A stretch of DNA of 64,000 nucleotides from Geomonas sp. RF6 (lineage in GTDB: Bacteria > Desulfobacterota > Desulfuromonadia > Geobacterales > Geobacteraceae), in assembly GCF_021044625.1 (NCBI RefSeq), contig NZ_CP087999.1, positions 2,125,001 through 2,189,000 on the forward strand, written 5' to 3'. Positions within the stretch are counted from its first letter, which is position 1. Every line of letters starts with the position of its first letter. Positions 1-64,000 of the stretch are shown piece by piece. The notes beneath the pieces are model-generated. The model ran no database searches, had not been told where the DNA came from, and saw nothing but the letters and a program-made list of their open reading frames with translations. The translations under genes were made by a program, and so were the position numbers.

Positions 1-1443
1 AGCAATGATACTGCAGCTCTCCAGACCGCCATCAACAACTGCCCCCAGGGCCAGGTAATAAAACTGAACCCCGGTACCTATAAAATATCCAGCACCCTTA
101 CGGTTCGCAAAGGCGTCGTCCTGCGCGGCTCCGGCATGGGTAGCACGATCATCAGGGGGCTTTCCGGCTTTGCCGGCAGTCAGCTTATCCTTGTCGAGCC
201 GACTTCGTGGTCCTACTCCCTCACCAGCCCGGCTTCCGTCGCTCTTTCCGGCGGCCTTGCCAAAGGTTCGACTACTATAAATACCTCGGCGATCCACGGC
301 TTGGCAGCGGGTGACATCATCCTTATCGACCAGGTCAACAACGGCGCCGATAACCCGCCGGTCAGCAACCAGGGGGACGGCGGGGCGTGCACCTGGTGCG
401 GCAGGGCCTCCGGCGGCAGATCACTCGGGCAGTATGCGCGGGTAACCTCCGTGCCGTCCTCTACCTCCGCGACGTTGGAGATGCCGACCTACTGGCCGTA
501 CGATTCCACCCTCGCCCCACAGGTGGTGAAGGTCGCGGGGCAGGTCACCGGCTTCGGCATCGAGCACCTGACCTTGGACAACAGCCTGAGCGCAGCCAGG
601 GAAGCGGCGATGCAGTGGGACAACGTGAACAGCAGCTGGGCGGTCGGCGTCGAGATGGTCAGCGCCTACAAGGAGCTTTTCAGGGTGTGGAACGGCTACC
701 GCAACACGATCCGCAGCTGCAAGTTCCATGAGGGGAGCCCGACGACGGCGACCTCCGGGGCATCCTTCGGCGGGAACCGCGGCTACGGCATCTGGTTCAG
801 CGGCGGCTCTGCCAACACCTTTGAAAATAACGAGTTCTACCACCTGGCACTCGCCATCACCTTCAACGGTGCGAGCTCCGGCAACGTCTTCGCCTACAAC
901 TACCTCCACGACCTGTATCACAACAGCACCTCGACCGCCGGGGCAGGGATCTCCTTCCACGGGTCCCACGCGATGATGAACCTGATCGAAGGGAACTACT
1001 CGAAGGTGTCGATGGTTGCGGACAACTACTGGGGCTCCTCCAGCAACAACACCTTCTTCAGGAACCGCGTCATCAACGAGACTGGGTTCAGCTGCAAGCA
1101 GTACGCGGTCAACATCCACGGCCGCCAGCAGTACTACAACATGATCGGCAATGTTCTCGGTACCCCCGGATTCGAAACCGCCTACGAGACGCCGCAGTCG
1201 AGCTGCGCGAAAGCGATCTACAGCTTCGCCGACGGCAGTGGACTGGCCACATCGCTGCGCCACGCCAACTGGGACAGCGTCAACAACCAGACGATGTGGA
1301 ACGGCTCCGATGACCGCGTCCTCCCCGCGAGCCTCTACCTCGCAGGGAAGCCGGCATGGTGGCGGGCGGCCAATTGGCCGGTGATCGGGCCCGATCGCTC
1401 CCCGATGGCACCGTCTGCTCCGACCTGGGGTATGCCTTGGTAA
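1..1443 (+). CDS. Secreted right-handed beta-helix (pectate-lyase-like) protein, 5' partial
   Basis: The reading frame is open from base 1, so the gene starts upstream of the window and 480 codons of its 3' part are visible. The first codons read NDTAALQTAINNC followed by an IKLNPGTYKIS-type strand and a VVLRGSG turn. This is the usual entry into a parallel beta-helix (pectate lyase superfamily) domain. Asn- and Gly-rich rungs follow (NTFENNEFYHL, NVFAYNYLHDL, NTFFRNRVINE), then a C-terminal LPASLYLAGKPAWW segment that I associate with secreted Geobacter beta-helix proteins. Signal peptide and N-terminal modules lie outside the window. It is probably an extracellular or cell-surface polysaccharide-binding or lyase protein. 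No catalytic residues could be assigned, so an enzymatic activity is not claimed. Confidence 0.8.
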   Translation, partial: SNDTAALQTAINNCPQGQVIKLNPGTYKISSTLTVRKGVVLRGSGMGSTIIRGLSGFAGSQLILVEPTSWSYSLTSPASVALSGGLAKGSTTINTSAIHGLAAGDIILIDQVNNGADNPPVSNQGDGGACTWCGRASGGRSLGQYARVTSVPSSTSATLEMPTYWPYDSTLAPQVVKVAGQVTGFGIEHLTLDNSLSAAREAAMQWDNVNSSWAVGVEMVSAYKELFRVWNGYRNTIRSCKFHEGSPTTATSGASFGGNRGYGIWFSGGSANTFENNEFYHLALAITFNGASSGNVFAYNYLHDLYHNSTSTAGAGISFHGSHAMMNLIEGNYSKVSMVADNYWGSSSNNTFFRNRVINETGFSCKQYAVNIHGRQQYYNMIGNVLGTPGFETAYETPQSSCAKAIYSFADGSGLATSLRHANWDSVNNQTMWNGSDDRVLPASLYLAGKPAWWRAANWPVIGPDRSPMAPSAPTWGMPW

Positions 1444-1477
1444 GGTAAGGAACAGGTAGACAGAAAGTAAGAAGTGG

Positions 1478-1532
1478 AAAAAGCCAGGCACCGCCGGTCA
1501 AAGTGAGACCGGCGGTGACCTGGCTTTTTTTT
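1478..1532 (+). terminator. Intrinsic terminator after the beta-helix gene
   Basis: A long stem pairs AAAGCCAGGcACCGCCGGTC with its near-complement across a 7-nt loop. It is followed by a run of eight T residues, 35 bases after the stop of the beta-helix gene. Confidence 0.9.
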
Positions 1533-1619
1533 CGTCAGGAGAGTCAGGCCCTGCATTGTTGACTTGCCGGTCGCGGGTTGATAGGAATGGGTGAGAAAGT
1601 CTGCGGAGGAGTTCGTCAC

Positions 1620-1967
1620 ATGGCATCTCAGATATCTTCAGCGAGCGGAAAGTATGCTGCCATCTACCGGGTGGTCTCGCTCATCCCACCTGGCCGCGTC
1701 GCCACCTACGGGCAGGTCGCGGGGCTGGCCGGAATGCCGGGGCGGGCGCGGCTCGTGGGATACGCCCTCCGCTCCCTGCCGAATCAGTCGGGGGTGCCGT
1801 GGCACCGCGTCGTCAATGCGGCAGGACGTATCAGCCTCCGCGCCGACGGCGGGGCAGAGGACGAGTTCCAAAGAGTACGCCTGGAAGCGGAAGGGATAGC
1901 GTTTGAGCGAGACGGCCGCATCCCCCTCGAGGTATTTCTGTGGCACCCGGACCCGGGCTCCCTGTGA
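1620..1967 (+). CDS. Alkyltransferase-like protein (ATL, MGMT-fold DNA lesion-binding protein)
   Basis: This 115-residue protein has the DNA-binding domain of O6-alkylguanine-DNA alkyltransferases: VVSLIPPGRVATYGQVA (residues 18-34), the R-LVGYAL helix and GVPWHRVVNAAG (58-69). The normal PCHRV active-site cysteine is replaced by tryptophan (PWHRV, W61). This defines alkyltransferase-like proteins, which bind O6-alkylguanine and recruit nucleotide excision repair instead of removing the alkyl group. The ATG at 1620 is chosen because GGAGGA lies 9 bases upstream; an in-frame ATG 42 bases earlier has no comparable site. The gene stands alone between two terminators. Confidence 0.88.
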   Translation: MASQISSASGKYAAIYRVVSLIPPGRVATYGQVAGLAGMPGRARLVGYALRSLPNQSGVPWHRVVNAAGRISLRADGGAEDEFQRVRLEAEGIAFERDGRIPLEVFLWHPDPGSL

Positions 1968-1992
1968 ATGACAACGGAAAGAAGGAAAAGAA

Positions 1993-2026
1993 AAAGCCAG
2001 CACTTCGTGATGAAGTTGCTGGCTTT
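1993..2026 (-). terminator. Terminator for the sigma-54 response regulator gene
   Basis: The stem pairs AAAGCCAGCA-CTTC with GAAG-TTGCTGGCTTT. Read on the minus strand, the hairpin is followed by TTTTTCTTTTCC, so it terminates the leftward gene at 2071. The plus-strand side has only a short T run, so termination of the rightward ATL gene would be weaker. Confidence 0.75.
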
Positions 2027-2070
2027 CATAGTTGAACGGCACGCTTCGACCTTCCCCTCCTGGCGGAGCG

Positions 2071-3438
2071 TCAGCTCCCCGGTTTTGCGATGTTGAACTT
2101 CTCCAGGCGATACTGCAGCGTCTTATAGCTGATGCCGAGCAACGGCGCAGCCTTGCTGATGACCCAGTCCGCCCGCTCCATCGCCTTTATGATGAGATCG
2201 CGCTCCAGCTCCTCGATGGAGATCCCCCCTGCAGGGAACTCAAAGGGGAGATGGGTACGGGAGGGGTGTTCGTGCACTTCCGCCGGAAGATCTTCCGGCA
2301 CGATGTAGTCGCTCTCGGCCATCAGCACCCCTCTCTCGATGACGCTTTCCAGCTGGCGCACGTTCCCCGGCCAGCTGTAGTCGAGAAGTATCTTCATCGC
2401 CGGCTTCGATATCCCCTTCACCGGAATGCCACAGGAGGCGCTGTATTTCTTCAGGAAGAAATCGGCAAGGGTGATGACGTCGTTGCCGCGCTCGCGCAAC
2501 GGCGGCAGGGTGACCCTGATGACGTTCAGACGGTAAAAGAGGTCCTCACGGAATCCCCCTTTCTTCGTCTCCTGCTCCAGGTCCTTGTTGGTGGCGGAGA
2601 TGATCCGCACGTCCACCGGAATGTTGAACTTTCCCCCGACCCGCCGGATCTCCTTTTCCTGAATGGCTCGCAAAAGCTTTGCCTGCATGGAAACCGTCAT
2701 CTCCCCGATCTCGTCCAGGAAGAGGGTCCCCCCCTCTGCGGCCTCGAAAAGCCCGATCTCGCGGCTCCCCGCGCCGGTGAAGGAGCCTTTCTCGTGGCCG
2801 AAGAGCTCGCTCTCCATAAGGGAATCGGGGATCGCCGCGCAGTTGATGGCAAAGAACGGCTTTTCCCTGCGGGGGCTGCCGTCGTGGACCGCGCGGGCGA
2901 CCAGCTCCTTCCCGGTCCCCGATTCGCCGTAGATCAGAACCGTCGTCTGCGTCGGCGCGATCTTGTTGATCATGCGCACCACCTCCATCATCTTCGGGTG
3001 GTCGCCGATCATGTTCGGAAGCCGCTTCGTCTCCGCGAGCTTCTTGTGCAGGACCCTGTTTTCCTTCAGGAGCGCGATGTGCTCGAAGGCGCGCTGCAGG
3101 GTGAGGATCAGGTCATCCCGCTCCAGCGGTTTCTCCAGGTAGTCGAACGCACCCTTCTTCATCGCCTCCACCGCCGAGTCGACGGTGCCGTGCGCGGTCA
3201 TCATCACCACGCACTGGCGCGGCGTCTCGGCGAGCACCCGTTCCATGAGCTCCATGCCGGACATCCCCTGCATCTTCAGGTCGGTGAGGATGAGGTCGAA
3301 CTCCTCCCGCTCCAGTTCCAGGAGGGCCTCCCTGGCTCCGGAGACGGCGCGGACCCGGTACCCTTCCTTGCCGAGAATGGTGCTGAGGATGTCCCGCTGC
3401 CCCTTTTCGTCGTCGACTACCAGAATGCTGCCGTTCAT
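2071..3438 (-). CDS. Sigma-54-dependent response regulator (NtrC family)
   Basis: The 455-residue protein has three modules. The receiver domain (about 1-120) has DD at 9-10, phospho-acceptor D53 in LTDLKM and K103. The sigma-54 AAA+ domain has Walker A GESGTGKE at 171-178, the sigma-54 contact loop GSFTGA at 218-223 and Walker B TLFLDE at 238-243. A C-terminal Fis-type HTH is at about 420-450. The loop reads GSFTGA instead of the canonical GAFTGA; this variant is known in active members. The upstream histidine kinase gene is 218 bases away, separated by a REP-type palindrome, and is the likely partner. Target genes cannot be told from the window. Confidence 0.93.
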   Translation of the reverse strand: MNGSILVVDDEKGQRDILSTILGKEGYRVRAVSGAREALLELEREEFDLILTDLKMQGMSGMELMERVLAETPRQCVVMMTAHGTVDSAVEAMKKGAFDYLEKPLERDDLILTLQRAFEHIALLKENRVLHKKLAETKRLPNMIGDHPKMMEVVRMINKIAPTQTTVLIYGESGTGKELVARAVHDGSPRREKPFFAINCAAIPDSLMESELFGHEKGSFTGAGSREIGLFEAAEGGTLFLDEIGEMTVSMQAKLLRAIQEKEIRRVGGKFNIPVDVRIISATNKDLEQETKKGGFREDLFYRLNVIRVTLPPLRERGNDVITLADFFLKKYSASCGIPVKGISKPAMKILLDYSWPGNVRQLESVIERGVLMAESDYIVPEDLPAEVHEHPSRTHLPFEFPAGGISIEELERDLIIKAMERADWVISKAAPLLGISYKTLQYRLEKFNIAKPGS

Positions 3439-3524
3439 GCGCGCTCCTTCTATTTCATGCCATCCTCACCGGTTCCCCTTGGAAGGGAGGTGCGGGAGAT
3501 GAAAAATGCTGATCTTGTGTAAGA

Positions 3525-3623
3525 TGTAGGCCGGAATAAGCGAAGCGTTTCCGGCAACCTCGTCCGCAACGTGAATCGGCTGGCGCCGACGCCGGGAACG
3601 CCTTTGGCTTATCCCGGCCTACA
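3525..3623. repeat. REP-like palindromic repeat pair (family R1, copy a)
   Basis: Two about 31-33-base units face each other. The left unit starts TGTAGGCCGGAATAAGCG and ends GTTTCCGGC. The right unit starts GCCGGGAACGCC and ends TTATCCCGGCCTACA. They form a large cruciform-capable structure between the response regulator and its kinase. Related single units occur at 10222, 48082 and 53738. Confidence 0.85.
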
Positions 3624-3656
3624 AAGGCCTCCCGTCGCCTGACCGACTCGATCCTG

Positions 3657-5120
3657 CTACGCCGCGGAGCTCTGCGGCGCTGCTGAATCCTGGTTCTGCG
3701 CGGGCTGCTGCTCCGCGGGGAGGATGACAGTGAAGGTCGTCCCCACTCCCACGGTGCTCGCCACTTCCAGCGAACCGCCGTGTTCCTTCACGATCCTCTC
3801 GGTAATGGCGAGCCCGAGCCCGATCCCCGCTTCCTTCGTGGTGAAGTACGGCTGGAACACCTTTTCCAGGTCCTGCGGGGGGATCCCTGTTCCGGAGTCG
3901 CTGAAGGTAAGGCGGACGGTGCCGTTCTTCTCATCGAGCGTCGCGCCGAGCACGATCTTCCCGCCATCGTGCATCGACTGCGCGGCGTTGGTGATGAAGT
4001 TGGTCAGGCAGTTCCGCATGAGCTCCGGGTCCACATTTATAACGGGCAGATCCGCCGCAATTTCCCGCACGACCTCTATCTGCTGCTCCCGCAGCTTGTC
4101 CTGCAGGATCGGCATCGTCTTGTCCAGCAGGTCAGCGTACGAGATCTTTTGCCGGCGCAGCTTGAGGGGGCGCCCGTAGTTCATGAAATTCAGCACCATG
4201 TAGTTCGCCTTGCGCACCTCTTCTTTGATCGTGGAGGTGATGCTGGTGAGCTCGTCGCTGCGCCCCGGGCAAATCGGTAAAAGCTCGCTCTGCAGGTGGT
4301 CGATGGCAAGGCTTATGTAGTTCAGCGGGTTTCTTATCTCGTGGGCGATGCCGGAGGCGAGCTGCCCGACCTTGGAGAGGTGTTCCGCCTCGAAAAGCCG
4401 CTTTTCCAGAAGCTCCCTCTCCTTCAGCTTTGCAACCATCTCGTTCAGGTTCTCCGCGAGCTCCCCCATCTCGTCGCCGCTCTGGACCTGAAAGGTCACG
4501 CTCAGGTCCCCGGCGGAGACGTCCTTCACGCCGCTCGCCAGTCGATGGATCGGTGCCGTGTACCTGCGGGCGAGGAAGATGGTGAGGATCATGCCGATGA
4601 CGAAGACCATGCTGGTGGCCGCGAGACGCCGCACGAAGTTCGCATGCTGGATGTCCCGGATGTTGTCCAGCAGGAGATTGACCTGTACGTAGCCAAGCTG
4701 CTCATCCCCCACGATGACCGGGACCACCAGGTCGTAGGGGTGCAGTGAGGCATTCACGGAGCTAGCTCCACCTTTGCGTGCCTTCAGCCCCTTTTCCAGC
4801 TTCTTTATCTCACGCTTCTTCCCGACCTGCGCCGGGTCGGAGGAGTTGATGATCTCCCCCTCGTTGCTGATGATGTTGATCTGGTTGATCCCCTTCGTCT
4901 TCGCCTGTTTCATGTACTCCTTCAGGCGGGACGACTCGAGCTCCGAGTCGGAGGTCAGGTCCTCGACACTGAGCTGGATCGCCTTTGATACTTCCGTGGA
5001 GCTCTCCTGGATCTCCTGCACCAGGTCGTTCTGGCTGGCCTGGTTCATCACGAAGAGGATGAGCACGGCCATGATCAGGAGGGACAGCATGATCATCACG
5101 AGCTTTGTGTTTAGTTTCAT
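3657..5120 (-). CDS. Sensor histidine kinase with HAMP domain
   Basis: This is a membrane-bound kinase of 487 residues. TM1 is at about 7-25, followed by a periplasmic region (26-165), TM2 at about 166-184, a HAMP linker (185-240), a HisKA dimerisation helix with phospho-acceptor H260 in GIAHEIRNPLNYIS, and a HATPase_c domain with the N-box NFITNAAQSM and G boxes DSGTGIPP and GIGLGLAI. The start is the ATG at 5120 (MKLNTK) because AGGAG lies about 10 bases upstream and the TM helix follows at once. A longer in-frame reading back to 5384 has no membrane or domain sequence. It probably phosphorylates the adjacent NtrC-type regulator. The periplasmic domain was not assigned to a ligand family. 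Confidence 0.92.
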   Translation of the reverse strand: MKLNTKLVMIMLSLLIMAVLILFVMNQASQNDLVQEIQESSTEVSKAIQLSVEDLTSDSELESSRLKEYMKQAKTKGINQINIISNEGEIINSSDPAQVGKKREIKKLEKGLKARKGGASSVNASLHPYDLVVPVIVGDEQLGYVQVNLLLDNIRDIQHANFVRRLAATSMVFVIGMILTIFLARRYTAPIHRLASGVKDVSAGDLSVTFQVQSGDEMGELAENLNEMVAKLKERELLEKRLFEAEHLSKVGQLASGIAHEIRNPLNYISLAIDHLQSELLPICPGRSDELTSITSTIKEEVRKANYMVLNFMNYGRPLKLRRQKISYADLLDKTMPILQDKLREQQIEVVREIAADLPVINVDPELMRNCLTNFITNAAQSMHDGGKIVLGATLDEKNGTVRLTFSDSGTGIPPQDLEKVFQPYFTTKEAGIGLGLAITERIVKEHGGSLEVASTVGVGTTFTVILPAEQQPAQNQDSAAPQSSAA

Positions 5121-5449
5121 GAAGAGGAAGCTCCTGGAAAGGTGCGGGACGGCGTCGCGTGTCTCCTGCCGCACGACGTCCCCTGCGGGGCGGTTTCCGC
5201 TCGACGCGCCGGCTTCGCGACCATCGCTGGATGTGAGCTGGGTTCGCTGAGGGGAAGATTGACTGGCTGCACGGTGCCTGCCTTCGGTGTTCTTCCAGGG
5301 CAGGAGGCCCGTTTTAATGATCCGCGAGGTGCATTGTCCATCGAAATGGCGGGCGGTTTGGCCGTAACTGTGCAGAACCACCACATCTTCGCACTATACA
5401 ATAGCCCCGGCCGTGAAACAAGATGTATGTCCCCGGAGGCGCTGGACAA

Positions 5450-5465
5450 ATTCATGTTCATGAAT
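5450..5465. promoter_or_regulatory. Perfect inverted repeat upstream of a small gene
   Basis: ATTCATG-TT-CATGAAT is a 7-bp perfect palindrome with a 2-base spacer, 40 bases before the ATG at 5506. It has the size of a dimeric repressor site. The rest of the 385-base gap between 5121 and 5505 shows no other gene or structure that I could support. Confidence 0.35.
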
Positions 5466-5505
5466 ATCATTTCTGCTGATGCGTTCGGCAAATACGGAGG
5501 GGGAT

Positions 5506-5691
5506 ATGGACTACACGGTGGAAAAGGTCTATGAGAATGTGCCGATCGAGCCGTTGGGGGGGCAGAGAGAGCGCCAGCGCAAAAAAGAAGACCCGCCGAA
5601 GCAGAAGCAACGGCGGGACAGTGTAACGATATCGGAGGAGGCGAGAAAAAGGGTCCTCGGCGAGAGCTCCGACGAAGAGACCTACGCCTGA
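5506..5691 (+). CDS. Small conserved-looking hydrophilic protein, function unknown
   Basis: A 61-residue, highly charged protein begins MDYTVEKVYENVPIEPLGG, continues with a Lys/Arg/Gln-rich middle and ends with a DSVTISEEARKRVLGES helix. The ATG at 5506 follows a strong GGAGGGGG site. The tail resembles short DxVxISxEA motifs found in small Geobacter hypothetical proteins, but no family can be named. There is no signal peptide or membrane segment. It is flanked by a kinase and an HDOD gene, both on the other strand, so it is probably its own transcription unit. Confidence 0.55.
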   Translation: MDYTVEKVYENVPIEPLGGQRERQRKKEDPPKQKQRRDSVTISEEARKRVLGESSDEETYA

Positions 5692-5710
5692 GGCCCGGAC
5701 AGGGCCAAGG

Positions 5711-6562
5711 TCAGGCGAAGACGGTGCGGTCCTTCTCGAACGCTTCCCGAAATATTTCCATGACCTCGTTCACCTTCTGCTCATTCATGCGCAGGAGAGC
5801 TGCCGCCTTCGAGCCGGCTACATCCAGCTCCTGCGGCTCCCTCACCCCGATCCCCAGCTTCAGGCAGAAGAGGTCCGCAAGGGAGATGACTGCCGCGAGG
5901 TTCACCACCGCTGGATCCGAGATCTCGTCGAAGTCCAGCGCATGGTGCTGCAGGACGGCGTCGGTAAGGAGCTGCGGGAAGTTCCACTTGCGGATCACGT
6001 GGGCTCCGACCTCGTCGTGCCCGAAGGGGTACAGGAGCTTCTCCCCTTCCCGGAAGGAAATCCCCTCGTTGTAGCACAGCTGCATCACGTCCTGGAACTT
6101 CCTCTTGTCCAGCGTGTTCATGATGATCTTCCCGATGTCGTGGAAGAGCCCGGCGAGGAAGGCCTCCTCCTCGTTCGCGGCCCGGGTCGCGCTGGCGATG
6201 ATGCGCGCTGCCAGCCCCGCCGCAAAGGAGTGCTCCCACAGCATCTTCTCCGTGAGGCCGTACGGCTTGTACACCTGCTTCACGGATGCCGCCACCACGA
6301 GGCTGCGCAAGGTGCTGAACCCGAGGATGACGACAGCGGTCGATAGCGTCTGGATCTGGCGCTGGCACCCGTAGAAGGAGGAGTTCGATATCTTGAGGAC
6401 GCGGGCGGCCACGGCAGGATCGGAAGCGACCACCTTCGCCAGTTCATCGGCGGTGGCGCTTTCGCTCTCGATCAGCTGCATCACCTTCAGTGCCACCACG
6501 GGGATGGTCGGCAGATCAACCGCCGAGTTGATTGCGGCTTCTAGTTCCTTGTTCATTGTCAC
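5711..6562 (-). CDS. HDOD domain signalling protein
   Basis: The protein has 283 residues and consists almost entirely of an HDOD domain. It opens with the typical DLPTIPVVALKVMQLIE helix, has the KISNSSFYG and HSFAAGLAARIIA segments, and contains a GLFHDIGKIIMN motif. HDOD proteins are HD-superfamily relatives that usually act in c-di-GMP or two-component signalling, mostly without phosphohydrolase activity. The GTG at 6562 is preferred over the ATG two codons later because AGAGG sits 6 bases upstream. Its neighbours do not reveal its partner. Confidence 0.85.
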   Translation of the reverse strand: MTMNKELEAAINSAVDLPTIPVVALKVMQLIESESATADELAKVVASDPAVAARVLKISNSSFYGCQRQIQTLSTAVVILGFSTLRSLVVAASVKQVYKPYGLTEKMLWEHSFAAGLAARIIASATRAANEEEAFLAGLFHDIGKIIMNTLDKRKFQDVMQLCYNEGISFREGEKLLYPFGHDEVGAHVIRKWNFPQLLTDAVLQHHALDFDEISDPAVVNLAAVISLADLFCLKLGIGVREPQELDVAGSKAAALLRMNEQKVNEVMEIFREAFEKDRTVFA

Positions 6563-6797
6563 GGCATACCTCTGTCTGTCTTACCTGATATGGATAACCA
6601 CTTAGCTCTTTCCAACGGGAGGGTCGGGGGCAGGATGGGGTTCCATCCATCTCTTCGGAAGAAACGCCGGTAACTTGAGGAGTGACGACAGCTGCTCAGA
6701 AAATAAGATTCACCTCGAGGAAATCGCCAGCAAGCGGCGATTATCATTGAAAGCGGCGGCAACGCGCGGCTATACTGCAGAAAAAAAAGGACGGACC

Positions 6798-7430
6798 GTG
6801 ATAGTAAAAAGCGCCCATTTCGTAAAAAGTGCCACGAGGCCAGCCCATTACCCGGAGGGGGATCTTCCGGAGATCGCCTTTGCCGGCCGCTCCAACGTCG
6901 GGAAATCCTCGCTGGTCAACGTGCTGGTAAACCGCAAGAACCTGGTGCGGACCAGCTCGACCCCCGGGCGCACCCAGCTCATCAACTTTTTCCAGGTCAA
7001 CGACTGCTTCACCCTCGTCGATCTTCCCGGCTACGGCTATGCGAAGGTCCCGCTGGAGGTGAAGAAGGCGTGGCGGCCGATGATGGAGACCTACCTCTCC
7101 AAGAGACGCAACCTGCGCGGGGTCGTCCTCATTGTGGACATCCGCCGGACCCCGGTGGAGGAGGACCTGCAGATGCTCGAGTGGCTGCGTGCCTACTCCG
7201 TTCCGCCGATCGTGGTGGTCACGAAGTGCGACAAGGTCTCCAAGAACGAGCGCGCCAGGCAGACTGCCATCATCGCCGAGCGGCTGGGGGTCGAAAAGAG
7301 CGAGCTGAGCTTCTTCTCCGCCCTTTCCAAAGAGGGGAAGGACGGCATCTGGGCGCGCATCGACGCGCTCCTCGAAGTCGGCGCTGAAGGAACGGAGCAG
7401 CCGGAGAACGCGGGTATTGAAGCGTCTTGA
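6798..7430 (+). CDS. engB: Ribosome biogenesis GTPase EngB/YsxC
   Basis: This 210-residue TRAFAC-class GTPase contributes to late 50S subunit assembly. The motifs are in order: G1 [11 protein letters not shown]2 at SSTPGRTQ, G3 [10 protein letters not shown]4 TKCDK and G5 SALSKEG. The first residues ([11 protein letters not shown]) match the EngB N-terminus. A GTG start at 6798 follows AAGGAC with 6-base spacing. A longer in-frame extension to 6675 runs through low-complexity sequence and is not used. It is monocistronic here and followed by the cobalamin leader. Confidence 0.95.
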
Positions 7431-7557
7431 CCACCCCTTCGTCCGGAAGCTGGCTGAGACGTAAGAAAAAATGCGTGAGAAGAAGCTCAGACTCCTTTCT
7501 GTTTGACTTTGCTGGCTCCGTCTGATAGAAAACGCACAAAATTAAATACTAGAATCA

Positions 7558-7710
7558 TTCAGGTGCCCCGAGAGGGGGTAAAAGGGAAGAGGGTGAGAAT
7601 CCCTCGCTGTCCCGCAACTGTGAACGGTGATGAAAGCCGCTTTGAAGCCACTGACTATCTCGGGAAGGCGCGGCAAGTAAATTGACCCGTAAGTCAGGAA
7701 ACCTGCCTGG
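7558..7710 (+). promoter_or_regulatory. Cobalamin (B12) riboswitch
   Basis: The leader shows the conserved cobalamin aptamer blocks in order: AGGTGCC, TAAAAGGGAA, a GTGAGAATCCCTCGCTGTCCCGC-type core (bases 7592-7615), a GCCACTG element, GGGAAGGCG, and the B12 box AAGTCAGGAAACCTGCC at 7691-7707. It lies just upstream of cobU and presumably switches off the whole cobalamin/cobalt operon when adenosylcobalamin is plentiful. Confidence 0.95.
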
Positions 7711-7776
7711 ATGCTTGCTCAAGGAACCTCCGTGGCAGAGGGCCTAAGCCAGAAATCGCACCCGCTTTCCGACTTG

Positions 7777-7810
7777 AGACCCGTCCTCCACCTGGAGGCG
7801 GGTCTTTTTT
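7777..7810 (+). terminator. Riboswitch expression platform: terminator overlapping the cobU ribosome binding site
   Basis: AGACCCGTCCTCCA (7777-7790) pairs with TGGAGGCGGGTCT (7793-7805), followed by six T residues that run directly into the cobU ATG at 7811. The only Shine-Dalgarno-like sequence for cobU, GGAGG at 7794-7798, lies inside the 3' arm. Folding of this stem would therefore both terminate transcription and hide the ribosome binding site. Confidence 0.85.
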
Positions 7811-8332
7811 ATGTCCAAGATCGTACTGGTAACCGGGGGGGCGCGCAGCGGCAAGAGCCGTTTTGCGGAGCAGTTGGCAGAGGGGTATCCCCCCCTGCGC
7901 GGCTATCTTGCCACCGCCGAGCCCCGTGACGCAGAGATGACGGAACGAATCGCGCGTCACCAGGAGAGGCGGGGGGCAGGATGGGAGACGGTTGAGGAGC
8001 CTCTGGAGCTTCTCGCGGCGCTCCAAAGGAACGAGGGGCGCTACAGCATCTTCCTCGTCGACTGCATCACGCTCTGGCTTTCGAACCTCCTCTTTGCTCT
8101 GGAGGGGGACGCCTCGCAGATCATTTCGCGGGTCCGGGAGCTCGCGGCGGCTTTTTCGACCTTCTCCACCCCCCTTATTCTGGTGACGAACGAAGTGGGG
8201 ATGGGGATCGTGCCGGAGCATCCGCTGGCTCGCACTTTCCGAGACCTAGCGGGGGAGGCGAACCAGATCATCGCCGCCGCGGCTGATGAAGTCTACGTTT
8301 CGATTTCGGGGATGCCGCTGAAGCTGAAGTGA
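7811..8332 (+). CDS. cobU: Adenosylcobinamide kinase / adenosylcobinamide-phosphate guanylyltransferase
   Basis: CobU (173 residues) phosphorylates adenosylcobinamide and transfers GMP to give AdoCbi-GDP, the activated substrate for loop assembly. The P-loop GGARSGKSRFAE is at residues 9-20. The RIARHQERRG segment carries the histidine that forms the GMP intermediate in the family, and VDCITLWLSNLL follows. The ATG starts directly after the T tract of the riboswitch terminator. It is the first gene of a ten-gene operon. Confidence 0.95.
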   Translation: MSKIVLVTGGARSGKSRFAEQLAEGYPPLRGYLATAEPRDAEMTERIARHQERRGAGWETVEEPLELLAALQRNEGRYSIFLVDCITLWLSNLLFALEGDASQIISRVRELAAAFSTFSTPLILVTNEVGMGIVPEHPLARTFRDLAGEANQIIAAAADEVYVSISGMPLKLK

Positions 8333-8380
8333 GCAGGACCTGCTGGTTTTATTGCGATGAAATTTTAAAGGAGGGGAGAA

Positions 8381-9433
8381 ATGGAACTGTTACAGAATAC
8401 GCTCGGCCGGATCGAGCCGGTAGAAGAGGCATTCCTCACGAAGGCGCAGGCAAAGCTCGATCAAAAGACGAAGCCGGTCGGGTCCCTCGGGCGGCTCGAA
8501 GAGGTCGCCCGCCGCGTTGCGGCAATCAGGCGCACCCTCTCCCCGGAAACAGAGAAGAAAGTCATCTACACCTTCGCCGGCGACCATGGCGTCGTCGATG
8601 AAGGGGTCTCGGCCTTTCCGAAAGAAGTCACTCCCCAGATGGTCCTCAACTTCCTCTCCGGTGGTGCCGGAGTAAATGTCCTGGCACGCCACGCCGGCGC
8701 CGAGGTGCGCGTCGTCGACATCGGCGTAGACTACGATTTCGTCCCCGCCCCGGGCCTCACCATCCGGAAGATCGCACGCGGTACCCGCAACTTCGCGAAA
8801 AATAGCGCGATGACGACGGAGGAGGCTGTCGCAGCGATCGAAGTCGGCATTTCCCTCGCCGACGAGGCGAAGCGGGAAGGGGTTGCCATGCTCGGCACCG
8901 GAGAGATGGGGATCGGAAACACCACACCTTCTTCCGCCATCATCGCCGCTCTCTCCGGGTGCTCCGTCTCCGAGGTCACCAGCCGCGGGACCGGTATCAA
9001 CGACGCGGCACTGAAGCGGAAGGTCGAGGTGATCGAGGAGGCTCTCGCGCTGCACCGCCCGAACCCGGAGGATCCGCTCGAGGTGCTGGCGAAGGTCGGT
9101 GGTCTGGAAATAGCGGGCATAGCCGGTTTGGTACTCGGGGCGGCGGCAAACAGGATTCCGGTGGTGGTGGACGGCTTCATCTCCACGGCAGGAGCTCTCA
9201 TCGCCTGCGAAATGCATCCCGCCGCGCGTGACTATGTCTTTGCCGCCCACTCTTCCGTGGAGGTCGGCCATGCCCTCATGCTGCAGAGAATGGGCGCCCA
9301 GCCGTTGCTCGACCTGAAGCTTCGCCTCGGCGAAGGGACAGGCGCGGCTCTCGCCATGTCTCTCATCGAGGCGGGGGTAAAGGTCCTGAACGAGATGGCG
9401 ACATTTGACGAGGCCGGAGTCAGCGCAGGGTAG
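8381..9433 (+). CDS. cobT: Nicotinate-nucleotide--dimethylbenzimidazole phosphoribosyltransferase
   Basis: CobT (350 residues) activates the lower-ligand base to its alpha-ribotide using nicotinate mononucleotide. Typical segments are [66 protein letters not shown] and the C-terminal [25 protein letters not shown] precedes the ATG. With a BzaF-type base synthase in the same operon, the natural substrate may be 5-hydroxybenzimidazole as well as dimethylbenzimidazole; this last point is inference. Confidence 0.96.
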
Positions 9434-9453
9434 AGGTCCGGAGGGGTAAGACG

Positions 9454-10197
9454 ATGAGGTTTTTCGTCATCGCATTCCAGTTTCTGACCATCGTGCCGCT
9501 TCCCTTTGCGGTGCGTTGCGATGACGATGATCTCGGGCGCTCCATGGCCGTCTTCCCGCTCGTCGGGCTGGTCATCGGCGCGCTCCTCGTCTGCGCCGAC
9601 TACCTCATGGGGGCGCTGCTGCCGCGGTCTGTTGGGGATCTGATACTCGTGGCCCTCTGCACCGTGGTGACCGGCGGATTGCACCTCGACGGCCTCGCCG
9701 ATGTCTGCGATGGGCTCGCGGCGCGGGGCTCGCGGGAGAGGTTTCTCGAGGTCATGAAGGACCCGCGGGTGGGGGCGGTGGGGGGCGCTGCGCTGGTGCT
9801 GGCGCTTCTTTTGAAGTATCAGGCCCTCCTGGCGCTACCCCTCCCTTGCAAGCGGCAGGTGCTCCTCTTCTTCCCGCTGGTGGCGCGGTTCTCCCAGGTG
9901 CTGATGACCGTGGGGGCGCAGCGGGCGCGGCGGGACGGGCTGGGGTCGCTCTTCATCGGCGGCGCGGGATGGGGGCAGCTCGCGGTCGCTGGCGTCAGCA
10001 CTCTCGGCATCGGTCTTTTCCTCTTCGGGCTCAACGGAATCTACTGCGTCGCGGCGCTTGCGGCTTTGACCTGGAGCATGAAATCGTGGGCTCACAGGAG
10101 GCTGGGCGGGATCACCGGAGACGTCATCGGGTGTAACAGCGAGCTCAACGAGATCGGCTGCCTCCTGGTGATGCTGATGCTGGTCGGCGGGCGGTAG
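9454..10197 (+). CDS. cobS: Adenosylcobinamide-GDP ribazoletransferase (cobalamin synthase)
   Basis: A multi-spanning membrane enzyme of 247 residues that joins AdoCbi-GDP to the alpha-ribazole(-phosphate) in the last loop-assembly step. It has the family signature GGLHLDGLADVCDGLAARG at about residues 69-87 with the acidic metal-binding residues, plus KDPRVGAVG and about six hydrophobic helices. It starts 20 bases after cobT behind a GGAGGGGT site. Confidence 0.95.
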   Translation: MRFFVIAFQFLTIVPLPFAVRCDDDDLGRSMAVFPLVGLVIGALLVCADYLMGALLPRSVGDLILVALCTVVTGGLHLDGLADVCDGLAARGSRERFLEVMKDPRVGAVGGAALVLALLLKYQALLALPLPCKRQVLLFFPLVARFSQVLMTVGAQRARRDGLGSLFIGGAGWGQLAVAGVSTLGIGLFLFGLNGIYCVAALAALTWSMKSWAHRRLGGITGDVIGCNSELNEIGCLLVMLMLVGGR

Positions 10198-10221
10198 AGA
10201 AACTGGTTAGGCATCTGAAGT

Positions 10222-10252
10222 TGTAGGCCGGAATAAGCGCAGCGTTTCCGGC
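10222..10252. repeat. REP-like palindromic repeat unit (family R1, copy b)
   Basis: A single unit beginning TGTAGGCCGGAATAAGCG and ending GTTTCCGGC, nearly identical to the left arm at 3525. It sits between cobS and cobC inside the operon. Confidence 0.8.
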
Positions 10253-10287
10253 ATCTCCATTTCCACCATATCATGAGGAGCCGGCAC

Positions 10288-10896
10288 ATGACCCCGAAGA
10301 CGAGAATCCATCTGATCCGCCACGGCGAGGTCAACCCGGCGCACCGCTACAACGGCCAGCGCGATGTCCCCCTCTCCGATCGAGGCGTGGAGCAGTACCA
10401 CCTGCTCAAGCCGCGGCTGGAAAAGGCGAAGATCACCGCCTGCTACACCAGCGACCTCACCCGCTGCATCCAGGGGGGCGACATCCTCGCCGGCCACCTG
10501 GGGATCACGCCGGTGCCGGTGAGTGCGCTCAGGGAACTGAACGTCGGCGAGTGGGAAGGACTGTCTCTCGCCGATATACAGGAAAACCGCCCCGGCGAGC
10601 TCGAGGAGCGCCTGGCGGACCCCGTCAATTTCCGCATGCCGAAAGGGGAGACCCTGGTGGAGCTTTCGGAGCGGGTGATGCCAGGATTCCGCGAGATAGT
10701 GGAGCGGCATCGGGGCGAGGAGGTACTGGTGGTGGCCCATGGCGGCGTCAACCGCGTCATTCTCCTGCACGCCATCGGTGCCCCCCTTGGCGCCCTTTTC
10801 AACATCGCGCAGGACTACTGCTGCCTCAACATCATCGACTACTATGCCGACGGCAATGCAGTGGTGAAACTTCTTAACGGCGGAGCAAGAGAGTGA
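10288..10896 (+). CDS. cobC: Alpha-ribazole phosphatase (histidine phosphatase family)
   Basis: This is a 202-residue phosphoglycerate-mutase-fold phosphatase with the catalytic LIRHGE motif near the N-terminus, ELNVGEWEG in the middle and the second catalytic histidine in VVAHGGVNR. In a cobalamin operon the substrate is expected to be alpha-ribazole 5'-phosphate or cobalamin 5'-phosphate. The ATG at 10288 is chosen because GAGGAG lies 7 bases upstream; the earlier in-frame ATG at 10273 lies just ahead of that site. Confidence 0.87.
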
Positions 10897-12266
10897 CCAG
10901 CGCCATCGTCATCGCCGCGCCCCACAGCGGCTGCGGCAAAACCACCGTTTCCTTAGGGATCATGGAGGCACTGAAGCGGCGCGGCCTGCGGATCGCTCCC
11001 TTCAAGACGGGGCCTGACTTCATCGACCCCGGCTACCACCGCGCCGTGACCGGGACCGCGTCCGTCAACCTCGACGGCTGGATGTGCCCGACTTCCTTTA
11101 TTAGCGACACCTACGCCCATCATGCCGCTGCCGCCGACGTGGCTGTCATCGAAGGCGCCATGGGGCTTTTCGACGGTATCGGAGGCTCATCGGAGGCGGG
11201 GAGCACGGCGCAGGTCGCCAAAATTATCGGTGCGCCGGTACTTCTGGTGGTGGACGGCCGAAGCCAGGGGCGCAGCGCCGCTGCACTGGTGCACGGCTTC
11301 ACCACCTTCGACCCAGCGTTGAAGGTGTGCGGGGTGATCTTCAACAACGTGGGGAGCGAGAATCACGAAAAGGTCCTGCGCGAGGCGCTTCTTGCCTCCA
11401 ACCCCGACCTGCCGGTCCTCGGCTGCCTGCCCCGGGACCCTTTCCTGGCGATACCCTCCCGCCACCTCGGACTGGTCACCGCCGAGGACAATCCGCTCTC
11501 CCCCGACTTTCTCGGCCGCCTCGCCGAGGTGATTGAGCGCCACATCGATCTGGACCGTCTGCTGAAAGTGTCGGCCGCCGCGCCCCGACCTGTCCTGGGC
11601 TCTCCTGCTGTCCCGGCCAGCGACGTGGAGCTTGCGGTCGCGCGGGATGCGGCATTCTGCTTCGTGTACGAAGACAACCTGCGCCTCCTGCAGAAAGCGG
11701 GGGCGCGGTTGAAGGAATTCTCGCCGCTGGAGGATTCGGCACTTCCGGAAGGGGTATCCGGGATCTACCTCCCCGGTGGCTACCCCGAGCTCTTCGCCTC
11801 GCACCTCTCCAGAAATCACGCCATGGCAGGTGCCATCAGGGATGCGGTGGAGGCGGGGATGCCGGTGTACGCCGAGTGCGGCGGCTTTATCTACCTCACC
11901 GACGGCGTCCTGGCGGACGGGGTGACGGAGCGTTTCGTGGGGGTCTATCCGGTGCAGGCCAGGATGCTGCCGCGTCGCAAGGCGCTCGGCTACCGCGAGG
12001 TCACCTTCGCCCGCGACGGGCTCCTCGGCGATACCGGAACGACCGCACGCGGACACGAATTCCACTACTCCGAAATGGACGCGGTTCCGGACCGCGTCGA
12101 GCGTCTCTACTCAGTGCGCCGCAAAGGGGTGTCGCTCGGGAGCGAAGGGTTCCTGTACAAAAATTGCCTCGCCTCCTACATCCATCTCCACTTCGGCAGC
12201 GCTCCGGGGCTGGCCGCCAGCTTTGTCGACTCCTGCAGGGAGTACCGCGAAAGGATTACCAGATGA
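10893..12266 (+). CDS. cbiA: Cobyrinate a,c-diamide synthase
   Basis: A 457-residue glutamine-dependent amidase of corrin side chains a and c. The N-terminal ATP-binding domain has the P-loop-like [10 protein letters not shown], then [13 protein letters not shown] and [11 protein letters not shown]. The C-terminal class I glutaminase domain has the nucleophile cysteine in [11 protein letters not shown] and the histidine region at GHEFHYSE. The GTG start overlaps the cobC stop by 4 bases, indicating translational coupling. It could equally be written CobB; the fold is the same. Confidence 0.94.
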
Positions 12267-13570
12267 AGACCCAGATCGAGCTAGCACGCGCAGGGATAAT
12301 CAGCGAGCAGATGGCGGCAGTCGCCCAAAACGAAGGCGTGTCTCCCGAATTCGTACGGGAGAAGACGGCGCAGGGGCGGATCGTCATCCCCTGGAACAGC
12401 GTGAGGAAGCCGAAAGCGGTCGGTATCGGGGAAGGGCTGCGGACGAAGGTGAACGCCTCCATCGGCACCTCTTCGGACATCATCGACTACGCCTCCGAGG
12501 TCGCCAAGGCCCGTGCCGCAGAGGAATCAGGCGCCGATACCCTCATGGAGCTCTCGGTCGGCGGCGATCTCGACCGGGTGCGGCGCGAGGTGATCGCGGC
12601 GGTCGACCTGCCGGTAGGAAACGTCCCGCTGTACCAGGCGTTTTGCGAGGCGAGCCGCAAGTACGGCAACCCCAACAAGCTGGACGACGAGATGCTCTTC
12701 GACATCATCGAGCGGCAGTGCGCCGACGGCATGGCCTTCATGGCGGTGCACTGCGGCATCAACCTGTACACCCTGGAGCGCCTGAAGCGCCAGGGGTACC
12801 GCTACGGCGGCCTCGTCTCGAAGGGTGGGGTGAGCATGGCGGCGTGGATGCTGGCGACGGGGCGTGAGAACCCGCTGTACGAGCAGTTCGACAGGGTGGT
12901 GGGGATCCTCAAGAAGTACGACACGGTCCTCTCCCTCGGAAACGGGCTGCGGGCCGGGGCGATCCACGACTCCAGCGACCGCGCCCAGATCCAGGAGCTC
13001 CTCATCAACTGCGAGCTTGCCGAGCTGGGGCGCGAGATGGGGTGCCAGATGCTGGTGGAGGGGCCGGGACACGTGCCGCTCGACGAGATCGAGGGGAACA
13101 TAAAGCTGCAAAAGAGGATGAGCGGCGGAGCACCGTATTACATGCTCGGTCCGATTGCCACCGACGTCGCGCCCGGCTTCGACCACATCACCGCGGCAAT
13201 AGGAGCTGCGCAATCCTCCCGCTACGGCGCGGATCTCATCTGCTACATCACCCCCGCCGAGCACCTGGCGCTCCCCAACGAGGAGGATGTCCGTATGGGG
13301 GTGAAGGCTGCGAAAATCGCGGCGTACATCGGGGACATGAACAAATACCCGGAGCGTGGCAGGGAGCGGGACAAGGAGATGAGCAAGGCGCGACGGGATC
13401 TGGACTGGCAGCGCCAGTTCGAGCTTGCGCTCTTCCCGCACGACGCCGCAGCGATTCGGGCAAGCCGGACCCCGGAGGACGAGAGCACCTGCACCATGTG
13501 CGGAGATTTCTGCGCCTCCCGCGGTGCGGCGAAACTCTTTGCGGGTGATCTGGCAGGAGACAAGATCTAG
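12263..13570 (+). CDS. bzaF: 5-hydroxybenzimidazole synthase (BzaF), ThiC-family radical SAM enzyme
   Basis: The 435-residue protein is a ThiC-superfamily radical SAM enzyme with conserved [25 protein letters not shown] and VEGPGHVP blocks and the C-terminal cluster motif C-x2-C-x4-C (CTMCGDFC). ThiC makes the thiamin pyrimidine from aminoimidazole ribotide; its close paralogue BzaF uses the same substrate to make 5-hydroxybenzimidazole, the anaerobic B12 lower-ligand base. The ATGA overlap with cbiA and the flanking cobT/cobS genes argue for BzaF, as described for Geobacter. Sequence alone, without an alignment, does not fully exclude ThiC. The ATG at 12263 is used; longer readings run through cbiA. 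Confidence 0.82.
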
Positions 13571-13626
13571 CTGCAGATGATGGGATTTCGTCGCGGTCCT
13601 GTCCCCTCCGTTAACGTCGGCCGGAC

Positions 13627-13739
13627 CGTCCCCTCCCCCCTTGCGGGGGAGGGACAGGGTGGGGGAGAAGGTGCCCCCAGTCCAGCAGATGGCAGCTTCA
13701 CCCACCCCCTGTCCCCCTCCCGTCAAGGGAGGGGGTACC
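13627..13739. repeat. Composite double-hairpin repeat (family R2, copy a)
   Basis: Two head-to-head G-rich/C-rich hairpins, about 113 bases in all, fill most of the 254-base gap between bzaF and cbiM. The left half is CCTCCCCCCTTGCGGGGGAG followed by GACAGGGTGGGGG. The right half, on the other strand, reads CCCTCCCTTGACGGGAGGG then GGACAGGGGGTGGGTGAAG. Related copies are at 30884, 36305 and 48829. Confidence 0.8.
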
Positions 13740-13824
13740 TTCCTCACGCTGGCTCCCCGGTATTTGCGGATGAGCAATAAAAGAGGGGGGGACGCGAAGC
13801 CGCCACCACGGTTATGGAGAACTG

Positions 13825-14565
13825 ATGAATTTAATTACGGCACTGCTGCTATTTCTCATAGCCGCTACCCCCGCTCACGCCATGCATATCTCGGAGGGAA
13901 TCCTCCCGTTCTCCTGGGCTATTGCCTGGAGTGCAGCGGCGCTCCCCTTCGTTGCTCTCGGTGTCAGGCGGCTCACCGCTTTGGCGCGGGAAGATCTCTC
14001 CATGAAGCCGCTGGTGGGGATGCTGGCGGCCGTCGTCTTCATAATCTCCTGCATGCCGATACCGGTCCCGACAGCCGGGACCTGCTCTCACCCTTGCGGC
14101 ACCGGGATCGCCGCGATACTCGCCGGTCCGCTCCTGAGCGTGCTGATATCGGCGGTCGCTCTCCTGATCCAGGCGCTCTTTCTGGCGCACGGCGGCCTCT
14201 CGACACTCGGCGCGAACGTCTTCTCCATGGGGGTGGTCGGCTCCTTCGCGGCATTCGCCGTGTTCAAAACGGTCCGCAGGGCGGGCGGCTCTCTTGCTGT
14301 CGCCGCTTTCCTAGCCGGCATCGCCGCCGACTGGTTCACCTATGCGGCGACCTCGTTTGTGCTTGCCAGCGGGATTCGGGGGGATGCGCCCCTCATGCCC
14401 CTCTTCGTGAAAGTGCTCCTTGCCTTCGTCCCGACGCAGCTGCCGATCGGCATCCTGGAGGGAGCCGTGACGGCGGGGATGGTGACTCTTCTTTCCCAGA
14501 AGCGCCCGGATCTTCTGATACGGATGCGGGTCTTGAAAGCGGGGGAGGTGTCCACGAATGGCTGA
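13825..14565 (+). CDS. cbiM: Cobalt ECF transporter substrate-specific protein CbiM
   Basis: A membrane protein of 246 residues, the S-component of an energy-coupling-factor cobalt importer. A cleavable N-terminal hydrophobic segment ends at AHA and exposes MHISEGILP. This N-terminal Met-His motif of mature CbiM coordinates Co2+ in studied members. Further signatures are PVPTAGTCSHPCGTGIAAIL and LGANVFSMGVVG. It overlaps cbiN by 8 bases. Cobalt uptake inside a B12-riboswitch operon fits supply of the corrin metal. Confidence 0.94.
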   Translation: MNLITALLLFLIAATPAHAMHISEGILPFSWAIAWSAAALPFVALGVRRLTALAREDLSMKPLVGMLAAVVFIISCMPIPVPTAGTCSHPCGTGIAAILAGPLLSVLISAVALLIQALFLAHGGLSTLGANVFSMGVVGSFAAFAVFKTVRRAGGSLAVAAFLAGIAADWFTYAATSFVLASGIRGDAPLMPLFVKVLLAFVPTQLPIGILEGAVTAGMVTLLSQKRPDLLIRMRVLKAGEVSTNG

Positions 14566-14836
14566 GAAAAGAGGGAGGGGAAAAAGGGGCTTCATGCGTC
14601 TTGCGCTTGTGCCGAGTCTCCTTTTGGCGTTTTACTTCTTCACCTCGGCTCCGAAAGCGTACACCGGCGTCGATGAGGCGGTGGTGGAAAAGATCGCGAG
14701 GGAACATGGGCGGGAGGCATCGCGGCCGCTCTTCGATCCGGGGGAGGGTGATCTCCTGCTCTTCCTATTCCTGGCCGCCGGCGCAGCAGGCGGCTTTATC
14801 GCCGGGTACTACTGGCGGGACCTCATGCGCAAATGA
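14558..14836 (+). CDS. cbiN: Cobalt transport auxiliary protein CbiN-like
   Basis: This short 92-residue protein has two membrane segments (about 15-30 and 67-84) around an extracytoplasmic loop, the layout of CbiN. CbiN helps load metal into CbiM. Sequence identity to classical CbiN is not obvious by eye; the call rests on topology, length and its position between cbiM and cbiQ. It overlaps the cbiM stop. Confidence 0.75.
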   Translation: MAEKRGRGKRGFMRLALVPSLLLAFYFFTSAPKAYTGVDEAVVEKIAREHGREASRPLFDPGEGDLLLFLFLAAGAAGGFIAGYYWRDLMRK

Positions 14837-14890
14837 CGAAGGGAGGCAGTTCCTGCCTTCGCCCAAAACTATTTCACTCGCAGGTAAACC

Positions 14891-15649
14891 ATGCACCACC
14901 ACTTTTCCGATGTAAAGAGCCGTCCCGCACATCGCCTGTGCCGCGCGGATGCCAGGGTGAAGGTCGTCACCGCCGTCGTGCTCCTGGTTATGGTGATCAG
15001 CTGCAAAGGGATTGTCTTCCCCCTGCTGGTGGCGCTTTTTTCACTCGGGCTCTGTTTCCACCTGGGAGTACCAGCAAAAAGGGTGCTGCTCCGCTTCGCC
15101 GAGCCGGCCTTCATCGCCTGCACTCTCTTGCTGCTGAAGATATTCTGCGCCGGGAAGGTTCCCCTCTTCACCCTGCACCTTTGGGGGCTGGAGGTGCTCG
15201 CACATCGGGACGGTCTCCTCGAGGGGGCGGTGATTGCCAGCCGCATTGCAGGGGGCGTATCGGTGCTGGCGGTTGTGGGGTACTCCACCCAGTTCACCGA
15301 GCTCATGGCGGCGCTCTCCTGGCTCAAGGTGCCGAAGGTCTTTCTGGAGATCTCGCTCTTTGCCTGGCGCTACCTTTTCCTCCTCCTCGACGACGCACAT
15401 GTCGTGTACAGTGCGCAGAAAAACCGCCTCGGCTATGCCGGGTACCGTCGGGGGCTCCGCTCGTTCGGGACACTCGCGGGAGTGCTCGTGCTGAAGGCGT
15501 TCGACAGCAGCCAGAGCATGACCACCGCCATGGTGCAGCGAGGGTACACCGGGGAACTGCCGATGCTGCAGCACCATCCTTTCGTGGCCGCGGAGGTCCT
15601 CTTCTCCGTCCTCCTGGTCTCCGGGATGGCTGTGCTGCGCTCTCTCTAA
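14891..15649 (+). CDS. cbiQ: Cobalt ECF transporter transmembrane protein CbiQ
   Basis: The 252-residue T-component of the ECF transporter has about five hydrophobic helices and the conserved cytoplasmic coupling helices with the Ala-Arg-Gly-type motifs (here AMVQRGYTGELP near the C-terminus). It starts with MHHHF, typical of CbiQ, and follows an AGGT site. It couples CbiM to the ATPase CbiO. Confidence 0.92.
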   Translation: MHHHFSDVKSRPAHRLCRADARVKVVTAVVLLVMVISCKGIVFPLLVALFSLGLCFHLGVPAKRVLLRFAEPAFIACTLLLLKIFCAGKVPLFTLHLWGLEVLAHRDGLLEGAVIASRIAGGVSVLAVVGYSTQFTELMAALSWLKVPKVFLEISLFAWRYLFLLLDDAHVVYSAQKNRLGYAGYRRGLRSFGTLAGVLVLKAFDSSQSMTTAMVQRGYTGELPMLQHHPFVAAEVLFSVLLVSGMAVLRSL

Positions 15650-15666
15650 CTTCAACGGGAATCTTG

Positions 15667-16527
15667 ATGGAAAAGCCGCAACGTCTCTCGGTCGACATAA
15701 AACGGTTCGCATACCCGGACGGCAGCGTCGCGCTCGCCGATATCCAACTCTCCATTACGGAGGGGGAATTCGCAGGGATCCTCGGCTCCAACGGCTCCGG
15801 CAAGACCACCCTTCTGAAGGTCATGGACGGGCTCATCAAGGGGTACGAAGGGGAGTCGCGCCTGGACGGCGTGAACGTGCTGCGTCTCCATCCGCGCGAG
15901 ATCTATGCAAAGATGGGGCTCGTCTTCCAGAACCCCGATGACCAGCTCTTCGCGCATTCGGTCTTTGAGGACACCGCCTTCGGGCCCCGCAACATGGGGT
16001 GCGCGGAGAACGAGGTCCGCCAGAGGGTGGAGGAGGCGCTGTACAGCGTTGATATGGCGGAGTATGCGGGGAAGGCGATACAGCATCTGAGCTACGGCCA
16101 GAAGAAAAGGGTGTGCATCGCGGGGCTTCTCGCGATGGGGCACGGGATTCTCCTTCTGGACGAGCCGACGGCGGGGCTCGACCCGATGGGGGAGTACCGC
16201 ATGATGGAGCTCCTGACGCGACTCAACAGGGAGCGCGGCGTGACTGTGGTGATGGCTACCCACAGCGTCGACCTGGTCCCCGTTTTCCTGCACAGGCTGC
16301 ACATTCTCAGCCGTGGCAGGCTGGTGCGGGGAGGGACTCCGGAGGAGGTCTTCACCGCGCCCGAGGAGTTGCACAGCGTCAAGCTGCGGCTCCCGCACAT
16401 CGCGGAGCTTATCTACCGGCTGAAGCACGAGGAGAAACTACCGTTCCGAAGGATCCCCCTCACGGTGGGGGCGGCCCGGCGGGAGATCGTGGAGGCCATG
16501 AGGGGTGTGCCGGAAGGGGCGTGGTAG
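15667..16527 (+). CDS. cbiO: Cobalt ECF transporter ATPase CbiO
   Basis: An ABC ATPase of 286 residues: Walker A GSNGSGKTT, Q-loop VFQNPDDQLF (a hallmark of ECF ATPases), a signature loop LSYGQKKR in place of LSGGQ, Walker B ILLLDEPTAGLD and H-loop THSVD. The ATG at 15667 is used; an upstream in-frame extension overlaps cbiQ and has no domain content. It is the last gene of the operon. Confidence 0.94.
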   Translation: MEKPQRLSVDIKRFAYPDGSVALADIQLSITEGEFAGILGSNGSGKTTLLKVMDGLIKGYEGESRLDGVNVLRLHPREIYAKMGLVFQNPDDQLFAHSVFEDTAFGPRNMGCAENEVRQRVEEALYSVDMAEYAGKAIQHLSYGQKKRVCIAGLLAMGHGILLLDEPTAGLDPMGEYRMMELLTRLNRERGVTVVMATHSVDLVPVFLHRLHILSRGRLVRGGTPEEVFTAPEELHSVKLRLPHIAELIYRLKHEEKLPFRRIPLTVGAARREIVEAMRGVPEGAW

Positions 16528-16547
16528 TTTGGCGCTGAGCTGAAGAG

Positions 16548-16605
16548 AAAAAAGGCGCAAAGGGTACTGAGGGGATAGCCCCCGCCCTTTGCGCCTTTTC
16601 TTTTG
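16548..16605 (+). terminator. Terminator of the cobalamin operon
   Basis: AAAAGGCGCAAAGGG pairs with CCCTTTGCGCCTTTT, followed by CTTTTG, 20 bases after the cbiO stop. It is A-rich on the other side and may also work leftward. Confidence 0.9.
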
Positions 16606-16683
16606 TCGTTCCGGTCATTTAGGCCGGTCGCATAACGAAGAACCGCCCCCTCACGTTCCCCCCTTTGCGAAGGGGGGACAGGG

Positions 16684-17990
16684 CAGCGTTGTCCGGTTAG
16701 GTTTTTGCTTTGCGTCGTTTCTGCTTTTTTCGGTTTTTTTTGGCCTCATTTTTTCGCAGTCTAGAGGCTTCAGCTGCCATTCCAGCAGCTTCACTAGCGA
16801 TTTTGTTTCTTAGCTCTCTGACACGATTGATGCTCACCCGCTCGTTATGCTGTTCTTGGCAGTAAATGGCCAGGAGAAGGTAAGTGATAAGTCCACTAAG
16901 GACCTGCACCATCACGCCATACTGGCTTCTGGCGATTAAGTGGTAGACGTTGAGGTATCGTTTCCACCAGCCAAAGAAGGTCTCTATGTTCCAACGTAGT
17001 TTGTAGGCTTCGGCCACCTGTTCAGCGGTAAGGTCATAGCGGTTTGTCGCAACCCAGTATTCCTTTCGGTCAACGCGATAGCCAACTACTCGGAGCTCTT
17101 TCTGCCCTTCAGTGAGCCCCTTCTTGCCCAGAATAACGATGGCGTCATAAAAGACGATGTCACTGTGCGGAAGAGGATTTTGACGGACGACCTTCTTTCT
17201 GGCTCTCTGCTGGATGCGGCAGATAAAGAGTTTGCCGTCTTCTTGCCACTGATCGAAGTCGGCGTTGCATTGGTACCCTCGATCAAGGACAGCAGTTTCG
17301 CCAGGCTGGAGGATACGGTCTACATACTGCCGCTCCACCTGGTTAGCGTCAGTCACGACCACACTCGTCGGCACACCACGGTTCAGATCAAGGCCTACGT
17401 GGGCTTTGGCTTTATTGTGAGTGCTTGAGTACTGCGCCCAATCCATGGACATCAAAGCGTCGATGACAGATCCATCGATGCCAACAAGGTTGCCAAGTTC
17501 TGCGTGTTGGGCGGGAATGACTTTGCGAGCCTCTTTCGCCAGTGCTCCAAAGATTTCAGTGAGTTGTTCGAGTCCACGTGTGTTGATAGCCTCAAAAAAG
17601 GCGGATTTTTTAACGCCTTTAGGTGGCGCAACACATTCCTTGGCGAAATTGTCCTGTTCCAGGGCCTGGATCAGTTCTCTTCCAGAAGAGAATTCCTGGA
17701 GATGGTAGTAGACAAGGGCCTTTAGCTGATCGTCGAATGACAGTTGCAACGGTCGGTAACCTCTCGATGTAAGTGGAGAAACAGGGGTGCATGATCTCTT
17801 TACTGGGTCGAGAAGTCTATTAAATTCATAAGGATTCTGCGGCTTTTGTCTGCTGAAGGGACGCATGTCGTAACCACTCCCGAATTACGTAGTTACGAAC
17901 GCGGCGCGCGCCACCCTTCAACAGATGTCAAGCAAAAAGTACAGCAATATCAAAGATTTCAGAGAGCAAGAACCTAACCGGACAACGCTG
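16684..17990 (-). mobile_element. IS4-family insertion sequence, complete
   Basis: The element is 1307 bp. The terminal inverted repeats start CAGCGTTGTCCGGTTAGGTT at the left end and its match (one mismatch in the first 20) at the right end, followed by weaker pairing. It is flanked by a 9-bp direct repeat GGGACAGGG (16675-16683 and 17991-17999). It carries a single intact transposase on the minus strand, so it may still be mobile. Confidence 0.95.
16697..17866 (-). CDS. IS4-family DDE transposase
   Basis: A 389-residue DDE transposase with catalytic D131 (VGIDGS), D195 (AVLDRGYQ) and E295. The IS4 YREK signature is complete: Y288-x2-R291-x3-E295-x6-K302 in YKLRWNIETFFGWWK. An N-terminal DUF4372-like region (PYEFNRLLDPV) precedes it and a Lys/Arg-rich tail closes it. 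No frameshift or stop is present. Confidence 0.95.
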   Translation of the reverse strand: MRPFSRQKPQNPYEFNRLLDPVKRSCTPVSPLTSRGYRPLQLSFDDQLKALVYYHLQEFSSGRELIQALEQDNFAKECVAPPKGVKKSAFFEAINTRGLEQLTEIFGALAKEARKVIPAQHAELGNLVGIDGSVIDALMSMDWAQYSSTHNKAKAHVGLDLNRGVPTSVVVTDANQVERQYVDRILQPGETAVLDRGYQCNADFDQWQEDGKLFICRIQQRARKKVVRQNPLPHSDIVFYDAIVILGKKGLTEGQKELRVVGYRVDRKEYWVATNRYDLTAEQVAEAYKLRWNIETFFGWWKRYLNVYHLIARSQYGVMVQVLSGLITYLLLAIYCQEQHNERVSINRVRELRNKIASEAAGMAAEASRLRKNEAKKNRKKQKRRKAKT

Positions 17991-18028
17991 GGGACAGGGG
18001 GGATTTGCCTTTCTTAGGCGTGAACCGC

Positions 18029-19477
18029 CTAGTACTGCTGTTCCACCAGCTTTGCCTTCACCTTGCCGACCATTACTGCCAGCGTCGCCATGTCGTCCGG
18101 CGTATCACCCTCCTCGACCTTTATGTGGGTGAGGTCCGCCGGATTCTGCCCGAAAGTCGGGTCGACCGGAACCCACATGCCGTTCAGGTAGCTCTCCGCC
18201 CAGCTGTGGTACAAAAATCCTTTCCCCGGAGCATAGACAACGCCGGAAACAAAGCGGGATGGGACCCCGGCGGCGCGTGCCATTGCCGTATAGAGCCGGG
18301 CGTGCGACTGGCAGTTGCCGTTTTTTTTCTGGAGGGTCTCCACCGGGCTCTGGCTGTCCGTGACGGTCCCCTGGATCTCACGAGCCACCCACGCCACCAG
18401 TGCGTCCACCTTGCGCCCGGGGTCCTGCTCGCTCCCCACCACTGCATCCTTTTGCTTCACTATTTCGGGGTTGTCGCTCGGGATCCGTTCGGCTGGCTGC
18501 AGGTATCCTTCGGGGGGTGCCGGTGCCGGCGCCCCTTTCGTCTCCCCGGACATGGTAAAGCGGACAGTGCCGTCTGGGAGGACGGTCGCCTGCTGTCTGG
18601 CCCCCTGGATCAGCGGGAGATTCTTCGGCATGTCGATGAAATCGACGACGAGCCGCTTCAACCGCTCCGGGCTCTGAATCTGCTTCTCCAGCCGGATCAG
18701 GCTGAAATCGAGGATGAGGTCCTTTTTGGCGACGGCCGCGTTGGCGAGGTAGTTCCTGGCGCTCTTCTCGTCTTCGGCGCTGGTCACCACCAGGTCGTCC
18801 CGTACCGATTCCTTGATGCTGTTACCTTGGAGGTCGACCCAGATGTCGTTGTCTACGAAGGAGTAGAGGTTGTTCTTGAGATGAATCGCCTCTTTCCCGG
18901 CAACCGACTCCGACCCCACCACCGTCACTGTTACCTGCTTTACCTTCAGCGCCTCGGGATCGAAGAGTGAAACCTTCACCTTCTTCCCCGGCTTCCCCTG
19001 CTGCATCAGGGGCAGGAGATTCAGCGCGGGGGGAGGGTACACCGGCCCCTTCGCCTTGATGAGCTTTTCCTTCTTGCCGCTGGCGCTCTCGATGGTGACC
19101 TTGATCCCCTTCGGGGTCATCTCACCGCTCAGTGTGGCCCGGCTGCCGTCGATGGTCTGCTCGACGGTGAAGGAGCGCAGGGAGAGGTCTTTCCCCACGT
19201 AGTAGCACTCGTTGGAACTCGCGTCGCGGGAGAAGCCCATCACCAGCATCTTGACGCTCCCCTCCGCCTCCATCTGGTATCCGTCTTCGAGGCGTGTGAT
19301 CACCTGGTGGGCGAAGCCTACCCGCTCACCATCCATGTTGACGCTGAACCACCGCTCCCCGGTGGGGGGGGCGGTGAGGCGTGGAAGGTCCGCCGCGGCG
19401 GAGAGGTGCGGCGCTGCCAGGAGCGCAAGGATCAGGAGGAGCCGGAAAATAGGGCGTAGCAATGTCATTTCTTTCAC
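18029..19477 (-). CDS. Exported transglutaminase-like (papain-fold) protein
   Basis: The 482-residue protein has a signal peptide (hydrophobic 9-26, then SAAAD), a beta-rich N-terminal region and a C-terminal transglutaminase-like core. The catalytic triad is C389 (GNCQSHARL), H424 (FLYHSWAE) and D439 (WVPVDPTFGQ). Such periplasmic proteins are often proteases or amidotransferases; the substrate is unknown. The GTG at 19477 overlaps the upstream stop by 4 bases. The ATG three codons later is an alternative. The stop lies just beyond the IS-interrupted repeat. Confidence 0.85.
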   Translation of the reverse strand: MKEMTLLRPIFRLLLILALLAAPHLSAAADLPRLTAPPTGERWFSVNMDGERVGFAHQVITRLEDGYQMEAEGSVKMLVMGFSRDASSNECYYVGKDLSLRSFTVEQTIDGSRATLSGEMTPKGIKVTIESASGKKEKLIKAKGPVYPPPALNLLPLMQQGKPGKKVKVSLFDPEALKVKQVTVTVVGSESVAGKEAIHLKNNLYSFVDNDIWVDLQGNSIKESVRDDLVVTSAEDEKSARNYLANAAVAKKDLILDFSLIRLEKQIQSPERLKRLVVDFIDMPKNLPLIQGARQQATVLPDGTVRFTMSGETKGAPAPAPPEGYLQPAERIPSDNPEIVKQKDAVVGSEQDPGRKVDALVAWVAREIQGTVTDSQSPVETLQKKNGNCQSHARLYTAMARAAGVPSRFVSGVVYAPGKGFLYHSWAESYLNGMWVPVDPTFGQNPADLTHIKVEEGDTPDDMATLAVMVGKVKAKLVEQQY

Positions 19478-19686
19478 TCGGTGCAGATCGGCTCTGCGGC
19501 GGTTTCGGGGCGTTCTTCTTCCCGTGAGATCTTGCAGCTGCCGGCGGTCGATTCCGGCTCCTCCGCAGCTGCGGCTTTGGCGGCCTCCAGGAGGGAGGAG
19601 GCGAAGCCGGCGAGTTCCTTCTTCCCCTTTTCATTCAGCCTGCGGTAGGTGGCAACGAGACCCTGCTCTTCAAGATTGAGTTCCAT
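19474..19686 (-). CDS. Small protein coupled to the transglutaminase-like gene
   Basis: A 70-residue acidic protein starts MELNLEEQGLVATYRRLNEKG and continues with a helix ending in ELAGFASSLLEAAKAA, then a low-complexity Glu-rich tail. The YRRLNEKGKKEL helix pattern is common at the ends of small regulators, but no HTH is present. The ATG at 19686 follows CAGGAG with 7-base spacing. Its stop overlaps the GTG of the next gene (GTGA), so the two are translationally coupled. Function is unknown. Confidence 0.65.
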   Translation of the reverse strand: MELNLEEQGLVATYRRLNEKGKKELAGFASSLLEAAKAAAAEEPESTAGSCKISREEERPETAAEPICTE

Positions 19687-19891
19687 GGGCGGCTCCTGTG
19701 ATGGAAACGGTTCTCCTATATAGCATAGCGCAATTAAGGCGCGCAATGCGGAAGGCCGCTCCCACACTGGCTTCACGCCAAAGGAGAACGGGTCGGTCAT
19801 CCCGATTCTCCTCTGTCGCAGCGCGCCGGGGCAGTGGTCGCCGCGCCTTCAGGTCATGATGATGTAGACAATGTCTCGATATGATGACCAC

Positions 19892-19920
19892 TTGCATCAC
19901 CTGACATGCAGCGGTATACT
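19892..19920 (+). promoter_or_regulatory. Sigma-70-type promoter for a candidate small RNA
   Basis: TTGCAT, a 17-base spacer and TATACT match the housekeeping consensus closely. The predicted start is near 19927, and no coding region begins before a terminator at 19964-20002. Confidence 0.65.
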
Positions 19921-19926
19921 GGGCTT

Positions 19927-20002
19927 AACAAAAGAGTTGCGGGGGGTTGCAAGACCCCCCTTCCCCTAGCCGACTTGCCCTCCTAGTCGCTAGGGTTTTT
20001 TT
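19927..20002 (+). ncRNA. Candidate small RNA or attenuated leader upstream of the hydrogenase-like regulator
   Basis: Between a consensus promoter and a T7 tract lie two hairpins. The first is GGGGGGT-TGCAAG-ACCCCCC (19941-19960). The second is CCCTAGC...GCTAGGG (19964-19995), with an 18-base loop containing CCCTCC. The transcript would be about 76 nt with no reading frame. It could be an independent sRNA or an attenuator. The CCUCC in the terminator loop could pair with Shine-Dalgarno sequences. Confidence 0.45.
19964..20002 (+). terminator. Terminator of the candidate small RNA
   Basis: A 7-bp stem, CCCTAGC with GCTAGGG, is followed by seven T residues. It lies just before a second promoter at 20028. 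Confidence 0.6.
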
Positions 20003-20027
20003 GTGTCTTTTTTTGCTGTGCCACTTG

Positions 20028-20056
20028 TTGCACACTTTTCGCTAATCAGGTACTAT
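20028..20056 (+). promoter_or_regulatory. Sigma-70-type promoter of the hydrogenase-like regulator gene
   Basis: TTGCAC, a 17-base spacer and TACTAT lie 49 bases before the ATG at 20105. A TGTGCCA half-site at 20017-20023 matches the inverted-repeat arms found downstream of the gene, which hints at self-regulation. Confidence 0.65.
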
Positions 20057-20104
20057 AGGCCAACCTTTTTTAATCATTCACTCGCCACCTTCCGAGGGCA
20101 AACC

Positions 20105-22390
20105 ATGTACCCGATAATCACCATTTCAGACCATTGCCGCAAGTGCTACTCCTGCATGAGGAGCTGTCCGGTGAAGGCAATCAAGGTCGAGAACACCTAC
20201 ACCGACATCATTCCTGAGCGCTGCATCGGCTGCGGCAACTGCCTCAGCAACTGCCCGCAGCACGCAAAGGTCCTCTCCGACAACGTCTCCGTGACGGAGC
20301 AGCTTCTCGCGTCGCGGGACATCGTCGTCGCCGTCCTCGGCTGCTCCTTCCCCTCATACTTCCACTATGCCACGCCGGGGCAGCTTGCCGCGGGGATCAG
20401 GCGCGCAGGATTTGCGGAGGTGCACGAGGGGGCCAGCGGGGTGGAGCTCATCGGCCTCGAGTACGCAAAGGCGCTGGAGACGAGCGAGGGGCCCCTCATC
20501 TCCTCCCACTGCCCTGCGGTCATCGACCTCATCGAGCGCCACTACCCCCAGCTCCTGAAAAACCTGGTGGGGGCGGTAACCCACATGGTGGCGATGGGGC
20601 GGATGGTGAAGGGAATCCTCGGCAGCCATGTGAAAGTCGTGTACATAAGCTCGTGCGTGGCGGCGAAGTTCCAGGTGGAAGACGAAAAGGCGTGCGGGGC
20701 GGTCGATCTGGTGCTGACCTACCGGGAGCTGGAGTCGATCTTCAGTTCCCGTTCCATCGACATCACGAAGATCGAGCCGGAGCCGTTCGACGGCCGCGAG
20801 CCCCACCTCGGCAGGCTCTTTTCCCTTTCGCAAGGCTCCTTCCGTGCGCTGAACCTCGACATCGACCCCCTCGACACCGAGATCATGACAGCGGAAGGGG
20901 AGGTCAACGTGATGGGGATCGTGAAGGATCTCGCGGCGGGGAGGATCAGCCCGAAGCTCGTCGACCTGCGCTACTGCTACGACGGCTGCATCGGCGGCCC
21001 TGGTAAGAACAGCGACATCACCGAGTTCTCCCGCCGAAACCAGGTCATCTCCCACTTCAAGAGCCCGCCGGAATACCGCACCTCAGAGCCGTACCTCTCC
21101 GACCTCTCCGGCATCACCTTCACCCGCTCTTTCACCGACCGGCACGCGAAGCTGCCGCTGCCGAAGGGGTCGGACGTGAAGAAGATCCTGCAGGCGACGA
21201 ACAAGTTCACCCGCAAGGACGAGCTCGACTGCCGCGCCTGCGGCTACCGCACCTGCCGGGAGTATGCCGTCGCCGTCTTCCAGGGGCTCGCCGACCTGGA
21301 GATGTGCCTGCCGCACAACCTGCAGCAGCTCGAGGAGGAGCGCGGCCGACTGATCCAGAAATACGAGCTCGCCAAGCGTGAGCTCGACCAGGGGACGAGA
21401 GACGAATTCATCGTCGGCTCCGACAGCAAGACGCTGGAGGCGCTGGAGCAGATAAAGCAGGTCGGTCCCACCCCCACCACGGTCCTCGTGCGCGGCGAGT
21501 CCGGGACCGGAAAGGAGCTCGCCGCCCGCGCCATCCACCGGCTCAGCAAGAGAGGGGACAAGCTCCTCGTCACGGTGAACTGCACCGCCATCACCGACTC
21601 CCTTCTGGAGAGCGAGCTCTTCGGCCACAAGAAGGGGGCGTTCACCGGCGCCATCGCGGACAAGAAAGGGCTTTTCGAGGCCGCAGACGGCGGCACGATT
21701 TTCCTCGACGAGATCGGGGACATTACCCCGAAGCTGCAGGGGGAACTCCTGAGGGTCCTCGATATCGGTGAGGTGCGGCCGGTCGGCGGAACCTCCTCGA
21801 AGCGTGTCGACGTGCGCCTCATCGCCGCCACCAACAAGTGCCTGGAGGACGGCGTGCGCGACGGCTGGTTCCGCGAGGACCTCTATTACCGGCTCAACGT
21901 CTTCTCCATCACCATGCCGCCGCTGCGGGAAAGGACCAAGTCCATACCGGAGCTGGCACACTACTTCCTGGACAAGTCGCGCAAGAAGCTCGGCAAGAAC
22001 ATCGTGGGGATAGAGGAGCGCGCCATCAACGCCATGATGCGCTACCCCTGGCCGGGTAACATCAGGGAGATGCAGAACATCATCGAGCGTGCCGCGGTCC
22101 TCACCAACGACGAGCTCATAAAGCTCGGCAATCTCCCACTTGCCTTCGCAGAGAGCTACGCGGAGGAAGGGGAGGACGTCATCGACCTGCGCTCCTTCAA
22201 AAAGGAGCGCGAACCGCACGTGCTCCGGGTGGAAAAGAAGCTGATCCAGCGGTATCTGAATGACGCCGGAGGTAATGTGTCAAAAGCGGCACAACTTGCA
22301 AACATCCCCAGACGCACCTTTTACCGCATATTGGACAAGCACGGCCTGAAAGGACGGAGTATAAGGGCCCGGGACCATGGCGAGGAGTAG
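20105..22390 (+). CDS. FeFe-hydrogenase-like sensor domain fused to a sigma-54 activator
   Basis: The 761-residue fusion begins with a 2[4Fe-4S] ferredoxin (C11/14/17/21 and C40/43/46/50). An FeFe-hydrogenase large-subunit domain (about 70-350) follows, keeping the four H-cluster cysteines: C136 in SSHCPAV, C184 in ISSCVAAK, and C291 and C295 in CYDGCIGGPG. Next come a C-x2-C-x4-C-x16-C cluster motif (C376-C401) and an AAA+ domain with GESGTGKE (464-471), GAFTGA (511-516) and TIFLDE (531-536). A Fis-type HTH ends it. The proton-relay cysteine of catalytic hydrogenases (TSCCP) is a histidine here (H135). Cytoplasmic H2 or redox sensing coupled to sigma-54 transcription is inferred. GAGGG precedes the ATG at 20105. 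Confidence 0.92.
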   Translation: MYPIITISDHCRKCYSCMRSCPVKAIKVENTYTDIIPERCIGCGNCLSNCPQHAKVLSDNVSVTEQLLASRDIVVAVLGCSFPSYFHYATPGQLAAGIRRAGFAEVHEGASGVELIGLEYAKALETSEGPLISSHCPAVIDLIERHYPQLLKNLVGAVTHMVAMGRMVKGILGSHVKVVYISSCVAAKFQVEDEKACGAVDLVLTYRELESIFSSRSIDITKIEPEPFDGREPHLGRLFSLSQGSFRALNLDIDPLDTEIMTAEGEVNVMGIVKDLAAGRISPKLVDLRYCYDGCIGGPGKNSDITEFSRRNQVISHFKSPPEYRTSEPYLSDLSGITFTRSFTDRHAKLPLPKGSDVKKILQATNKFTRKDELDCRACGYRTCREYAVAVFQGLADLEMCLPHNLQQLEEERGRLIQKYELAKRELDQGTRDEFIVGSDSKTLEALEQIKQVGPTPTTVLVRGESGTGKELAARAIHRLSKRGDKLLVTVNCTAITDSLLESELFGHKKGAFTGAIADKKGLFEAADGGTIFLDEIGDITPKLQGELLRVLDIGEVRPVGGTSSKRVDVRLIAATNKCLEDGVRDGWFREDLYYRLNVFSITMPPLRERTKSIPELAHYFLDKSRKKLGKNIVGIEERAINAMMRYPWPGNIREMQNIIERAAVLTNDELIKLGNLPLAFAESYAEEGEDVIDLRSFKKEREPHVLRVEKKLIQRYLNDAGGNVSKAAQLANIPRRTFYRILDKHGLKGRSIRARDHGEE

Positions 22391-22410
22391 TTTTGGAGGG
22401 GTGTTTCCGC

Positions 22411-22454
22411 TTTGGCACACGCCGACTGGGTGGTAATGGTGCAGGTGTGCCAAA
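22411..22454. promoter_or_regulatory. Inverted-repeat pair, likely enhancer for the sigma-54 activator
   Basis: TTTGGCACAC (22411-22420) and GTGTGCCAAA (22445-22454) are perfect 10-bp complements 24 bases apart. They lie about 135-175 bases upstream of the predicted sigma-54 start, the usual distance for an upstream activating sequence. The activator gene lies immediately upstream. Confidence 0.6.
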
Positions 22455-22561
22455 TGTGGCTCAAGTTGTATACACAGTTGTTGCTTATAACGTATACTGA
22501 GTAAATTATATTTACCAGGAATAACGGAGGGTTATCTCGTTTTTTGCTCCTTGTGCGACTT

Positions 22562-22577
22562 TGGCACGCATGTAGCA
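22562..22577 (+). promoter_or_regulatory. Sigma-54 promoter of the ribbon-helix-helix gene
   Basis: TGGCAC-GCATG-TAGCA has the invariant GG and GC exactly 10 bases apart and differs from consensus TGGCAC-N5-TTGCA at one position. The predicted start is near 22588, leaving a 46-base leader. Confidence 0.72.
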
Positions 22578-22633
22578 GTATATAGGGGGAAATCAACAGC
22601 GAAAGCTGCCAACTATCTAAAAGGAGCGAAAAA

Positions 22634-22816
22634 ATGGGAAGAATGAGAGAAAACCCGAGGTACAACGTAATCTCCATGAGGATCAGCGACGCAGAACGTG
22701 AGACTCTCGAAGAGATCATGGCCACCACCAAGAAAAGCGTTTCCGAGATCATGCGTGAAGCTATGGAACTCGTGAAAGCAAGGGCAACGATGGAGCCGAA
22801 CAAGAAGGCAGCATAG
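22634..22816 (+). CDS. Small ribbon-helix-helix (CopG/Arc-type) protein
   Basis: A 60-residue protein whose NVISMRISDAERETLEEIM strand-helix is followed by KKSVSEIMREAMELV, the layout of an Arc/MetJ-type ribbon-helix-helix DNA-binding dimer. AAAGGAG precedes the ATG. It has its own sigma-54 promoter and terminator and sits next to the hydrogenase-like activator, so it is the most likely target of that activator. It could act as a second-tier regulator. No toxin gene follows, so an antitoxin role is not supported. Confidence 0.8.
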   Translation: MGRMRENPRYNVISMRISDAERETLEEIMATTKKSVSEIMREAMELVKARATMEPNKKAA

Positions 22817-22840
22817 ACTGACACAACATACCTGCAGTAC

Positions 22841-22871
22841 AAAAAATAGGCCGCTCACGCGGCCTTTTTTT
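22841..22871 (+). terminator. Terminator of the ribbon-helix-helix gene
   Basis: AGGCCGC and GCGGCCT flank a TCAC loop, with A6 before and T7 after the stem. It probably works in both directions. Confidence 0.88.
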
Positions 22872-22898
22872 GTGTCTGCAGTTCTGAAAAATTAACAA

Positions 22899-22914
22899 GT
22901 GCCAATACTGGCAC
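22899..22914. promoter_or_regulatory. GTGCCA-N4-TGGCAC palindrome
   Basis: A compact palindrome using the same TGGCAC core as the enhancer-like repeat at 22411-22454. It lies beyond the ribbon-helix-helix terminator and 50 bases past the cysS stop. Its role is unclear. Confidence 0.3.
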
Positions 22915-22964
22915 AACTCCGGGTGGAGAGGGGCGGGCTCCTCCGCGAAGCCCGCCGGCCCCTC

Positions 22965-24401
22965 CTATTTAGCCTTCCACACGGTCCCCTGCGCGGTGTC
23001 CAGAAGGACGATGTTGTGCTGCAGCAGGCGGTCCCTGATCTCGTCGCTCTTCTTGAAGTCCTTCGCCTTGCGCGCCTCGGCGCGCTCCACGATGAGGCTC
23101 TCGATCTCCGCCTCCGAAATCCCCGCGTCCTTGCTCTTTCTCTGGCGCATCCGCTCCAGGAATTCGGCCGGTTCGGAGTCGAGGACCCCGAGTACTCGCG
23201 CGATCGCCGCAATCTCCTGCTCAACCTGCTGCAGGAGCGGCAGCGGCGCCTCCTCGATCTCGCGGTTCAGAGTGCGCACGAGGTCGAAGACGTGCCCGAG
23301 GGCCAGGGCGGTGTTGAAGTCGTCGTCCATCGCCTCGGTGAAGCGCTGTGCCAGATTCGCGCATTTTTCCCGGAGCTCCGAGGCGCCGGAGGTGGAGGCG
23401 CCCCCTTTGGCGATCTGCTCCTTCACGGCGGCAAGTGCGCTGTAGATCCGCTCCAGCCGTTGCTCCGCCTCGTTCAGGTTGAAGTCGGAGAAGTCGATCG
23501 GCGAGCGGTAGTGCGCGGAGAGAAGGAAGAAGCGCAGCACCTCCGCGTCGTACTTCTCAAGCACCTGCTTGATGGTGAAGAAGTTCCCCAGCGACTTGCT
23601 CATCTTCTCGGAATCGATGTTTACGAACCCGTTGTGCAGCCAGTACTTCACGAACGGCTTCCCGGTGGCCGCTTCGGTCTGGGCGATCTCGTTTTCGTGG
23701 TGCGGGAAGATCAGGTCCTTCCCGCCGCCGTGGATGTCGAAGCTCTCCCCCAGGTATTTCATGCTCATGGCGGAGCACTCGATGTGCCACCCGGGGCGCC
23801 CCTCCCCCCACGGCGACTCCCAGAACGGCTCGCCGGGCTTGGCACCCTTCCACAGGGCGAAATCCATGGGGTGCCTCTTGCGCTCGTCCACCTCGATCCG
23901 TGCGCCCGCCTGCATGTCCTCCAGGTTTCTCTTGGAGAGCTTCAGGTACCCGTCGAACGACTCCACGCCGAAGTTGACGTCGGAGCCGCACTGGTACGCC
24001 ACCCCCTTCTCGATGAGCGTCTCGATGAGGGCGATGATCTCCCCGACGTGCTCCGTCGCCTTCGGCTGGATAGTGGGAAGATCGACCGAAAGGGCCTCCA
24101 TGTCGCGGTCGAACTCCCCGATGAAGCGCTCGGAGACCTCGTTGAACGCCAGCCCGTCCCGGTTCGCCCGGTTGATGATCTTGTCGTCGATGTCCGTGTA
24201 GTTGCGCACGTAGGTGACGTCGTAGCCGCTGGCGCGCAGATAGCGGTAGATGGTGTCGAAGGCGACGTAGGCGCGGGCATGTCCGATGTGGCAGTGGTCG
24301 TAGACCGTGACGCCGCATACGTACATCCCCACCTTCCCGGGGTTGATGGGGACGAATTCTTCCTTGCTGCCGGTGAGGGTATTGTAGACGCGCAATGCCA
24401 T
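22965..24401 (-). CDS. cysS: Cysteine--tRNA ligase
   Basis: A class I synthetase of 478 residues. The Zn-binding cysteine is in [14 protein letters not shown] is at 38-41, the second zinc motif is WHIECSAMS, and [10 protein letters not shown] lies at about 265. The C-terminal DALR-like helical region follows. The ATG at 24401 is chosen after GGAAGAG; an in-frame ATG 42 bases earlier adds a non-conserved tail. It lies downstream of glnS with a 91-base gap, on the same strand. Confidence 0.97.
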
Positions 24402-24492
24402 GAGATCTCTTCCTTTGGCAGGTGCGGCGGAGGGCCGCCGCACTCATTGTATGGTTTGTGGTGCGGACGGAGCAGAGGGGGCTCCGTCCCTG

Positions 24493-26169
24493 TTACTGCT
24501 GTCCCTTCCCCCACGAATCGCGCAGCGTCGCGGTGCGGTTGAAGACTGGAGCGCCGGGGCGGCTGTCCACGAGGTCGGCGTAGAAGTAGCCGAGCCGCTC
24601 GAACTGGAACCGGCTCTCCTTCTCCGCCTGCGCCAGGGAGGGCTCGAGATAGGCGGTGAGGGTTTCTTTGGAGTTGGGGTTCAGCACGGTGCGGTAGTCG
24701 CCGTTGCCGGGGTTCGAGGTGGTGAAGAGGCGGTCGTATACCCGCACCTCCGCCTCGACGGCGTGGCGCGCGGAGACCCAGTGAATGGTTCCCTTGACCT
24801 TGCGGCCGTCGGGGGCGCTGCCGCCGCGGGATGCGGGGTCGTAGCTGCAGCGGACCTCCACAACCTCCCCCTGGTCATCCTTTATGACCTCTGTGCAGCG
24901 CACGAGATAGGCGTAGCGGAGGCGCACCTCCTGCCCCGGCGCGAGCCTGAAGAACCCTTTTACCGGCTCCTCCATGAAGTCGTCGCGCTCGATGTACACC
25001 TCGCGGCAGAACGGGACCTTCCTGACCCCCATGGTCGGATCGTTCGGGTGGTTCGCCGCCTCGAACTCCTCCGTCTCCCCTTCCGGGTACCCCTCGATGA
25101 CGACCTTCAGGGGGCGCAGCACCGCCATGGCGCGGGGGGCGCGGACGTTCAGGTCCTCGCGGACGCTCTCCTCGAGGAGGCTCATGTCGATCCAGCTGTC
25201 GCTTTTGCCGACCCCGATCGTCTCGCAGAAGTTGCGGATCGACTCCGGAGTGTAGCCGCGGCGCCGCAGACCGACGAGGGTCGGCATGCGCGGGTCGTCC
25301 CAGCCGTCCACCAGTTTCTCCTGCACGAGCTCCAGAAGCTTCCTCTTGCTCATGACGGTGTAGCTCAGGTTCAGGCGGGCGAACTCGATCTGCCGCGGAT
25401 GGCAGGGGACGTCGAGCTGGTCCAGCACCCAGTCGTAGAGAGGGCGGTGGTCCTCGAACTCAAGGGTGCAGACGGAGTGGGTGATCCCCTCGATGGCGTC
25501 GGAGATGCAGTGCGCGTAGTCGTACATCGGGTAGATGCACCACACCGCTCCGGTGCGATGGTGCTCCACTCTCTTTATGCGGTAGATCACCGGATCGCGC
25601 ATGTTGAGGTTCGGGGAGTTCATATCGATCTTCGCGCGCAGCACGTGGGCGCCGTCCGGGAAATCGCCGTCCTTCATGCGCTGGAAGAGGTCGAGGTTTT
25701 CCTCGACCGCGCGGGTGCGGTAGGGGCTTTCCTTCCCCGGCTCGGTGAGGGTGCCGCGGTAGGCGCGCATCTCCTCGGCGGAGAGGCTGTCGACGTAGGC
25801 CTTGCCGGCGCGGATCAGGTCGAGCGCGTACTGGAAGAGCCGCTCGAAGTAGTCGGAGGCGTAGTACATGTGCTCGCCCCAGTCAAAGCCGAGCCACTTT
25901 ACGCTGTCGCGGATCGACTCTTCGTACTCCACCTCTTCCTTTGCCGGGTTCGTGTCGTCGAAGCGGAGGTGGCAGCGACCCTGGAAGTCGCGGGCCAGGC
26001 CGAAATTCAGGCAGATCGATTTGGCGTGTCCTATGTGCAGGTAGCCGTTCGGCTCCGGCGGGAAACGGGTCACGATGAGGTCGTGCTTCCCGCTCTGCAG
26101 GTCGTCGATGACTATGTTTCTGATGAAGTTGGCGGGTTTCTCCGCCGCTGTGATCTCGGTGCTGTTCAT
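24493..26169 (-). CDS. glnS: Glutamine--tRNA ligase
   Basis: The 558-residue class I synthetase has the [18 protein letters not shown] signature (HIGH at about 44-47), the RFDDTNP block, MSKRK in place of KMSKS, and the two C-terminal anticodon-binding beta-barrels. Start ATG 26169 (MNSTEI) follows AGGAC; a longer reading to 26271 overlaps ispF. A free-standing GlnRS suggests direct tRNA-Gln charging. Confidence 0.96.
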
Positions 26170-26239
26170 GGCCCTGTCCTGGTGATGGTCTGGCGGTATG
26201 TCCTTCGTCTGCAGGGGAGGGATCTCCCCGAGCTTGATG

Positions 26240-26716
26240 CTAGCGCTTTCTCTGCAGGAGCGCCACGGCATAGGCGGCGATCCCCTCGCCGCGCCCGGTG
26301 AACCCGAGCTCCTCGGTGGTGGTCGCCTTTACGTTGATGCGGTCCTCGTCGGTGTCGAGCGCCTTTGCAATGTTGCGCCTCATCTGCTGGATGTAGGGAG
26401 CGAGCTTCGGGCGCTGTGCCACGATGGTCCCGTCGACGTTCCCGATGGAGTACCCTTTCCCCTCGGCGAGCGCCATGACGTGGCGCAGGAGCTTCAGGCT
26501 GTCCGCACCCTTGTAGGCGGGATCCGTGTCGGGGAAATGGCGCCCGATGTCCCCCTCGCCGATGGCGCCGAGGATGGCGTCGGAAATGGCGTGCAAAAGG
26601 ACGTCCGCGTCGGAATGCCCGAGGAGCCCCTTGCCGTAGGGGATGTCCACGCCACCCATGATGAGCTTTCTTCCCGCCACCAGTCTGTGTACGTCGTATC
26701 CGTTACCGATCCTCAT
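26240..26716 (-). CDS. ispF: 2-C-methyl-D-erythritol 2,4-cyclodiphosphate synthase
   Basis: IspF (158 residues) closes the cyclodiphosphate in the MEP isoprenoid pathway. Metal ligands are in the opening GYDVHRL (D and H) and in [23 protein letters not shown] and the [16 protein letters not shown]-terminal segment are intact. It is 33 bases downstream of ispD, forming the usual ispDF pair. Confidence 0.97.
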
Positions 26717-26749
26717 ATCGCTCCTCCTGAGTAAATTGCATGTTCCCTA

Positions 26750-27439
26750 TCATGACACCTTGAGGAAGGCCTCTGCAAGGAGCATGTCCTCGGGGGTGGT
26801 GATCTTGATGTTGCGGTAGTCGCCGGCGACGATCTCGAGCCGTGAGCCGTGGCGCTCCAGGAGAGACGCGTCGTCCGTGCCGAGGAACCCTTCCTTCTCG
26901 GCAGCTTCGTGAGCCTCGCGGATGACGCCGTAGCGGAAGGCCTGCGGAGTCTGGGCAAGCCAGAGTCCTGCGCGGGGAGGTGTCTCCACTATCATGCCGT
27001 CGGCGGCGACTTTCACCGTGTCCTTCACCGGGACCGCCACAACGGCTCCTGCGCTGCGTGAAGCGCCCCGTGCAGCGGCCTCGAGCATGGCTGCGGTAAC
27101 GAAAGGGCGCACGCCGTCGTGGATGAGAATGACGTCGTCCTCCGCCGCCCCGGTCATGGCACAGAGCCCGTTGCGAACCGAATGCTGGCGCTCGGCCCCC
27201 CCCGGGACAATGCCGCGCACCTTGGTGAACCCGAAGCGCTCCACGACCTCCGTGCGGCAGAACGGGATCTCCTGCTCCGGCACGACGAGGTAGATGCCGT
27301 CGATGAAGGGGGCCTCTTCAAAAACTGCCAGTGTGTGGGCAAGGATGGGCTTCCCGTCGAGAAGAAGGTACTGCTTGTTCATCCCTGCGCCCATGCGCTT
27401 CCCCATCCCCGCTGCTGGGATCAAGGCGTACGTGCTCAT
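26750..27439 (-). CDS. ispD: 2-C-methyl-D-erythritol 4-phosphate cytidylyltransferase
   Basis: A 229-residue nucleotidyltransferase that makes CDP-methylerythritol from MEP and CTP. It has the [20 protein letters not shown] loop, [11 protein letters not shown], a PVKDTVK segment and the TPQAFRY motif. No strong ribosome binding site is visible before the ATG at 27439. First gene of ispD-ispF. Confidence 0.96.
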
Positions 27440-27558
27440 TAGCTATATCTCGTGTTTTCTTTAACTTGGAGGATAAAACGTGGAATTATACAGCCCTGCA
27501 GCAAAAATAAAAGTTAAAACTCATTGTTGGCGAAAAATCGGGTGGTTTCGGCGGTGGC

Positions 27559-27608
27559 GGGGGTGGGTGCGGTGCAAGGGGGGCGTGGTGTCTGGGGTGC
27601 GCAGGGGG
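27559..27608 (+). other. G-rich tract with G-quadruplex potential
   Basis: Five runs of three to six G residues (27559, 27565, 27578, 27594, 27604) lie on the plus strand in the gap between ispD and the GntR gene. No coding sequence was seen in the gap (27440-27696). Confidence 0.5.
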
Positions 27609-27620
27609 CGAGAACCTTAT

Positions 27621-27656
27621 AATTCAAGACCTGACCCCGGGGTCAGGTCTTGAATT
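27621..27656. repeat. Perfect 36-bp palindrome
   Basis: AATTCAAGACCTGACCCC is followed directly by its exact reverse complement, with no spacer. No T tract follows on either side, so it is not an ordinary terminator. It lies 41 bases beyond the stop of the GntR gene. Confidence 0.9.
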
Positions 27657-27696
27657 TAAGCCTGTGTCGCGCGCCGCAGCCGGCTCAACGGAACCT

Positions 27697-28389
27697 TTAG
27701 AGGTCGAGATCTGCCGGGACCGACGCGGGGGGGGCGCCTTTTTCTTCTTCTATGAGGACCCTGCCGCCGTACTCGGCATTCTTTTGCACCAGCGCCTCGG
27801 CCAGATGCGGGTTCCTGCTGCGGAAGGCATCGATGATCTTTTCGTGCTCTTCCACCGAGACCTGCATCCTCCCGGGCTTTGCCAGTGACGCGAGCCGCAG
27901 GCGCTGAAACTTCTTCACCAGGGCGAAGATCATCTCGGCAAGTTTCTCGTTCCCCGCACCCTTGATGAAAACTTCATGGAAGGTGTTGTGCACCTTGAAA
28001 AAGTGTCCCACGTCCCCTTCTTCGGCGAGGGCGCGCAGCTTTTCGTTGATCTTCTCCAGCTTTGCTATATCCTTCGGGGTCAGCCGCTCACATGCCTTGC
28101 GGGCTGCATACCCTTCCAGTATGCTCTTGATTGCGTAGAACTCCTCGACGTCCTTTGCCGAGAAAGAGGCGACCAGAGCGCCTTTGCGGGGGATCACCGT
28201 CAGGTATCCCTCGCTTTCCAGCTGCCGGAACGCCTCCCGAATCGGGGTGCGGCTGATGCCGAAACGTGCCGCGAGCTCCGGCTCCGCAATCTTCTCCCCT
28301 GGCTTGAGGCTTCCGTTCATGATGGCATCGCGGATCGTCCCCAGTATGCGCTCTCTCAGGGTTAGATGATTTTCTACTGATCTTTTCAT
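27697..28389 (-). CDS. GntR family transcriptional regulator, FadR/VanR (FCD) subfamily
   Basis: The 230-residue protein has an N-terminal winged HTH: LRERILGTIRDAIMNGSLKPG, ELAARFGISRTPIREAFRQL and GYLTVIPRKGALV. An all-helical FCD ligand domain follows, with the metal-site residues D/N..H near FFKVHNTFHEVF and EEHEKIIDAF. Such regulators usually bind small carboxylates. GGGAGAG precedes the ATG. It is divergent from the K+ channel gene, and two ATTGTAT sites lie between them. Confidence 0.9.
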   Translation of the reverse strand: MKRSVENHLTLRERILGTIRDAIMNGSLKPGEKIAEPELAARFGISRTPIREAFRQLESEGYLTVIPRKGALVASFSAKDVEEFYAIKSILEGYAARKACERLTPKDIAKLEKINEKLRALAEEGDVGHFFKVHNTFHEVFIKGAGNEKLAEMIFALVKKFQRLRLASLAKPGRMQVSVEEHEKIIDAFRSRNPHLAEALVQKNAEYGGRVLIEEEKGAPPASVPADLDL

Positions 28390-28416
28390 GTCTATACTCT
28401 CCCGATTCTGCGCACA

Positions 28417-28430
28417 ATTGTATACAGTGT
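28417..28430. promoter_or_regulatory. Likely FCD-type GntR operator
   Basis: ACAATTGTATACAG is a near-palindrome of the TTGTATACAA type bound by FCD-class GntR proteins. A second half-match, CAATTGTATC, occurs at 28502-28511, so both lie in the divergent intergenic region. Confidence 0.45.
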
Positions 28431-28536
28431 CCCAGATTTGTCAAGGGTTTCCCTTTCTTAGCACGCAGTTTAGCAGCAATTGGCTTGAAATTTAAAGACC
28501 GCAATTGTATCTTGTCGGCTGAAAGGAGCCTGGGGG

Positions 28537-29595
28537 ATGGATCCGGTCCGGCATCTGAAAATTTCCATCATGGTCCTCTTGTTGCTGCTTTCGTGCGGCA
28601 CGCTGGGATATGTACTGATCGAGGGATGGGGCTCGCTCGACGCGCTCTACATGACGGTCATCACCCTGAGCACCGTGGGGTTCCACGAGGTGCACCCGCT
28701 GGATCACGCCGGGAAGATCTTCACCATGATCCTCATCCTCTTCGGGGTGAGCGTCATCGGCTACATCGTCGGCAGCCTGGCCCAGATCATGTTCGAGGGG
28801 CAGTTTCACCGGATCATCGGGAGGAGAAAGGTGGAAAAGGCGATCGAAGGACTGAGGGAGCATTACATCATCTGCGGGTTCGGGCGGATCGGCGCCCTCA
28901 TCTGCCGCGAGTTCGCCGCACGACCCCTTCCCTTCGTGGTCGTGGAGAAGGACCCCGCCGTCATCGACCGCCTGGCGGAGGAGGGGTACCTCTACCTGCG
29001 CGGCGACGCCACCTCCGACGATACCCTCCTGAAGGCGGGGATCAGGCAGGCGAAGGGGCTCATCTCGGTCGTGACCTCGGACTCGGAGAATGTGTACATC
29101 ACCCTCACCGCCCGCGGGCTGAACCCCGCCCTCTTTATCCTGGCGCGCTCCAGCGAGGAGGGGTCCGAGATAAAGCTGAAGAGGGCCGGGGCGAACAAGG
29201 TCGTCTCCCCGTACCTCATCGGCGGCAGCAGGATGGCGCAGGCGGTGCTGCGCCCGAACGTCGTCGACTTCATCGAGATCGCTACCGGCCGGGAGCACCT
29301 GGAGCTGCAGATGGAGGAGATCGTGATCCCGGAGCACTCCGGCTTCATAGGGGAGAGCCTCGCCAGTTCCGGGTTCAGGAAGGAGACCGGAGTCATCATC
29401 GTGGGGATCAAGGCGCGCGACGGGCACATGGTCTTCAACCCGGAGTCGCACACAAAGATCAATGCGGCCGATACCCTCATCCTCCTCGGGGAGCCGAGCG
29501 CCATCCTGAAGCTGGAACAGCTCATCGGGAGCGGCACCGGCGCCGACGAGCTCATCAACAAACATAAGGATAAAGGTCGTCACACCAATGCCTAG
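28537..29595 (+). CDS. RCK-domain potassium channel (GsuK-like)
   Basis: This is a 352-residue ion channel with two membrane helices (about 9-27 and 61-83) around a pore loop. The filter reads STVGFHEV at 45-52, and the channel has a long cytoplasmic TrkA_N/RCK domain (GFGRIG at 114-119) plus a TrkA_C tail. The layout matches the ligand-gated K+ channel GsuK of Geobacter. TVGF replaces the usual TVGYG filter. AAGGAG precedes the ATG. It overlaps the next gene by 8 bases. Confidence 0.88.
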   Translation: MDPVRHLKISIMVLLLLLSCGTLGYVLIEGWGSLDALYMTVITLSTVGFHEVHPLDHAGKIFTMILILFGVSVIGYIVGSLAQIMFEGQFHRIIGRRKVEKAIEGLREHYIICGFGRIGALICREFAARPLPFVVVEKDPAVIDRLAEEGYLYLRGDATSDDTLLKAGIRQAKGLISVVTSDSENVYITLTARGLNPALFILARSSEEGSEIKLKRAGANKVVSPYLIGGSRMAQAVLRPNVVDFIEIATGREHLELQMEEIVIPEHSGFIGESLASSGFRKETGVIIVGIKARDGHMVFNPESHTKINAADTLILLGEPSAILKLEQLIGSGTGADELINKHKDKGRHTNA

Positions 29596-30361
29596 AGTTT
29601 TCGTTCACGTCCCGTACACGCAGCTGTCGCTGCATCTCCCCTTCATCCTGGAAAACGGCATCAACCCCGAGATCTTCTTTTCCGGCGAGGCACTGGAAGG
29701 GCTGGTGCGCCAGGAGTTCCTCTCCATCGCCCAGGAGTTGAAGAGCGCGGGTCTGTCCTGTACCATTCACGCCCCCTTCATGGACCTGAATCCCGGATCG
29801 CTGGAGCGCCTCGTGCGCGAGGCCACCATGCTCCGCTTCGGGCAGGTGCTCGACGCGGCCTCGGTGCTGGAGCCGGAGGTCATCGTCTTCCACCCCGGTT
29901 TCGACCGGTGGCGCTACGGGGAGGCGACGGACAAGTGGCGCGAGCACAGCGTGGGGGTCTGGCAGGTGGTCCTGGAGCACGCGAAACGGATCGGGGCGAC
30001 GGTGGCGATCGAAAACATCTTCGAGGAGGAGCCCTCGACGCTGAAGTCACTTTTCGAGGAGGTGGAGGATCCGAGATTCCGCCACTGCTTCGATGTCGGG
30101 CACTGGAACCTTTTCAAGAAGGTCGGGATGGAGGAGTGGTTCGAGGCGCTGGGAGATCGGATAGCGGAGGTGCACATCCACGACAACAGCGGCCTCAAAG
30201 ACGAGCACCTGCCGATAGGGGAGGGGGGGATCGATTTCGAGCTCTTCTTTTCCCTCATGCAGCGCTACGCACCGCACGCAGCCTACACCATCGAGGCGCA
30301 CAGCCGCGAAAAGGTGCAGCGGGCGCTCGCCGCTCTGAAGAAGTACCTCCCGTACAGCTAG
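29588..30361 (+). CDS. Sugar phosphate isomerase/epimerase-like TIM-barrel protein
   Basis: The 257-residue AP-endonuclease-2/xylose-isomerase-like TIM barrel has metal-site residues in CTIHAPFMDL, VFHPGFD, AIENIFEEEP, HCFDVGHWN and EVHIHDNSG. It could be a sugar isomerase or an endonuclease-IV-like protein; the short size and lack of DNA-binding loops favour the former. It overlaps the K+ channel gene by 8 bases, so the two are co-transcribed, although a functional link is not obvious. Confidence 0.8.
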   Translation: MPRVFVHVPYTQLSLHLPFILENGINPEIFFSGEALEGLVRQEFLSIAQELKSAGLSCTIHAPFMDLNPGSLERLVREATMLRFGQVLDAASVLEPEVIVFHPGFDRWRYGEATDKWREHSVGVWQVVLEHAKRIGATVAIENIFEEEPSTLKSLFEEVEDPRFRHCFDVGHWNLFKKVGMEEWFEALGDRIAEVHIHDNSGLKDEHLPIGEGGIDFELFFSLMQRYAPHAAYTIEAHSREKVQRALAALKKYLPYS

Positions 30362-30840
30362 TCGTCCCTTCTGCGGTGGCTGCCGCGGGACCGGAGAAGT
30401 ATATAGGCGAGGTACAAAACGATGAGGGTGTTGACGGTGAGGACGGCGACGCGCGCCCAGGTGAGCTCCCGCGCCACCTCGTACATCTCCACCGGAATAT
30501 AGATGCCGCCGCTCAAAAGGCCGAACCACTCTGCCCACTGGAGCTTCAGCCACAAGCCGTACGCCTCCGCAAAGCGCACCGCGGAGTAGAGAAAGGCGGA
30601 GAGGGAGAGTACCCAGAGCTCGGTATTGCTGATGTTGGCGGTGGCGTCGATGAAGACGCGCGGGTAGTGACGCGCCGGGTTGAAGTGGAGGGCCCGCACC
30701 AGTTGCTCCGCCGCGTCATGCAGGTCCTTGTGGATGAAAGCGAGGAGTCCGCACCCCACAAGGAGCACCAGCGCCCCTTTCAGCGCCTCGAAGACCGCCA
30801 CCAGACGCAGACCATTGAGATTGTTCCCCGTGCCGGTCAT
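30358..30840 (-). CDS. DUF2127-type integral membrane protein
   Basis: A 160-residue protein with four hydrophobic helices, starting GLRLVAVFEALKGALVLLVG and ending with a basic tail. This matches the DUF2127 family of unknown function. The ATG at 30840 follows GAGGAAGG; a 300-residue reading in the same frame continues upstream through repeat DNA and the next gene and was rejected. Its stop overlaps the convergent isomerase stop. Confidence 0.78.
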   Translation of the reverse strand: MTGTGNNLNGLRLVAVFEALKGALVLLVGCGLLAFIHKDLHDAAEQLVRALHFNPARHYPRVFIDATANISNTELWVLSLSAFLYSAVRFAEAYGLWLKLQWAEWFGLLSGGIYIPVEMYEVARELTWARVAVLTVNTLIVLYLAYILLRSRGSHRRRDD

Positions 30841-30883
30841 GCAGTACCTTCCTCGGGGCAGCGGATGAGCGAGAGGGGCAAAC

Positions 30884-30926
30884 CCCATCCCCACCCTGTC
30901 CCTCCCCTTGAAAGGGAGGGGACGCA
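30884..30926. repeat. Hairpin repeat (family R2, copy b, partial)
   Basis: CCCACCCTGTCCCTCCCC followed by TTGAAAGGGAGGGGACGC forms one hairpin of the R2 element, between the DUF2127 and monooxygenase genes. Confidence 0.7.
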
Positions 30927-31001
30927 TTTTCACCAGTGTCTCGGCGGCACCGTCCGCTGAAGGTGCAGACGGTGCGTCACCTTCGACATCTTCCGGACGC
31001 A

Positions 31002-31040
31002 AGAAGAGGGCGGCGTGGTGCAGACCACTCTCCGCCCTCA
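31002..31040 (-). terminator. Terminator of the ABM monooxygenase gene
   Basis: On the minus strand GAGGGCGGAGAGTGGT pairs with ACCACGCCGCCCTC, followed by TTCTTCTTG, 15 bases after the stop at 31056. Confidence 0.75.
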
Positions 31041-31055
31041 ACGATACTTCCACCG

Positions 31056-31361
31056 CTAGGCCGTCTGCAGCACCTTGACCGACAGGTCCTCCAGCAGGTT
31101 GTCCACCTGCGCCTTGAACGACTGCATGGCCGGGGCGTTCAGGTGCGCCACGAGGTCGTCCACACTGTGCCACCGCTCCACGAGCGTCACCACGTTCTCG
31201 TCGAACTGCTGTACCGGGAGGTTCGCGTCGATGTCGACGCCGGGGGCGTACTCGACGCACCCTTTCTCGGTGCGAACGATTTCGGCATAGGACTTGAAAA
31301 TGGGGAGGAATTCAGCGCGCTTGCCGGGAGCTACTTTCAGTGAAGCGACTACGGTAATCAT
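31056..31361 (-). CDS. Antibiotic biosynthesis monooxygenase (ABM) domain protein
   Basis: This 101-residue single-domain protein starts MITVVASLKVAPGKRAEFL and has the EKGCVEYAPGVDID and ERWHSVDDLVAHLNAP segments of the ABM/YgiN dimeric alpha-beta fold. Such proteins are quinol or small-molecule oxygenases or scavengers. AAGGAGGG precedes the ATG. It is monocistronic, with its own terminator. Confidence 0.88.
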   Translation of the reverse strand: MITVVASLKVAPGKRAEFLPIFKSYAEIVRTEKGCVEYAPGVDIDANLPVQQFDENVVTLVERWHSVDDLVAHLNAPAMQSFKAQVDNLLEDLSVKVLQTA

Positions 31362-31431
31362 GGGTACCCTCCTTTTGATTTCATAAAAGATGCTTTAGCG
31401 ACTTCATCCTGCCACAGAATCCGCCGTCCCG

Positions 31432-31761
31432 CTAGCTCCGGAAGATAAAAAATACCGCGCCCCCAAGGCAGCAGGCGGCCCAGAGGTAGTCGAGCTTCAT
31501 CTGCTGCCCCATGTAGAGGACCGCGAAGGGGATGAAGACGGAGAGGGTGATGACTTCCTGGATGATCTTCAGCTGCCCGAGGTTGAAGGTCCCGTACCCC
31601 GCGCGGTTGGCGGGGACCTGCAGCAGGTACTCGAAAAAGGCGAGCCCCCAGCTGGCCAGGACCGCGATGTACCAGGGGGCGGCGCGGAGGTTTTTCAGGT
31701 GGGCATACCAGGCAAAGGTCATGAAGACGTTGGAGAGGAGTAGCAGCAGGATTGTTCTCAT
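31432..31761 (-). CDS. DUF486 family small membrane protein
   Basis: The 109-residue protein with four membrane helices (MRTILLLLLSNVFMTFAWYAHL at the start, LPAVFFIF-like end) matches DUF486, a DMT-transporter-like family. Central QVPANRAGYGTFNLGQLKIIQE is characteristic. AAGGA lies 6 bases before the ATG at 31761. A 16-codon longer reading to 31809 is unsupported. Confidence 0.82.
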   Translation of the reverse strand: MRTILLLLLSNVFMTFAWYAHLKNLRAAPWYIAVLASWGLAFFEYLLQVPANRAGYGTFNLGQLKIIQEVITLSVFIPFAVLYMGQQMKLDYLWAACCLGGAVFFIFRS

Positions 31762-32040
31762 AGGGAGTCCTTCGACAGCATCTTGACCACCCCGCGAGGC
31801 GGTGGTCAATGAGGCATTTCTTATTGTTCAGAGAGAGGATAGCACGATTATGCGACCAGATGCAAAAGGGTAAGCTCCCCTGGTCGATGAAAGAGAAGGA
31901 GCTCGTTTACGGACGTGTGTGACGAGCGAAAAAATGCTAAAGATGTGCTCCGGCTCGTCTTTATTGTTTACGAGAGGGAAAAGTTGTAGTAAGTAAACTG
32001 GCTTGCCAAGAGGCAGTAACAGAGGGAAAGGAATCTACAG

Positions 32041-33486
32041 ATGAACAACGAGAAGCAGCATGTCTATCTGAGGGAGTGGCATCGCCAGGAAGAATTGGCA
32101 GAGCAGATGCTGCCGATGATCGGTCAACTCTACCGTGACAAGAACGTCATGATGTCGGTGTACGGCCGGTCCCTGGTAAACGCGACCACCATAGACATTC
32201 TAAAGGCACACCGTTTTGCTCGCATGATCCTCGACGATGAACTGTCGGTAGTGGAAACCTTCCCCCTGCTGGAAGCAATCTGCTCCCTCGATCTTGCACC
32301 CGCCCGTATCGACCTTGGCCGTCTCACCGTGCGTTACCTGGAGCACGAAGGGAAAGTTGCCGTTGAGGAGTTCGTGAAGCAGGAGCTTGCGACGGTGAAC
32401 ACCGGCCGCCAGGCGATCCTCGACGAGCCGCAGGACGTGGTTCTTTACGGTTTTGGCCGCATCGGCCGCCTGCTCGCGCGCATCCTCATCGAGAAGGCGG
32501 GCAGCGGGGAGAAACTGCGTCTGCGCGCCGCGGTGGTGCGCAAGGGGAGTGAGGACGACCTGCTGAAGAGGGCGAGCCTTCTGCGCCGCGACTCCGTGCA
32601 CGGCCCCTTCAACGGCATCATCACCATCGACGAGGAAGAAAACGCGATCATCGCCAACGGCAACATGATCCGCATCATCTACTCCGATTCCCCGGAGACC
32701 GTCGACTACACCCAGTACGGCATCCGCAACGCCATCGTCGTTGACAATACCGGCAAGTGGCGCGACAGGGAAGGGCTCAGCAGGCATCTGAAAGCCAACG
32801 GCGTTTCCCAGGTACTCCTCACCGCTCCGGGGAAGGGGGACATCCCCAACATCGTGGCGGGGATCAACAACAACCTGGTCCAGCCTGAGGAAAAGATCTA
32901 CTCCGCGGCAAGCTGCACCACCAACGCCATCGTGCCGGTGCTGAAGGCGCTGCACGACCGTTTCGGCGTGGTGAGCGGGCATGTGGAGACCTGCCACTCC
33001 TACACCAACGACCAGAACCTCATCGACAACTACCACAAGGCCGATCGCCGCGGGCGCAGCGCCCCGCTCAACATGGTCATCACCGAGACCGGTGCCGCCA
33101 AGGCCGTCGCGAAGGTTCTCCCGGAACTTGCCGGGAAGCTCAGCGGCAATGCGATTCGCGTCCCGACCCCGAACGTGTCGCTGGCGATCCTCAACCTGGA
33201 GTTGGACAAGGCGACCGACAAGGCGACGCTGAACAGCTACCTGCGCAGCATCTCGCTCGACTCCCCGCTGCAGAACCAGGTGGACTACACGAACTCCCCC
33301 GACGTCGTCTCCAGCGACTATGTCGGGTCGCGCCACGCCTGCATCGTCGACTCCCTCGCCACCATCGTGGAAGGGAACCGCTGCGTGCTCTACGTCTGGT
33401 ACGACAACGAATTCGGCTACAGCTGCCAGGTTGTACGCCTGGTTCAGGACATGGCCGGCCTCGAGTGGCCGACCCTGCCGCAGTGA
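32041..33486 (+). CDS. gap: Long-form glyceraldehyde-3-phosphate dehydrogenase
   Basis: This 481-residue GAPDH carries about 130 extra N-terminal residues, mostly helical, before the Rossmann motif GFGRIGR (137-143). The catalytic cysteine is C292 in SAASCTTNAIVP, with the histidine nearby, and WYDNEFGY at the C-terminus is intact. The ordinary enzyme has about 335 residues; this longer class exists in several bacteria. A 231-base gap upstream shows no other gene. A strong terminator follows. Confidence 0.93.
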   Translation: MNNEKQHVYLREWHRQEELAEQMLPMIGQLYRDKNVMMSVYGRSLVNATTIDILKAHRFARMILDDELSVVETFPLLEAICSLDLAPARIDLGRLTVRYLEHEGKVAVEEFVKQELATVNTGRQAILDEPQDVVLYGFGRIGRLLARILIEKAGSGEKLRLRAAVVRKGSEDDLLKRASLLRRDSVHGPFNGIITIDEEENAIIANGNMIRIIYSDSPETVDYTQYGIRNAIVVDNTGKWRDREGLSRHLKANGVSQVLLTAPGKGDIPNIVAGINNNLVQPEEKIYSAASCTTNAIVPVLKALHDRFGVVSGHVETCHSYTNDQNLIDNYHKADRRGRSAPLNMVITETGAAKAVAKVLPELAGKLSGNAIRVPTPNVSLAILNLELDKATDKATLNSYLRSISLDSPLQNQVDYTNSPDVVSSDYVGSRHACIVDSLATIVEGNRCVLYVWYDNEFGYSCQVVRLVQDMAGLEWPTLPQ

Positions 33487-33518
33487 TTCAGTAGAGGCAC
33501 AAACAGTTAGGAAGCAGA

Positions 33519-33558
33519 AGCCGGCGCGGGAGATATTTCCTGCGCCGGCTTTTTTTTC
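33519..33558 (+). terminator. Terminator of gap
   Basis: AGCCGGCGC and GCGCCGGCT form the stem around a 14-base loop, with eight T residues after it. Confidence 0.92.
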
Positions 33559-33575
33559 TTCCAGACACCGGCGCA

Positions 33576-33704
33576 CAGTCCAACCAGTCCAACCAGTCGG
33601 ACCAGTCGGACCAGTCGGACCAGTCGGACAAGTCGGACAAGTCGGACAAGTCGGACAAGTCGGACAAGTCGGACAAGTCGGACAAGTCGGACAAGTCGGA
33701 CAAG
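33576..33704. repeat. 9-bp tandem repeat, 14 copies
   Basis: Two units CAGTCCAAC, four units CAGTCGGAC and eight units AAGTCGGAC follow in order, with a 3-base remainder. Every reading frame is open through it because the period is a multiple of three. It shows no coding sense. Confidence 0.95.
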
Positions 33705-33773
33705 GTCGTGGTGCCAAGATTAAGACAGCTGTGTCAGCAAAATGACCTGGCGCTGGCAAGGCTTAAGTGGCTG

Positions 33774-33862
33774 GTTTTGCAGGAATTGCACGTCGTGCTG
33801 TGCAATGTCTGACGGCGGCGGGCGGCGGCGGGACCTCTTCCGAACACGGTCCCGCTGTCTTT
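33774..33862 (+). ncRNA. Candidate small RNA A between gap and the CheR fragment
   Basis: A sigma-54-like site (TGGCGC-TGGCA-AGGCT at 33748-33763, with GG and GC 10 bases apart) is followed by hairpin ATTGCAC...GTGCAAT (33785-33806) and a terminator-like stem at 33828-33862. No reading frame is convincing. The promoter match is only moderate. Confidence 0.25.
33828..33862 (+). terminator. Terminator-like hairpin of candidate RNA A
   Basis: GCGGGACC (33828-33835) pairs with GGTCCCGC (33848-33855), followed by TGTCTTTTC. The T tract is interrupted. Confidence 0.5.
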
Positions 33863-33925
33863 TCAGGTGCTTAGCCTGCTGCAGTGATTTTGCTCGACTT
33901 GGCACGGCGATTGAATGAAGGGATA

Positions 33926-33997
33926 CAGGCCGCATTAAGTAGTAGAAACCTTTTGCGCCGTGGCGGTTATCCTCCTTTCGCCACGGCGCTTTTTTTT
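33926..33997 (+). ncRNA. Candidate small RNA B with CCUCC in the terminator loop
   Basis: A partial sigma-54-like site (TGGCAC-GGCGA-TTGAA at 33900-33915, with -12 GA instead of GC) precedes about 70 bases ending in a very strong terminator. The terminator loop GTTATCCTCCTTT exposes a CCUCC sequence. The 5' end is uncertain. Confidence 0.35.
33955..33997 (+). terminator. Strong terminator without an upstream gene
   Basis: GCGCCGTGGCG (33955-33965) pairs perfectly with CGCCACGGCGC (33979-33989), followed by eight T residues. The nearest upstream coding gene already has its own terminator 400 bases earlier. Confidence 0.9.
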
Positions 33998-34025
33998 CCT
34001 CCCTCTTCTTCTCCCCGCCTTCACT

Positions 34026-34700
34026 TCACCGCTTGCGGAACAGGAACCGCTCCCCGGGCACCGGGCAGAAGTACTCCAAAGCCTCCTCCGCCAATTCTTC
34101 CTTTTTCCCGATCATCAGCAGCCCCCCCGGCCGCAGAGCAGTGGAGAGCCTCTGCGCTGCAGCGCGTAGCCGCTCGCCGCGATAGTAGGTGAAGACGAGG
34201 TAGCGGCAGAAGACGAGATCGATGGAGGTAGGGCCCGGATCCGTCATGATGTTGCGCCTCTCAAATCTGACGAGGGAGGTGACATCTTTTTTGACGCAGA
34301 AGCGGGTCTTCTGCTTTGTGAAAAAGCGGTCGAGATACTCGGGCGGAACTTCACGCAGCGACCCCTTCTCGTAGCACCCCTCCTTCGCCCTCGACAGGCT
34401 CGCCTCGTCGATGTCGCTTGCCGTTATTTCGATGCCACCTTCGCTGCTCATCTTGTCCAACCAGATCATCGCCAATGTGTACGGCTCCTCGCCGCCGCAG
34501 CAACCGGCGCTCCACGCGCGCACGACGCTCCCCTTTCCTTTCTCTGCGATAAGAGCAGGGAGCCAGGTGTCGGCGAGGGTGCGCCAGCAGTCGCCGTCGC
34601 GGAAAAAACGGGTCATTGTGATGTGCATGAGATCGGCGAGCCCCGCCATTTCGGCCGGGTGGTGCCGCAGGTATTCGAGATAGTTCTCGAACCCCTTCAT
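34026..34700 (-). CDS. CheR-type SAM-dependent methyltransferase, main fragment
   Basis: The 224-residue fragment covers most of a CheR methyltransferase: the rest of the CheR_N helices (FENYLEYLRHHPAEMAGL), ITMTRFFRD, the SAM motif RAWSAGCCGGEEPYTLAM, ASDIDEASLSRAKEG, RNIMTD and IDLVFCRYLVF. In CheR the last motif normally reads DLIFCRNVLIYF, so N is replaced by Y here. The first CheR_N helices are in a different frame at 34697-34813, joined by an ATGA overlap. It may be translated by reinitiation, or the gene may be a frameshift mutant. Confidence 0.75.
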   Translation of the reverse strand: MKGFENYLEYLRHHPAEMAGLADLMHITMTRFFRDGDCWRTLADTWLPALIAEKGKGSVVRAWSAGCCGGEEPYTLAMIWLDKMSSEGGIEITASDIDEASLSRAKEGCYEKGSLREVPPEYLDRFFTKQKTRFCVKKDVTSLVRFERRNIMTDPGPTSIDLVFCRYLVFTYYRGERLRAAAQRLSTALRPGGLLMIGKKEELAEEALEYFCPVPGERFLFRKR

Positions 34701-34813
34701 CCGAGCACTTCCATGCGGGCTTCCACTGCGCGCCGTGCAGGAGGTCGCCTGTACTTGCGCCAGACGAGCCCCTCCAGCTGAGCGGCGTGCCGCAGGAATT
34801 CGTCAAACTTCAT
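34697..34813 (-). CDS. N-terminal fragment of the CheR-type protein in another frame
   Basis: Thirty-eight codons from an ATG with a strong GGAGGAGAGGGGG site encode MKFDEFLRHAAQLEGLVWRK followed by a basic segment and MEVLG. This is the start expected for CheR_N. Its TGA overlaps the ATG of the main fragment (ATGA). Restoring one base would join the two as ...EVLGMKGFENY..., the usual CheR_N spacing. Confidence 0.6.
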   Translation of the reverse strand: MKFDEFLRHAAQLEGLVWRKYRRPPARRAVEARMEVLG

Positions 34814-34988
34814 GATGCCCCCTCTCCTCCGCAGGCTGCAGGGGAAAAAGTGCCACCAGCACCCCCCAACCCCATCAAAAACTTTATTCCGTAGCACTTT
34901 CTGCCGAACAGTAGAGGGGCCAGCAGTATCCGTCTCTGCGGCGTCGCTTCCCGGCGTGCCAATGACAGACGTTCTTTTAGAGGTGCAT

Positions 34989-36266
34989 ATGAAAGATGTG
35001 CTCGAAGGCGACATTGCCTACATGTCGGTTCCCGATCTTCTTCAGTATATAGACCTGAAGCGGAAGTCGTGCACCGTCAGCATCATAAATGAAGGGGTGG
35101 GGACTTCCCTCTACCTCGACCGCGGCAAGATTTTCTTCGCCTCTTCGGAGAAGAAGGGGCTGCGTTTCGGTGAGTTCCTGGTGCGTTCGGGGCTCCTCTC
35201 CGAGTCGCAGTCGGCAACGGCGCTGGAGGAGAGCCGGAAAGCGGGGAAACGCTTCACCGAATACCTCATCGAGAGCGGGGCCGTGTCGTGCCGGCTTTTG
35301 CACGCAGCTTTCTTTGAACTTGCCGACCTCATCCTCATGGAGGTCTTCAAGTACCGCTCCGGCTTCTTCTCTGTTACCGATCCAGTTCCCGATGCCGTCG
35401 TCGAAGGGCCGATACGCCTCCAGGCAGACCTCGATGTTGCCTCCATCCAGCGGCTCGAGCAGCGCGAGCGGGAGCGCCATGAGAGGCGCAAGTCGCTGGA
35501 AAAGATCAAGGAGAGGATACGAAAAGGCGATTTTCACCTCCCGGCCCTTCCGGACATGATCATGCACCTGCTCGCTGTGGTGGAGGACGAGAAGTCCACC
35601 TTCAACGACATGGTGCGCACCATCATGACCGATCAGGTGCTGGTATCCCGCGTGCTGAAAGTGGCCAATTCTCCCCTGTATGCTGCGGGGGAGCGGATCG
35701 ACTCCATCCATCTCGCGCTGGCCCGCATGGGTATGCGCTCGATCCTCAATATCGCCATCGCCTTCAAGATGAACGCGCTGTCGGTGCCGGGCGCGCCGCA
35801 GGCGAAGCTGCAGGGTGTGCTGGATGACGCCATAAAGACCGCCTTTGTGGCGAGCGGGCTCGCCCGGGGCGCAAGGCTCGACCCGGAGGAAGCATTTCTC
35901 GGCGGTCTCATGCATGATCTGGGGAAGACGGTGATCTTCAGCCTGGCCCCCGCAGCACTGATCGACGATCCGGTTTTCGAGGAGCTGGTGGCGGAGATGC
36001 ATGGAGAGATCGGTGCGCTGATAGCGCGGAAGTGGCACTACCCGGACTCCATCGGCGACGTCATCCTGCACCACCACGACTGCAGGTATGCGGGGAAGAT
36101 TGATAGGGTGGTCGGGGTCGTGCAGCTGGCGGATCTTTTGGTCCAGCATGGGGTGGAGGAGAAGGAGTGTCAGGAGCTGTCGGCGGAGCTCTCGCTCTGG
36201 CCGGAGGATGTCAGGGAGGTGTATCAGCAGGCAATGGAGTCATTCAGGCAGACGAAGGGGTTTTGA
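34989..36266 (+). CDS. DUF4388-HDOD signalling protein
   Basis: The 425-residue protein opens with a DUF4388/PATAN-like domain (LEGDIAYMSVPDLLQYIDLKRK, LYLDRGKIFFA, RFGEFLVRSG). A helical linker follows, then an HDOD domain from about 180 (FHLPALPDMIMHLLAVVEDE) with GLMHDLGKTVIFSL and ILHHHDCRY. The combination is typical of Geobacter and myxobacterial signalling proteins. The ATG at 34989 is chosen because AGAGG lies 5 bases upstream; longer readings to 34812 run through the divergent promoter region. Confidence 0.82.
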   Translation: MKDVLEGDIAYMSVPDLLQYIDLKRKSCTVSIINEGVGTSLYLDRGKIFFASSEKKGLRFGEFLVRSGLLSESQSATALEESRKAGKRFTEYLIESGAVSCRLLHAAFFELADLILMEVFKYRSGFFSVTDPVPDAVVEGPIRLQADLDVASIQRLEQRERERHERRKSLEKIKERIRKGDFHLPALPDMIMHLLAVVEDEKSTFNDMVRTIMTDQVLVSRVLKVANSPLYAAGERIDSIHLALARMGMRSILNIAIAFKMNALSVPGAPQAKLQGVLDDAIKTAFVASGLARGARLDPEEAFLGGLMHDLGKTVIFSLAPAALIDDPVFEELVAEMHGEIGALIARKWHYPDSIGDVILHHHDCRYAGKIDRVVGVVQLADLLVQHGVEEKECQELSAELSLWPEDVREVYQQAMESFRQTKGF

Positions 36267-36304
36267 CAGGGGCCGAGCATATCCAGCGAATCTTTTGCTT
36301 CAAG

Positions 36305-36372
36305 TACCCCCTCCCTCGACGGGAGGGGGACAGGGGGTGGGTGAAGCTGCCACCTGCTGGAATTGTGGCACC
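36305..36372. repeat. Hairpin repeat (family R2, copy c)
   Basis: TACCCCCTCCCTCGACGGGA begins a hairpin followed by CAGGGGGTGGGTGAAGCTGC. It nearly matches the right half of the copy at 13627 and the left half of the copy at 48829. Confidence 0.8.
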
Positions 36373-36388
36373 TCCCCGCTCTTTTGCC

Positions 36389-36769
36389 TTACCTCTTCAG
36401 GATTTCCGCCTTCACGCCGTCATCGATAAAGCTGTCCTCTATCGCCTCGCGCACCCATCCCTCCTTGCACTGGGCCAGCACGCGTGCGGCGCCTTCCGCT
36501 ACCGCAGGGACATCGCTCCACAAGGCATTGCGGATCGGGCGCAGCTCCTCTACCGACCCCTTCCTGCCGTCGGCCAGCTCACGGCAGTTGCCGCAGAGGA
36601 GGGCAAGGTTCTCCAGCGCGGGCTCCCTCGCGGGACGGTAATCCCAGGGCTTCAGATCCTCCTTCCCTTCGCACCACTCGCATTTGAATCCCGCCCGTTT
36701 CCCCAGGTTTTTCCCGAGAAAGCCGATGCTCTCCTGCCGCTCCTTCGTCGCCTGATACCCTTTTGCCAT
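36389..36769 (-). CDS. PhnA-like zinc-ribbon protein
   Basis: A 126-residue protein with a C-x2-C...C-x2-C metal-binding pair (FKCEWCEGKEDL and LLCGNCREL), followed by IRNALWSDVPAVAEGAARVL. The order resembles the PhnA family, whose role is unsettled despite the name. It could also be read as a degenerate HNH endonuclease, but no catalytic histidine pair is evident. GGAGA precedes the ATG. It is first in line before an isochorismatase-like gene only by position; that gene is upstream on the same strand. Confidence 0.65.
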   Translation of the reverse strand: MAKGYQATKERQESIGFLGKNLGKRAGFKCEWCEGKEDLKPWDYRPAREPALENLALLCGNCRELADGRKGSVEELRPIRNALWSDVPAVAEGAARVLAQCKEGWVREAIEDSFIDDGVKAEILKR

Positions 36770-36816
36770 CAGTGTCTCCTCCCTGATCCGCCATTTTCAC
36801 AAGACAGTGGCGCCTC

Positions 36817-37362
36817 TCACTTCTCCAAAAACTCCGCAACCGCCTTCAGTTCGCCGTACACACTGCCGAGCGCTGCCAGGAATGCACCATGCACATCGGC
36901 TGCGGGAACGACTCTCCCTCCGAAGAGGAGGTCGCGAGTCGCCATCGCGTCGTGCAGGAGGACGTTCTTGAAGCCGAGATCGAACGCCGCCCTGGCGGTG
37001 GCGTCGACACACATGGAGGTCATCATCCCCGCGATGGCAAGGCGCTCGACTCCGAGCTGGCGCAGGTGCTCGAGGAGGGCGGTCTCACGAAAGCTGTTCG
37101 GGAAGTGCTTCTGCAGCACCGCTTCCCCCGGAAGGGGTGCAACGCAACTGTGGATGCCGGCTCCGTCGGTGTCGGGAAGGAAGAAGGTGGCGCCGGGGCG
37201 GTTGGAGATATGCTGGATGTGAACCACAGGAAGCCGCTGGCTGCGAAAGTGCGCCAGCGCTTCACCGGCGCGCGCTCCGGCCTCTTCGGCGCCGGAAAGC
37301 TCCATCCTGCCGCCGGGAAAGTAGTCGTTCTGGATGTCGATCAGGAGCAAAGCTGTTTTCAC
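36817..37362 (-). CDS. Isochorismatase-family cysteine hydrolase
   Basis: The 181-residue hydrolase has the triad of the family: D9 in LLIDIQNDYF, the lysine in LQKHFPNSF and the cysteine in MMTSMCVDATARAAF. Members are nicotinamidases, ureidoacrylate or related amidases; the substrate here is not evident. A GTG start at 37362 is chosen because GAGGAGGG lies 7 bases upstream; a longer in-frame reading to 37443 overlaps radC. Confidence 0.87.
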   Translation of the reverse strand: MKTALLLIDIQNDYFPGGRMELSGAEEAGARAGEALAHFRSQRLPVVHIQHISNRPGATFFLPDTDGAGIHSCVAPLPGEAVLQKHFPNSFRETALLEHLRQLGVERLAIAGMMTSMCVDATARAAFDLGFKNVLLHDAMATRDLLFGGRVVPAADVHGAFLAALGSVYGELKAVAEFLEK

Positions 37363-37399
37363 GGTAGAACCCTCCTCTGCGTCCGGGACGCACATGCGC

Positions 37400-38092
37400 C
37401 TACATGGCGCCATTTTCGGTGAAGCTGTAGTATGCCTTTTCACCGTCCCCGATGATGATGTGGTCGATGACCTTGATACCCATGAGATCTCCGGCTTCGC
37501 ACAACCTGCGGGTGATTTCCTGATCCTCGCGGCTGGGGGTCGGGTCGCCGGTCGGGTGGTTGTGCATGAGGATCATCGCTGCTGCCGACTCCCGCACCGC
37601 CACGTTGAAGACCTCGCGCGGATGGACGATGCTCTGGTTCAGGGATCCGACCGAGATCTGCACCCTCCTGATGATCCGGTTCTTGCCGTCAAGGAGAAGC
37701 GCCAGGAAGTACTCCTTCTTGCGGTCCCTGAACTGGTGGTGCATGTGCTCGAAGACCTGCTGCGCGCCCGTGAACCTTTCGAAGCTCTCCAGCGGCTTGT
37801 CCTTGAACCTCTTGGCGAGCTGGAGCGCAGCCTTCACGCTGGTGGACTTCGCCGGGCCCATCCCCTTCACGGTGCAGAGCTCTCTGCAGCTCGCCTCGGC
37901 AAGCTCACGCAGGGAACGGAATCGCTCCAGCAGATCGCGTCCGAGGTCGAGCGCGCTCCTGCCGGTCGCCGAGTCCCCTGTGCCGATGATGAGGGCGAGG
38001 AGTTCCGCCTCCGAGAGGACATCTGCCCCGTGCTGCATCATCTTTTCCCGCGGTTTCTCCGACTCGGGCCAGTTCTTGATTCCGCCGCTCAT
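37400..38092 (-). CDS. radC: RadC family JAB-domain protein
   Basis: RadC-like protein of 230 residues with the N-terminal UPF0758 helix-hairpin-helix region (WPESEKPREKMMQHGADVLSEAEL, TVKGMGPAKS) and the JAB/MPN+ metalloprotease-like domain with HNHPTGDPTPSREDQEIT. The classical repair role of RadC is not established. The ATG at 38092 follows GGAGGG. Confidence 0.93.
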   Translation of the reverse strand: MSGGIKNWPESEKPREKMMQHGADVLSEAELLALIIGTGDSATGRSALDLGRDLLERFRSLRELAEASCRELCTVKGMGPAKSTSVKAALQLAKRFKDKPLESFERFTGAQQVFEHMHHQFRDRKKEYFLALLLDGKNRIIRRVQISVGSLNQSIVHPREVFNVAVRESAAAMILMHNHPTGDPTPSREDQEITRRLCEAGDLMGIKVIDHIIIGDGEKAYYSFTENGAM

Positions 38093-38224
38093 AGCGCTCC
38101 CTCCGCAAGCTCCTCCCGCACGAGTGATGGCCAAAGCTACATATTACCCCACGCAAGGCGCGTTGCACCTCTTGTAGCTGGACTCTCATCCAGGGGTAGC
38201 AGGGGGAATGGGGGTGCGGCGAGG

Positions 38225-38989
38225 TCACGGGACCAGCAGCAGGAAAAGGACTCCGGCGATGATGCGGTAGATGCCGAACGGCACGAAGGTGTGGTGGGAG
38301 ATGAACTTGACCAGCCACTTTATGCTGATGACCCCGAAGATGAAGGAGGTTGCGAAGCCGATGGCGATGGTGTCCCACTCCGCCTTGTGGAAGACGGCGA
38401 TGTTCTTGTAGATGTCGTAGCTCGTGGCCGCAAACATGGTGGGAAGTGCCAGAAGAAAGGAGAACTCGGCCGCATTCTTCCGGTCCATCCCCACAAAGAG
38501 CCCGCCGAGAATGGTCGCCCCGGAGCGGGAGACCCCCGGGACCATGGAGAGGCTCTGCACCAGCCCGATCAGAAATGCCTGCTTGTAGGTCAGCGCCTCG
38601 ATGTTGGGGACGTCGGGGCGGTGGTCCCTCAGGTACCACTCCACGACCAGGAAGGCGATCCCGCCCGCTATGAGCATGTAGCTCACCACGGAGGGCTGGA
38701 ACATCGACTTCACGAATTTGTACAGGGTGAAACCGAAGATCCCGGTGGGAAGGAAGGCGACAGCAAGCTTCAGGTAGAGACCGGAGCGGGTGACGAGCTG
38801 CTTGCGGTACAGATAGAGGACCGCCAGCATCGCCCCAAGCTGGATGGTGACCTCAAAGACCTTGTGAAAGTCGGTCTGCGTGATCTTCATGAGAGTGGAG
38901 GCGAGGATGAGGTGCCCCGTCGAGGAGATGGGCAGAAATTCGCTCAGCCCTTCAACAATGCCAAGTATGATCGCCTCGAGTCCCGTCAC
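38225..38989 (-). CDS. uppP: Undecaprenyl-diphosphatase
   Basis: A membrane phosphatase of 254 residues (UppP/BacA) that recycles the cell-wall lipid carrier. It shows the GIVEGLSEFLPISSTGHLIL motif at the N-terminus and the MVPGVSRSGATI catalytic motif, with about eight membrane helices. Its loss or gain affects bacitracin tolerance in other bacteria. Confidence 0.96.
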   Translation of the reverse strand: MTGLEAIILGIVEGLSEFLPISSTGHLILASTLMKITQTDFHKVFEVTIQLGAMLAVLYLYRKQLVTRSGLYLKLAVAFLPTGIFGFTLYKFVKSMFQPSVVSYMLIAGGIAFLVVEWYLRDHRPDVPNIEALTYKQAFLIGLVQSLSMVPGVSRSGATILGGLFVGMDRKNAAEFSFLLALPTMFAATSYDIYKNIAVFHKAEWDTIAIGFATSFIFGVISIKWLVKFISHHTFVPFGIYRIIAGVLFLLLVP

Positions 38990-39263
38990 CTGCTCCTCCT
39001 TTGCGGCTTTTACTGCAACGCCTATACTTTCTGTATCCCCTGCACCCCTGGCGCCGGACCCTTCTGCTCGCGGCTTCAGGGGTGGCGGTCAATCCCTTCA
39101 CGATAAGGTAAGGCTTGGGCAAAAGCAAGCCGAAACAATGAGGATAAATTGTGTCTACACTCATTGCTGAATTACTACTGGTATACTCCGCGACAATTGT
39201 GCTACATTCCATCGGTTTGCAGGAAGCAGGGGTCCGTGCCCCATAAATCGGAGGGAAAACAGC

Positions 39264-39881
39264 ATGTTTGGGATGATTCCGAAGGACGAGAAATTTTTTG
39301 CCATGTTCCGGGAGATGTCGCACAACATCGTCGTCGGGGCGGAGCTCCTCAAGGAGATGCTCGACAACTTCAGTGATCCGGTGGCCAGCCAGCGGAAGAT
39401 CAAGGAAATCGAACACAAGGGTGACACCATCACCCACGAGATCATCAAGAAGCTTAACAAGAGTTTCATCACCCCCTTTGACCGCGAGGATATCTACGCT
39501 CTTTCCTCCGCCCTCGATGACGTCCTCGACCTGATCGACGCCTCGGCAACCAGGCTCGTCATGTACAACGTGGAGCGCACCACGCCGGAATCGCGAGAGC
39601 TCGGGTTCCTCATCCTCAAAGGGTGCCAGACCATCGACAAGACCGTGGCGGTCCTCGGCGGGAAGCTGGAGCCGATCAGCGCCTACTGCATCGAGGTGAA
39701 CGCACTGGAGAACGAGGCGGACCGCGTCTGCCGCGAGGCGATCAGCCGTCTCTTCCACGAGGAGAAAGACCCGATCCAGCTCATCAAGTGGAAGGAAATC
39801 TACGAGACGCTGGAGACGGCGACGGACAAGTGCGAGGACGCCGCCAACATCCTGGAAAGCGTGGTGGTAAAAAATGCCTGA
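39264..39881 (+). CDS. DUF47 (PhoU-like) phosphate transport accessory protein
   Basis: The 205-residue all-helical protein matches the DUF47 family: FGMIPKDEKFFAMF at the start, IKEIEHKGDTITHEII and ITPFDREDIYAL. It overlaps the PiT transporter gene by 8 bases, the common DUF47-PiT arrangement, and probably modulates the transporter. Confidence 0.93.
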   Translation: MFGMIPKDEKFFAMFREMSHNIVVGAELLKEMLDNFSDPVASQRKIKEIEHKGDTITHEIIKKLNKSFITPFDREDIYALSSALDDVLDLIDASATRLVMYNVERTTPESRELGFLILKGCQTIDKTVAVLGGKLEPISAYCIEVNALENEADRVCREAISRLFHEEKDPIQLIKWKEIYETLETATDKCEDAANILESVVVKNA

Positions 39882-40875
39882 GTCGACGCTCGTCCTGATG
39901 ATCGCAGTGATCGTGGCAGCGCTGGCATTCGACTACATAAACGGCTTCCACGATACTGCAAATGCTATTGCAACTTGCGTATCCACCCGCGCTCTTTCGG
40001 TGCGCAGCGCCATAATCATGGCGGCAGGGCTCAATTTCGTCGGTGCCATGATTTCCACGAAGGTGGCCGCCACCATCGGGAAGGGGATCGTCGACGCCTC
40101 CACCGTGACGCAGATGGTGGTCCTCGCCGGTGTCATCGGCGCCATCGTCTGGAACCTCATCACCTGGTACTACGGGCTTCCTTCCTCGTCGTCGCACGCC
40201 ATCATAGGCGGACTGGTGGGATCGGTCATCGCCCATGCGGGGGTTAAGGCGCTGCACTGGGCGGGGCTGAAGAAGATCATCACGGTCCTCATCGTCTCCC
40301 CGCTGGTCGGTGCCTTCTTCGGCTTCCTCTTCATGGTCATCATGATGTGGATCTTCCGGAACAGCGCGCCGTACGGTCTGAACAAGGGGTTCCGGAAGCT
40401 GCAGGTGCTTTCGGCCGCCGTCATGGCCTTCTCCCACGGCACCGCCGATGCGCAGAAGTCTATGGGGGTCATCACCATGGCACTGGTCAGCTACGGCACC
40501 ATCACCACCTTTGACGTGCCGACCTGGGTGAAGATCGCCTGCGCCATCGCCATGGCGCTCGGAACGGCTGCTGGCGGGTGGAGGATCATCAAGACGGTGG
40601 GGCACGACTTCGTGAAGCTCCAGCCGGTGCACGGCTTCTGCGTCGAGACGGCCTCTGCCGGCGTCATCCTCGGCGCGGCCGCGATGGGACTTCCGACCAG
40701 TACCACTCACGTGATCACCTCCTCAATCCTGGGAGTCGGACTCTCCAAGAGGATGTCTGCGGTGAACTGGGCCGTCGCCTATCGCATCGTCTGCGCCTGG
40801 GTAATTACCATTCCGGCCTCGGCGATCGTCGCCTTCCTGACCTACACCGTTCTCTCTCCCTATCTGGGCAGATAG
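39874..40875 (+). CDS. pit: PiT family inorganic phosphate transporter
   Basis: This 333-residue transporter carries both PiT signature repeats: DYINGFHDTANAIAT near the N-terminus and GLPTSTTHVITSSILG near the C-terminus, plus YYGLPSSSSHAIIGGLVGS. It has about ten membrane helices. It imports phosphate (as metal phosphate) with protons or Na+. Confidence 0.95.
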   Translation: MPESTLVLMIAVIVAALAFDYINGFHDTANAIATCVSTRALSVRSAIIMAAGLNFVGAMISTKVAATIGKGIVDASTVTQMVVLAGVIGAIVWNLITWYYGLPSSSSHAIIGGLVGSVIAHAGVKALHWAGLKKIITVLIVSPLVGAFFGFLFMVIMMWIFRNSAPYGLNKGFRKLQVLSAAVMAFSHGTADAQKSMGVITMALVSYGTITTFDVPTWVKIACAIAMALGTAAGGWRIIKTVGHDFVKLQPVHGFCVETASAGVILGAAAMGLPTSTTHVITSSILGVGLSKRMSAVNWAVAYRIVCAWVITIPASAIVAFLTYTVLSPYLGR

Positions 40876-40894
40876 AGCCGCTGCACAAAGAATA

Positions 40895-40944
40895 AAAAGG
40901 TGCCGGAAGAGCGAGACGATCAGCTCCTCCGGCGCCTTTTTTTG
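40895..40944 (+). terminator. Terminator of the DUF47-pit operon
   Basis: AAAAGGTGCCGGAAGAGC pairs with GCTCCTCCGGCGCCTTTT, then TTTG, 20 bases after the stop. Confidence 0.9.
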
Positions 40945-40994
40945 TTCATTCCGTGAAGCGTGGAGTATTGCCACTCAGCACTGCACGACAACTC

Positions 40995-41117
40995 GCGTCC
41001 CCCCCTTCGCAAAGATTCATCCGGGAATTCCGGGGGAGCGTGGGTACATTGCCACGAAGCACTGCTGAAGGCCTAACGTTCCCCCCTTTGCGAAGGGGGA
41101 CAGGGGGGATTTGCCTT
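40995..41117. repeat. Two hairpin repeats (family R3)
   Basis: A first unit, CGTCCCCCCCTTCGCAAAG, continues with ATTCATCCGGGAATTCCGG (40995-41037). A second, intact unit, CGTTCCCCCCTTTGCGAAGG then GACAGGGGGGATTTGCC, is at 41077-41117. The second equals the target interrupted by the IS element at 16684. Confidence 0.8.
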
Positions 41118-41137
41118 TGTCGCGCCGGCCGCGCTGA

Positions 41138-41620
41138 CTACTCCAGTTCCTCTCCCACCTGCTCCATCTCCTTTACCCTTTCGGCTAGGAGCGCATCCTT
41201 TGCGCGGAAGCGGACGACAAGGTAGTAGCAGGCGAAGTAGGCGATGACGGCGGCCAAAAAGCCTAAGATGGAGGAGCCGATCAAAAGCGATGACGCGTGC
41301 TTTTCCAGGTAACGCCACTCGAGTCCCTGGAACTGCAGTTCCTGGACGGGCCCGCCGCGCAGCATCTTTCCGAGCTTGTAACTGAGCCCCAAAACCGGCA
41401 CCATGGTGAGTGGCGTGTTGACCCACGCGCCGGTGATGCAGGTCACCTTGTTCAACCTGAGCAGAAATGCAGCGGCAATGGCGATGGGGGTGTGCAGTCC
41501 GAAGAAAGGGGTGAAACTGATGAAGACGCCGACGGCGAACCCGGCGGCGATGTGACCGGGGTGGCTGTCGAGCGAAAGGATTGTGTATAGGCGCTTCTTC
41601 CACACCTTTTTGTTCAGCAA
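41138..41620 (-). CDS. DUF2062 membrane protein
   Basis: The 160-residue protein has the DUF2062 signature: HPGHIAAGFAVGVFISFTPFFGLHT at about 20-44, then NKVTCITGAWVNTPLTMVP and a C-terminal membrane helix at about 112-137. Function is unknown. The frame opens with a TTG at 41620 behind GAGGTG. Confidence 0.87.
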   Translation of the reverse strand: MLNKKVWKKRLYTILSLDSHPGHIAAGFAVGVFISFTPFFGLHTPIAIAAAFLLRLNKVTCITGAWVNTPLTMVPVLGLSYKLGKMLRGGPVQELQFQGLEWRYLEKHASSLLIGSSILGFLAAVIAYFACYYLVVRFRAKDALLAERVKEMEQVGEELE

Positions 41621-41702
41621 AACGTCACCTCGAAAATTTCCGGTAGTCTAAGGTCCCGCCATTTTTTTGTCAATCCATTAAGACTCCCTTCCTATCAAGG
41701 AT

Positions 41703-41731
41703 TTGCCAAGTAAAGCCAAACGTGATACGAT
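41703..41731 (+). promoter_or_regulatory. Sigma-70-type promoter of proB
   Basis: TTGCCA, a 17-base spacer and TACGAT. The predicted start near 41738 lies beyond the upstream in-frame GTG at 41722, which supports the ATG at 41773 as the proB start. Confidence 0.55.
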
Positions 41732-41772
41732 CAAACGTTTTAAAAAACTATCATGATGTTCATAATGAGGCA

Positions 41773-42897
41773 ATGCGGAAGGACTTACTCAGAAAAGCTA
41801 AACGGATCGTGGTGAAAATAGGGAGCGGCGTCCTCACCAATGAGGAAAACGGCGTCGATCCCTCCTTCCTGGCGGGGCTCGCCGCCGACGTTTCGAAGCT
41901 GCGCCAGAAGGGGCTCGAGGTGGTCATCGTCTCCTCCGGCGCCGTTGCCGCCGGGCGACAGGCGATGGGGCTCACCGAGCGCCCGAAGACCATACCCCAG
42001 AAGCAGGCTGCGGCAGCGGTGGGGCAGTCGAGGCTCATGCGCGCGTACGAGGAAGCATTCTCGGCGTTCGGGCTTATGGTGGCGCAGATCCTCCTGACCC
42101 GCGACGACCTCGCCAACCGGCTCCGCTTCCAGAACGCCCGCGCCACTCTCGATACCCTTCTCGCCAACGGCATCGTCCCCATAATCAATGAAAACGATAC
42201 CGTGGCGGTGGAGGAGATCAAGTTCGGCGACAACGACAACCTGTCCGCCCTGGTGACAAACCTGGTAGAGGCGCAGCTCCTCCTGATACTTACCGATACC
42301 GACGGGCTCTACACAGCCGATCCCCGCAAGAACCCCGATGCCCTCCTCATCCACGAAGTCGCCTCCATCACCCGCGACCTGGAGCGGTGCGCAGGTGGTA
42401 CCGGTACGAGTGTCGGGACCGGGGGGATGGCCACGAAGGTCGCCGCCGCCAAGAAGGTGGTGAAGTCCGGCGTCGCCGCCATCATCTTCAACGGCAAGAA
42501 GAGCGGAAACGTGCTGCGCGCCATGCAGGGCGAGGAGGTCGGCACCCTCTTCCTGCCGTGCGGAGAGTGCCTGAACCGCCGCAAGCACTGGATAGCCTTC
42601 ACGCTGCGCCCGGCCGGCTCCCTTATCGTCGATGCCGGCGCCGCCGAGTTCGTGGCGCGAAAAGGGAAGAGCCTCCTGCCATCCGGCATATCCGGTGTGG
42701 AGGGGCGTTTTCACCGTGGCGCCTGCGTGAGACTGAGGGCTCCCGACGGCGTCGAATTCGCCCGCGGCATTGTGGACTATTCCAGCCAGGAGATAGAAAA
42801 GATCCGCGGCGCGAAGAGTTCGGAGATCGAGCAGATCCTCGGCTTCCGCTACGGGGACGATGTCATCCATCGGGATAACCTGGTGCTGCTGGTGTAG
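41773..42897 (+). CDS. proB: Glutamate 5-kinase
   Basis: ProB (374 residues) makes gamma-glutamyl phosphate, the first step of proline synthesis. The amino-acid kinase domain has [43 protein letters not shown] and [14 protein letters not shown]-terminal PUA domain follows from about 280. The start MRKDLL gives the usual family N-terminus, although its GAGG site is only 2 bases away; an earlier GTG at 41722 lies before the predicted transcription start. Confidence 0.95.
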
Positions 42898-42921
42898 CGG
42901 TTTCACATTTGGAGGGAAGTA

Positions 42922-44178
42922 ATGAGTGTTGCTGAAAAGATAAAGAGTATAGCTTCCGAGGCACGCAGGGCGTCCTTTGCCATGGCGCGGCTCTCTTCGG
43001 TGGCGAAAAACGAACTCCTCCTCGCCATGGCGCAGGCGCTGGTGGATAACGCCGGGACCATCATCGAGGAGAACCGCAAGGACCTCGAAGCGGGAGAGAA
43101 AAAGGGGCTCTCGAGCGCCATGCTCGACCGCCTCATGCTCGACGCCGCGCGCGTCGAGGGGATGGCCGCCGCCGTGCGCGAGGTCGCCGCACTCCCGGAC
43201 CCCGTCGGCGAGGTCACGAAGATGTGGAAGAGGCCGAACGACCTCATGGTGGGGAAGATGCGCATCCCGCTCGGGGTGATCGGCATCATCTACGAGTCCC
43301 GCCCGAACGTCACTTCCGACGCCGCGGCGCTCTGCCTGAAGAGCGGCAACGCCGTCGTCCTCAGGGGGGGGTCGGAGGCGTTTCACTCCAATATGGCGGT
43401 GGCTTCGGTCCTCTCTGCGGAGCTCGAGAAGAAGGGGATTCCCGCTGCGGCGCTCTCCATCGTGCCGTTCGTGGAGCGTGAAGGGGTCACCGAGATGCTC
43501 AAGCAGGAGGAATTCATCGACGTGATCATCCCGCGCGGCGGCGAGAGCCTGATCCGCTTCGTGGTGGAGAACTCCAAGATACCGGTCATCAAGCACTACA
43601 AGGGGGTCTGCCACATCTTCGTCGATGCGAGCGCCGATTTCGAGATGGCCAGAAAGATCATCGTCAACGCAAAGACCCAGAGGCCGGGGGTGTGCAACGC
43701 GCTGGAGACCCTCCTCATCCACAAGGACGTCGCCGAGACCTTCGTCCCCTTCATCTACGAGACCCTCGCAGCCATGAAGGTGGAGCTGCGCGGCGACGCC
43801 ACCTTCAGGCAGTTCGCGCCGGAGGCGAAAAAGGCGAAGGAAGAGGACTGGTACGCGGAGTACCTCGACCTGATCCTCGCCGCGCGGGTGGTGGACGACA
43901 TGGACGCGGCGATCGATCACATCAACCGCTACGGCTCCCTGCACACCGAGTCGATCATCACCGGGAACTACGCCAACGCGCAGCAGTTCGTGCGGCAGGT
44001 GAACTCCGGGGTGGTGATGGTGAACGCCTCCACCCGCTTCTCCGACGGCAACCAGCTCGGACTCGGGGCGGAGATCGGCATCTCCACGACGAAGCTCCAC
44101 TCCTTCGGCCCCATGGGGCTCGAGGACCTGACCACCACGAAGTTCATCGTGTACGGCGAAGGGCAGGTGCGCCCCTGA
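42922..44178 (+). CDS. proA: Gamma-glutamyl phosphate reductase
   Basis: The 418-residue aldehyde-dehydrogenase-fold enzyme reduces gamma-glutamyl phosphate to the semialdehyde. It has the PLGVIGIIYESRPNVTSDA block, the catalytic cysteine in RPGVCNALETLL, and VNASTRFSDGNQLGLGAEIGIST. GGAGGG precedes the ATG. It follows proB by 24 bases. Confidence 0.97.
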   Translation: MSVAEKIKSIASEARRASFAMARLSSVAKNELLLAMAQALVDNAGTIIEENRKDLEAGEKKGLSSAMLDRLMLDAARVEGMAAAVREVAALPDPVGEVTKMWKRPNDLMVGKMRIPLGVIGIIYESRPNVTSDAAALCLKSGNAVVLRGGSEAFHSNMAVASVLSAELEKKGIPAAALSIVPFVEREGVTEMLKQEEFIDVIIPRGGESLIRFVVENSKIPVIKHYKGVCHIFVDASADFEMARKIIVNAKTQRPGVCNALETLLIHKDVAETFVPFIYETLAAMKVELRGDATFRQFAPEAKKAKEEDWYAEYLDLILAARVVDDMDAAIDHINRYGSLHTESIITGNYANAQQFVRQVNSGVVMVNASTRFSDGNQLGLGAEIGISTTKLHSFGPMGLEDLTTTKFIVYGEGQVRP

Positions 44179-44209
44179 TGAAGCGGGGGGCGCTGACAGG
44201 GGCGGCGCG

Positions 44210-44860
44210 ATGAGAGTCGGCATCCTCGGCGGGACGTTCAACCCGATCCACATGGCGCACCTGAGGATCGCCGAGGAGTCGCGCGACCGCCTCGGCCTGG
44301 ACCGGATCATGTTCATCCCGGCCGCGACACCGCCGCACAAGCCGCAGATCGGGGAGCTCTCCTACGCGGACCGCTTCGAGATGGTGCGGCTGGCGATCCA
44401 GGACAACCCGCACTTCACCGCCTCGGCCATGGAGCAGGAAAGGGGGGGGCGCTCCTACAGCATCGATACGCTGCGGCAGCTGCGCCAGGACTTCCCGGAC
44501 GACGAATTCTTCTTCATCATCGGTGGCGACTCCTTTGCGGAGATCGCCACCTGGTACAGGTACAGCGAAATCTTTGCCTGCTGCAACATCGTGGCGGTGC
44601 AGCGCCCCGGCTCCACTTTCGAGAGCCTTGCCACGGGGTTGCCGACGGCGATAGCGGATCAGTTCACCCACGTCGACACCCCCGACACACTCACTCACGC
44701 CTCCGGCTTCCGCCTCCTGGCGGTCGACGGGGTGCTTTTGGACATCTCGTCCAGTCAAATCAGATCGCTTGTCAAAAGCGGCCGCTCGATCAGGTATCTC
44801 GTGCCTGAGGCAGTCGAGCGCTACATACAGGAACAGAGGTTATACATCGATGTCAGATAA
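44210..44860 (+). CDS. nadD: Nicotinate-nucleotide adenylyltransferase
   Basis: NadD (216 residues) adenylates nicotinate mononucleotide for NAD synthesis. It shows GILGGTFNPIHMAHLRIAE with the catalytic HxxH-type motif, PPHKP and the C-terminal ISSSQIRSLVKSGRSIRYLVP. It lies in a pro-nad-rsfS-rlmH string, common in this group. Confidence 0.95.
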   Translation: MRVGILGGTFNPIHMAHLRIAEESRDRLGLDRIMFIPAATPPHKPQIGELSYADRFEMVRLAIQDNPHFTASAMEQERGGRSYSIDTLRQLRQDFPDDEFFFIIGGDSFAEIATWYRYSEIFACCNIVAVQRPGSTFESLATGLPTAIADQFTHVDTPDTLTHASGFRLLAVDGVLLDISSSQIRSLVKSGRSIRYLVPEAVERYIQEQRLYIDVR

Positions 44861-45230
44861 GGAAATCATGGCGGCAAGAGAGCGCGCCCTGAAATGTGCC
44901 TACTTCGCACTGGACAAGAAGGCGCTGAACGTAAAAATCCTCCAGATAGAAAAGATCTCCAGCATCGCCGACTATCTCGTCTTTGCCAGCGGCCGCTCCG
45001 ACAAGCAGGTGCAGGCGATCGCAGACAGCGTGAAGATGGGGCTGAAGCCTATCGACCGCCCCATCGACATGGAGGGCTTCGACGAAGGGCGCTGGGTGGT
45101 GATCGATTACGGCGACATCATCGTCCACGTTTTCCAGGAGGAGGTGCGCGCCATCTACAATCTCGACGAGCTGTGGCAGCGTGCCCCGCGGGTCGAGGTC
45201 CCGGAAGAGTACCTCTGGGAGAAAGAGTAA
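44850..45230 (+). CDS. rsfS: Ribosome silencing factor RsfS
   Basis: RsfS/Iojap protein of 126 residues that binds L14 and blocks subunit joining under starvation. Core segments are ADYLVFASGRSDKQVQAIAD, GRWVVIDYGDIIVHVFQEEVR and YNLDELW. The ATG at 44850 overlaps nadD by 11 bases behind AGAGG; an ATG at 44868 after AAGGA is a good alternative. Confidence 0.93.
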   Translation: MSDKEIMAARERALKCAYFALDKKALNVKILQIEKISSIADYLVFASGRSDKQVQAIADSVKMGLKPIDRPIDMEGFDEGRWVVIDYGDIIVHVFQEEVRAIYNLDELWQRAPRVEVPEEYLWEKE

Positions 45231-45233
45231 GAC

Positions 45234-45695
45234 GTGAAGCTGAAGGTCCTGTGGGTCGGAAAGACCCAGGAAGCATGGGTCAGGGCAGGTATCGAGGAGT
45301 ACGCCGGGAGGATCCGGCGCTACATGCCTCTCGAGCTCCTCGAGGCACGGGATGAGAAGGGGGCGGCGGCGCCCGCCATGCGGGAGCGGGAGTGCGAGAG
45401 GCTCTCAAAGCTGATCCCCAAGGGGGGAAAGCTGGTGCTCCTGGACGAGCGGGGCGATTCCCTCTCCTCACCCGACCTCGCCTCCTTCCTGGAGAGGAGC
45501 AGGGAGCAGGGGATCGGCGACCTCGTCTTCGCCATCGGCGGCGCCTACGGCTTCACCGATTCCTTTCGCAGCCAGGCGTACAAGACGGTATCCCTCTCGA
45601 AGATGACCCTGACGCACCAGATGGCGCGGGTCTTTTTGCTGGAGCAGCTCTACCGCGGGTTCACCATCATGAACGGCGAACCGTACCACCACTGA
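45234..45695 (+). CDS. rlmH: 23S rRNA (pseudouridine-1915 N3)-methyltransferase RlmH
   Basis: A SPOUT-class methyltransferase of 153 residues. Motifs: LKVLWVGKTQ at the start, LDERGDSLSSPDLASFL, the SAM knot FAIGGAYGF and KMTLTHQMARVFLLEQLYR, ending in EPYHH. A GTG start lies 3 bases after the rsfS stop. Confidence 0.96.
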   Translation: MKLKVLWVGKTQEAWVRAGIEEYAGRIRRYMPLELLEARDEKGAAAPAMRERECERLSKLIPKGGKLVLLDERGDSLSSPDLASFLERSREQGIGDLVFAIGGAYGFTDSFRSQAYKTVSLSKMTLTHQMARVFLLEQLYRGFTIMNGEPYHH

Positions 45696-45755
45696 CCGCT
45701 CTCTGGACTTTTCGAGAGCGGCCGGTTCAGAAGCCCGATAAATAGCCATCAACAC

Positions 45756-45784
45756 AAAAGGTGAAGTCCTCTCTTCACCTTTTT
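45756..45784 (+). terminator. Terminator between rlmH and gpmI
   Basis: AAAAGGTGAAG and CTTCACCTTTT form an 11-bp stem with a TCCTCT loop, ending 11 bases before the gpmI ribosome binding site. The T run is short, so it may be a partial terminator or attenuator. Confidence 0.6.
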
Positions 45785-45805
45785 CATTATCACCCGGAGA
45801 AAACC

Positions 45806-47347
45806 ATGCCCAAGAAACCTCTTCTCTTAATGATCCTGGACGGCTGGGGGATAAACCCGAGCGAGGAGCACAACGCGGTTGCCAAGGCGGCGACTCCGAA
45901 CATGACGCGGCTTTGTGCCGACTACCCGTACACGCAGATCGAAGGATCCGGCCTCTCCGTCGGGCTCCCGCGCGGGCAGATGGGGAACTCCGAGGTCGGG
46001 CACATGAACATCGGCGCGGGGCGCGTGGTGTACCAGGATCTCACCCGGATCAGCAAGTCGATCGAGGACGGCGACTTCTTCGAGAATCCGGTCCTTCTGG
46101 AGTGCATGGAGAAGGTGAAAAAAGGGAGCGGGCGGCTGCACCTTTCCGGGCTCTTGTCCGACGGCGGCGTACACTCCCACGAGACGCATCTCTACGCCCT
46201 CATCGAGCTCGCCAAGCGTCAGGGGGTGCGCGACATCTTCGTGCACTGCCTCATGGACGGGCGCGACACGCCGCCGCAAAGCGGGGCGGAGTACCTGAAC
46301 CGGCTCGAGGAGGAGATAAAGCGCATCGGGGCCGGAACGATCGCCACCGTCATCGGCCGCTACTACGCCATGGACCGCGACAACCGGTGGGAAAGGGTGG
46401 AACGGGCGTACGCCGCGATCGTGAAGGGAGAAGGGAACGCCTACGCGAGCTCGGCGGAGGCGATCGCCGCGAGCTACCAGGCAGGCGCCACCGACGAGTT
46501 CGTGGAGCCGAGCGTGATACTCAAAAACGGCGTGCCGGTGGGGCGCCTGTGCGACGGCGACGGCTTCATCTTCTTCAACTTCCGCTCCGACCGGGCCCGC
46601 GAGATCACCCGCGCCTTTACCGATCCCGCTTTCACCGGCTTCGACAGGAAGCCGTGGCCGCAGCTTTCCTCGTACGTCTGCCTGACGAGCTACGACGAGA
46701 CCTTCGGCCTCCCCGTCGCCTTTTCCTCGGAGGATCTGAAGAACATCCTCGCCGAGGTGCTGGGAAACGCAGGCCTCACCCAGCTGCGCATAGCCGAGAC
46801 GGAGAAGTACGCCCACGTGACCTTCTTTTTCAACGGCGGAAATGAAGTACCTTTCCCCGGTGAGGATCGTGTCCTCGTCCCTTCCCCGAAGGAAGTGGCG
46901 ACCTACGACCTGAAGCCGGAGATGAGCGCGTACCTCGTGACCGACGAACTCCTGAAGAGGCTCGACGAGGACAAGTACGACGTCATCATGCTGAACTTTG
47001 CCAATGCCGACATGGTGGGGCACACCGGCATCATGGAGGCGGCCGTGAAGGCTGTAGAGGCGGTCGATTCGTGCGTGGGGCGGCTGGTGGAGAAGGTTCT
47101 CTCCCTTGGCGGCACCACGCTCATCACCTCCGACCACGGCAACGCGGAGATCATGCAGGACGAGCAGGGTGGTCCCCACACGGCGCATACCTGCGACATA
47201 GTCCCCTTTGTGGTGGTGGGAGAGGCGTACAGGAACGCAAAGCTGCGCAAGGATGGTATTCTTGCCGACATCGCACCCACCATGCTCGGCATCCTCGGGG
47301 TGCCGCAGCCGCGGGAGATGACCGGAAAGAGCATCATCGAGTCGTAG
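45806..47347 (+). CDS. gpmI: 2,3-bisphosphoglycerate-independent phosphoglycerate mutase
   Basis: The 513-residue alkaline-phosphatase-superfamily enzyme has LMILDGWG at the N-terminus, the phosphorylated S62 in [31 protein letters not shown] and the metal-site TSDHGNAE. It interconverts 3- and 2-phosphoglycerate. The ATG at 45806 follows CGGAGA; the 15-codon longer reading starts within the upstream terminator. Confidence 0.96.
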
Positions 47348-47395
47348 CCCCGACGTCGGTTGGGGAGATCTGGCATCGCAAGAGAGGAGAGCCCC

Positions 47396-48058
47396 ATGAA
47401 GATCATCGCCATAAACGGAAGCCCCCGCGGGATGGAGGGGAACACCGGAAGGCTCCTCGAGGAGGTCATCGCAGGCGCACGGGAGGCGGGTGCCGAAATC
47501 GAGGTCGTCAACCTCGCGCAGGAAAAGATCAGGCCGTGCCTTGCGTGCGACAACTGCCACAGGACCGGGACCTGCCTTCTGAAGGACAGCTTCGAGGAGG
47601 TGAAGGAGAAGCTCCTCGCCTGCGACGGCTTCATACTCGCGAGCCCCAACTACATCTTCAGTGTCACCGCGCAGATGAAGGCGTTCATGGACCGGTGCTG
47701 CGGCATGATCCACTGCATGTCGCTGGAAGGGAAGTACGCGGCGCTGGTGGAATCGTCCGGCTCCGGTGAAGATGAAGAAGTCCTCGACGCCATGGAACGC
47801 TTCGTCAATATGCTCGGCGCCCTCTCCGTCGGCGGGGTCGGCTCGCCAGCCGCAGGCGCGCGGACCTTTCCGGATGAAGAGAACCTCTTTGCGCGGGCGC
47901 GCGAGCTTGGGCGGGAACTGTGCGCGAGCGTGCGGGAAAAGAAAGGGTCCCCGGAGCAGCAGGCATTCCTGCACGCCTTCCGCGAGAGGATGCAGCGTCT
48001 CGTCTCCTACATGGGGGAGGAGTGGCCGTATGAGCGGGCGCAGTGGGGGAAGAAGTAG
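47396..48058 (+). CDS. Iron-sulfur flavoprotein-like (flavodoxin fold) protein
   Basis: The 220-residue flavodoxin-fold protein starts MKIIAINGSPRGMEGNTGRLL (FMN phosphate loop) and has a compact cysteine motif CLACDNCHRTGTC at about 49-61. This resembles the C-x2-C-x2-C-x4-7-C cluster of Isf proteins from anaerobes. The ASPNYIFSVTAQMKAFMDR segment matches the family. It probably handles electrons for oxidative-stress protection or reductase activity. AGAGGAG precedes the ATG. Confidence 0.85.
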   Translation: MKIIAINGSPRGMEGNTGRLLEEVIAGAREAGAEIEVVNLAQEKIRPCLACDNCHRTGTCLLKDSFEEVKEKLLACDGFILASPNYIFSVTAQMKAFMDRCCGMIHCMSLEGKYAALVESSGSGEDEEVLDAMERFVNMLGALSVGGVGSPAAGARTFPDEENLFARARELGRELCASVREKKGSPEQQAFLHAFRERMQRLVSYMGEEWPYERAQWGKK

Positions 48059-48081
48059 GGGGTTAGGCCGCCGCGAGTAAT

Positions 48082-48114
48082 GCCGGGAACGCCTGCGGCT
48101 TATCCCGGCCTACA
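48082..48114. repeat. REP-like palindromic repeat unit (family R1, copy c)
   Basis: The unit starts GCCGGGAACGCCTGCGGCTT and ends ATCCCGGCCTACA. It is almost identical to the right arm at 3591-3623. Confidence 0.8.
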
Positions 48115-48144
48115 TCTGTCACAGGAAACAGCAGAGGGAGAGCT

Positions 48145-48798
48145 ATGAGCAAGACTGAAGAACTGAACGACTGGGCACACGGGCAGAAATGCCAGAAGGC
48201 GGTCGACGCCCTGACCAAAAACGGGTTCACCGCGGTGTACTGCCGGAGCAGCGAGGAGGCCTTTCACTACATAGTGAACGAGGCGGAAGGCGCCCACAGC
48301 GTCGGATTCGGCGGGTCCCTCTCGATTGCCGACCTGAAGCTCACGGACAAGCTGAAAAGCATGGGAAAGGAAATCCTCAATCACGGTGCGCCGGGGCTGA
48401 CCCCCGAGGAGAGGCTGGAGATCACCTATCGGGAGCCGAGCTGTGATCTCTTTCTCACCAGCACGAACGCCCTCACCCTCTCCGGAACGCTGGTGAACAT
48501 CGATGGCCACGGCAATCGTGCCGCGGCAATGTTTTTCGGCCCGAAGAAGGTGATCATCGTCGCCGGAAGAAACAAGCTGGTGGCAGGGGGCACAGACGAG
48601 GCGCTGAAGCGCATCAGGGAGTATGCTGCGCCCGCCAATGCGAAGAGACTGCAGCTGGCAACGCCGTGCGCCGTCACCGGCTTCTGCTCCGACTGCGATT
48701 CCCCCCAGCGTATCTGCCGCGTCACCACCATCATAGACCGCAAGCCCCGCGCCGCCGACATCCGGGTGCTGGTGGTGAATGAGGATATGGGGCTGTAA
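48145..48798 (+). CDS. LUD-domain protein
   Basis: The 217-residue protein belongs to the LUD (LutB/LutC, DUF162) domain family: HSVGFGGSLSIADL, LTSTNALTLSGTLVNIDGHGNRAAAMFFGPKKVIIVAGRNK (bases 48450-48576) and a C-terminal CSDCDSPQRIC pair. Some LUD proteins act with lactate-oxidation iron-sulfur proteins; the stand-alone form here is of unknown function. Confidence 0.88.
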   Translation: MSKTEELNDWAHGQKCQKAVDALTKNGFTAVYCRSSEEAFHYIVNEAEGAHSVGFGGSLSIADLKLTDKLKSMGKEILNHGAPGLTPEERLEITYREPSCDLFLTSTNALTLSGTLVNIDGHGNRAAAMFFGPKKVIIVAGRNKLVAGGTDEALKRIREYAAPANAKRLQLATPCAVTGFCSDCDSPQRICRVTTIIDRKPRAADIRVLVVNEDMGL

Positions 48799-48828
48799 GG
48801 GTGATTCCTTTCCGTGCCGATGCCTGAG

Positions 48829-48940
48829 GTCCCCCCTCCCTTGACGGGAGGGGGACAGGGGGTGGGTGAAGCTGCCATGGGGTGAAGCGGTGGCGCCTTC
48901 CCCCCCACCCTGACCCTCCCCCGCAAGGGGGGAGGGAACG
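48829..48940. repeat. Composite double-hairpin repeat (family R2, copy d)
   Basis: The same two hairpins as at 13627-13739 but in the opposite order: CCCTCCCTTGACGGGAGGG with GTGGGTGAAGCTGCCA first, then CCTCCCCCGCAAGGGGGGAG. The element occupies most of the gap between the LUD gene and comF. Confidence 0.82.
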
Positions 48941-49040
48941 TTGGGCGCTGGCGGTGGAGCCGCCCGCGACAGCTTTGCGCACTGCCGTTCCGTTACCTGC
49001 GCCCTCTTCGTCTGACGCTTCGGACTCTGGAGGTATCCGC

Positions 49041-49763
49041 ATGCCGTTTCGCGCGTTGCTGGACATCCTCTTCCCCCCCCTTTGTCACCTGTGCAAGGCC
49101 TTCATTCAGCACGCAGGGGACCTCCACATCTGCGCCGACTGTCTCGGCAAAATCTCCTTCATCACCGAGCGCTTCTGCCCTGTCTGCGGTATTCCCTTCA
49201 CATCCCCCCTCGACGACAGCCACCTCTGCGGTCCATGCCTCCTCCATGCGCCCCCCTTCGACTCCTGCCGCTCGGCCACACTCTACGAGGGGCCGGTGCG
49301 CGACCTGGTTCACAGGCTGAAGTACGACGGGAAGGTCCATCTTGCGCTTCCGCTGGGACTTCTCATGGTGCACGCACTGGAGCCGCTGAGGGCGCAGGTC
49401 GGGCCGGAGCTCATCGTTCCGGTCCCGCTGCACCGCAGGAGGCTTCGGCAGCGTGGTTACAACCAGTCGCAATTGATAGCGGAAGAAGTGGGAAAGAGGT
49501 GGAAGGTGCCGGTAAGCGTGGGGAACCTGCGACGGGTGCGCTGGACAGAGCCGCAGACTTCCCTTCCGGCGGCGGAACGGAAGGTTAATGTGCGCGGGGC
49601 TTTCGAGGTGAGATATGCGGAGCGCCTGGAAGGAAAGCGGGTGCTCCTGGTAGACGACGTGTTGACCACCGGGAGCACCGTGAGGGCGTGCGCGGCTGCG
49701 CTCAAGGGTGCGAGGGCCGCATCCGTCTGCGTGGCGACCGTCGCAAGAGGAGTTCCCTCCTAG
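49041..49763 (+). CDS. comF: ComF family phosphoribosyltransferase-like protein
   Basis: ComF-like protein of 240 residues. An N-terminal double zinc region has CHLCKAF, CADC, CPVCG and CGPC. A phosphoribosyltransferase domain follows with PVPLHRRRLRQRGYNQSQ and the PRPP loop VLLVDDVLTTGSTV. The family is linked to DNA uptake in other bacteria; that role is not shown here. The ATG at 49041 follows CTGGAGGT; longer readings cross the repeat. Confidence 0.9.
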   Translation: MPFRALLDILFPPLCHLCKAFIQHAGDLHICADCLGKISFITERFCPVCGIPFTSPLDDSHLCGPCLLHAPPFDSCRSATLYEGPVRDLVHRLKYDGKVHLALPLGLLMVHALEPLRAQVGPELIVPVPLHRRRLRQRGYNQSQLIAEEVGKRWKVPVSVGNLRRVRWTEPQTSLPAAERKVNVRGAFEVRYAERLEGKRVLLVDDVLTTGSTVRACAAALKGARAASVCVATVARGVPS

Positions 49764-49817
49764 TTAGAGTCCTAACGAATCCGAGTGCTTTCCCGCCAAC
49801 CCAATGCACGAGAATAC

Positions 49818-50093
49818 GCGTTCCCCCCTTTGCGAAGGTTCATCCGGGAATTCTGGGGAACGCGCTACAAAGAATCCGGGTGCCCCCACGCTGGAGCGTA
49901 GGCATCTTGCCTGCGATGGCGGCGCAGCCGCCACAGACCGCGCGGCTGGCGCCGCGGTACAGGCTGGGAAGCCTGTGCTCCAGCGCGGCGCTACTAGTGT
50001 CCCCTCACGTCAACGGAAGCGACCGGGCTGAATTCCCGGAATTGCCGGATGAACCTTTGCGAAGGGGGGACAGGGACAGGGGGGATTTGCCTT
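49818..50093. repeat. Mosaic of short repeats between comF and the helicase gene
   Basis: The 406-base gene-free gap holds three pieces. An R3-type unit continues into ATCCGGGAATTCTGGGG (49818-49864). A 97-base element is bounded by CGCTGGAGC and GCTCCAGCG (49889-49985). A rearranged R3 unit has AATTCCCGG...CCTTTGCGAAGGGGGG and CAGGGGGGATTTGCC (50031-50093). No reading frame has coding character. Confidence 0.7.
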
Positions 50094-50169
50094 GCCTCGG
50101 TATTCGGCGACGGGCCCAGGAGCAGGGGGACAGGCACCTTCGGAGCCAGTCCCCTTTCGGGCCGGAGCC

Positions 50170-52689
50170 CTACGATTCTGCTACACCGGCCTTTTTGGCC
50201 CCTTCCGCAAAAAACGATTCCATCTCCGTCCAGATAGCCTTTTCCTCACCTTTCACCACCCGCACGCCGTGCAGCGCGGTCAGGAAGATCTTCCCGTAGT
50301 TCTTGGTGAGGACCCTGCTGTCCAGGATGAGGACGCCGCCGCGGTCTTCCTTGCTTCTGATCAGCCTGCCGAACCCCTGCTTGAACTTGATGACCGCCTG
50401 CGGCACCGTGTACCCCATGAAGGGATCTCCGCCAAGGTGGCTTATGTGCTCGCTGCGCGCCTCCAGAATCGGCTCGGTGGGGACGCGGAAAGGGAGCCTC
50501 GTTATCACCACGAGTTCCAGCGCCTTCCCCTGCACGTCGACCCCCTCCCAGAAGGAGTCGGTGCCGAAGAGGACCGGGTTGTGCGACGTCCTGAAGCGGG
50601 AAAGGAGCATGTGCCGGTTCGTCTCCCCCTGCCTCATGGTGGTGAGCCCGGCGCTCCGGAGCTGGTCCGAGATCCTGTTGTACACCCGGCTCAGGAGATC
50701 ATAGGAGGTAAAGAGCACGAAAGCGCGCCCCTGGGAGATCTGCAGGACCCTGAGGAGGTGGTTGCAAAGCCGCGTCTCGAAGTTCCCCGAATTGGGCTCC
50801 GGCATGTCGGAGGGGACCCCGACAAAGGCCTGGTTCGCGTAATCGAAGGGGGACGGGAGCAGAAGCTCCGTGACCCGTTCGCGTACCAGGAGGTCGATGC
50901 CGCTTCTTTTCTTCAGGAAGTCGAATTTCTCCCCCACCGCCAGGGTGGCGGAAGTCACCACCACCGTCTTGAACCGGTCCAGTATCGCCTTCTTTATGGA
51001 GTCCGCAACCTCCAGCGGGGACGCGCAGAGCTTCACGGCCGGTCCCTTCTTGAGCTCGAACCAGCGGCAGTGCTCCTCTTCGCGCGAGATGAAGAAATGG
51101 AGCGCCTCCACCACCGCCTCGAGCCGCCCCTTCACCCCCCGCAGATCGGTGAGGGGACCGGAGAGCTTCTCCAGGACCTTGTCCGGCAGCCTCTCGCACT
51201 GCTTCAGGAACGATTGCATGGTGGCGGTGTAATCGGAGAGCTCCTCACACATGGCGTGCACTTTCTCCACGACGACCACCCAGAGGGGGGACTGGTACAC
51301 CGACGGAGTCACCCTGAGCTTTTGCTCCTGATTCTCCTTCTGCAGCTTCTTGATGAGGGCTTCCGCGATGCCGTCCATACCCTTGGCGGCCGCGTCGGAG
51401 ACGGCGGCCCTCTTCGGTATGAGCCGCCCCTCGAGGATCATGGCGATCTCCTGGTAGAGGTCGTCCATCTCCTCCGGAACGGCGGCGGAGAGCTGCGTCG
51501 AGAGCTGGGGGAGGACGCCGCGGTGCGCCTTCCTCGGGTGCTGCAGCTTCCCCATGAGCTTGGCAAGGCCGAGTTTGGAGACCTGGCTGGAGAGGAAGTT
51601 CGTCGCCACGTCCTCAAGGTGGTGCCCCTCGTCGAATACCAGCCGGGCAAAGGGGGGGAGGATGGCGGTGGCGTCGTAACCGGTTTCCTGACGCACCGCA
51701 AGGTCCGCCATAAGAAGCGCATGGTTCACCACCAGCACGTCGGCGCCGGCCGCCTCGCGTCTGGCCTTGTAGAAGAAGCAGCGCGGGTAATAGGAGCACT
51801 TCACCCTGCTGCACTGGTCCGCCTCGCAGCAGAGTTCCTCCCAGATCTCGTCTTTCGGGATAAAGCTCAGGTCGCTGCGGCAGCCGTCCTCGGTCTGCTT
51901 GCTCCACGCGGCGATTGCGTCAAGTTCCCGCTGGTTGTCATCCTTGAAAAGGGTGCTGTCGGCGGCATTGGTGTGCAGCTTTCTGAGGCAGAGGTAGTTT
52001 CCGCGCCCCTTCACGAGGACGGCGCGAAACTTGATCTCGGCGTGCTGCTGCAGGAAGGGGATATCCTTCCGTATCAGCTGCTCCTGCAGATTGATGGTGT
52101 TGGTGGAAACCACCACCCTCTCCTTGTTCCTCACCGCCCAGAGTGCTGCAGGAAGGAGGTAGGCGAGTGACTTTCCGGTGCCGGTCCCGGCCTCGACGAT
52201 GGCGACCTTGTCGTCATTGAAGGCCTCGGAGAGGGCAAGCGCCATCCTTACCTGCTCCGGGCGCTGCTCGTAGCCTGGGAGATTCTGCGCGAGGACGCCG
52301 TCAGGGGCGTAGAAGCGCTCGATCTCCGGATAGGAGAGACGCTCGACCCTCTTGCGCTGGAAAGGGTTGACGACCTGCCTGACCCGCTCCGCAAGGTTGT
52401 CCACGATGTAGAAGCCCACCCCCTGGTTTCCCATGATGGAGGCGATCTCCACGTCGGCGTCAGAAGGTGTGAGGTTCCCGGAGGGGTGGTTGTGGATGAC
52501 GACATCGCCGAAGGAGGCGGCGATCATGATGGCGGGGACGGCGTCGCGGTTGCCGCGGGCCAGCGGTTCTACCTCGACTACCAGGCACTGCTCGTCGGTG
52601 CGGCCGAGGAAGAAGACTTCGTTCCCCTCGGCCTCGCTGATGGCGGCACGCAACTGCTGTACCGCCTGTTGGGAAAACGATTTTTGCAT
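50170..52689 (-). CDS. JAB-domain / DinG-type helicase fusion
   Basis: The 839-residue protein starts with a RadC/JAB-like metalloprotease domain (about 1-100) carrying H66-x-H68-x7-S76-x2-D79 in HNHPSGNLTPSDAD and a candidate E24. It continues as a DinG/XPD superfamily 2 helicase with Walker A EAGTGTGKS (166-174), an Fe-S cysteine cluster in CCEADQC...CSYYPRC, FDEGHHLED (DEAH box) and C-terminal GTDSFWEGVDVQG and QGFGRLIRS. The helicase suggests repair of structured or R-looped DNA. The ATG at 52689 lacks a clear ribosome binding site; a TTG at 52725 is an alternative. Confidence 0.9.
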   Translation of the reverse strand: MQKSFSQQAVQQLRAAISEAEGNEVFFLGRTDEQCLVVEVEPLARGNRDAVPAIMIAASFGDVVIHNHPSGNLTPSDADVEIASIMGNQGVGFYIVDNLAERVRQVVNPFQRKRVERLSYPEIERFYAPDGVLAQNLPGYEQRPEQVRMALALSEAFNDDKVAIVEAGTGTGKSLAYLLPAALWAVRNKERVVVSTNTINLQEQLIRKDIPFLQQHAEIKFRAVLVKGRGNYLCLRKLHTNAADSTLFKDDNQRELDAIAAWSKQTEDGCRSDLSFIPKDEIWEELCCEADQCSRVKCSYYPRCFFYKARREAAGADVLVVNHALLMADLAVRQETGYDATAILPPFARLVFDEGHHLEDVATNFLSSQVSKLGLAKLMGKLQHPRKAHRGVLPQLSTQLSAAVPEEMDDLYQEIAMILEGRLIPKRAAVSDAAAKGMDGIAEALIKKLQKENQEQKLRVTPSVYQSPLWVVVVEKVHAMCEELSDYTATMQSFLKQCERLPDKVLEKLSGPLTDLRGVKGRLEAVVEALHFFISREEEHCRWFELKKGPAVKLCASPLEVADSIKKAILDRFKTVVVTSATLAVGEKFDFLKKRSGIDLLVRERVTELLLPSPFDYANQAFVGVPSDMPEPNSGNFETRLCNHLLRVLQISQGRAFVLFTSYDLLSRVYNRISDQLRSAGLTTMRQGETNRHMLLSRFRTSHNPVLFGTDSFWEGVDVQGKALELVVITRLPFRVPTEPILEARSEHISHLGGDPFMGYTVPQAVIKFKQGFGRLIRSKEDRGGVLILDSRVLTKNYGKIFLTALHGVRVVKGEEKAIWTEMESFFAEGAKKAGVAES

Positions 52690-52790
52690 GGCAGTCAAAA
52701 TACAGGCTTTGATTTTGGTGCGCAACAGAAAAGGATTGTGGTAGAAATGGACGGTCCGGGAAGTCGTACACCCCGGTCACAAAGGGAGTT

Positions 52791-53711
52791 ATGCACCGGT
52801 ACAATTCTTTTTCTGATGAACTGAAGCGGGTCTTTGGCTGCCGCGTCCAGCGCCTCTCCGTCGACGCCGGTTTCACCTGTCCCAACCGCGACGGAAGCGT
52901 CGGTGTGGAAGGATGCATCTTTTGCGGAGGGAGGGGCTCCGGCTCCTTCGGCATCCTGCGCGGCGGCGGTGTGGCGGAGCAGCTGGAACACGCCAAGGAA
53001 GTGATGGTCCGCAAATACAAGGCGCACGCCTTCATCGCCTACTTCCAGTCGTATTCCAACACCTACGCCCCGGTCGAGCGGCTGGCGGCGCTCTATGACG
53101 AGGCGCTTGCAGTCCCCGGGGTCGTGGGGCTCATCGTCGGCACCCGCCCCGACTGCCTCCCGGACGAGACCCTCGATCTTCTCGCCGTCTATGCACGGCG
53201 CTCCTACTTCTGGCTGGAGCTCGGCCTGCAGTCACCCCTTGACGCCACCCTCTCCGCCATCGGCAGGGGACACGACCTCGCCTCCTTCACCGATGCCGTC
53301 CGCCGCTGCAAGGAGCGCGGTATCCGCGTCTGCGCCCACATGATCATCGGTCTCCCCGGCGAGTCCAGGGAAGCGATTCTATCGGGAGCTGATCTCCTGA
53401 ACGAACTGCAAGTGGAGGGGGTGAAGCTCCATCTCTTGCACGTGATGGAAGGGACGAGGCTGGCTGAGCTCTATCGGGAGGGGAGGGTGCCTCTGCTGGA
53501 GCGGGATGAATATGTGGGGCTTGTGTGTGACTATCTGGAGCGGCTCGACCCGGGGATCGTGGTGCAGAGGCTGACCGGCGACGGAAACCGCGCGGAGCTC
53601 GTCGCGCCGCTGTGGTCGCTGAAGAAGTGGGAAGTGCTCAACTGCATCGACAATGAGCTGGAGAGGCGCGGGAGTACCCAGGGGAGTAAGTGCCCATCTC
53701 CGCAGAGGTGA
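52791..53711 (+). CDS. TIGR01212 family radical SAM protein
   Basis: This 306-residue radical SAM protein opens RYNSFSDELKRVFGCRVQRL and has the cluster motif C30-x11-C42-x2-C45 (TCPNRDGSVGVEGCIFCGG), then AYFQSYSNTYAP, VGTRPDC and the MIIGLPGES strand. This matches the YhcC/TIGR01212 group, of unknown substrate. It is divergent from the helicase gene with 101 bases between. Confidence 0.9.
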   Translation: MHRYNSFSDELKRVFGCRVQRLSVDAGFTCPNRDGSVGVEGCIFCGGRGSGSFGILRGGGVAEQLEHAKEVMVRKYKAHAFIAYFQSYSNTYAPVERLAALYDEALAVPGVVGLIVGTRPDCLPDETLDLLAVYARRSYFWLELGLQSPLDATLSAIGRGHDLASFTDAVRRCKERGIRVCAHMIIGLPGESREAILSGADLLNELQVEGVKLHLLHVMEGTRLAELYREGRVPLLERDEYVGLVCDYLERLDPGIVVQRLTGDGNRAELVAPLWSLKKWEVLNCIDNELERRGSTQGSKCPSPQR

Positions 53712-53737
53712 TGTAATCAGTCACGCCAGCGGCACCT

Positions 53738-53768
53738 GCCGGAAACGCTTCGCGTATTCCGGCCTACA
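53738..53768. repeat. REP-like palindromic repeat unit (family R1, copy d)
   Basis: GCCGGAAACGCTTCGCG then TATTCCGGCCTACA, in the same orientation as the copy at 48082. It lies between the radical SAM stop and a terminator. Confidence 0.8.
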
Positions 53769-53772
53769 AAAG

Positions 53773-53827
53773 AAGAAGCAGAGAAAGAGGAGGGACACGT
53801 GTCCTCCGTTCTCTGCTTCTTTTTTTC
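53773..53827. terminator. Bidirectional terminator
   Basis: AGAAGCAGAGAA...GGAGG pairs with CCTCC...TTCTCTGCTTCT around ACACGTGT, followed by T7 on the plus strand and by TTCTTTTG on the minus strand. It can serve both converging genes. Confidence 0.9.
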
Positions 53828-53863
53828 TGTGCCTCCATCCCTAGAGGCGGAACGCTCATCTTC

Positions 53864-55102
53864 CTAGAAGGGATACCCGAGCCCCACGAAAACGGAGGGA
53901 CCTTCCTTTCCTATGCCGAAATCGACGCGTCCCACTATATTCGGGCGGATGACCGCGCGGAAGCCTACACCGGGGTTGAACTCGAAGCTCCCCGGCGTCG
54001 CCTCGGCGAGATTCTCCATTACCGACCCGAGATCGATGAAAGGGGCGAGCTCCCAGTCGGCGCGGACGCCGAAGATCTCCCAGCGGAACAGCCTGATCCG
54101 CTCCTCCAGGTTCAAAAGGAGATAGCTGCTGTCGATGAAGCGGTTCCTGCCGTACCCCCTGAGGGTGTTCTCGCCGCCGAGGATGCTGCGCTCCAGGAAG
54201 GGAACGGTGTTCCCCAGGGTCTGGCTGTACGCAAGGCGCGCCACGCTGATGTAGCGGGCGTCGTCGAGTGGGTAATATCCTTTCGCCTCCGCCTCGTAAT
54301 GGTTGTAGGTCTCGCTGCTCCCCAGCCCCTTCAGGCTCATCTCGATCGACCCGCGCAGCCGTATCCCGGTCGTCGGCATGGTCTGCGAATCGAGAGTGTT
54401 GTACACCAGGGAGAGCATCTGGGCGTGCGTGTTGAATCCGTCCACCCCGGGGATATCCCCGCCGGGGTAGTCGACGTCGCCGATGAAGGGGATGTTGTGT
54501 ATCGCTCCCGGCTCGATGTCGACCTTGCGGAAACGCTGCCCCACCACGACCTGCCATTTATCGGAGAGGGAATAGCCTGCGGAGAGGGTGAAGCCGAGCT
54601 CCTTGTCTGCATAGTTCGATTCGTTGTCCTTCGAGCTGGTCGACTGGAAGCCGAAGAAGCGGGCAGAGCCGTCGCTGAAGGCATAGACGAAGGCGTTCAG
54701 GTCGAGCTTCCCGTCGAGGAAACTCTTGTCCCGGACCCTTAACTCATAGTCCTCGTTGATGCGGGTCGACTTGGAGAGGTTCCCCTCGAAGCTGCGGTAG
54801 GAATTGGGGTAGTAGGCGCCGTACAGCGAGGCGGTGACGCCGAAATTCTGGTTGTAGTTTAGCTGCGGGGCGACGAGGGTGCTCACCTCGTCCTTCTCGT
54901 TGTGCAGGAGGAACGCCGTCAGCGCCCCGTAGGTGATACCTTCATTCGGGCTGGAAGCTATCACCGGGAGAGGGACCGTGACGACCTTCACCTCGTCTCC
55001 CTTCGAGACGGGAATCGGGAAGCTCTTGGCGGGGCGATACGAGGTGCACCCCTGCAGCGAGGTGCACAGGATGATGGCGAGCAGTAGACAGAGACGACGC
55101 AT
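53864..55102 (-). CDS. Omp85/BamA-type outer membrane beta-barrel protein without POTRA domains
   Basis: The 412-residue protein has a signal peptide ending in SLQGC, which resembles a lipobox (C18 as possible lipidated residue; Q at -2 is unusual). It then goes directly into beta-strands ending with the bacterial surface antigen (D15) signatures SILGGENTLRGYGRNRFID and a terminal GLGYPF strand with C-terminal Phe. No POTRA repeats are present, unlike BamA or TamA. AAAAGGA lies before the ATG at 55102. A longer in-frame reading to 56293 is antiparallel noise over the next gene. Confidence 0.83.
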   Translation of the reverse strand: MRRLCLLLAIILCTSLQGCTSYRPAKSFPIPVSKGDEVKVVTVPLPVIASSPNEGITYGALTAFLLHNEKDEVSTLVAPQLNYNQNFGVTASLYGAYYPNSYRSFEGNLSKSTRINEDYELRVRDKSFLDGKLDLNAFVYAFSDGSARFFGFQSTSSKDNESNYADKELGFTLSAGYSLSDKWQVVVGQRFRKVDIEPGAIHNIPFIGDVDYPGGDIPGVDGFNTHAQMLSLVYNTLDSQTMPTTGIRLRGSIEMSLKGLGSSETYNHYEAEAKGYYPLDDARYISVARLAYSQTLGNTVPFLERSILGGENTLRGYGRNRFIDSSYLLLNLEERIRLFRWEIFGVRADWELAPFIDLGSVMENLAEATPGSFEFNPGVGFRAVIRPNIVGRVDFGIGKEGPSVFVGLGYPF

Positions 55103-55230
55103 GGCTATCCTTTTCCTGCAGAAAAATCGGAAAAAGATAGCGGTTTCCCGCGGCTTTTTCAACAGAAAATGTCGTAATGGAGATGCTGCGGCGCTCCCCC
55201 GTTCGAGGAGGGAGCGGCCGTGGAGGGGGC

Positions 55231-56631
55231 TCAGGCGGCGTCGGAGTCGGGGTGGGCTCCCATCAGGTTTCTTTTTTTCAGCTTCTCGATCAGCGTGGTT
55301 CGCTTCACGTTCAGCAGGCGCGCCGCCTCCTTCTTGTTCCCGCCGCTTTTTTCCAGCGCCTGCAGGATGAGGTTCGTCTCGAAGTCCTCCACCGCGCTGT
55401 GCAGGGAGAACGGGCCGGCGGGGAGTGCGGGCTGCGGCGAGGTGAAGACCGATGTGGTGCTGCGGTAGCGCTCCGGCAGGTCGCGCGGGGTTATCAATCC
55501 TTCCCCCACCACGATCACCAGCCGCTCCACCAGGTTTTCCAGCTCGCGCACGTTCCCCGGCCACGGGTAGCTGGTGAGGATGCGGGTCGCCTCCTGGTCG
55601 AAGCCGGTCACCTTCTTCTGGTTCAGCATGTTGAACTTCTGCAGGAAGCTGTTCATGAGGAGCTCGACGTCGCTGCCGCGCTCCCTGAGGGAGGGGAGAC
55701 GGATCGGTATCACCGAGAGGCGGTAGAAGAGATCTTCCCGGAACGCCTTCGCCGCGGTCAGCTGCTCGAGGTTCTGGTTCGTCGCCGCGATGATGCGCAC
55801 GTCCACCTTCTTCGGGCGCGGCGCCCCGACAGGCTCCACCTCCCGGTTCTGCAAGACCCGCAGCAACTTCACCTGCAGGTTCGGCTTCATATCCCCGATC
55901 TCGTCGAGAAAGAGCGTCCCCTTGTCGGCGGCCTCGAATTTTCCCATCCGCGTCGCCACCGCGCCGGTAAAAGACCCCTTCACGTGGCCGAAGAGCTCGC
56001 TCTCCAGGAGGTCGTCCGGAATGGCGGCGCAGTTCACCGCCACGAAGCGGGCAGGGCGGCGGTTGCTGAGGTCGTGGATGGCATGGGCCACCAGCTCCTT
56101 CCCGGTCCCCGACTCCCCCTGGATGAGGACGGTGGAGTCGCTCGCGGCGACCTTCTCCAGCATCTCGAACATGGAGAGCATCTTGTCGCTCTCCCCGACG
56201 ATGTTGCCAAGGAGCGAGCGGTTCTTCGGGGCCGGTTTTTTGTGGAAGAGGTCGGCCTGCAGCTCGTGGTGCTCCAGCGCCTGCGCGATGCATTTCTCCA
56301 GCTTCTTCAGATCGAACGGCTTCTCCAGGAAAAAGAGGGCCCCCGCCTGCAGCAGCTGGGCCACGAACGGCTCCTCCGAGTAGCTGCTGTAGGCGATGAT
56401 GGCGGCGTCCGGGTGGAGAGACTTCAGTTCCTTCACGAAGCCGGTGCCGCTCATCCTCGGCATCCTCACGTCCGCCAGGACGAGGATCACCTCTTCCTTC
56501 GCCACCTGCCGCAGCGCCTCGGACGGGTCCGAAAACTGCAGGACCCGGAAGTCCCTGTACTGCAGGAACGCGGCGAGAAAATCGAGAGTCTTTCTGTCGT
56601 CGTCGACGATGACCATGGTGCGTGCTTCCAT
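55231..56631 (-). CDS. Sigma-54-dependent response regulator, possible flagellar regulator
   Basis: The 466-residue NtrC-family protein has a receiver domain with D54 in ADVRMP and K104-type LEKPFD, an AAA+ core (GESGTGKE, GSFTGA, TLFLDE) and a Fis HTH with KKEAARLLNVKRTTLIEKL. It sits next to flhA, whose promoter is sigma-54-dependent, so a FlrC/FgrM-like flagellar role is plausible but unproven. ATG 56631 is favoured by a GGGGG site 5 bases upstream; the ATG just before it is too close. Confidence 0.9.
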   Translation of the reverse strand: MEARTMVIVDDDRKTLDFLAAFLQYRDFRVLQFSDPSEALRQVAKEEVILVLADVRMPRMSGTGFVKELKSLHPDAAIIAYSSYSEEPFVAQLLQAGALFFLEKPFDLKKLEKCIAQALEHHELQADLFHKKPAPKNRSLLGNIVGESDKMLSMFEMLEKVAASDSTVLIQGESGTGKELVAHAIHDLSNRRPARFVAVNCAAIPDDLLESELFGHVKGSFTGAVATRMGKFEAADKGTLFLDEIGDMKPNLQVKLLRVLQNREVEPVGAPRPKKVDVRIIAATNQNLEQLTAAKAFREDLFYRLSVIPIRLPSLRERGSDVELLMNSFLQKFNMLNQKKVTGFDQEATRILTSYPWPGNVRELENLVERLVIVVGEGLITPRDLPERYRSTTSVFTSPQPALPAGPFSLHSAVEDFETNLILQALEKSGGNKKEAARLLNVKRTTLIEKLKKRNLMGAHPDSDAA

Positions 56632-56990
56632 CATATCCCCCGCAGATCGATGCACTCTATCCGCAGACCACTATACCCCAGGTGCACCTTCGGGTGCCAA
56701 TAAAATGACTTTCAGGTCATCGCCCTCCTCTCCGGAGCCCCATCTCCACCTCCCCCCGCCTCCGGTGGCGCTCTGGGCGCTCCTTCGCCGGTCATCCCCC
56801 TTTCCGTGCGGCAGCGATTCCCCTCCGCGGCGGGGAAAGAAGGGGCGCGACGGGGAGGGGAGAAGTTCAGTCAGAATGTTGACTGCCGCCCCTTCTTCCG
56901 GCTGCCGTGGCGGCGCGCATTTCCCGGCGATTCCCGCTTTTCCCGGGCATCCGCGGCGGCCGGCGTGACGCCGCGAGAGGCCGATCGGGA

Positions 56991-57006
56991 TGGCACAGCG
57001 GTTGCA
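56991..57006 (+). promoter_or_regulatory. Consensus sigma-54 promoter of the flagellar operon
   Basis: TGGCAC-AGCGG-TTGCA is a full match to the consensus. The start would fall near 57018, about 40 bases before the flhA ATG. The remaining 350 bases back to 56632 contain only a GCACC-TTCG-GGTGC hairpin. Confidence 0.9.
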
Positions 57007-57056
57007 CATCTTGTCGTGCCGGAGCTAACTCCCGGTCGTTAAAAGGAAAAACGGGT

Positions 57057-59135
57057 ATGGTCAATCAAGCAGCGGACGCCTTGCCGGTCCCCTCTGCCAA
57101 CAAAAATAGCGATATCTACATGGCGGTTGCCCTGATCGGCATCCTTGCGCTCATGATCATCCCCCTCCCGGCGATAATCCTGGACGTCTTTCTCGCCGCC
57201 AATATCACCATCGCACTCGTCATCCTCCTGGTTGGGCTCTACACGGTGCAGCCCCTCGACTTCTCTGTCTTCCCCTCCATCCTCCTCGTCACCACCCTCT
57301 TCCGGCTCGCCCTGAACATCGCCTCCACGAGGCTCATCCTCCTGCACGGCAACGAGGGGACGGAGGCGGCCGGGCACGTCATCAAGGCGTTCGGGCAGTT
57401 CGTGGTCGGGGGGAACTACGTGGTGGGGGCGGTCATCTTCCTCATCCTCATCATCATCAACTTCACGGTCATCACCAAGGGTGCCGGCCGCGTCGCAGAG
57501 GTCGCAGCCCGCTTTACCCTGGACGCCATGCCCGGGAAGCAGATGGCGATCGACTCCGACCTCTCCGGCGGCCTCATAAACGACAAGGAAGCGAAGGCAC
57601 GGCGCAAGAAGGTGGCTCGCGAGGCGGACTTCTACGGCTCCATGGACGGTGCCTCCAAGTTCGTGCGCGGGGATGCGGTCGCCGGGATCATGATCATGCT
57701 GGTGAACATCATCGGCGGCTTCGTGATCGGGGTGTGGCAGATGGGGATGCCGCTCGACCAGGCGCTGGCAAACTACACGCTGCTGACCATCGGGGAGGGG
57801 CTGGTGGCCCAGGTGCCGGCGCTCATCATCTCCACAGCCGCCGGTATCATCGTCACCCGCTCCGCCGACGAGAACAATTTCGGCCACGAGATCGCAGGTC
57901 AGCTCCTCCAATTCCCGAGGGCCTTCCAGGTCTCCGCCGGGGTCCTCTTCCTCTTCGCCCTGATCCCGGGGCTTCCCCACATCCCCTTCTTCCTCCTCTC
58001 AGGGGTTTCCTACTTCATCAGCCGCCTCGCCAAGGAGAAGACGGTGGAGGGTGAAGAGGAGGCGCCGGTGGCGGCGACGGAGGAGGATTCCGACCAGATC
58101 ACCTCCATCCGCCCACTGGACGTCCTGGAGCTGGAGGTCGGCTACGGGCTTGTCCCCATGGTCGACGCGAGCCAGCAGGGAGAGCTTCTGGATCGCATCC
58201 GCTCCATCAGGAAGCAGGTGGCGGAGCGGATGGGCTTCATCGTTCCTCCGATTCATATCCACGACAACCTGCAGCTGAAGGCGTACGAGTACAACATCCT
58301 CATCAACGGCGCGAAGGTCGGCGGCGGCGAGCTCGCCGGGCAGTACCTCGCCATGGATGCCGGCGGGGCCGCAGGGATGCTGGAGGGTGTCAAAACGACC
58401 GAGCCGGTCTTCGGGCTACCCGCCATCTGGATCAAGGGGAAGGACCGGGAGCAGGCGCAGATCTCCGGCTACACCGTGGTGGACAACACCACGATCCTCG
58501 CCACCCACATCAGCGAGATCATCAAGAAGCACGCACACGAGCTCATGGGGCGCCAGGAGCTGCAGGCGCTGCTGGACGGCGTCGCCGGGACCCTTCCGAA
58601 GGTCGTGGAGGAGCTGGTGCCGAACCTCCTGTCGCTCGGTACCGTGCTGCGCGTGGTGAAGTCGCTCCTGAAGGAAAACGTCTCCATCCGCGACCTGCGC
58701 TCCATCCTGGAGACGCTGGCGGACTACGGCACCATCACGAAGGACCCGGAGATGCTCACCGAGTTCGTGCGGCAGGCGGTGGGGCGCTACATCGTGGAAC
58801 AGTACAAGCGGGATGACGACACCCTGTGCGTCCTCTCCATAGACCGGGAGGTGGAGGAGATCATCGCCGATGCGGTGCAGCTCTCCGAGCAGGGGAGCTA
58901 CCTCGCCATCGACCCGAACACCGCGCAGCGGATCCTCGCTGCCATCAGAAGGAATGCGGAACGCTTCGACCAGATGGGGGCACTCCCGGTGCTGATTTCC
59001 TCCCCTGCGATCAGGCGTCATGTCAAAAAGCTGACGGAACGTTTCATGCCGAATTTGGCGGTTATCTCCCACAACGAGATCCCGCCCAACATAAAAATCC
59101 AATCTTTAGGGGCGGTGGGACTAAATGCTGGTTAA
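57057..59135 (+). CDS. flhA: Flagellar export apparatus protein FlhA
   Basis: FlhA (692 residues) is the export-gate core of the flagellar type III secretion system. It has about eight N-terminal membrane helices, the FHIPEP-region segment (FTLDAMPGKQMAIDSDLSGG) and the large cytoplasmic domain with PPIHIHDN and the C-terminal VISHNEIPPNIKIQSLG. The ATG at 57057 follows AAAGGAAA and the sigma-54 start; longer readings are not used. First gene of flhA-flhF-flhG-fliA-flgF-flgG. Confidence 0.97.
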   Translation: MVNQAADALPVPSANKNSDIYMAVALIGILALMIIPLPAIILDVFLAANITIALVILLVGLYTVQPLDFSVFPSILLVTTLFRLALNIASTRLILLHGNEGTEAAGHVIKAFGQFVVGGNYVVGAVIFLILIIINFTVITKGAGRVAEVAARFTLDAMPGKQMAIDSDLSGGLINDKEAKARRKKVAREADFYGSMDGASKFVRGDAVAGIMIMLVNIIGGFVIGVWQMGMPLDQALANYTLLTIGEGLVAQVPALIISTAAGIIVTRSADENNFGHEIAGQLLQFPRAFQVSAGVLFLFALIPGLPHIPFFLLSGVSYFISRLAKEKTVEGEEEAPVAATEEDSDQITSIRPLDVLELEVGYGLVPMVDASQQGELLDRIRSIRKQVAERMGFIVPPIHIHDNLQLKAYEYNILINGAKVGGGELAGQYLAMDAGGAAGMLEGVKTTEPVFGLPAIWIKGKDREQAQISGYTVVDNTTILATHISEIIKKHAHELMGRQELQALLDGVAGTLPKVVEELVPNLLSLGTVLRVVKSLLKENVSIRDLRSILETLADYGTITKDPEMLTEFVRQAVGRYIVEQYKRDDDTLCVLSIDREVEEIIADAVQLSEQGSYLAIDPNTAQRILAAIRRNAERFDQMGALPVLISSPAIRRHVKKLTERFMPNLAVISHNEIPPNIKIQSLGAVGLNAG

Positions 59136-61089
59136 AACCTTTCAAGCAAGCGAGATGTCGGAAGCGCTGAGGATGGTGAAGGCCGAAATGGGGCTGGACG
59201 CCATGATCCTCTCCTCCAAGAAGGAGAAGAAAAAAGGGGTTATGGGGCTCTTCTCCAAGCCGTACTTCGAGGTTACCGCCGCGGTGGAGCCGAGAGTCAC
59301 CCCGCGCCCCGCCCCGTACCGGGAGCCGGTGCGTGAGGAGCCGCAGCGCGAGCTCTCCACGAAGGAGGAGTTCCAGAACTCCATGCTCGTACCGCTGGCG
59401 CGCGAGGTGAAGGAGCTTCGGAGCCGTATCGAGGCCCTCTCCAAAAAGGAGGAGCAGGCCCAGGCCCAGGCGGCCGCGCCCGCTCCGCCGGCGCTGAAGG
59501 GGGCGATCACCGCCGCCGTCGAGGAGAAGGGGTACGCGAAAGACGAGCTCGAGGAGATCAAGAAGCTCCTCATGACCGCGGTCGCCGAGAAGGAGAAGGG
59601 AGCGCCGAAGCCGGTCGTCTTCCCGCAGGCGAACGCCGTGCCGGTGAAGGAGGAGGCTTCCCCCCTCTCGGGTCCCGCCACCCGGCAGCAGGAGCAGCTC
59701 TCGCAGCTTGCGGCCCAGCAGGCGAAGCTCGCCGCGGAGCGCGGCAAGGCCCAGTCGGAGCTCAGGGTGGAATTCGACGCGGAGCTCGCGGCGGCAAAGC
59801 GCGGCATGCAGCAGGCCGAGAAGCTCGCGGCCCAGCAGGCTGAGCTCCTGGTGCAGAAAAACGACGAGCTCGCGAAGGAGCTGCAGGCGGCGATCAACGC
59901 ACGGCAGGCGGCGGAGCGGATCGCCAGGGAGCAGGCGCAGCTTGCGGCGGAAAAGACCGAGCTCGCGGAGCGGGCACTGGCCTCCCAGGAAGAGGCGCTC
60001 TCGGCGCGCGAGGAGGCCCAGGCGGCGAAAGAGCGGGCGGCGCAGCAGGAAGCGCACGCGGCACGGCTGGAGAGCGAGCTCGCGACCGCCCGTGAAGCGG
60101 CGGCTGCGGCCCAGCGCCACGCCGAGGAGGTGGCCCAGCGCGCGGCGGAGCTCCAGGCGCAGCAGGAGGCGGAGCTGAACGCGCAGCTCGCCGTGGCGCG
60201 CAAGGCGATCCAGCAGGCGGAGCTCCTCTCCGGGGAGCTGGCGCAGCAGCAGGCGGAGATGGTGGCGGCGCAGGCGGCGAAATACAGCGCCCGCGGTACC
60301 GGGGGGCACCCGGTCCTCGAGTTCCTCGCCGAGCAGCTCATGTCGGACGAGGTGAACGAGGAGAGTGTCGCGGCCCTCATGGAGCACCTGCGCCCCGCGG
60401 CACAGGAGGGGGCGACTCTCGAGGAGCTGAAGGCGCTCCTGCAGGAGGCGTTCGGGAAGACGGTGCAGTGCGCCGGAAGCCTGCGCATGAACAAGGAATG
60501 CGCCCGCGTCATGGCGATGGTCGGCCCGACCGGTGTCGGGAAGACGACGACGATAGCGAAACTCGCGGCCATGCACGCCCTCTCCCGCGGCGCGAAGGTC
60601 GCCCTCATCACCACCGACAACTTCCGTGTCGGCGCCATCGAGCAGCTGAAGACGTACGCGAAGATCATGGACCTCCCGCTGGAGGTCGTGGTGACTTCCG
60701 AGGAGCTCGGCCGCGCCATCGACAAGCACGCCGACAAGGATCTCATCCTCATCGACACCGCCGGGCGCAGCCAAAAGGACAGCGACCGCCTCGACGAGCT
60801 GAAGGGGTACCTGGAGGCGCACACCGGGGTGGAGATCTACCTCTGCGTCGCCGCCACCACACGGGGGAAGGAGATCGACGACATCGTGGCGAACTTCGGG
60901 GTCCTCCCCATATCGAAGCTCCTCTTCACGAAGATCGACGAGAGCGCGAGTTTCGGCACCATCATCAACGCCAACCGGCGCCACGGTCTTCCCCTCTCCT
61001 GGTTCACCACCGGTCAGAAGGTTCCCGAGGATATCGAGGTCGCCACTCCGAGGAAACTGGCGCAGCTTATCATGAAGGAGTCGGCATAG
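59125..61089 (+). CDS. flhF: Flagellar SRP-type GTPase FlhF with long coiled-coil region
   Basis: FlhF (654 residues) sets flagellar position and number. The N-terminus (MLVKTFQASEMSEALRMVK) and the C-terminal SRP GTPase (GPTGVGKTTT at about 467-476, LIDTAGRSQKDS, TKID) are typical. Between about residues 190 and 395 lies an Ala/Gln/Glu-rich, strongly coiled-coil region that makes the protein longer than common FlhF (about 370-480). It overlaps flhA by 11 bases. Confidence 0.93.
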   Translation: MLVKTFQASEMSEALRMVKAEMGLDAMILSSKKEKKKGVMGLFSKPYFEVTAAVEPRVTPRPAPYREPVREEPQRELSTKEEFQNSMLVPLAREVKELRSRIEALSKKEEQAQAQAAAPAPPALKGAITAAVEEKGYAKDELEEIKKLLMTAVAEKEKGAPKPVVFPQANAVPVKEEASPLSGPATRQQEQLSQLAAQQAKLAAERGKAQSELRVEFDAELAAAKRGMQQAEKLAAQQAELLVQKNDELAKELQAAINARQAAERIAREQAQLAAEKTELAERALASQEEALSAREEAQAAKERAAQQEAHAARLESELATAREAAAAAQRHAEEVAQRAAELQAQQEAELNAQLAVARKAIQQAELLSGELAQQQAEMVAAQAAKYSARGTGGHPVLEFLAEQLMSDEVNEESVAALMEHLRPAAQEGATLEELKALLQEAFGKTVQCAGSLRMNKECARVMAMVGPTGVGKTTTIAKLAAMHALSRGAKVALITTDNFRVGAIEQLKTYAKIMDLPLEVVVTSEELGRAIDKHADKDLILIDTAGRSQKDSDRLDELKGYLEAHTGVEIYLCVAATTRGKEIDDIVANFGVLPISKLLFTKIDESASFGTIINANRRHGLPLSWFTTGQKVPEDIEVATPRKLAQLIMKESA

Positions 61090-61982
61090 TGTTAGCATGT
61101 TCGGAAAAGAGCGCTGAAATCGAAGGGTTGCGCCCCCTCTTCGGAATTCTGGGGGAGCCGCTCCCCCTGGAGCGCACAGGAAAAGGGCCGCGGATCATCA
61201 CGGTGACCAGCGGCAACGCCGGCGTCGGGAAGAGCTCGGTGGTGATAAACCTGGCGGCGGTACTGGCCAGGGAGGGGGGGCGGGTGCTGGTGGTCGATGC
61301 GGATAATGCGTGCACCCTCCTCGGGAAGCGTCCCGCGCACAACCTGTACCACGTCCTCGGCGGGGAACGGCGGCCGCGCGAGATCGTCGTGCAGGACGCC
61401 CCGGGAATCGACATCCTCCCGGCAGGGATGGGGGTACAGCAGTACGCGGCCCTCGCCCCGCACGACAGGGGAAGAGTGGTGGCGGCGATGAAGGAGGTCA
61501 GTGCGGGGTACGACTTCTTCCTCATCGACACCGGAGCGGGGATCTCGGCGAACGTGACGAGCTTTGCGGTGCACCACCAGGAGATCCTCCTCGTGCTGAC
61601 GCCGGAACTCTCCTCCCTGACCGACGCGTACGCGCTCCTGAAGACACTCTCCGCGCGCAACGGCTCCATGGCCTTCAGGATTGTGGTGAACAAGTGCAAG
61701 AGCGTCGAGGAGGGGGATGCCCTCTTCCGCAAGCTCACCACCATAACCGGCCGGTTCCTGGAGGTTTCCGTCGAATATTTCGGGTGCCTTCTCACAGATG
61801 AAAGTTTTGCCGAGGCGGCGCGGCACCGGAAAGCGCTCTGCCGCCTCTTCCCCGATACACCCCCCGCATTGGAATTCGCACGATTGGCGCAAAAGATTAC
61901 GGCAGAAGGGGGGATCGTTGGCGCCCCCGTGCCGCTGGAGCCGCAGGCTAAGGAGTGGAGAAACCATGAATTGTCTTCTTAA
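61089..61982 (+). CDS. flhG: Flagellar number regulator FlhG (MinD/ParA-like ATPase)
   Basis: A 297-residue P-loop ATPase with the deviant Walker A TSGNAGVGKSSVVINLA, DADNAC (A') and DTGAGIS. FlhG works with FlhF to limit flagellum number. The GTG at 61089 shares one base with the flhF stop (TAGTG) and follows AAGGAG by 7 bases. Reading upstream would overlap flhF. It overlaps fliA by 17 bases. Confidence 0.93.
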   Translation: MLACSEKSAEIEGLRPLFGILGEPLPLERTGKGPRIITVTSGNAGVGKSSVVINLAAVLAREGGRVLVVDADNACTLLGKRPAHNLYHVLGGERRPREIVVQDAPGIDILPAGMGVQQYAALAPHDRGRVVAAMKEVSAGYDFFLIDTGAGISANVTSFAVHHQEILLVLTPELSSLTDAYALLKTLSARNGSMAFRIVVNKCKSVEEGDALFRKLTTITGRFLEVSVEYFGCLLTDESFAEAARHRKALCRLFPDTPPALEFARLAQKITAEGGIVGAPVPLEPQAKEWRNHELSS

Positions 61983-62718
61983 GGCGTATGAACAGGAGGC
62001 GCAGCGCGCAGTGCCTCCCAGCAGGGACGAGCTGGTGGTGACCCACCTGCCGCTGGTCAAATTCATCGTGGACCGGATCGCGTCGTCCCTTCCACCGCAT
62101 CTGGACCGTGACGACTTAAGGAGCGCCGCCGTCATCGGCCTCATCTCCGCAGCCGAACGATTCGACCCCAGCCGGGGGGTGCAGTTCAAGACCTTCGCGG
62201 AACAGCGGATCCGCGGCACCATCATGGACGAACTGAGGGCGCAGGACTGGCTCACCCGCAGCCTCAGGGACAAGTTCAAGAGACTGGAGAAGGAGTTCTC
62301 GCAGCTGGAGCAGCGGCTGGGGCGCAACCCCTCCAGCGACGAAGTGGCGCTCGCCATGGGGCTGGAGCTGAAGGACTACTTCCGGCTCCTGGAGGAGATC
62401 CACCTCCTCTCCTTCGTCAGCCTCGACGACGCCTGGCACGACGAGGACGGCGCCCCCTTTGGCCTCCTGGATGTCCTGGAGGACAAGGGGACGGAAAGCC
62501 CGCAGAACCAGATGATCGCGCGCCAGACGGTGGAGCGGCTCGCCGAGGCGATCGACGCACTGCCGGAGAAGGAGCGCATCGTCATCACCCTTTACTACTA
62601 CGAGGAGCTGAACCTGAAGGAGATCGGGGCGGTCCTCGATCTCACCGAGAGCCGCATCTCGCAGCTGCACAGCCAGGCGATCGTCAGGCTGCGCGGCAAG
62701 ATGCGCCGGCTCGGCTAG
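61966..62718 (+). CDS. fliA: Flagellar sigma factor FliA (sigma-28)
   Basis: Sigma-28 family factor of 250 residues: region 2 VDRIASSLPPHLDRDDLRSAAVIGLISA and RGVQFKTFAEQRIRGTIMDELR, region 3 WLTRSLRDKFKRLE, and region 4 LPEKERIVITLYYYEELNLKEIGAVLDLTESRISQLHSQA (bases about 62565-62680). It drives late flagellar genes. ATG 61966 lies inside the end of flhG. Confidence 0.97.
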   Translation: MNCLLKAYEQEAQRAVPPSRDELVVTHLPLVKFIVDRIASSLPPHLDRDDLRSAAVIGLISAAERFDPSRGVQFKTFAEQRIRGTIMDELRAQDWLTRSLRDKFKRLEKEFSQLEQRLGRNPSSDEVALAMGLELKDYFRLLEEIHLLSFVSLDDAWHDEDGAPFGLLDVLEDKGTESPQNQMIARQTVERLAEAIDALPEKERIVITLYYYEELNLKEIGAVLDLTESRISQLHSQAIVRLRGKMRRLG

Positions 62719-62729
62719 GGGGAGAGAAG

Positions 62730-63452
62730 ATGAATAGCGGCATGTACGCGGCGATATCCGGAAACCTCTCGGCCATGCGCCGGCTGGAGGTCCTCTCCAA
62801 CAACCTCGCCAACGCCAACACCCCCGCCTACAAGGCGGACCAGCTGAACTTCGAAAGCGTGCTCGCCGGTGTCAAAAGTTCGTCGGAGTCACCGGTCTTT
62901 GCGTCGGAGCAGTTCAGCACCGACTACAGCCAGGGATCGCTGCAAAAGAGCGGCAACACCCTCGACCTTGCCCTCGACGGGAGCGGCTTTTTCGTGGTGA
63001 ACACCCCGAACGGCCCCGCCTATACCCGGCAGGGGAATTTCCACCGCGGCACGGACGGCAAGCTCCTCACCCCGGAAGGGTACGAGGTGCAGGGAAAGAA
63101 CGGCGCCGCGATCACCGTCGGCGGCTCGCAGATCGAGATCAGCGGCAACGGCACCGTCACCAACGACGGCGCGGCCGGGGGAACCGTGAACGTGGTCGAT
63201 TTCCCGAAGCCGTACGCGCTGAAAAAGATCGGCGGCGGCCTCTTCGTACCGGCAGACCCGCAGACCGCTCCCCCCCCGACCCCCTCCAACGCGGAGGTGA
63301 AGCAGGGGTTTCTGGAGAGCTCCAACGTGCAGGTCGTCGTGGAGATGGCGCGCATGATCGAGGCGAGCCGCTACTTCGAGCAGTGCACGAAGCTCGTGAA
63401 GAGCTACGACGACGTCGCCAGCAAGGCTGCAAACGACCTCGGCAGGGTGTAG
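62730..63452 (+). CDS. flgF: Flagellar basal-body rod protein FlgF
   Basis: The 240-residue rod protein has the FlgF/G N-terminal [31 protein letters not shown] helix (bases 62730-62822), a [12 protein letters not shown] core and the C-terminal [23 protein letters not shown]. It belongs to the proximal rod, exported by the FlhA apparatus. Confidence 0.94.
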
Positions 63453-63510
63453 GCGCGGCTTCATAGGCCGAGCCGGGAATGAAAGAACACATCACAAGGA
63501 GAATTTCAAA

Positions 63511-64000
63511 ATGATCAGGGCCCTTTGGACAGCCGCATCAGGTATGCAGGCACAGCAGCTCAACATCGACGTGGTGGCTAACAACCTGGCCAACGTGAAC
63601 ACCGCGGGATTCAAGAAGAGCCGCGCGGACTTCCAGGACCTTATGTACCAGAACCTGAAGAGCACCGGTGCCCCCTCCACCAACGCCACCACCATCCCGA
63701 GCGGGATCCAGGTCGGCCTCGGGACGCGCCCCGGATCGGTGACGAAGATTTTCTCCACCGGGAACATCAGCCAGACCGGGAACGACCTCGACGTGGCCAT
63801 CGAAGGGGACGGCTTCTTCCAGGTGCAAACCTCCGACGGCACCATCGCCTACACCCGCGCCGGCGCCTTCAAGAAGGACGGGCAGGGGCGCCTCGTCACC
63901 ACGGACGGCAGCCCGCTGACCCCGGAAGTCCTCATCCCGGCGAACGCCACGAAGGTGACGATCGGGAACGACGGGACCGTCTCCGTCCTGCAGGCGGGGC
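63511..64000 (+). CDS. flgG: Flagellar basal-body rod protein FlgG, 3' partial
   Basis: The first 163 codons are present; the gene runs off the window. It begins [20 protein letters not shown] and continues [21 protein letters not shown], the distal-rod FlgG signature, followed by [21 protein letters not shown] precedes the ATG. It lies 58 bases after flgF. Confidence 0.96.

Follow-up and report, generated by a model that had tools for sequence, protein, structure and literature searches.

In the genome of Geomonas sp. RF6 we found a gene for a sigma-54 activator with an [FeFe]-hydrogenase-like sensory module, followed by a gene for a small ribbon-helix-helix (RHH) protein that is probably the already known regulator HgtR. 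We consider it likely that these genes form a one-component circuit for hydrogen, or for a hydrogen-linked redox signal, in which the [FeFe]-like activator switches on the HgtR orthologue. The circuit is old, conserved and dedicated. We observed the anatomy of the locus and its conservation, a single target per genome under a strict search pattern, the conservation of sensor residues and the co-occurrence of motifs with genes; hydrogen as the signal is what we infer from them. An earlier note on this DNA had proposed a dedicated sigma-54 circuit, which is real and conserved, but it chose the wrong repeat as the enhancer. It also omitted the sensor domain, the likely HgtR identity of the output and GTATAC as a second conserved motif.

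Locus anatomy and the hydrogenase-like sensor

The stretch of DNA analysed here (the window) covers 64,000 nucleotides, positions 2,125,001-2,189,000 of the 5.26-Mb single-contig genome. The circuit is arranged as activator gene (20105-22390, plus strand, 761 aa), intergenic stretch, RHH gene (22634-22816, plus strand, 60 aa), terminator and convergent cysS. Both the 60-residue RHH gene and the terminator behind it, as described earlier, were confirmed, the latter as an intrinsic terminator at 22848-22873 on the plus strand with a stem at 22848-22865 and T's after it. For comparison we used the best 80 of 144 activator relatives found, which together with the window gave 81 loci; the closest ones came from Geomonas and related Geobacterales. 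The RHH gene lies directly downstream of the activator gene in 69 of the 81 loci. Many of these 69 pair loci belong to close relatives, so that the counts given here and below, in which kinship is ignored throughout, are not independent. Further away in the window, a 389-aa open reading frame on the minus strand (16697-17866) resembled an IS4-type transposase by eye.

Pfam matches, the 80 relatives and residue conservation together describe the activator as a protein with two ferredoxin-type 4Fe-4S motifs, an H-cluster-like Fe_hyd_lg_C domain, a four-cysteine FeS motif, a sigma-54 AAA+ domain and a Fis-type helix-turn-helix (HTH). Scores were 144.7 bits for PF02906, 220.4 for PF00158, 41.7 for PF04060 and 35.7 for PF02954, and no PAS domain was among the 25 of 26 families listed in the Pfam search. 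Sensor positions were mapped onto solved hydrogenases via phmmer alignments, and residues were compared in 80 activators (locus L058 left out). Cysteines 136, 184, 291 and 295, which align to the H-cluster ligands, were present in all 80. The position of CpI C299 was occupied by His in 79 activators and by Gln in one, that of M353 by Ser in 79 and by Cys in one, and the motif Cx2Cx4Cx16C (Cys 376/379/384/401) was invariant (80/80). The remaining FeS-cluster cysteines were kept equally strictly (80/80; 78/80 for the second ferredoxin motif, with two rows unread). In the AAA+ domain a G-[AS]-FTGA loop was found at residues 511-516 in 80/80 activators, in 46 of them as GSFTGA. An AAA+ domain with a GAFTGA loop, an HTH, a target palindrome and a -24/-12 promoter, all present here, are the marks of a sigma-54 enhancer-binding protein (EBP).

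Loss of C299, Ser or Thr in place of M353, the motif Cx2Cx4Cx16C and absence of PAS are given as features of the sensory group D (M2e) enzymes in the excerpted text of PMC8163306. In its sequence the sensor looks like a sensory [FeFe]-hydrogenase of group D. Geomonas sp. RF6 has genes for a group A6 hydrogenase as well as for the maturases HydE and HydG, and is therefore probably able to build H-clusters. A search of the family showed the activator to be the sole Fe_hyd_lg_C protein in 35 of 37 activator-bearing genomes, and a complete H-cluster in such relatives is putative.

This last count is among the points that speak for a different input to the same circuit. The sensor might read redox state, CO, O2 or FeS status, with FeS clusters only in genomes without maturases, and the equally strict conservation of the other FeS-cluster cysteines as well as the induction of hgtR by cobalt stress, reported in the available part of PMC7726332, would agree with this. 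We regard such an input as rather unlikely, given that the four H-cluster cysteines are invariant in 80/80 activators, that four paralogues described below face hydrogenase operons, and that hgtR is said to be hydrogen-induced in the accessible portion of PMC7894505.

Two other loci with related sensors were noticed. One codes for a protein that combines Fe_hyd_lg_C with a methyl-accepting chemotaxis signalling domain (G000 C1:4397312-4399192; L158:4313-6193, minus strand) and is possibly a hydrogen-taxis receptor. At G000 C1:2662086-2665943 (L157) lies another sensory [FeFe]-hydrogenase-like protein; the protein after it matches SpoIIE weakly, and a gene upstream looked Rex-like by eye.

Enhancer, promoters and number of targets

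The earlier note placed a sigma-54 promoter with exact GG-N10-GC spacing at 22562-22577, and we can endorse this after counting by hand (TGGCACGCATGTAGCA, plus strand, expected start 22588). In 69/69 pair loci the RHH gene is preceded by a GG-N10-GC promoter that agrees with the consensus at 9 or more of 12 bases. Upstream of it, all 69 loci carry a TGTGCCA-N4-TGGCACA palindrome with at least 11 of 14 matches, which in the window reads TGTGCCA-AATG-TGGCTCA (TGTGCCAAATGTGGCTCA, 22446-22463) and which we predict to be the enhancer. The weight matrix for the enhancer was built on these same sites, and the claim rests on the consensus matches instead. The distance between palindrome and -24 element was 101-105 nt in 42 loci and 111-117 nt in 27 loci, with none at 106-110 nt. 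The two groups lie about one helical turn apart, as would be expected if enhancer and promoter must sit on the same side of the helix; 2.9% of random sets were phased as well as the 12 distinct distances.

The earlier note had taken a longer inverted repeat at 22411-22454 for the enhancer. Its two arms, TTTGGCACAC (22411-22420) and GTGTGCCAAA (22445-22454), do exist, are perfect over 10 nt, and are the only exact pair with 4-30 nt between them in the 5.26-Mb genome. The left arm, however, lies outside the conserved enhancer: it recurs in 2 of 69 loci, counted as TGGCACAC within 45 nt upstream of the palindrome, against 69/69 for the tighter palindrome, whose left half the right arm overlaps. 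What is conserved in the loci with the gene pair is therefore the tight palindrome and not the longer repeat. We give the longer repeat next to no weight as the enhancer and have ruled it out; its left arm is probably non-functional or an auxiliary half-site. In the same intergenic stretch, TTTTGGCCAC was seen between GTATAC and the enhancer, just upstream of the latter, in many of the loci L031-L079. TGGCCA occurred in 33 of 69 intergenic regions, and in 3.5 on average after shuffling.

With at most one mismatch the palindrome occurs four times in this genome, and three of these copies lie within 2.9 kb at the circuit. A site also precedes the activator gene itself, where the earlier note had described a half-site; it is in fact a full palindrome (TGTGCCACTTGTTGCACA, 20017-20034) and a candidate operator. 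A palindrome scoring at least 14 was found upstream of 78/80 activators (L058 not scored) versus 0/400 shuffled regions. In the window its right half forms the -35 element of a likely sigma-70 promoter, TTGCAC-N17-TACTAT (20028-20056, plus strand). The right half reads TTGCAC in 65 of 78 activator loci, and in 63 of 78 the best -10-like hexamer follows 17 nt on; at least four of six -10 positions matched in 76% of loci compared to 22% in base-shuffled sequence. As the right half of the palindrome doubles as the -35 box, the activator likely represses its own sigma-70 promoter and thereby limits its own synthesis.

Two further palindromes call for comment. The near-perfect operator TGTGTCAAAAGCGGCACA lies at 22276-22293, inside the codons of the activator's own HTH. 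Within the last 260 nt of the activator gene a score of 14 was reached in 22/80 loci, in one of them at another place, and the palindrome within the HTH codons may be explicable by coding constraint. Behind the RHH gene, the GTGCCA-N4-TGGCAC palindrome of the earlier note is present at 22898-22915 (minus strand, AGTGCCAATACTGGCACA), but counting the window itself, only 2 of 69 loci have such a palindrome there. Since it is unconserved and forms a minus-strand stem followed by T's, it is more likely the terminator of cysS than an operator, and an operator role for it was dropped.

The palindrome might also be the operator of the RHH protein rather than of the activator, considering that it precedes the RHH gene in each of the 69 pair loci. 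We think this quite improbable, because palindromes stand before 78/80 activators, including those in loci without an adjacent RHH gene. The paralogous activators in L025, L026, L027 and L030 provide further evidence. They have no RHH gene beside them, and a [NiFe]-hydrogenase operon lies upstream and divergent (by Pfam, both subunits in L027 and the cytochrome in L025; the others by eye). In all four loci the palindrome is found 133-136 nt before a sigma-54-like site of the hydrogenase operon with 8-10 of 12 consensus bases. This argument is not absolute, as three of the four metagenome-assembled genomes, matched by their contig prefixes, carry an RHH-linked copy elsewhere (L052, L060 and L070). 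Through the paralogue loci the palindrome is linked to the activator, which is itself linked to hydrogen metabolism. The activator is therefore retained as the protein that would bind the palindrome.

Of 141 genomes from the order, 72 gave a single match each to a strict pattern of enhancer plus promoter and none gave a second, versus one match in 141 genomes for the control. The pattern was unmatched in the other 69 genomes, the window's own among them, which is missed because of its TGGCTCA half. The match precedes an RHH gene in 71 of 72 cases (30/30 examined loci; 41/42 others by eye from coordinates), and in the remaining case, G110, the contig ends 45 nt after it. The RHH gene is the activator's only clear target. 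Together with the gene pair in 69/81 loci, the single strict match in each of 72/141 genomes supports the two-tier cascade that had been suggested for this locus. We also considered a wide activator regulon and found no support for it: the Geomonas genome contains 21 sites with at most two mismatches compared to 17 for the reversed pattern, and the 141 genomes had at most one composite match each under the strict pattern.

The 12 loci without an adjacent RHH gene comprise, besides these four paralogue loci, L040, L042, L061, L066, L071, L076, L080 and L081; in L040, L042 and L080 the sequence ends about 1 kb or less beyond the activator. In L076 (7495-7620) and L081 (7421-7550) we noticed the palindrome and a strong sigma-54 site with a terminator-like stem within about 100 nt (by eye). 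A gene was not obvious between site and stem, ptsP follows in L076 and apparently in L081, and the element is possibly a sigma-54 small RNA or leader.

The converse was seen in genomes of two genera, g13 and g2, where the RHH gene and its sigma-54 promoter were kept in 8/8 loci examined and a search for an Fe_hyd_lg_C frame of activator length found none. In the g13 loci L197, L198, L200 and L202 rhh, sigma-54 site and cysS are kept, and the activator was not found upstream; a palindrome scoring at least 14 was retained in one of the four. The N-terminus of the RHH protein was nearly unchanged in the four g13 proteins read. Four further g13/g2 promoter regions kept the sigma-54 site, with palindrome scores never above 12.1. 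Since the promoter is kept without the activator, either another EBP must act in g13 and g2 or the RHH gene must be off.

The RHH protein and the GTATAC motif

The match of the 60-aa protein to the RHH_1 profile is marginal (20.7 bits versus a cut-off of 20.5). A structure model of modest confidence (pLDDT 68.6, pTM 0.38) showed helices at residues 19-32 and 36-53 and no strand, and a sequence search for solved relatives gave none that was convincing. Homologues at E <= 1e-6, paralogues included, were found in 137 of 141 genomes of the order.

The original HgtR paper is reportedly that of Ueki and Lovley (2010), and GSU3365 of G. sulfurreducens is presumably cysS. According to the accessible text of PMC2725144, GSU3364 (HgtR) of the same organism is located behind an EBP gene, and an RpoN promoter is predicted for it; PMC7726332, in the part available, states that HgtR represses gltA, atpG and nuoA. 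The setting is matched here by an RHH gene beside an EBP gene and with an RpoN promoter. Based on this shared setting and on matching predicted targets, that is on position and targets rather than on the sequence of GSU3364, the RHH protein is probably the HgtR orthologue.

These predicted targets come from a second conserved motif. Two GTATAC palindromes (22468-22473 and 22492-22497) lie in the rhh promoter region of the window and are candidate operators of the RHH protein. GTATAC occurs in this region in 60 of 69 loci, versus a mean of 5.25 in 20 shuffles. In 41 loci it precedes the enhancer, nearly always by 18-19 nt; in 27 loci, the window among them, it stands between enhancer and promoter; and in 21 loci it follows the start of the -24 element, mostly by 18-19 nt.

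Genome-wide we found 14 GTATAC pairs in 11 clusters, versus none for the reversed pattern. Clusters precede gltA (three copies), a hypB-like gene (four copies) and a NuoE-like gene (three copies) whose neighbour looks like a formate dehydrogenase (by eye), and one stands between an ech-like operon (by eye) and hydE (three copies). Three others lie upstream of the RHH gene, of an iron alcohol dehydrogenase and of an operon with a succinate dehydrogenase/fumarate reductase flavoprotein; of the rest, two are near a two-component system (by eye), one is intragenic and one is elsewhere. Single GTATAC copies were found 159 nt before the ATP-synthase b-type match and, for two of three nuoA matches, at distances of 279 and 433 nt upstream. 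The latter two are weak by themselves, since the genome has about 0.1 GTATAC per kb (8 in 66 kb).

Among gltA matches in related genomes, GTATAC was present in 37 of 55 upstream regions examined (56 matches). Of the 18 regions without it, eight came from g13/g2 and ten from genomes with a second gltA, nine of which have GTATAC at the other copy; for G050 the other copy was outside the count. In g13 and g2 we did not find GTATAC at gltA (8/8) or within 330 nt of rhh (7/7 scored). Over 43 genomes GTATAC was present at both genes in 28, at neither in seven, at gltA only in seven and at rhh only in one, a table weakened by G059 (no start), by G019 (no gltA match, counted as lacking) and by one absent G050 copy. 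From this distribution the link between RHH protein and GTATAC is therefore good yet circumstantial.

GTATAC might instead belong to a sigma-70 -10 element or be bound by some other factor. TATACT and TATACA resemble -10 boxes, the first copy at gltA overlaps a possible -10, and the seven genomes with GTATAC at gltA and none at the rhh promoter would fit such a reading. It is nevertheless unlikely in our view, as GTATAC forms arrays of two to four copies with varied spacing, the 14 pairs in 11 clusters have no counterpart for the reversed pattern, and the flanks vary while the palindromic core stays. GTATAC is probably the operator of the RHH protein. It is absent from the multicopy motifs of G. 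metallireducens in the main text of PMC2700814, as far as that text was available.

Proposed circuit and comparison with known systems

In the proposed circuit a group-D-like [FeFe]-hydrogenase sensory module, joined directly to the sigma-54 AAA+ domain and the HTH, would control a single activator that binds TGTGCCA-N4-TGGCACA, the assignment of proteins to sites being our prediction. Bound at 22446-22463, the activator would serve the 22562 promoter as enhancer-bound protein and turn the RHH gene on; bound at 20017-20034, over the -35 element, it would probably repress its own sigma-70 promoter. The HgtR orthologue would in turn probably bind GTATAC, limit its own gene and, when H2 is plentiful, repress citrate synthase, ATP synthase, NADH dehydrogenase and hydrogen/formate enzymes. 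A more specific version, to which we give slightly less than even weight, is that the activator has its own H-cluster and acts as a one-component H2 sensor driving the sigma-54 motor, with the HgtR output closing a product-feedback loop.

In their available portions, PMC8924675, PMC8163306 and PMC13104023 call it putative that [FeFe]-hydrogenases of groups C and D act as sensors. No [FeFe]-hydrogenase-like sigma-54 activator is named among the titles and abstract openings listed in literature searches, which is weak evidence of absence. We newly predict a hydrogenase-like sensor as the input of the circuit, the operator proper, a likely autorepression of the activator and a GTATAC regulon; the output is probably the known HgtR. 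Here a hydrogenase-like sensor and an activator are combined in one polypeptide, and its target is apparently an H2-induced repressor with a predicted operator and promoter. If this is true, HgtR would shut genes for H2 evolution and acetate oxidation as H2 rises, which would explain how Geobacter relatives stop both processes under abundant H2, and sensory [FeFe]-hydrogenases would gain a defined genetic output.

EBPs of the NtrC/NorR/NifA type carry receiver and GAF sensors. Like them, the activator has an AAA+ domain with a GAFTGA loop, a Fis-type HTH and a palindromic enhancer about 100-136 nt before the sigma-54 promoter, and unlike them its sensor is an [FeFe]-hydrogenase-like module. 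In the HoxJ/HoxA system a separate regulatory [NiFe]-hydrogenase sensor signals via a kinase to a sigma-54-type activator. There, too, a hydrogenase-like sensor leads to an activator of this type, but the sensor is [NiFe] and separate and works through a kinase, whereas here it is [FeFe]-like and part of the same polypeptide.

In the HgtR locus of G. sulfurreducens, too, the regulator gene comes immediately behind that of an EBP and its promoter is predicted to be of the RpoN type, and the HgtR targets gltA, atpG and nuoA match GTATAC positions found here; in contrast to the present locus, the accessible descriptions do not present the EBP as hydrogenase-like and give no HgtR operator. The group D (M2e) enzyme TamHydS, as described in the excerpted text of PMC8163306, shares with our sensor two N-terminal 4Fe-4S motifs, the H-cluster cysteines, the loss of C299 and M353, the C-terminal Cx2Cx4Cx16C and the lack of a visible PAS domain. 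TamHydS is a separate protein in that source, whereas the module described here shares its polypeptide with a sigma-54 AAA+ domain and an HTH.
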